Shown piece by piece: positions 1 through 10,492 of a stretch of 10,492 bases of DNA. The notes under the pieces are model-generated. The model ran no database searches. It saw only the letters and a list, made by a program, of their open reading frames with translations, and was not told where the DNA came from. A program made the translations under genes and the position numbers. The stretch covers positions 1 to 10,492 of the forward strand of contig JAPYWL010000045.1 of NCBI GenBank assembly GCA_028276365.1, given 5' to 3'. Each line of letters begins with the position of its first letter. Position 1 is the first letter of the stretch. The DNA comes from Deltaproteobacteria bacterium (GTDB taxonomy: Bacteria; DRYD01).

Positions 1-391
1 TGTTAATTATTCACTAGTTTTTAAAATTTTTATTTTATATTCAATTTTAGGTATTGTTTTATTTTTGGGGTTAAAGTATTTAGATAATTTTTTAAAGGAT
101 TTATTGTTTTTTACTGTTTTTGCTATAGCTGTTACTAGTTCAGTATCATTAGCGGGGGTTTTAGTTGTTTTTTCTATATTAATAGCTCCTGCTTTCACTT
201 CTCTTAAGCTTTTTAAAAAAAATAATTTATTTTATGCTATTTTTATCGGTGTCTTATTAAATACCTTTGCTATTATTTCTTCTTATAATTTTGATTTTCC
301 TACAGGATATACTATCGTTTTTTTTAATACCCTTATACCTTTATCTATTTCTATATTTTTATATTTTTACAATTTATTTTTTAATAAGTAA
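1..391 (+). CDS. Metal ABC transporter permease, ABC-3 family (partial, C-terminal end)
   Basis: This is the C-terminal 129 residues of an integral-membrane permease of the ABC-3 family (ZnuB/MntB/TroC type), which moves Zn2+, Mn2+ or Fe2+ across the inner membrane with an ATPase and a binding protein. The reading frame is open from base 2 to the left edge, so a TTG at 65 is internal and not the start. Visible residues 40-68 hold the family's conserved stretch FAIAVTSSVSLAGVLVVFS followed by ILIAPA. Residues 99-111 hold the conserved FPTGYTIVFFNTL motif before the last membrane helix. At least four hydrophobic segments are visible, and the protein ends in a short polar tail (FFNK). The ATPase and binding-protein genes would be expected to the left, outside the window. 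The metal specificity cannot be read from this piece. Confidence 0.85.
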   Translation, partial: VNYSLVFKIFILYSILGIVLFLGLKYLDNFLKDLLFFTVFAIAVTSSVSLAGVLVVFSILIAPAFTSLKLFKKNNLFYAIFIGVLLNTFAIISSYNFDFPTGYTIVFFNTLIPLSISIFLYFYNLFFNK

Positions 392-400
392 GAAAATAAA

Positions 401-425
401 AAAGGGGCTTTTTATTAGCCCCTTT
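401..425. terminator. Bidirectional intrinsic terminator
   Basis: A perfect 9-bp stem (AAAGGGGCT at 401-409 with AGCCCCTTT at 417-425) has a 7-base loop. It begins 9 bases after the permease stop codon and ends 37 bases before the stop of the facing gene. T-rich sequence follows on both strands (GTTTAATTTAATTTTTC on plus; the complement of 388-400 on minus), so it can end both convergent transcripts. Confidence 0.88.
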
Positions 426-462
426 GTTTAATTTAATTTTTCTAAATTTTATATTTAATTTA

Positions 463-1089
463 CTATTGTGAAACTTTATTTTCTTTTTTGGATCCTATTT
501 CTTTAAATAGGATTTCTGCCATTTTTTTATTAGGGTAATCAGGATCTTTGATAGTTTTTGATAAATCTTTTAATATTTCATGATATTTTGGTACACTCTT
601 TGCTACATCTAACACACCGCTAACAGCGTTTTTAGTATAACTTCCTAATGCTCCCATAAGTAAGCCAGCTGTACCACCCATAAGTGGAAGTAGTATTACC
701 TCCATAGGTAGATATAATAATAAATTTTTAGTAATATCAGAAGCTTTTTCAGTAGCAGTTTTTTCACTATTTTCTAAGATTGAATCTATCTTATTAAAAT
801 AAAAAGCAGGTAACCAAGCATAGCCTACAGTGGAGAAACCAATAGCACCTATAGCAGCACCTAATAATCCACCAGCAACTGTATTTAAAGATTTATATGC
901 GGTTTTTAAAGCAGATTTAGCAATGTCTTTTAATGAAGCATCATCTTCTTTTATAGAATTAATATTTACTGAGTCTTTTTGTAATTCTTGGGTTTGTAGC
1001 TCTTGTGTTAGTGTTTTTTTGGAATCACTAACACCCACGTTAGAATATAAGTAATTATTAGTAGTTAATGTATTAATAGTTTTATCCAT
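463..1089 (-). CDS. Unrecognised 208-residue protein with two glycine-rich hydrophobic segments
   Basis: I do not recognise this protein. The polar N-terminus (residues 1-60) contains the short tandem repeat TQELQTQELQ. Residues about 72-99 form a glycine-rich hydrophobic stretch with GxxxG-like spacing (GGLLGAAIGAIG). Residues about 123-151 form a second one (LLLYLPMEVILLPLMGG, then AGLLMGALG). The last 55 residues are polar, ending KKENKVSQ. No signal peptide is visible. The two segments could form a membrane hairpin or a glycine-zipper pair, as seen in some pore-forming or membrane-associating proteins; that is inference. I chose the ATG at 1089 because a good ribosome site (AGGGGTGA) ends 5 bases before it; a GTG at 1098 would lie inside that site. 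GC is higher than in the neighbours (24/60 at 601-660, 21/60 at 841-900), which suggests a separate origin. It is divergent from the nuclease-family gene. Confidence 0.7.
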   Translation of the reverse strand: MDKTINTLTTNNYLYSNVGVSDSKKTLTQELQTQELQKDSVNINSIKEDDASLKDIAKSALKTAYKSLNTVAGGLLGAAIGAIGFSTVGYAWLPAFYFNKIDSILENSEKTATEKASDITKNLLLYLPMEVILLPLMGGTAGLLMGALGSYTKNAVSGVLDVAKSVPKYHEILKDLSKTIKDPDYPNKKMAEILFKEIGSKKENKVSQ

Positions 1090-1304
<215 letters not shown>

Positions 1305-2840
1305 ATGAAGAAATTACCAATAGGGATAAGTGATTTTAAAGAATTAATAGAAGGTAATTATATCTATGTGGATAAAACTGAGTACATATACAAGTTAATA
1401 AACCAAGGAAAATACTATTTTTTAAGCAGACCTAGACGTTTTGGTAAATCACTATTACTTTCTACTATTAGATATCTCTTTAAAGGTCATAAAGATTTAT
1501 TTAAAAACTTATTTATAGAAGATAAATGGAATTGGAATGAAACCTATCCCACTATAAGAATTAGCTTTGCTATAGACTTACTTAAAAAATATGATTATAA
1601 AAAAAGAATAATTCAAGAATTACTAAAAAACTATATTAATAATGAATTAGAAACTTTTGAAAATCCAGAAGATGAAGTAGAACTTTTTGAAAATCTTATA
1701 ATAAACATTTATAGAAAATACAAAAAGCAATTAGTTATACTAATAGATGAATACGATAAACCAATTTTAGACTTAATAGAAGATATCAAACAAGCTGAAG
1801 AAGTTAGAAAATATTTAAAAGCCTTTTATTCTGTCTTAAAAAATCTAGATGAATATATTAAATTTATCTTAATAACAGGAGTTAGTAAATTCTCTAAAGT
1901 ATCTTTATTTAGTGGTTTAAATCAATTAGAAGATATATCATTAAATAAAGAGTTTGGTAATATATGCGGTTATACTCAAAATGAATTAGAATCCTATTTT
2001 AAAGATTATCTAAAAGACCTAAATTTAGATCAAATTAAAGATTGGTATAATGGCTATAATTTCTTACAAGATACTCTTTATAACCCTTTTGATATTCTTT
2101 TATATTTAAGAAATAGAGAGTTTGATAGCTATTGGTATAAAACTGGAACTCCCAGTTTTTTAATAAAACTAATTAAAGATAAAAAATATGATGTAACTCA
2201 ATTAGAAAATAAAATCGTCAAGAAAAACATCTTAGAAAAATTTGACATAGAAGAAATAAATATAGAAGCTTTAATGTTTCAAACTGGTTATTTAACTATT
2301 AAAGAAGTTTATCAAAAGGAATATGGTCAAGAATATAAACTCGGCTTCCCTAATAAAGAAGTTAGAATCTCCTTTAATGAAAATATCTTAGAATTTACCA
2401 TAAAAGAAGAAGTAAGATATAAATTAGTAGATGAAATAATATCAACTTTAAAAAAGGAAGATATCTCTAAACTTAAAGAACATATAGACCTATTAATAAA
2501 TAACATTAGCTATATGTACCTTAAAGAAGAAGCAAGTTATGTATTAGCTGTTTTTGTTTTGTTTTATTCTACTGGGCTAAATGTTATTACTGAAGATAAT
2601 ACTTCTAAAGGCAGAATCGATTTAACCATTATTGTTAATAATTCTATTGTTTATATTATTGAATTTAAAGTTATTGAAAATGCTCAAGATAAGGGAAAAG
2701 CCTTAAATCAAATTATACAAAAACAATATTATCAAAAATATCTTAACTATGATAAAATCTATATCATCGGTATAGAATTTGATAAAAATAAAAAACAAAT
2801 TTCTAATTTTGAATACCAACAAATTAAAAAGGCTGAATAA
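1305..2840 (+). CDS. AAA-ATPase-like / PD-(D/E)XK nuclease family protein
   Basis: This 511-residue protein has the two-part layout of a large bacterial family that joins an AAA-ATPase-like domain to a C-terminal PD-(D/E)XK nuclease-like domain (Pfam AAA-ATPase_like plus PDDEXK_9). The N-terminal signature PIGISDFKELIEGNYIYVDK is present. Residues 41-53 (SRPRRFGKSLLLS, K48) are the family's P-loop. Residues 143-153 (LVILIDEYDKP, D148/E149) are Walker B, and 187-205 (FILITGVSKFSKVSLFSGL) is the sensor-like strand. Near the C-terminus GRID (D439), IEFK (E453, K455) and the Q469 helix give the nuclease core, all intact. A ribosome site, AAGGTG, ends 8 bases before the ATG. The family is often multicopy in anaerobes; its biological role is not established, with defence, toxin or selfish-element roles all possible. 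No transposase or toxin partner is seen, apart from the divergent unknown gene. Confidence 0.9.
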   Translation: MKKLPIGISDFKELIEGNYIYVDKTEYIYKLINQGKYYFLSRPRRFGKSLLLSTIRYLFKGHKDLFKNLFIEDKWNWNETYPTIRISFAIDLLKKYDYKKRIIQELLKNYINNELETFENPEDEVELFENLIINIYRKYKKQLVILIDEYDKPILDLIEDIKQAEEVRKYLKAFYSVLKNLDEYIKFILITGVSKFSKVSLFSGLNQLEDISLNKEFGNICGYTQNELESYFKDYLKDLNLDQIKDWYNGYNFLQDTLYNPFDILLYLRNREFDSYWYKTGTPSFLIKLIKDKKYDVTQLENKIVKKNILEKFDIEEINIEALMFQTGYLTIKEVYQKEYGQEYKLGFPNKEVRISFNENILEFTIKEEVRYKLVDEIISTLKKEDISKLKEHIDLLINNISYMYLKEEASYVLAVFVLFYSTGLNVITEDNTSKGRIDLTIIVNNSIVYIIEFKVIENAQDKGKALNQIIQKQYYQKYLNYDKIYIIGIEFDKNKKQISNFEYQQIKKAE

Positions 2841-2882
2841 AAAAAAAGATGAAGGATATATTTATGAAATATAAATAAATAT
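2839..2882 (-). terminator. Possible weak terminator after the PASTA gene
   Basis: Read on the minus strand, an AT-only 8-bp stem (ATATTTAT/ATAAATAT, complement of 2858-2865 and 2875-2882) lies just after the PASTA stop. A run of nine T (complement of 2839-2847) follows 10 bases later. The stem has no G:C pairs and the T-run is displaced, so this is weak. It would serve only the minus strand; no terminator for the plus-strand nuclease gene is evident. Confidence 0.3.
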
Positions 2883-2886
2883 CAGC

Positions 2887-3843
2887 TCAGGGTAAAGGAT
2901 AATCAGCTACTTTTTTATTATTCAAAAATACACTAACTTTAGCATCCCCTATATAAAAAATCCTTAGATTAGAAAAAGATTGACCTGAATAATAGTTATC
3001 TAAAATTAATCGCTTACCCAAAAAATCATCTAAATAAACCTTAATATTACTAATATCTTTACTATACTTAAACTTTAAAACTAAATTAACCATTTTAATA
3101 TTAGGAATTTGAGAATAATTTAAATTAGACTCAATAATAACAGTATCATTATATACATAAGAATTAACAATTTTTCTGTCCTCAATTACATCATTATTTT
3201 TAAATTCTATAAACAAGCTATCAACTTTATCTAAATCTTGCCAAGCTTCTGGTAAATAAGTTTTTAAATTATTTATTAAATCTTCAGATTTTAAATTCTT
3301 AGAAATAAGAAAAGATATTTTTTGATTATTAAATATAGGAGAATCAGGTTCAGGAGATTGCAATAAAATTGTACCATCCTTTATACTAATAGAAGGATAA
3401 TATAAATAATTATAAATCAAACTAAATTGATTAAATTTTAAATTAGGATTAATTTTAATATCACTAACATTGTATCCTACCAAATCAGGTAATAAAAAGG
3501 ACTTAGAGGAATTCCCCCCACTGCTGATAACCACTTTAATAACCCTTCCTTTTTTAACTTTCATTCCATAAGGAGGATCTTGATTTAAAATCATATTTTT
3601 AGGTTTATCAGAAATCGTAGTAGAAACCACTTCAACATCTAGACCAATTAATTTTAAATTACTCTTAGCATCATAAATATCATAACCAACAATATTAGGA
3701 ACAACAATATCACCTTCAGCATCAGGACCATAAAAAAACCTATAAACAAAATAACCTCCAACTAAAATTACTAATAAAAAAATAATCCCCACTAAAACAT
3801 TTATAACATTTAGCTGCCCCTTTTTATTATATATCCTAAACAT
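2887..3843 (-). CDS. Membrane-anchored PASTA-domain protein without a kinase
   Basis: This 318-residue protein has a short basic N-terminus, one membrane helix at about residues 13-36 and an outward C-terminal part. Residues about 46-108 form a clear PASTA domain (VVPNIVGYDIYDAKSNLKLIG, then LNQDPPYGMKVKKG and a VIKVVIS strand). Residues about 117-182 form a second, divergent one (LPDLVGYNVSD, then QSPEPDSPI). Residues 205-318 are a beta-rich tail I do not recognise. PASTA domains bind peptidoglycan stem peptides or act as spacers in Ser/Thr kinases and penicillin-binding proteins. No kinase or transpeptidase domain is present here, so a cell-wall sensor or structural role is inferred. It lies 34 bases after infC with no Shine-Dalgarno; the leader is an AATTTAAATTTAAATT tract. 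Cotranscription with infC is likely. Confidence 0.82.
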   Translation of the reverse strand: MFRIYNKKGQLNVINVLVGIIFLLVILVGGYFVYRFFYGPDAEGDIVVPNIVGYDIYDAKSNLKLIGLDVEVVSTTISDKPKNMILNQDPPYGMKVKKGRVIKVVISSGGNSSKSFLLPDLVGYNVSDIKINPNLKFNQFSLIYNYLYYPSISIKDGTILLQSPEPDSPIFNNQKISFLISKNLKSEDLINNLKTYLPEAWQDLDKVDSLFIEFKNNDVIEDRKIVNSYVYNDTVIIESNLNYSQIPNIKMVNLVLKFKYSKDISNIKVYLDDFLGKRLILDNYYSGQSFSNLRIFYIGDAKVSVFLNNKKVADYPLP

Positions 3844-3877
3844 AATTTAAATTTAAATTCAAATTAATTATAGTATA

Positions 3878-4378
3878 TTAATTTTTTGGAGAAATAATAA
3901 CATACATGTTCTTATCTTCAATAGTAATATCTTTTTCTATTTTAATATCCTTTAGTTGCTCTAAAATTTCCTGTAAGATAGGTTTAAATTTGTCAGGAGT
4001 AAATTTACTTTTACCCAATAATTGTAAAACAATTTTAACTTTATCACCTTCTTCTAATATCCTTTTTATCATTTGAACCTTAATATTAATCCCACTTTTA
4101 TCTATTTTATTTTTGATAATAACTTCCTTAAGTTCTTGTTTTTTTTGATTTTTTTTAGCAATTTTTTCTTTTTTTATTAATTCATATTTAAATTTTCCGT
4201 AATCTACTATTTTACAAACAGGGGGATTAGCATCAGGAGCAACCTCCACTAAATCTAAATTTTTAGAATCCGCTAATTTTAACGCATCCCTTATATTCAT
4301 CACTCCTAAATTAACATTATTCTCATCTATAACTCTAACTTCCTTAGCTCTTATTTGTTCATTTACTCTATACTTAAT
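3878..4378 (-). CDS. infC: Translation initiation factor IF-3, non-canonical start codon
   Basis: IF-3 binds the 30S subunit, keeps subunits apart and rejects poor start codons and wrong tRNAs. Residues 4-11 (RVNEQIRA) and EVRVID begin the N-domain. Residues 43-66 carry the family signature LDLVEVAPDANPPVCKIVDY followed by GKFKYE. A lysine-rich linker follows, then the C-domain (about 86-166). The first canonical start in frame is GTG at 4303, which would remove 25 conserved residues. The frame stays open upstream to a TGA inside the Shine-Dalgarno, with no ATG, GTG or TTG. The start must therefore be ATT at 4378 (166 residues, given here) or ATA at 4381 (167). AUU starts on infC are known to allow autoregulation by IF-3. 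The usual RGR of the C-domain reads LGK here. rpmI and rplT, its usual partners, do not follow. Confidence 0.93.
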   Translation of the reverse strand: MKYRVNEQIRAKEVRVIDENNVNLGVMNIRDALKLADSKNLDLVEVAPDANPPVCKIVDYGKFKYELIKKEKIAKKNQKKQELKEVIIKNKIDKSGINIKVQMIKRILEEGDKVKIVLQLLGKSKFTPDKFKPILQEILEQLKDIKIEKDITIEDKNMYVIISPKN

Positions 4379-4387
4379 TATATTACT

Positions 4388-4395
4388 TCACCTCC
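4388..4395 (-). promoter_or_regulatory. Strong Shine-Dalgarno of infC that decides the start
   Basis: The minus strand reads GGAGGTGA here, the best ribosome site in the minus-strand block. It lies 6 bases before ATA (4381-4379) and 9 bases before ATT (4378-4376). It is 84 bases from the GTG at 4303, far too distant to serve that codon. Its position supports a non-canonical infC start. Confidence 0.85.
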
Positions 4396-4426
4396 AGTTA
4401 AAATATTTTTTATTATCCATACCTCA

Positions 4427-4470
4427 AGTAAACTACTCCACCTTATAGAAGGTGGAGACTTCTTACAAAG
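4427..4470 (-). mobile_element. Hairpin resembling an IS200/IS605 (TnpB) right end, solo remnant
   Basis: A perfect 9-bp stem (CTCCACCTT/AAGGTGGAG, at 4436-4444 and 4449-4457) closes a 4-base loop. On the minus strand it is preceded by TTTGTAAGAAGT and followed by TAGTTTACTTGAG. This arrangement (GTAAGAAG, G/C-rich hairpin, short AGTT-AC tail) resembles, from memory, the right ends of IS200/IS605-family elements, which also form the 3' end of the TnpB guide RNA. The element body would lie just upstream on the minus strand, but the racemase gene ends only 15 bases away, so at most a solo end remains. No T-run follows on either strand, so it is not a standard terminator. A structured infC leader is the main alternative. 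Confidence 0.45.
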
Positions 4471-4484
4471 GTGTGTTAAAATAC

Positions 4485-5696
4485 TTAAATTAAAAAGAAA
4501 TCTACTTTATTATTACTATTTAAATTAGTTAAATAATTATAAACAGGTAGTAAATTATAAAAGGCTTGTTCTTCCAAATTTAACACATTATCAACTAAAT
4601 AAACCTCTTTTAAATTCCTGTTTCTTATTAAAATTTCAGTTACATCCATAGACATAGCGCCAATAGAATTGGTAATATAATCACCTTTATCATCATAAAC
4701 ATGAAATAATAGCTTTTTAGAAAAAGGAAAAGTAGAATACCCACCATAAACTAACCCTACTAAACTATCTTCCTCAACAACTCCATTAATATATTTATTC
4801 AAATATCCCACGCTTTCACTCTTTAAAACCTCCTTAATCCCAATAACAGGTAATTTAATTTTTATAGAATTTTTAATATTAAATTGATTTTTCAAATTTA
4901 GTAATTCATAATTAGGAGCAATTCCATAAACCAATATCCCCACTCTAACTAAATTACTCAAATTAATAATACTAAAAAACTCTCTTAAATTAAAACCCTT
5001 TAAATCATCTAAATTATTTGAGTCATTTGAATTATTTGAATTATTAAAATACTGAATAAACCTTAAAACCCCCGCACTATTTAATATATGTATATCCCAA
5101 TTCCTACCTCTAAAATTATCTAAAAATTTCTTAAAATTAAGTAATTGATAGTAAATATCATATATATTATCACTTCTCAAATGTGTATAAATTCCTTTCA
5201 CATTAAAGAATTTGAAATCCAAGATTTCCTTTATTTTATCAATTTCAAAGAATTTTATACCAGTCCTATTCATTCCACTATCTATTTCTAATTCTATATC
5301 CAAAACACTCTTTTCTTTTAATAATATTTCCTTCAAAAATAAAAAATATTCATAACTAAAAACAGAAAAATTAATAATATTTTTAAAAGGTAAAGCTTGA
5401 TAAACTAAATTCTCATCAAATTCAGGAAATAATAACAAAACCTTAAAATTATCACTTACTTTTTTATATACCTCATATTCAAAAAATTCTCTTAAATTAT
5501 TTAAGGCAATTCTATTAACAAGATCTTTAATAATATCAAAAATAATATTAAATTGTAATCCATAAGCATTTGATTTTAGGACTACTATCAAATCCTTTTT
5601 AGTTAATTCCCTTATTATTTTGATATTATTCTTAATAATATAGGGATTAAGAATTACAGTAGGATAGCAGATATCTTTTGTTCTACTAATTCGCAT
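4485..5696 (-). CDS. alr: Alanine racemase family protein (fold-type III PLP enzyme)
   Basis: This 403-residue enzyme should interconvert L- and D-alanine (or another amino acid) in the cytoplasm, feeding peptidoglycan synthesis. The barrel motif VVLKSNAYG carries the PLP lysine (K41), although the usual HG after NAYG is LQ here. DSGMNRTG holds the substrate-side arginine R144. NSAG (206-209) and LVRVGILVYGIAP (R251, pyridine-nitrogen contact) follow. ESVGY gives the catalytic tyrosine Y298, and MSMD (348-351) matches the family's cMD motif. Residues 218-229 are an asparagine/serine insertion, which makes the protein slightly longer than usual. The ATG at 5696 is required because conserved YPTVILNPY follows at once. 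The gene overlaps gmhA by 43 bases and lacks a Shine-Dalgarno, so it probably relies on translational coupling. Specificity for lysine instead of alanine is possible but not shown. Confidence 0.87.
   Translation of the reverse strand: MRISRTKDICYPTVILNPYIIKNNIKIIRELTKKDLIVVLKSNAYGLQFNIIFDIIKDLVNRIALNNLREFFEYEVYKKVSDNFKVLLLFPEFDENLVYQALPFKNIINFSVFSYEYFLFLKEILLKEKSVLDIELEIDSGMNRTGIKFFEIDKIKEILDFKFFNVKGIYTHLRSDNIYDIYYQLLNFKKFLDNFRGRNWDIHILNSAGVLRFIQYFNNSNNSNDSNNLDDLKGFNLREFFSIINLSNLVRVGILVYGIAPNYELLNLKNQFNIKNSIKIKLPVIGIKEVLKSESVGYLNKYINGVVEEDSLVGLVYGGYSTFPFSKKLLFHVYDDKGDYITNSIGAMSMDVTEILIRNRNLKEVYLVDNVLNLEEQAFYNLLPVYNYLTNLNSNNKVDFFLI
5010..5045 (-). repeat. In-frame 9-base tandem repeat within the racemase gene
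   Basis: Four 9-base units lie in frame: AATAATTCA twice, then AATGACTCA and AATAATTTA. They encode NNS, NNS, NDS, NNL at residues 218-229. They sit between conserved motifs, probably in a surface loop, so copy-number change would leave the frame and the active site intact. Confidence 0.85.
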
Positions 5697-6241
5697 ATTA
5701 TGTGTTCTATTAGTAAATGAGATTCTTGAATACGTTGAGTATTATTATGCTTAACAATAATAGGTATATCAACTAAATCTTTTAACATTCCACCATCTTT
5801 CCCCAATAACCCAATTGAAATTATCCCTAAACTTTTTGATTTATTAACTGCATTAATTAAATTAATGGAATTCCCAGAAGTGGAAATAACAAGAAAAACA
5901 TCCCCAGGATTAGCTAAAGCCTGTATTTGCTTTTCAAAAACAAACTCATAGCCAAAATCATTAGAAATAGCGGTTAAAACAGAAGTATCAGTAGTTAAAG
6001 CAATAGCAGGTATAGGGTTCCTTTCTTTTATATTTAATCTTCCAATTAATTCTGCCGCTATATGCTGACTATCCGCAGCAGATCCCCCATTGCCCGCAAT
6101 CAACAATTTCTTACCAGCTCTTAATGAACTAACTACTATATTAACCGCTTTTAATATATTACTTATTAATTCCTCATCTTCTAATAAATTATTCTTAACA
6201 TTTATAGAATCCCTTATTATATCCTTTATCTCTTTTAACAT
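5654..6241 (-). CDS. gmhA: SIS-domain phosphoheptose (sedoheptulose-7-phosphate) isomerase
   Basis: This 195-residue protein matches GmhA, which converts sedoheptulose 7-phosphate to D-glycero-D-manno-heptose 7-phosphate, the first step to ADP- or GDP-heptose for lipopolysaccharide or surface glycans. The SIS phosphate-binding stretch GNGGSAADSQHIAAEL (50-65) and the second STSGNS (120-125) are intact. ALTTDTSVLTAISNDFGYEF lies between them. H60, E64, Q172 and H180 match the zinc and catalytic positions I recall for E. coli GmhA (H61, E65, Q172, H180). The length is standard for the family (about 190-200). The ATG at 6241 is 13 bases after the kamD stop, with no Shine-Dalgarno in the AT-only gap, so coupling to kamD is likely. 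DiaA-type SIS proteins are related, but the full set of metal ligands favours the isomerase. Confidence 0.9.
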   Translation of the reverse strand: MLKEIKDIIRDSINVKNNLLEDEELISNILKAVNIVVSSLRAGKKLLIAGNGGSAADSQHIAAELIGRLNIKERNPIPAIALTTDTSVLTAISNDFGYEFVFEKQIQALANPGDVFLVISTSGNSINLINAVNKSKSLGIISIGLLGKDGGMLKDLVDIPIIVKHNNTQRIQESHLLIEHIICELVEQKISAILL

Positions 6242-6254
6242 ATTAATAATTAAT

Positions 6255-7913
6255 TTAATAATTAACTTTATCTTTAACTTTAGAAATAACTATTTCTTCA
6301 ACAGGATTATAATATTTAAAGTTTTTAATAAAAACCCCTTCAAGGCCTTTACCTTTATCCTTTGGTCTTTTAGTATCAGCAAAAACCCCCTCCTCTATAG
6401 CTTCAAACAATCCCTTATTATAAACATATTCCAACAGTTCATAAGATTTCTTAAGTAAATAATCTGCTCGTTTTTCAATAATTCCATTATTCTTTATTAT
6501 AAACTCAAATCCTAAATCCTTAGCAGCATTAAAAACATATTTCGTTGATTTTATACTTAAATACCTATCTTGAAGCAATGGAGTATGAATTGCTTCGGTT
6601 AATATACCTACTAAGTGTATATGTTGTCCAGTTGAAACAGAAACCAAATTAAACATATTATCAATAACATGGGTATGAAAGATATTACCAGTAACCCACC
6701 TAGTAGGTGGCATATACTTTAAAGGAGAATTAGGAAATAGATGTCTAATCAATAAGGCTTGAGAAAATTCAAATAAAAAAGAATTAGTTATATCAGGTCT
6801 TATTTCATAAGCATGTCCTAACCCTATTAAATAATCTGGCATATAACACTTTTTAGCAAAAGCATAATTAATAAAATGTGAAGTTATAACAGTATAACCT
6901 TTTTCAAACGCATCTGCTGTCGTTAAATAATTATCCTCTCCCGTATTTATTATTATATCACTTAAATTTATTATCAATCTTGAAAAATATTGATCAATAA
7001 AAGTCCTAATAGGATTAATATCTCTAAATAATATTCCATACATACTATCGTTAAGTAGCATATCTAATCTTTCAATAGCAGCAATGGCAGCTATTTCAGG
7101 CATACATAAACCCGAAGAATAATTAACTAACATTAAGTACCTATCAGACATATTCTTATCCAAAGTCTCTCGCATCAATCTAAAATTAGCTTGAGTAGCA
7201 AAAGTACCACCATAACCTTCAGTAGTATATCCTTCAGGTACATAATCTATTAGACTTTGAGCAGAGGACCTAATAACAGCTATACAATCAGCCCCTTGCT
7301 TTACAGCAGATATCGCTTGAATAGCATCCTCAAAGATATTCCCCGTAGCTACTATCACATAAATCCAAGGTAACTTAGGATAACCATACTTTTCTATTAA
7401 TTCTTCTCTTCTTCTCCTTTGATCCTCTATTACTTTAATCCCATTTAAAGCTATCTTATAAGCTATTTCTTTATACCTTTCTAAATTATTAAAAAAATCT
7501 TTTAATTCAGATTCACTAATAATTTTCTTTTCATTAAAATAAATATCATCTAAAAACTCTTTTATCTTATCTAAATTAGATTCCTCAGATCCATTAGAAT
7601 TATACTTAGAATACAAGTAAGCATAAAAATAAGAAGCACCATATTCTATTAAATTAAGTTCTTTTAATTTATCAACTAAAACATTAACATAAGGGACTCC
7701 CTCTTTATTAGCCCCATTTAGTCCCATTATTCTTAATGTAGCTCTTTCTATACTAACAGTAGATCTCTTTTTTATAAACTCAATAACATCATCTACAATT
7801 AAATTCGCTACTTTTAAGGATTTCTCTAATAATGTTTTATCAAAATTTAATGAAGGAAACCTATTTTCTTTTATTAGTTTTATTAACTTATTTTCTTGAC
7901 TAATGTTAGACAT
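6255..7913 (-). CDS. kamD: D-lysine / L-beta-lysine 5,6-aminomutase, alpha subunit
   Basis: KamD with KamE forms the adenosylcobalamin- and PLP-dependent enzyme that moves the terminal amino group of D-lysine or L-beta-lysine to carbon 5 during lysine fermentation. This 552-residue subunit carries the family's barrel core: VATGNIFEDAIQAISAVKQG (188-207), then ADCIAVIRSSAQSLIDYVPE (208-227), then GYTTEGYGGTFATQANFRLM. The PLP contacts I recall from the solved enzyme (R184, S189, S238, Y263, R268, D298) fall on R215, S220, S267, Y292, R297 and D327. The protein is about 35 residues longer than usual, with an extra charged stretch around 100-135. The cobalamin-binding KamE (DxHxxG motif), normally encoded next, is absent; gmhA follows after 13 bases. 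No clear Shine-Dalgarno precedes the ATG at 7913. Confidence 0.93.
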   Translation of the reverse strand: MSNISQENKLIKLIKENRFPSLNFDKTLLEKSLKVANLIVDDVIEFIKKRSTVSIERATLRIMGLNGANKEGVPYVNVLVDKLKELNLIEYGASYFYAYLYSKYNSNGSEESNLDKIKEFLDDIYFNEKKIISESELKDFFNNLERYKEIAYKIALNGIKVIEDQRRRREELIEKYGYPKLPWIYVIVATGNIFEDAIQAISAVKQGADCIAVIRSSAQSLIDYVPEGYTTEGYGGTFATQANFRLMRETLDKNMSDRYLMLVNYSSGLCMPEIAAIAAIERLDMLLNDSMYGILFRDINPIRTFIDQYFSRLIINLSDIIINTGEDNYLTTADAFEKGYTVITSHFINYAFAKKCYMPDYLIGLGHAYEIRPDITNSFLFEFSQALLIRHLFPNSPLKYMPPTRWVTGNIFHTHVIDNMFNLVSVSTGQHIHLVGILTEAIHTPLLQDRYLSIKSTKYVFNAAKDLGFEFIIKNNGIIEKRADYLLKKSYELLEYVYNKGLFEAIEEGVFADTKRPKDKGKGLEGVFIKNFKYYNPVEEIVISKVKDKVNY

Positions 7914-7933
7914 AAATTAAGCTACTTTAATTT

Positions 7934-7963
7934 ATATTAACACCTTTAAAAATACATCCACAA
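7934..7963 (-). promoter_or_regulatory. Candidate promoter for kamD-gmhA-alr
   Basis: On the minus strand TTGTGG (complement of 7958-7963) and TAATAT (7939-7934) are 18 bases apart. A TG one base before the -10 hexamer makes an extended -10. The predicted start would leave a leader of only about 13 bases before the kamD ATG, consistent with the missing Shine-Dalgarno. The call is by eye in AT-rich DNA. Confidence 0.35.
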
Positions 7964-7982
7964 ATATGTAGTCTTTTTAAAG
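7944..7982. other. Imperfect inverted repeat after the beta-propeller gene
   Basis: A 9-bp stem (CTTTAAAAA at 7944-7952 with TTTTTAAAG at 7974-7982) and an inner TACA/TGTA pair form a hairpin starting 5 bases after the stop codon at 7988. It could be a weak terminator, or an operator, since the candidate kamD -35 lies in its loop. No clean T-run follows on the minus strand. Confidence 0.3.
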
Positions 7983-7987
7983 TTAAA

Positions 7988-10492
7988 TTAATTTTTAAAT
8001 AACTCTTTTTTTTCAGTATTTCCCATTTCATCTTTAATTATCAAATATAAATTATATCCTTTATTTTTATATTCTAAATCATAAGGCATTAATCCTTTAA
8101 AATTCCAAATATTAGCAATTTTATTAATTAATTTTAAAGGAATCTCAAAAGAATTATTACCATCATCAATAATCAAATAAACACCTACTAAACTATTAGA
8201 ATCAATTTTTATATTAATGATATCATTTCTAATTTCATAGGAAATAATCTTAAATTTATCGTAACTTATATATAAATTAAATTTAATTTCTTGAACAAAA
8301 TAATTATCAACATTAGATAATTTATCATCAATAGATATTTTAAACTCATAATAACCACTATTTTTAATAATATCTTTTAAATTAGAAAGATTTAGTTCAG
8401 TATTTTCAAAAGAAGGATTATTAAAATCACAAGGATTAGCTTTAACAATCTTAGTATCCACTAATCTCCAATTTTCATTTTGTTTATTATCTTTTTGATT
8501 ATAATCCTTAACAAATAACTTTATCGTTAAAACATCACCATCAAAATCTAAATAAGAAATATTTAAAGGATTATTAATAGATAATTTTTTAAATTCATCA
8601 CTAACAATAACAAAAGGTTTCCTATTATTTTTACCAACTAATCCCTTTATAGAATAAACTTCACTACCTTTATAAAAAATTAACTTATATTGAAAATATC
8701 TATAAGATCGCTTTAAAGAATAATCTTTAATATTATTAATCCAATCAGTCCAGGTGTTATCAACAATAGGAGAATTACCAAACCTAACATATAAATCCAC
8801 TTTACCTTTATAGTTTAATATTATATCATTTAAATATTTATCATCTGAAGAATCAAAAACTTTAGAGATATAAGTTCCATTAAAGTTATTAAAATCATAA
8901 AAACTAAAAACAGTCTTACTATTATCAATAAAAGCTAAAAATATATTATCTTTTAAGACAGCTGTTTTAATTGGATAAGAAAATAAATCAAAACTAAAAA
9001 TCTTTTCCCAATTTAAATTCAAAGTTTTCTGATACTCTTTAGAAATTATACCTAATAAATCTTTCTTATTTATTCTATAAACTTTAGTATTAACTGAATT
9101 AACCAATATATAAGCATAATCTTTAAAAGAAAATATATCAGCAATAGAAGTGTTATTATCAAGAGAAAAACCATCATATAACACAGGATTATCAAAAATA
9201 TTCTTATCAAAAACGAATAAATACCCCTTAGATCCAGTACCTACTAATAAATTACTATCTAAAATATACAAAGCAGTAATATTTTCCTGAAATGTATTAA
9301 ATGTTTTAAAAAAATAATTATCTAAATTTAATTTTATTAATATCCCGCCATAACTACCAGCATACAAAAACCCATCATCCACCACTAAATTAGAAATCCC
9401 TAAGTATGGGAATTCCATAATCTTTAATATCTTAAAATCCTTTAGATCAAAAACAATTATTTTAGAAGGAAAACTAACAGTAGAAACTATTAACTTATCC
9501 TTATAAGTAACCAAGTCACAAATAGGATAATCTATATTATATTTAAATTCAATATTACCATTATTCAAATTTATTTTTAAAATATTACCTGAATAATCAA
9601 CAGCTAATAAATAATTATCATAAGCAATAGCATTAGAAAAAATGTAATTAAAAACATACTCACTAATTAAATTAAAATTATTATTAAAAATACTCACATA
9701 AGTCTTTGAATTAGATAAATAATTTAACCCAATTAAATTGTTATTCTTATAAGCTAATACCTTAAAAAAAGTTTTATTAACTATAAACCTATTAAACCTT
9801 GAATTATATTTTAAATTAGAAAAATAATCAATACTAACTCCATCCTGATAACCCTCTATTAAATCAGAATAATTAGATAAATTAATAATATTATCAATAC
9901 TAAACGATTCTTTTTTATTTTGATTATTAGAATTGGTTTTATTTTCACTAAAATTATCTTTATTCTCATTATTATACAGAGTATTTTGAATTTCTTTAAG
10001 TATATCCTGATTAGTATCTTTATAATTAAAACTAATGTGATTATTCTTATAAACATTATAATAAAAATCAATTAAATAATCTAAAATATTGGAATAATTT
10101 TTTATTTTTTTAGAGCTAGAAGAATCAGAATAAGAAGAAGTAGTATTAGATGAATTAGTATTAGATTTCTTTTTTTCAGTTTTAGAGATATTCCCATTAA
10201 CATCAAAACTAAAGAAATCCATTCCTATTAATATTTTATTTATATCTCTCTTAAAAATAACAGGATAATAAGATAAATAAATATAAGGCAATCCAAAATT
10301 AAAATAATTTTTTAAAATTTCTTTATAAGTTAGAGGTACAAATTTTTCATCATCAGTTAATACCCCCCATAAATTAGTAGAAATAACTCCAACTATACTC
10401 TTAGGATTAGAATTAATAAAAACATTAGCATAACTAATAAACTGTTCAAAATCTTTAGGAGGTAAAATCGTTATCCCTAATTTATCAAATAT
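7988..10492 (-). CDS. Large beta-propeller protein of unknown function (partial, N-terminus outside window)
   Basis: The frame is open to the right edge, so the last 834 residues are visible and a TTG at 10291 is internal. Counting from the edge, residues 1-100 contain IVGVISTNLWGVLTDDEKF and LPLY-like strands that I cannot place. Residues about 101-130 are a Lys/Ser/Asn linker and about 165-195 an Asn/Lys-rich stretch. Residues about 240-540 form WD40/PQQ-like beta-propeller blades, for example LIVSTVSFPSKIIVFDL, LYAGSYGGILIKLNL and LLVGTGSKGYLFVFDKN. Residues about 545-610 carry the pattern VRFGN, TWTDW, SYRYFQYKL that often follows such propellers in large surface or sensory proteins. The rest is beta-rich and Ig-like, ending DEMGNTEKKELFKN. 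No catalytic motif is seen. Export cannot be judged without the N-terminus. It ends 74 bases before kamD. Confidence 0.75.
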   Translation of the reverse strand: MFDKLGITILPPKDFEQFISYANVFINSNPKSIVGVISTNLWGVLTDDEKFVPLTYKEILKNYFNFGLPYIYLSYYPVIFKRDINKILIGMDFFSFDVNGNISKTEKKKSNTNSSNTTSSYSDSSSSKKIKNYSNILDYLIDFYYNVYKNNHISFNYKDTNQDILKEIQNTLYNNENKDNFSENKTNSNNQNKKESFSIDNIINLSNYSDLIEGYQDGVSIDYFSNLKYNSRFNRFIVNKTFFKVLAYKNNNLIGLNYLSNSKTYVSIFNNNFNLISEYVFNYIFSNAIAYDNYLLAVDYSGNILKINLNNGNIEFKYNIDYPICDLVTYKDKLIVSTVSFPSKIIVFDLKDFKILKIMEFPYLGISNLVVDDGFLYAGSYGGILIKLNLDNYFFKTFNTFQENITALYILDSNLLVGTGSKGYLFVFDKNIFDNPVLYDGFSLDNNTSIADIFSFKDYAYILVNSVNTKVYRINKKDLLGIISKEYQKTLNLNWEKIFSFDLFSYPIKTAVLKDNIFLAFIDNSKTVFSFYDFNNFNGTYISKVFDSSDDKYLNDIILNYKGKVDLYVRFGNSPIVDNTWTDWINNIKDYSLKRSYRYFQYKLIFYKGSEVYSIKGLVGKNNRKPFVIVSDEFKKLSINNPLNISYLDFDGDVLTIKLFVKDYNQKDNKQNENWRLVDTKIVKANPCDFNNPSFENTELNLSNLKDIIKNSGYYEFKISIDDKLSNVDNYFVQEIKFNLYISYDKFKIISYEIRNDIINIKIDSNSLVGVYLIIDDGNNSFEIPLKLINKIANIWNFKGLMPYDLEYKNKGYNLYLIIKDEMGNTEKKELFKN

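What the first reader, a model, noticed from the sequence alone, without database searches (positions are those of the whole stretch)
4376..4395. infC starts at ATA or ATT, set by a strong Shine-Dalgarno
Seen: GGAGGTGA is followed by AGTAAT, then ATA ATT and the conserved IF-3 N-terminus KYRVNEQIRAKEVRVID; no ATG, GTG or TTG occurs in frame before GTG at 4303. Known: in E. coli and several other bacteria infC begins with AUU, and IF-3 represses its own synthesis by rejecting that codon. Inferred: the same autoregulation operates here. An automatic call at 4303 would lose 25 conserved residues. Which of ATA and ATT is used is open: spacing favours ATA (6 bases), precedent favours ATT (9 bases).
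Basis: partly seen in the sequence, partly recalled or inferred. Interest (0 to 1): 0.6.

Follow-up and report, generated by a model that had tools for sequence, protein, structure and literature searches.

The report
IF3 gene starting at an AUA codon
[quoted passage not shown] it is an ordinary new example, except that this lineage's IF3 has an unusually altered C-terminal half.

Summary
On the minus strand GGAGGTGA (4395-4388) is followed by AGTAAT, then ATA (4381-4379) and ATT (4378-4376); the frame encodes full-length IF3 with no ATG/GTG/TTG before GTG 4303. The start is therefore most likely ATA 4381, 6 nt after an SD fully complementary to the relatives' 16S 3' end. This is the general bacterial state: of 89 IF3 loci from other lineages, 38 have no canonical codon in frame and an SD-placed ATH, and 23 more have an SD only before ATH (ATC 21, ATA 20, ATT 20); L20 controls lack a canonical start in 0 of 30. 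AUA is already documented for S. aureus infC. Autoregulation by IF3 is likely but untested here. One new caveat: the IF3 C-terminal domain, which discriminates start codons, scores lowest of the main IF3s sampled and lacks several near-invariant basic residues. The hairpin in the infC leader is IS200/IS605-type debris, absent from relatives' leaders.

The parts
3878..4381 (-). infC, translation initiation factor IF-3 (167 aa), from ATA 4381 to the stop codon at 3880-3878
   Evidence: TIGR00168 158.5 bits; IF3_N and IF3_C; 92% identical to the same-genus orthologue and 68-69% to the sister genus
4379..4381 (-). ATA start codon (best-supported start)
   Evidence: ATA in the same-genus relative, ATC in three sister-genus species, always 6 nt after GGAGGTGA
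4376..4378 (-). ATT, second codon; rejected as the start
   Evidence: aligned codon is CAA in the three sister-genus species
4388..4395 (-). Extended Shine-Dalgarno sequence GGAGGTGA
   Evidence: invariant in five species; complementary to UCACCUCC in the 16S 3' end of two relatives; 0.09 matches expected by chance in the window
4425..4470 (-). Hairpin in the infC leader: left half like the left end, right half like the right end of an IS200/IS605-type element (solo palindromic remnant)
   Evidence: five further copies in the genome; match to left and right ends; TnpB/IS605-linked relatives on plasmids; absent from the relatives' leaders
4485..5696 (-). alanine-racemase-like gene upstream of infC in the same orientation
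   Evidence: Ala_racemase_N; infC start lies 103 nt downstream of its end here, 35 nt in G001, and 19 nt inside it in the sister genus
2887..3843 (-). PASTA-domain protein downstream of infC; occupies the place where rpmI-rplT usually lie
   Evidence: PF03793; the downstream frame encodes similar proteins in the relatives; rplT lies on another contig

Best explanation
infC of this Calescibacterium-related bacterium is translated from AUA at 4381. A strong 8-base SD, 6 nt upstream, places this codon in the ribosomal P site (inferred from sequence; conserved in five species). AUA, like AUC in the sister genus and AUU in E. coli, is a codon that IF3 destabilises in the P site, so IF3 most likely holds down its own synthesis: when free IF3 is scarce, initiation at AUA is tolerated and IF3 is made; when it is plentiful, initiation is rejected. 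The start codon is well supported; the feedback is inferred from E. coli and was not tested here.
For: Aligned starts in four related species: ATA, ATC, ATC, ATC, all 6 nt after GGAGGTGA, with CAA after the ATCs and a stop two codons before them. SD complementary to the relatives' 16S 3' ends. Survey of 89 IF3 loci from other lineages: 38 with no ATG/GTG/TTG in frame and an SD-placed ATH, 23 more with an SD only before ATH, 9 with both but a stronger SD before ATH, 12 with an SD only before ATG/GTG/TTG; L20 control 0 of 30 without a canonical start. Experimental precedents: AUU in E. coli with autocontrol lost on AUU-to-AUG change, ATC in Streptomyces (PMC5472188); AUA in S. aureus infC seen by retapamulin ribosome profiling with an extended SD (PMC13009471). 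IF3 also disfavours over-extended SD sequences (PMC4611024).
Against: No expression, profiling or peptide data exist for this organism. The C-terminal domain of this IF3, sufficient in vitro for rejecting non-canonical codons (PMC4611024), is divergent: E. coli R131 is I/L, R133 is K, H137 is Q/T, R147 is E in all five family members, so the strength of discrimination is uncertain. The infC leader of the window carries a mobile-element hairpin that could alter expression independently.
Confidence: 0.85

Rival explanations
1. Translation starts at ATT 4378, as in E. coli, with ATA as an untranslated spacer codon.
For: ATT is present here and in the same-genus relative; spacing of 9 nt is still permissible.
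Against: The three sister-genus species have CAA at this position and ATC at the ATA position. ATT is not commoner than ATA or ATC in the survey.
Confidence: 0.1
2. Translation starts at GTG 4303 or ATG 4300 and the upstream reading frame is not translated.
For: These are the first codons an automatic caller accepts.
Against: The 26 residues upstream contain the conserved IF3 N-terminus (IF3_N match from residue 6; invariant K3 Y4 R5 N7 I10 A12 V15 R16 V17 I18 D19 E20 in five species). Few amino-acid changes in the N-terminal domain against the same-genus relative (dN/dS 0.05). The strong SD lies at the upstream place.
Confidence: 0.01
3. The AUA start persists as a fixed low-efficiency start or historical relic, without feedback by IF3, because this lineage's IF3 discriminates start codons poorly.
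For: The C-terminal domain has lost several near-invariant basic residues and scores 48-55 bits against IF3_C, below the main IF3 of all other sampled lineages (lowest 66, next 76), while IF3_N scores normally (105-115 bits). Non-canonical starts also lower expression on their own (about 10% of AUG in S. aureus reporters, PMC13009471).
Against: The C-terminal domain is under purifying selection (dN/dS 0.085 between the two genus members), so it is functional in some way. A non-canonical codon has been kept in all five species while its identity changed between ATA and ATC, as expected if the class of codon is selected. Some lineages with normal IF3 also vary at several of these positions.
Confidence: 0.2

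Closest known systems
Escherichia coli infC (AUU start, IF3 autocontrol)
   Same: IF3 gene, non-canonical AUH start, SD-dependent placement; expected feedback by IF3
   Different: codon is AUA; infC is not followed by rpmI-rplT but lies between an alanine-racemase-like gene and a PASTA-protein gene; the IF3 C-terminal domain is divergent; no test of feedback here
Staphylococcus aureus infC (AUA start with extended SD; PMC13009471)
   Same: same codon, AUA, and an extended SD predicted to select it
   Different: S. aureus start was mapped by ribosome profiling; here it rests on comparison only
Streptomyces infC (ATC start; PMC5472188)
   Same: same codon as in the sister genus of the window's organism; annotation often misses it
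   Different: window genus uses ATA

Membership tests
IF-3 (infC) | N-terminal and C-terminal IF3 domains in one protein | tested here: met
   IF3_N 112 bits, IF3_C 53.6 bits, both over cut-off; TIGR00168 158.5 bits
infC genes with a non-canonical AUH start | no ATG/GTG/TTG between the upstream in-frame stop and the conserved N-terminus | tested here: met
   direct reading; same in four relatives
infC genes with a non-canonical AUH start | AUH codon at normal spacing from a strong SD | tested here: met
   GGAGGTGA, 6 nt, ATA; duplex energy -15.2 kcal/mol; anti-SD confirmed in relatives
infC genes with a non-canonical AUH start | the codon class is conserved among relatives | tested here: met
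   ATA, ATA, ATC, ATC, ATC in five species
IF3-autoregulated infC | expression rises when IF3 activity falls and the response needs the non-canonical codon | not testable with these tools
   needs reporter assays
IF3-autoregulated infC | IF3 with residues of the C-terminal domain used in 30S binding and codon discrimination | tested here: inconclusive
   K110, R116, K123, K125 kept; R131, R133, H137, R147 replaced in all five species
infC-rpmI-rplT operon (L20-controlled) | rpmI and rplT directly downstream of infC | tested here: not met
   a PASTA-protein gene follows infC; rplT is on contig C76, infC on C4
IS200/IS605 (leader hairpin) | subterminal palindrome with left-end and right-end flanks | tested here: met
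   left flank GTAAGAAGTCTCC as the left end, right flank GTGGAGTAGTTTACTT as the right end
IS200/IS605 (leader hairpin) | TnpB or TnpA gene in the element | tested here: not met
   no gene in the ~50-nt remnant; no PF07282 hit in the 87%-complete assembly

The most novel reading that the evidence does not exclude
In Calescibacterota the IF3 C-terminal domain has been rebuilt so that start-codon discrimination works differently or weakly, while infC still keeps an AUA/AUC start; the codon would then set a fixed low yield, or be read through a lineage-specific IF3-30S interface.
Probability: 0.12. Interest if true: 0.5.

Novelty: new member of a known kind. Interest (0 to 1): 0.25.

Why it matters
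It adds a deep-branching uncultured phylum to the bacteria whose infC starts at a non-AUG codon, and the small survey suggests that AUC, AUA and AUU are interchangeable across bacteria, so the selected property is the class of codon that IF3 rejects. Automatic annotation cuts 26 residues from the protein. The divergent C-terminal domain offers a natural test of which IF3 residues are needed for codon discrimination.

Tried and rejected
Rfam search of the window and leader: no match, so no known leader RNA such as the L20 leader. Leader hairpin as a conserved infC attenuator or terminator: rejected because relatives lack it and it is a dispersed IS-type repeat. Predicted fold that pairs the SD with the leader's CACCUUUG: not better than shuffles by much (z -1.45, 14 of 200 shuffles as good) and not possible in relatives, so not pursued. 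Short-range structure at the start: none notable. Phylum-wide search gave only seven genomes; two of them (71% and 73% complete) show no IF3 hit, taken as missing data. A structure prediction of IF3 had not finished after six collection attempts and is not used. An exact-pattern scan of viral contigs for the repeat found nothing. My first automatic parse of the L20 control failed for 17 loci and was redone from the match position.

Full report
What is there. On the minus strand, between the stop codon of an alanine-racemase-like gene (ends 4485) and the conserved IF3 N-terminus, the sequence reads ...AACTGGAGGTGAAGTAATATAATTAAGTATAGAGTAAATGAACAAATAAGA.... In the IF3 frame this is TGA (4390-4388) AGT AAT ATA (4381) ATT (4378) AAG TAT AGA GTA AAT GAA. 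The next ATG, GTG or TTG in frame is GTG 4303, and a mechanical ORF list starts there. The extended frame is IF-3 by TIGR00168 (158.5 bits, cut-off 60), IF3_N and IF3_C.

Which codon. The window belongs to a 1.59-Mb, 87%-complete genome in a phylum for which seven genomes are held. Named records of four relatives include Candidatus Calescibacterium sp.; the other titles are unnamed bacteria. The four relatives with IF3 read: same genus, TGGAGGTGA AGG GGT ATA ATT AAG TAT; sister genus, TGGAGGTGA TGA AGT ATC CAA AAA TAC (two species) and TGGAGGTGA TGA AAT ATC CAA AAA TAT. In the sister genus the in-frame TGA leaves only AGT or AAT between the stop and ATC, and the codon aligned with the window's ATT is CAA. 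The one position that carries a plausible initiator in all five is the ATA of the window. The start is therefore most likely ATA 4381, 6 nt after GGAGGTGA. Five species with no ATG, GTG or TTG there also exclude a sequencing error. The 16S 3' end of two relatives reads GGATCACCTCCTTTCT, so all eight SD bases can pair; the window genome's own 16S is not in the assembly.

How general. I read the start region of 89 IF3 loci from other lineages (loci; analysis). In 38 there is no ATG/GTG/TTG in frame before the conserved domain and an ATH codon lies at SD spacing; in 23 more an SD is found only before an ATH codon; in 9 both occur and the ATH has the stronger SD; 1 is tied; 12 have an SD only before ATG/GTG/TTG; 6 have no SD. 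The ATH codons of the first two classes are ATC 21, ATA 20, ATT 20. The classification is automatic and some single calls will be wrong. As a control in the same set of genomes, 30 of 30 rplT (L20) loci have a canonical start in frame and 27 have ATG as the best SD-placed codon. A non-canonical start is thus the common state of infC, and ATA is no rarer than ATT in this sample.

Mechanism. Established elsewhere: IF3 destabilises initiation complexes on codons other than AUG, GUG, UUG; infC starts with AUU in E. coli and ATC in Streptomyces and is autoregulated in E. coli (PMC5472188); S. aureus infC uses AUA with an extended SD (PMC13009471); AUU, AUC and AUA are the triplets IF3 discriminates against, and over-extended SD sequences are discriminated against too (PMC4611024). 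Inferred here: the same negative feedback.

The C-terminal domain of IF3 can by itself reject non-canonical codons in vitro (PMC4611024). In this family it is divergent. Against Pfam IF3_C the five members score 48-55 bits; the main IF3 of every other sampled lineage scores at least 66 (that one is split in two pieces; the next lowest is 76), and only a second copy in one genome scores 50. IF3_N is ordinary (105-115 bits) and L20 is low but within range (130-136 bits). Using E. coli numbering, R131 (R/K in 28 of 29 other lineages) is I or L, R133 (R in 29 of 29) is K, H137 (H in 21, Y/F in 6) is Q or T, R147 (mostly R/K) is E, and Q33 (28 of 29) is N. Those 29 were the ones with the best IF3_N scores, so they are not a random sample, and the E. 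coli sequence was supplied from memory; the alignment to the solved E. coli chain agrees in this region. The domain is under purifying selection (dN/dS 0.085 between genus members). The 16S 790 loop of relatives is canonical, GGATTAGATACCC. Whether discrimination is weaker or merely achieved with other residues cannot be said from sequence.

The leader. The window has 103 nt between the upstream gene and ATA, against 35 nt in the same-genus relative; in the sister genus the upstream gene runs 19 nt past the ATC, so translation may be coupled there. The extra DNA in the window contains the hairpin CTCCACCTT-CTAT-AAGGTGGAG (4457-4436). It recurs in the genome, mostly as the 3' end of a ~180-nt dispersed element with four near-complete copies and none found in the other six genomes of the phylum. 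The element resembles the 3' part of TnpB/IS605 OrfB genes on Borrelia plasmids (72-74% over 100 nt), and the hairpin sits at the 3' end of an IS891/IS1136/IS1341 transposase gene of Thermovirga. In alignment the window hairpin has a left-end flank on one side and a right-end flank on the other. It is therefore best read as a solo IS200/IS605-type remnant, not a conserved infC regulator. Rfam has no match.

Verdict. The divergent IF3 C-terminal domain is the only point that a specialist might find unexpected.

Noticed in passing
window 4425-4470 (-); L114, L115, L116, L117: A ~180-nt dispersed element, four near-complete copies and several fragments in this genome and none found in six other genomes of the phylum, with a sigma-70-like promoter (TTGACA-17-TATAGT in L116) and a strong fold (z -2.7). 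It resembles the 3' end/omega-RNA region of TnpB genes but no TnpB domain was found in the assembly: possibly a non-autonomous IS605-type element carrying a stand-alone guide RNA.
   Followed up: partly
L168 2190-2545 (Rhodothermus phage RM378, 25.39-25.74 kb): Unannotated gap with an IS605-type left end, a truncated TnpB-like N-terminus (MFRAYKYRIYPNKKQKEPLEKTFGCVGFYWNRALEIK) and a right end 93% identical over 42 nt to the Calescibacterota element.
   Followed up: partly
window 3881-4135 (-): IF3 C-terminal domain lacks several near-invariant basic residues in all five family members.
   Followed up: partly
L002, L004, L005 around 1485-1504 (oriented): In the sister genus the alanine-racemase-like gene overlaps the infC start by 19 nt, so the SD and the ATC start lie inside it; translational coupling is likely there but lost in the window's genus.
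   Followed up: partly
window 1305-2840 (+); L117 1156-1999: AAA-ATPase_like/PDDEXK_9 protein (PF09820, PF08011) with a close paralogue next to one copy of the dispersed element on another contig.
   Followed up: no
window 6255-7913 (-): Lysine 5,6-aminomutase alpha subunit (NF052384, 687 bits) upstream of gmhA-like and racemase-like genes in what looks like one transcription unit with infC.
   Followed up: no
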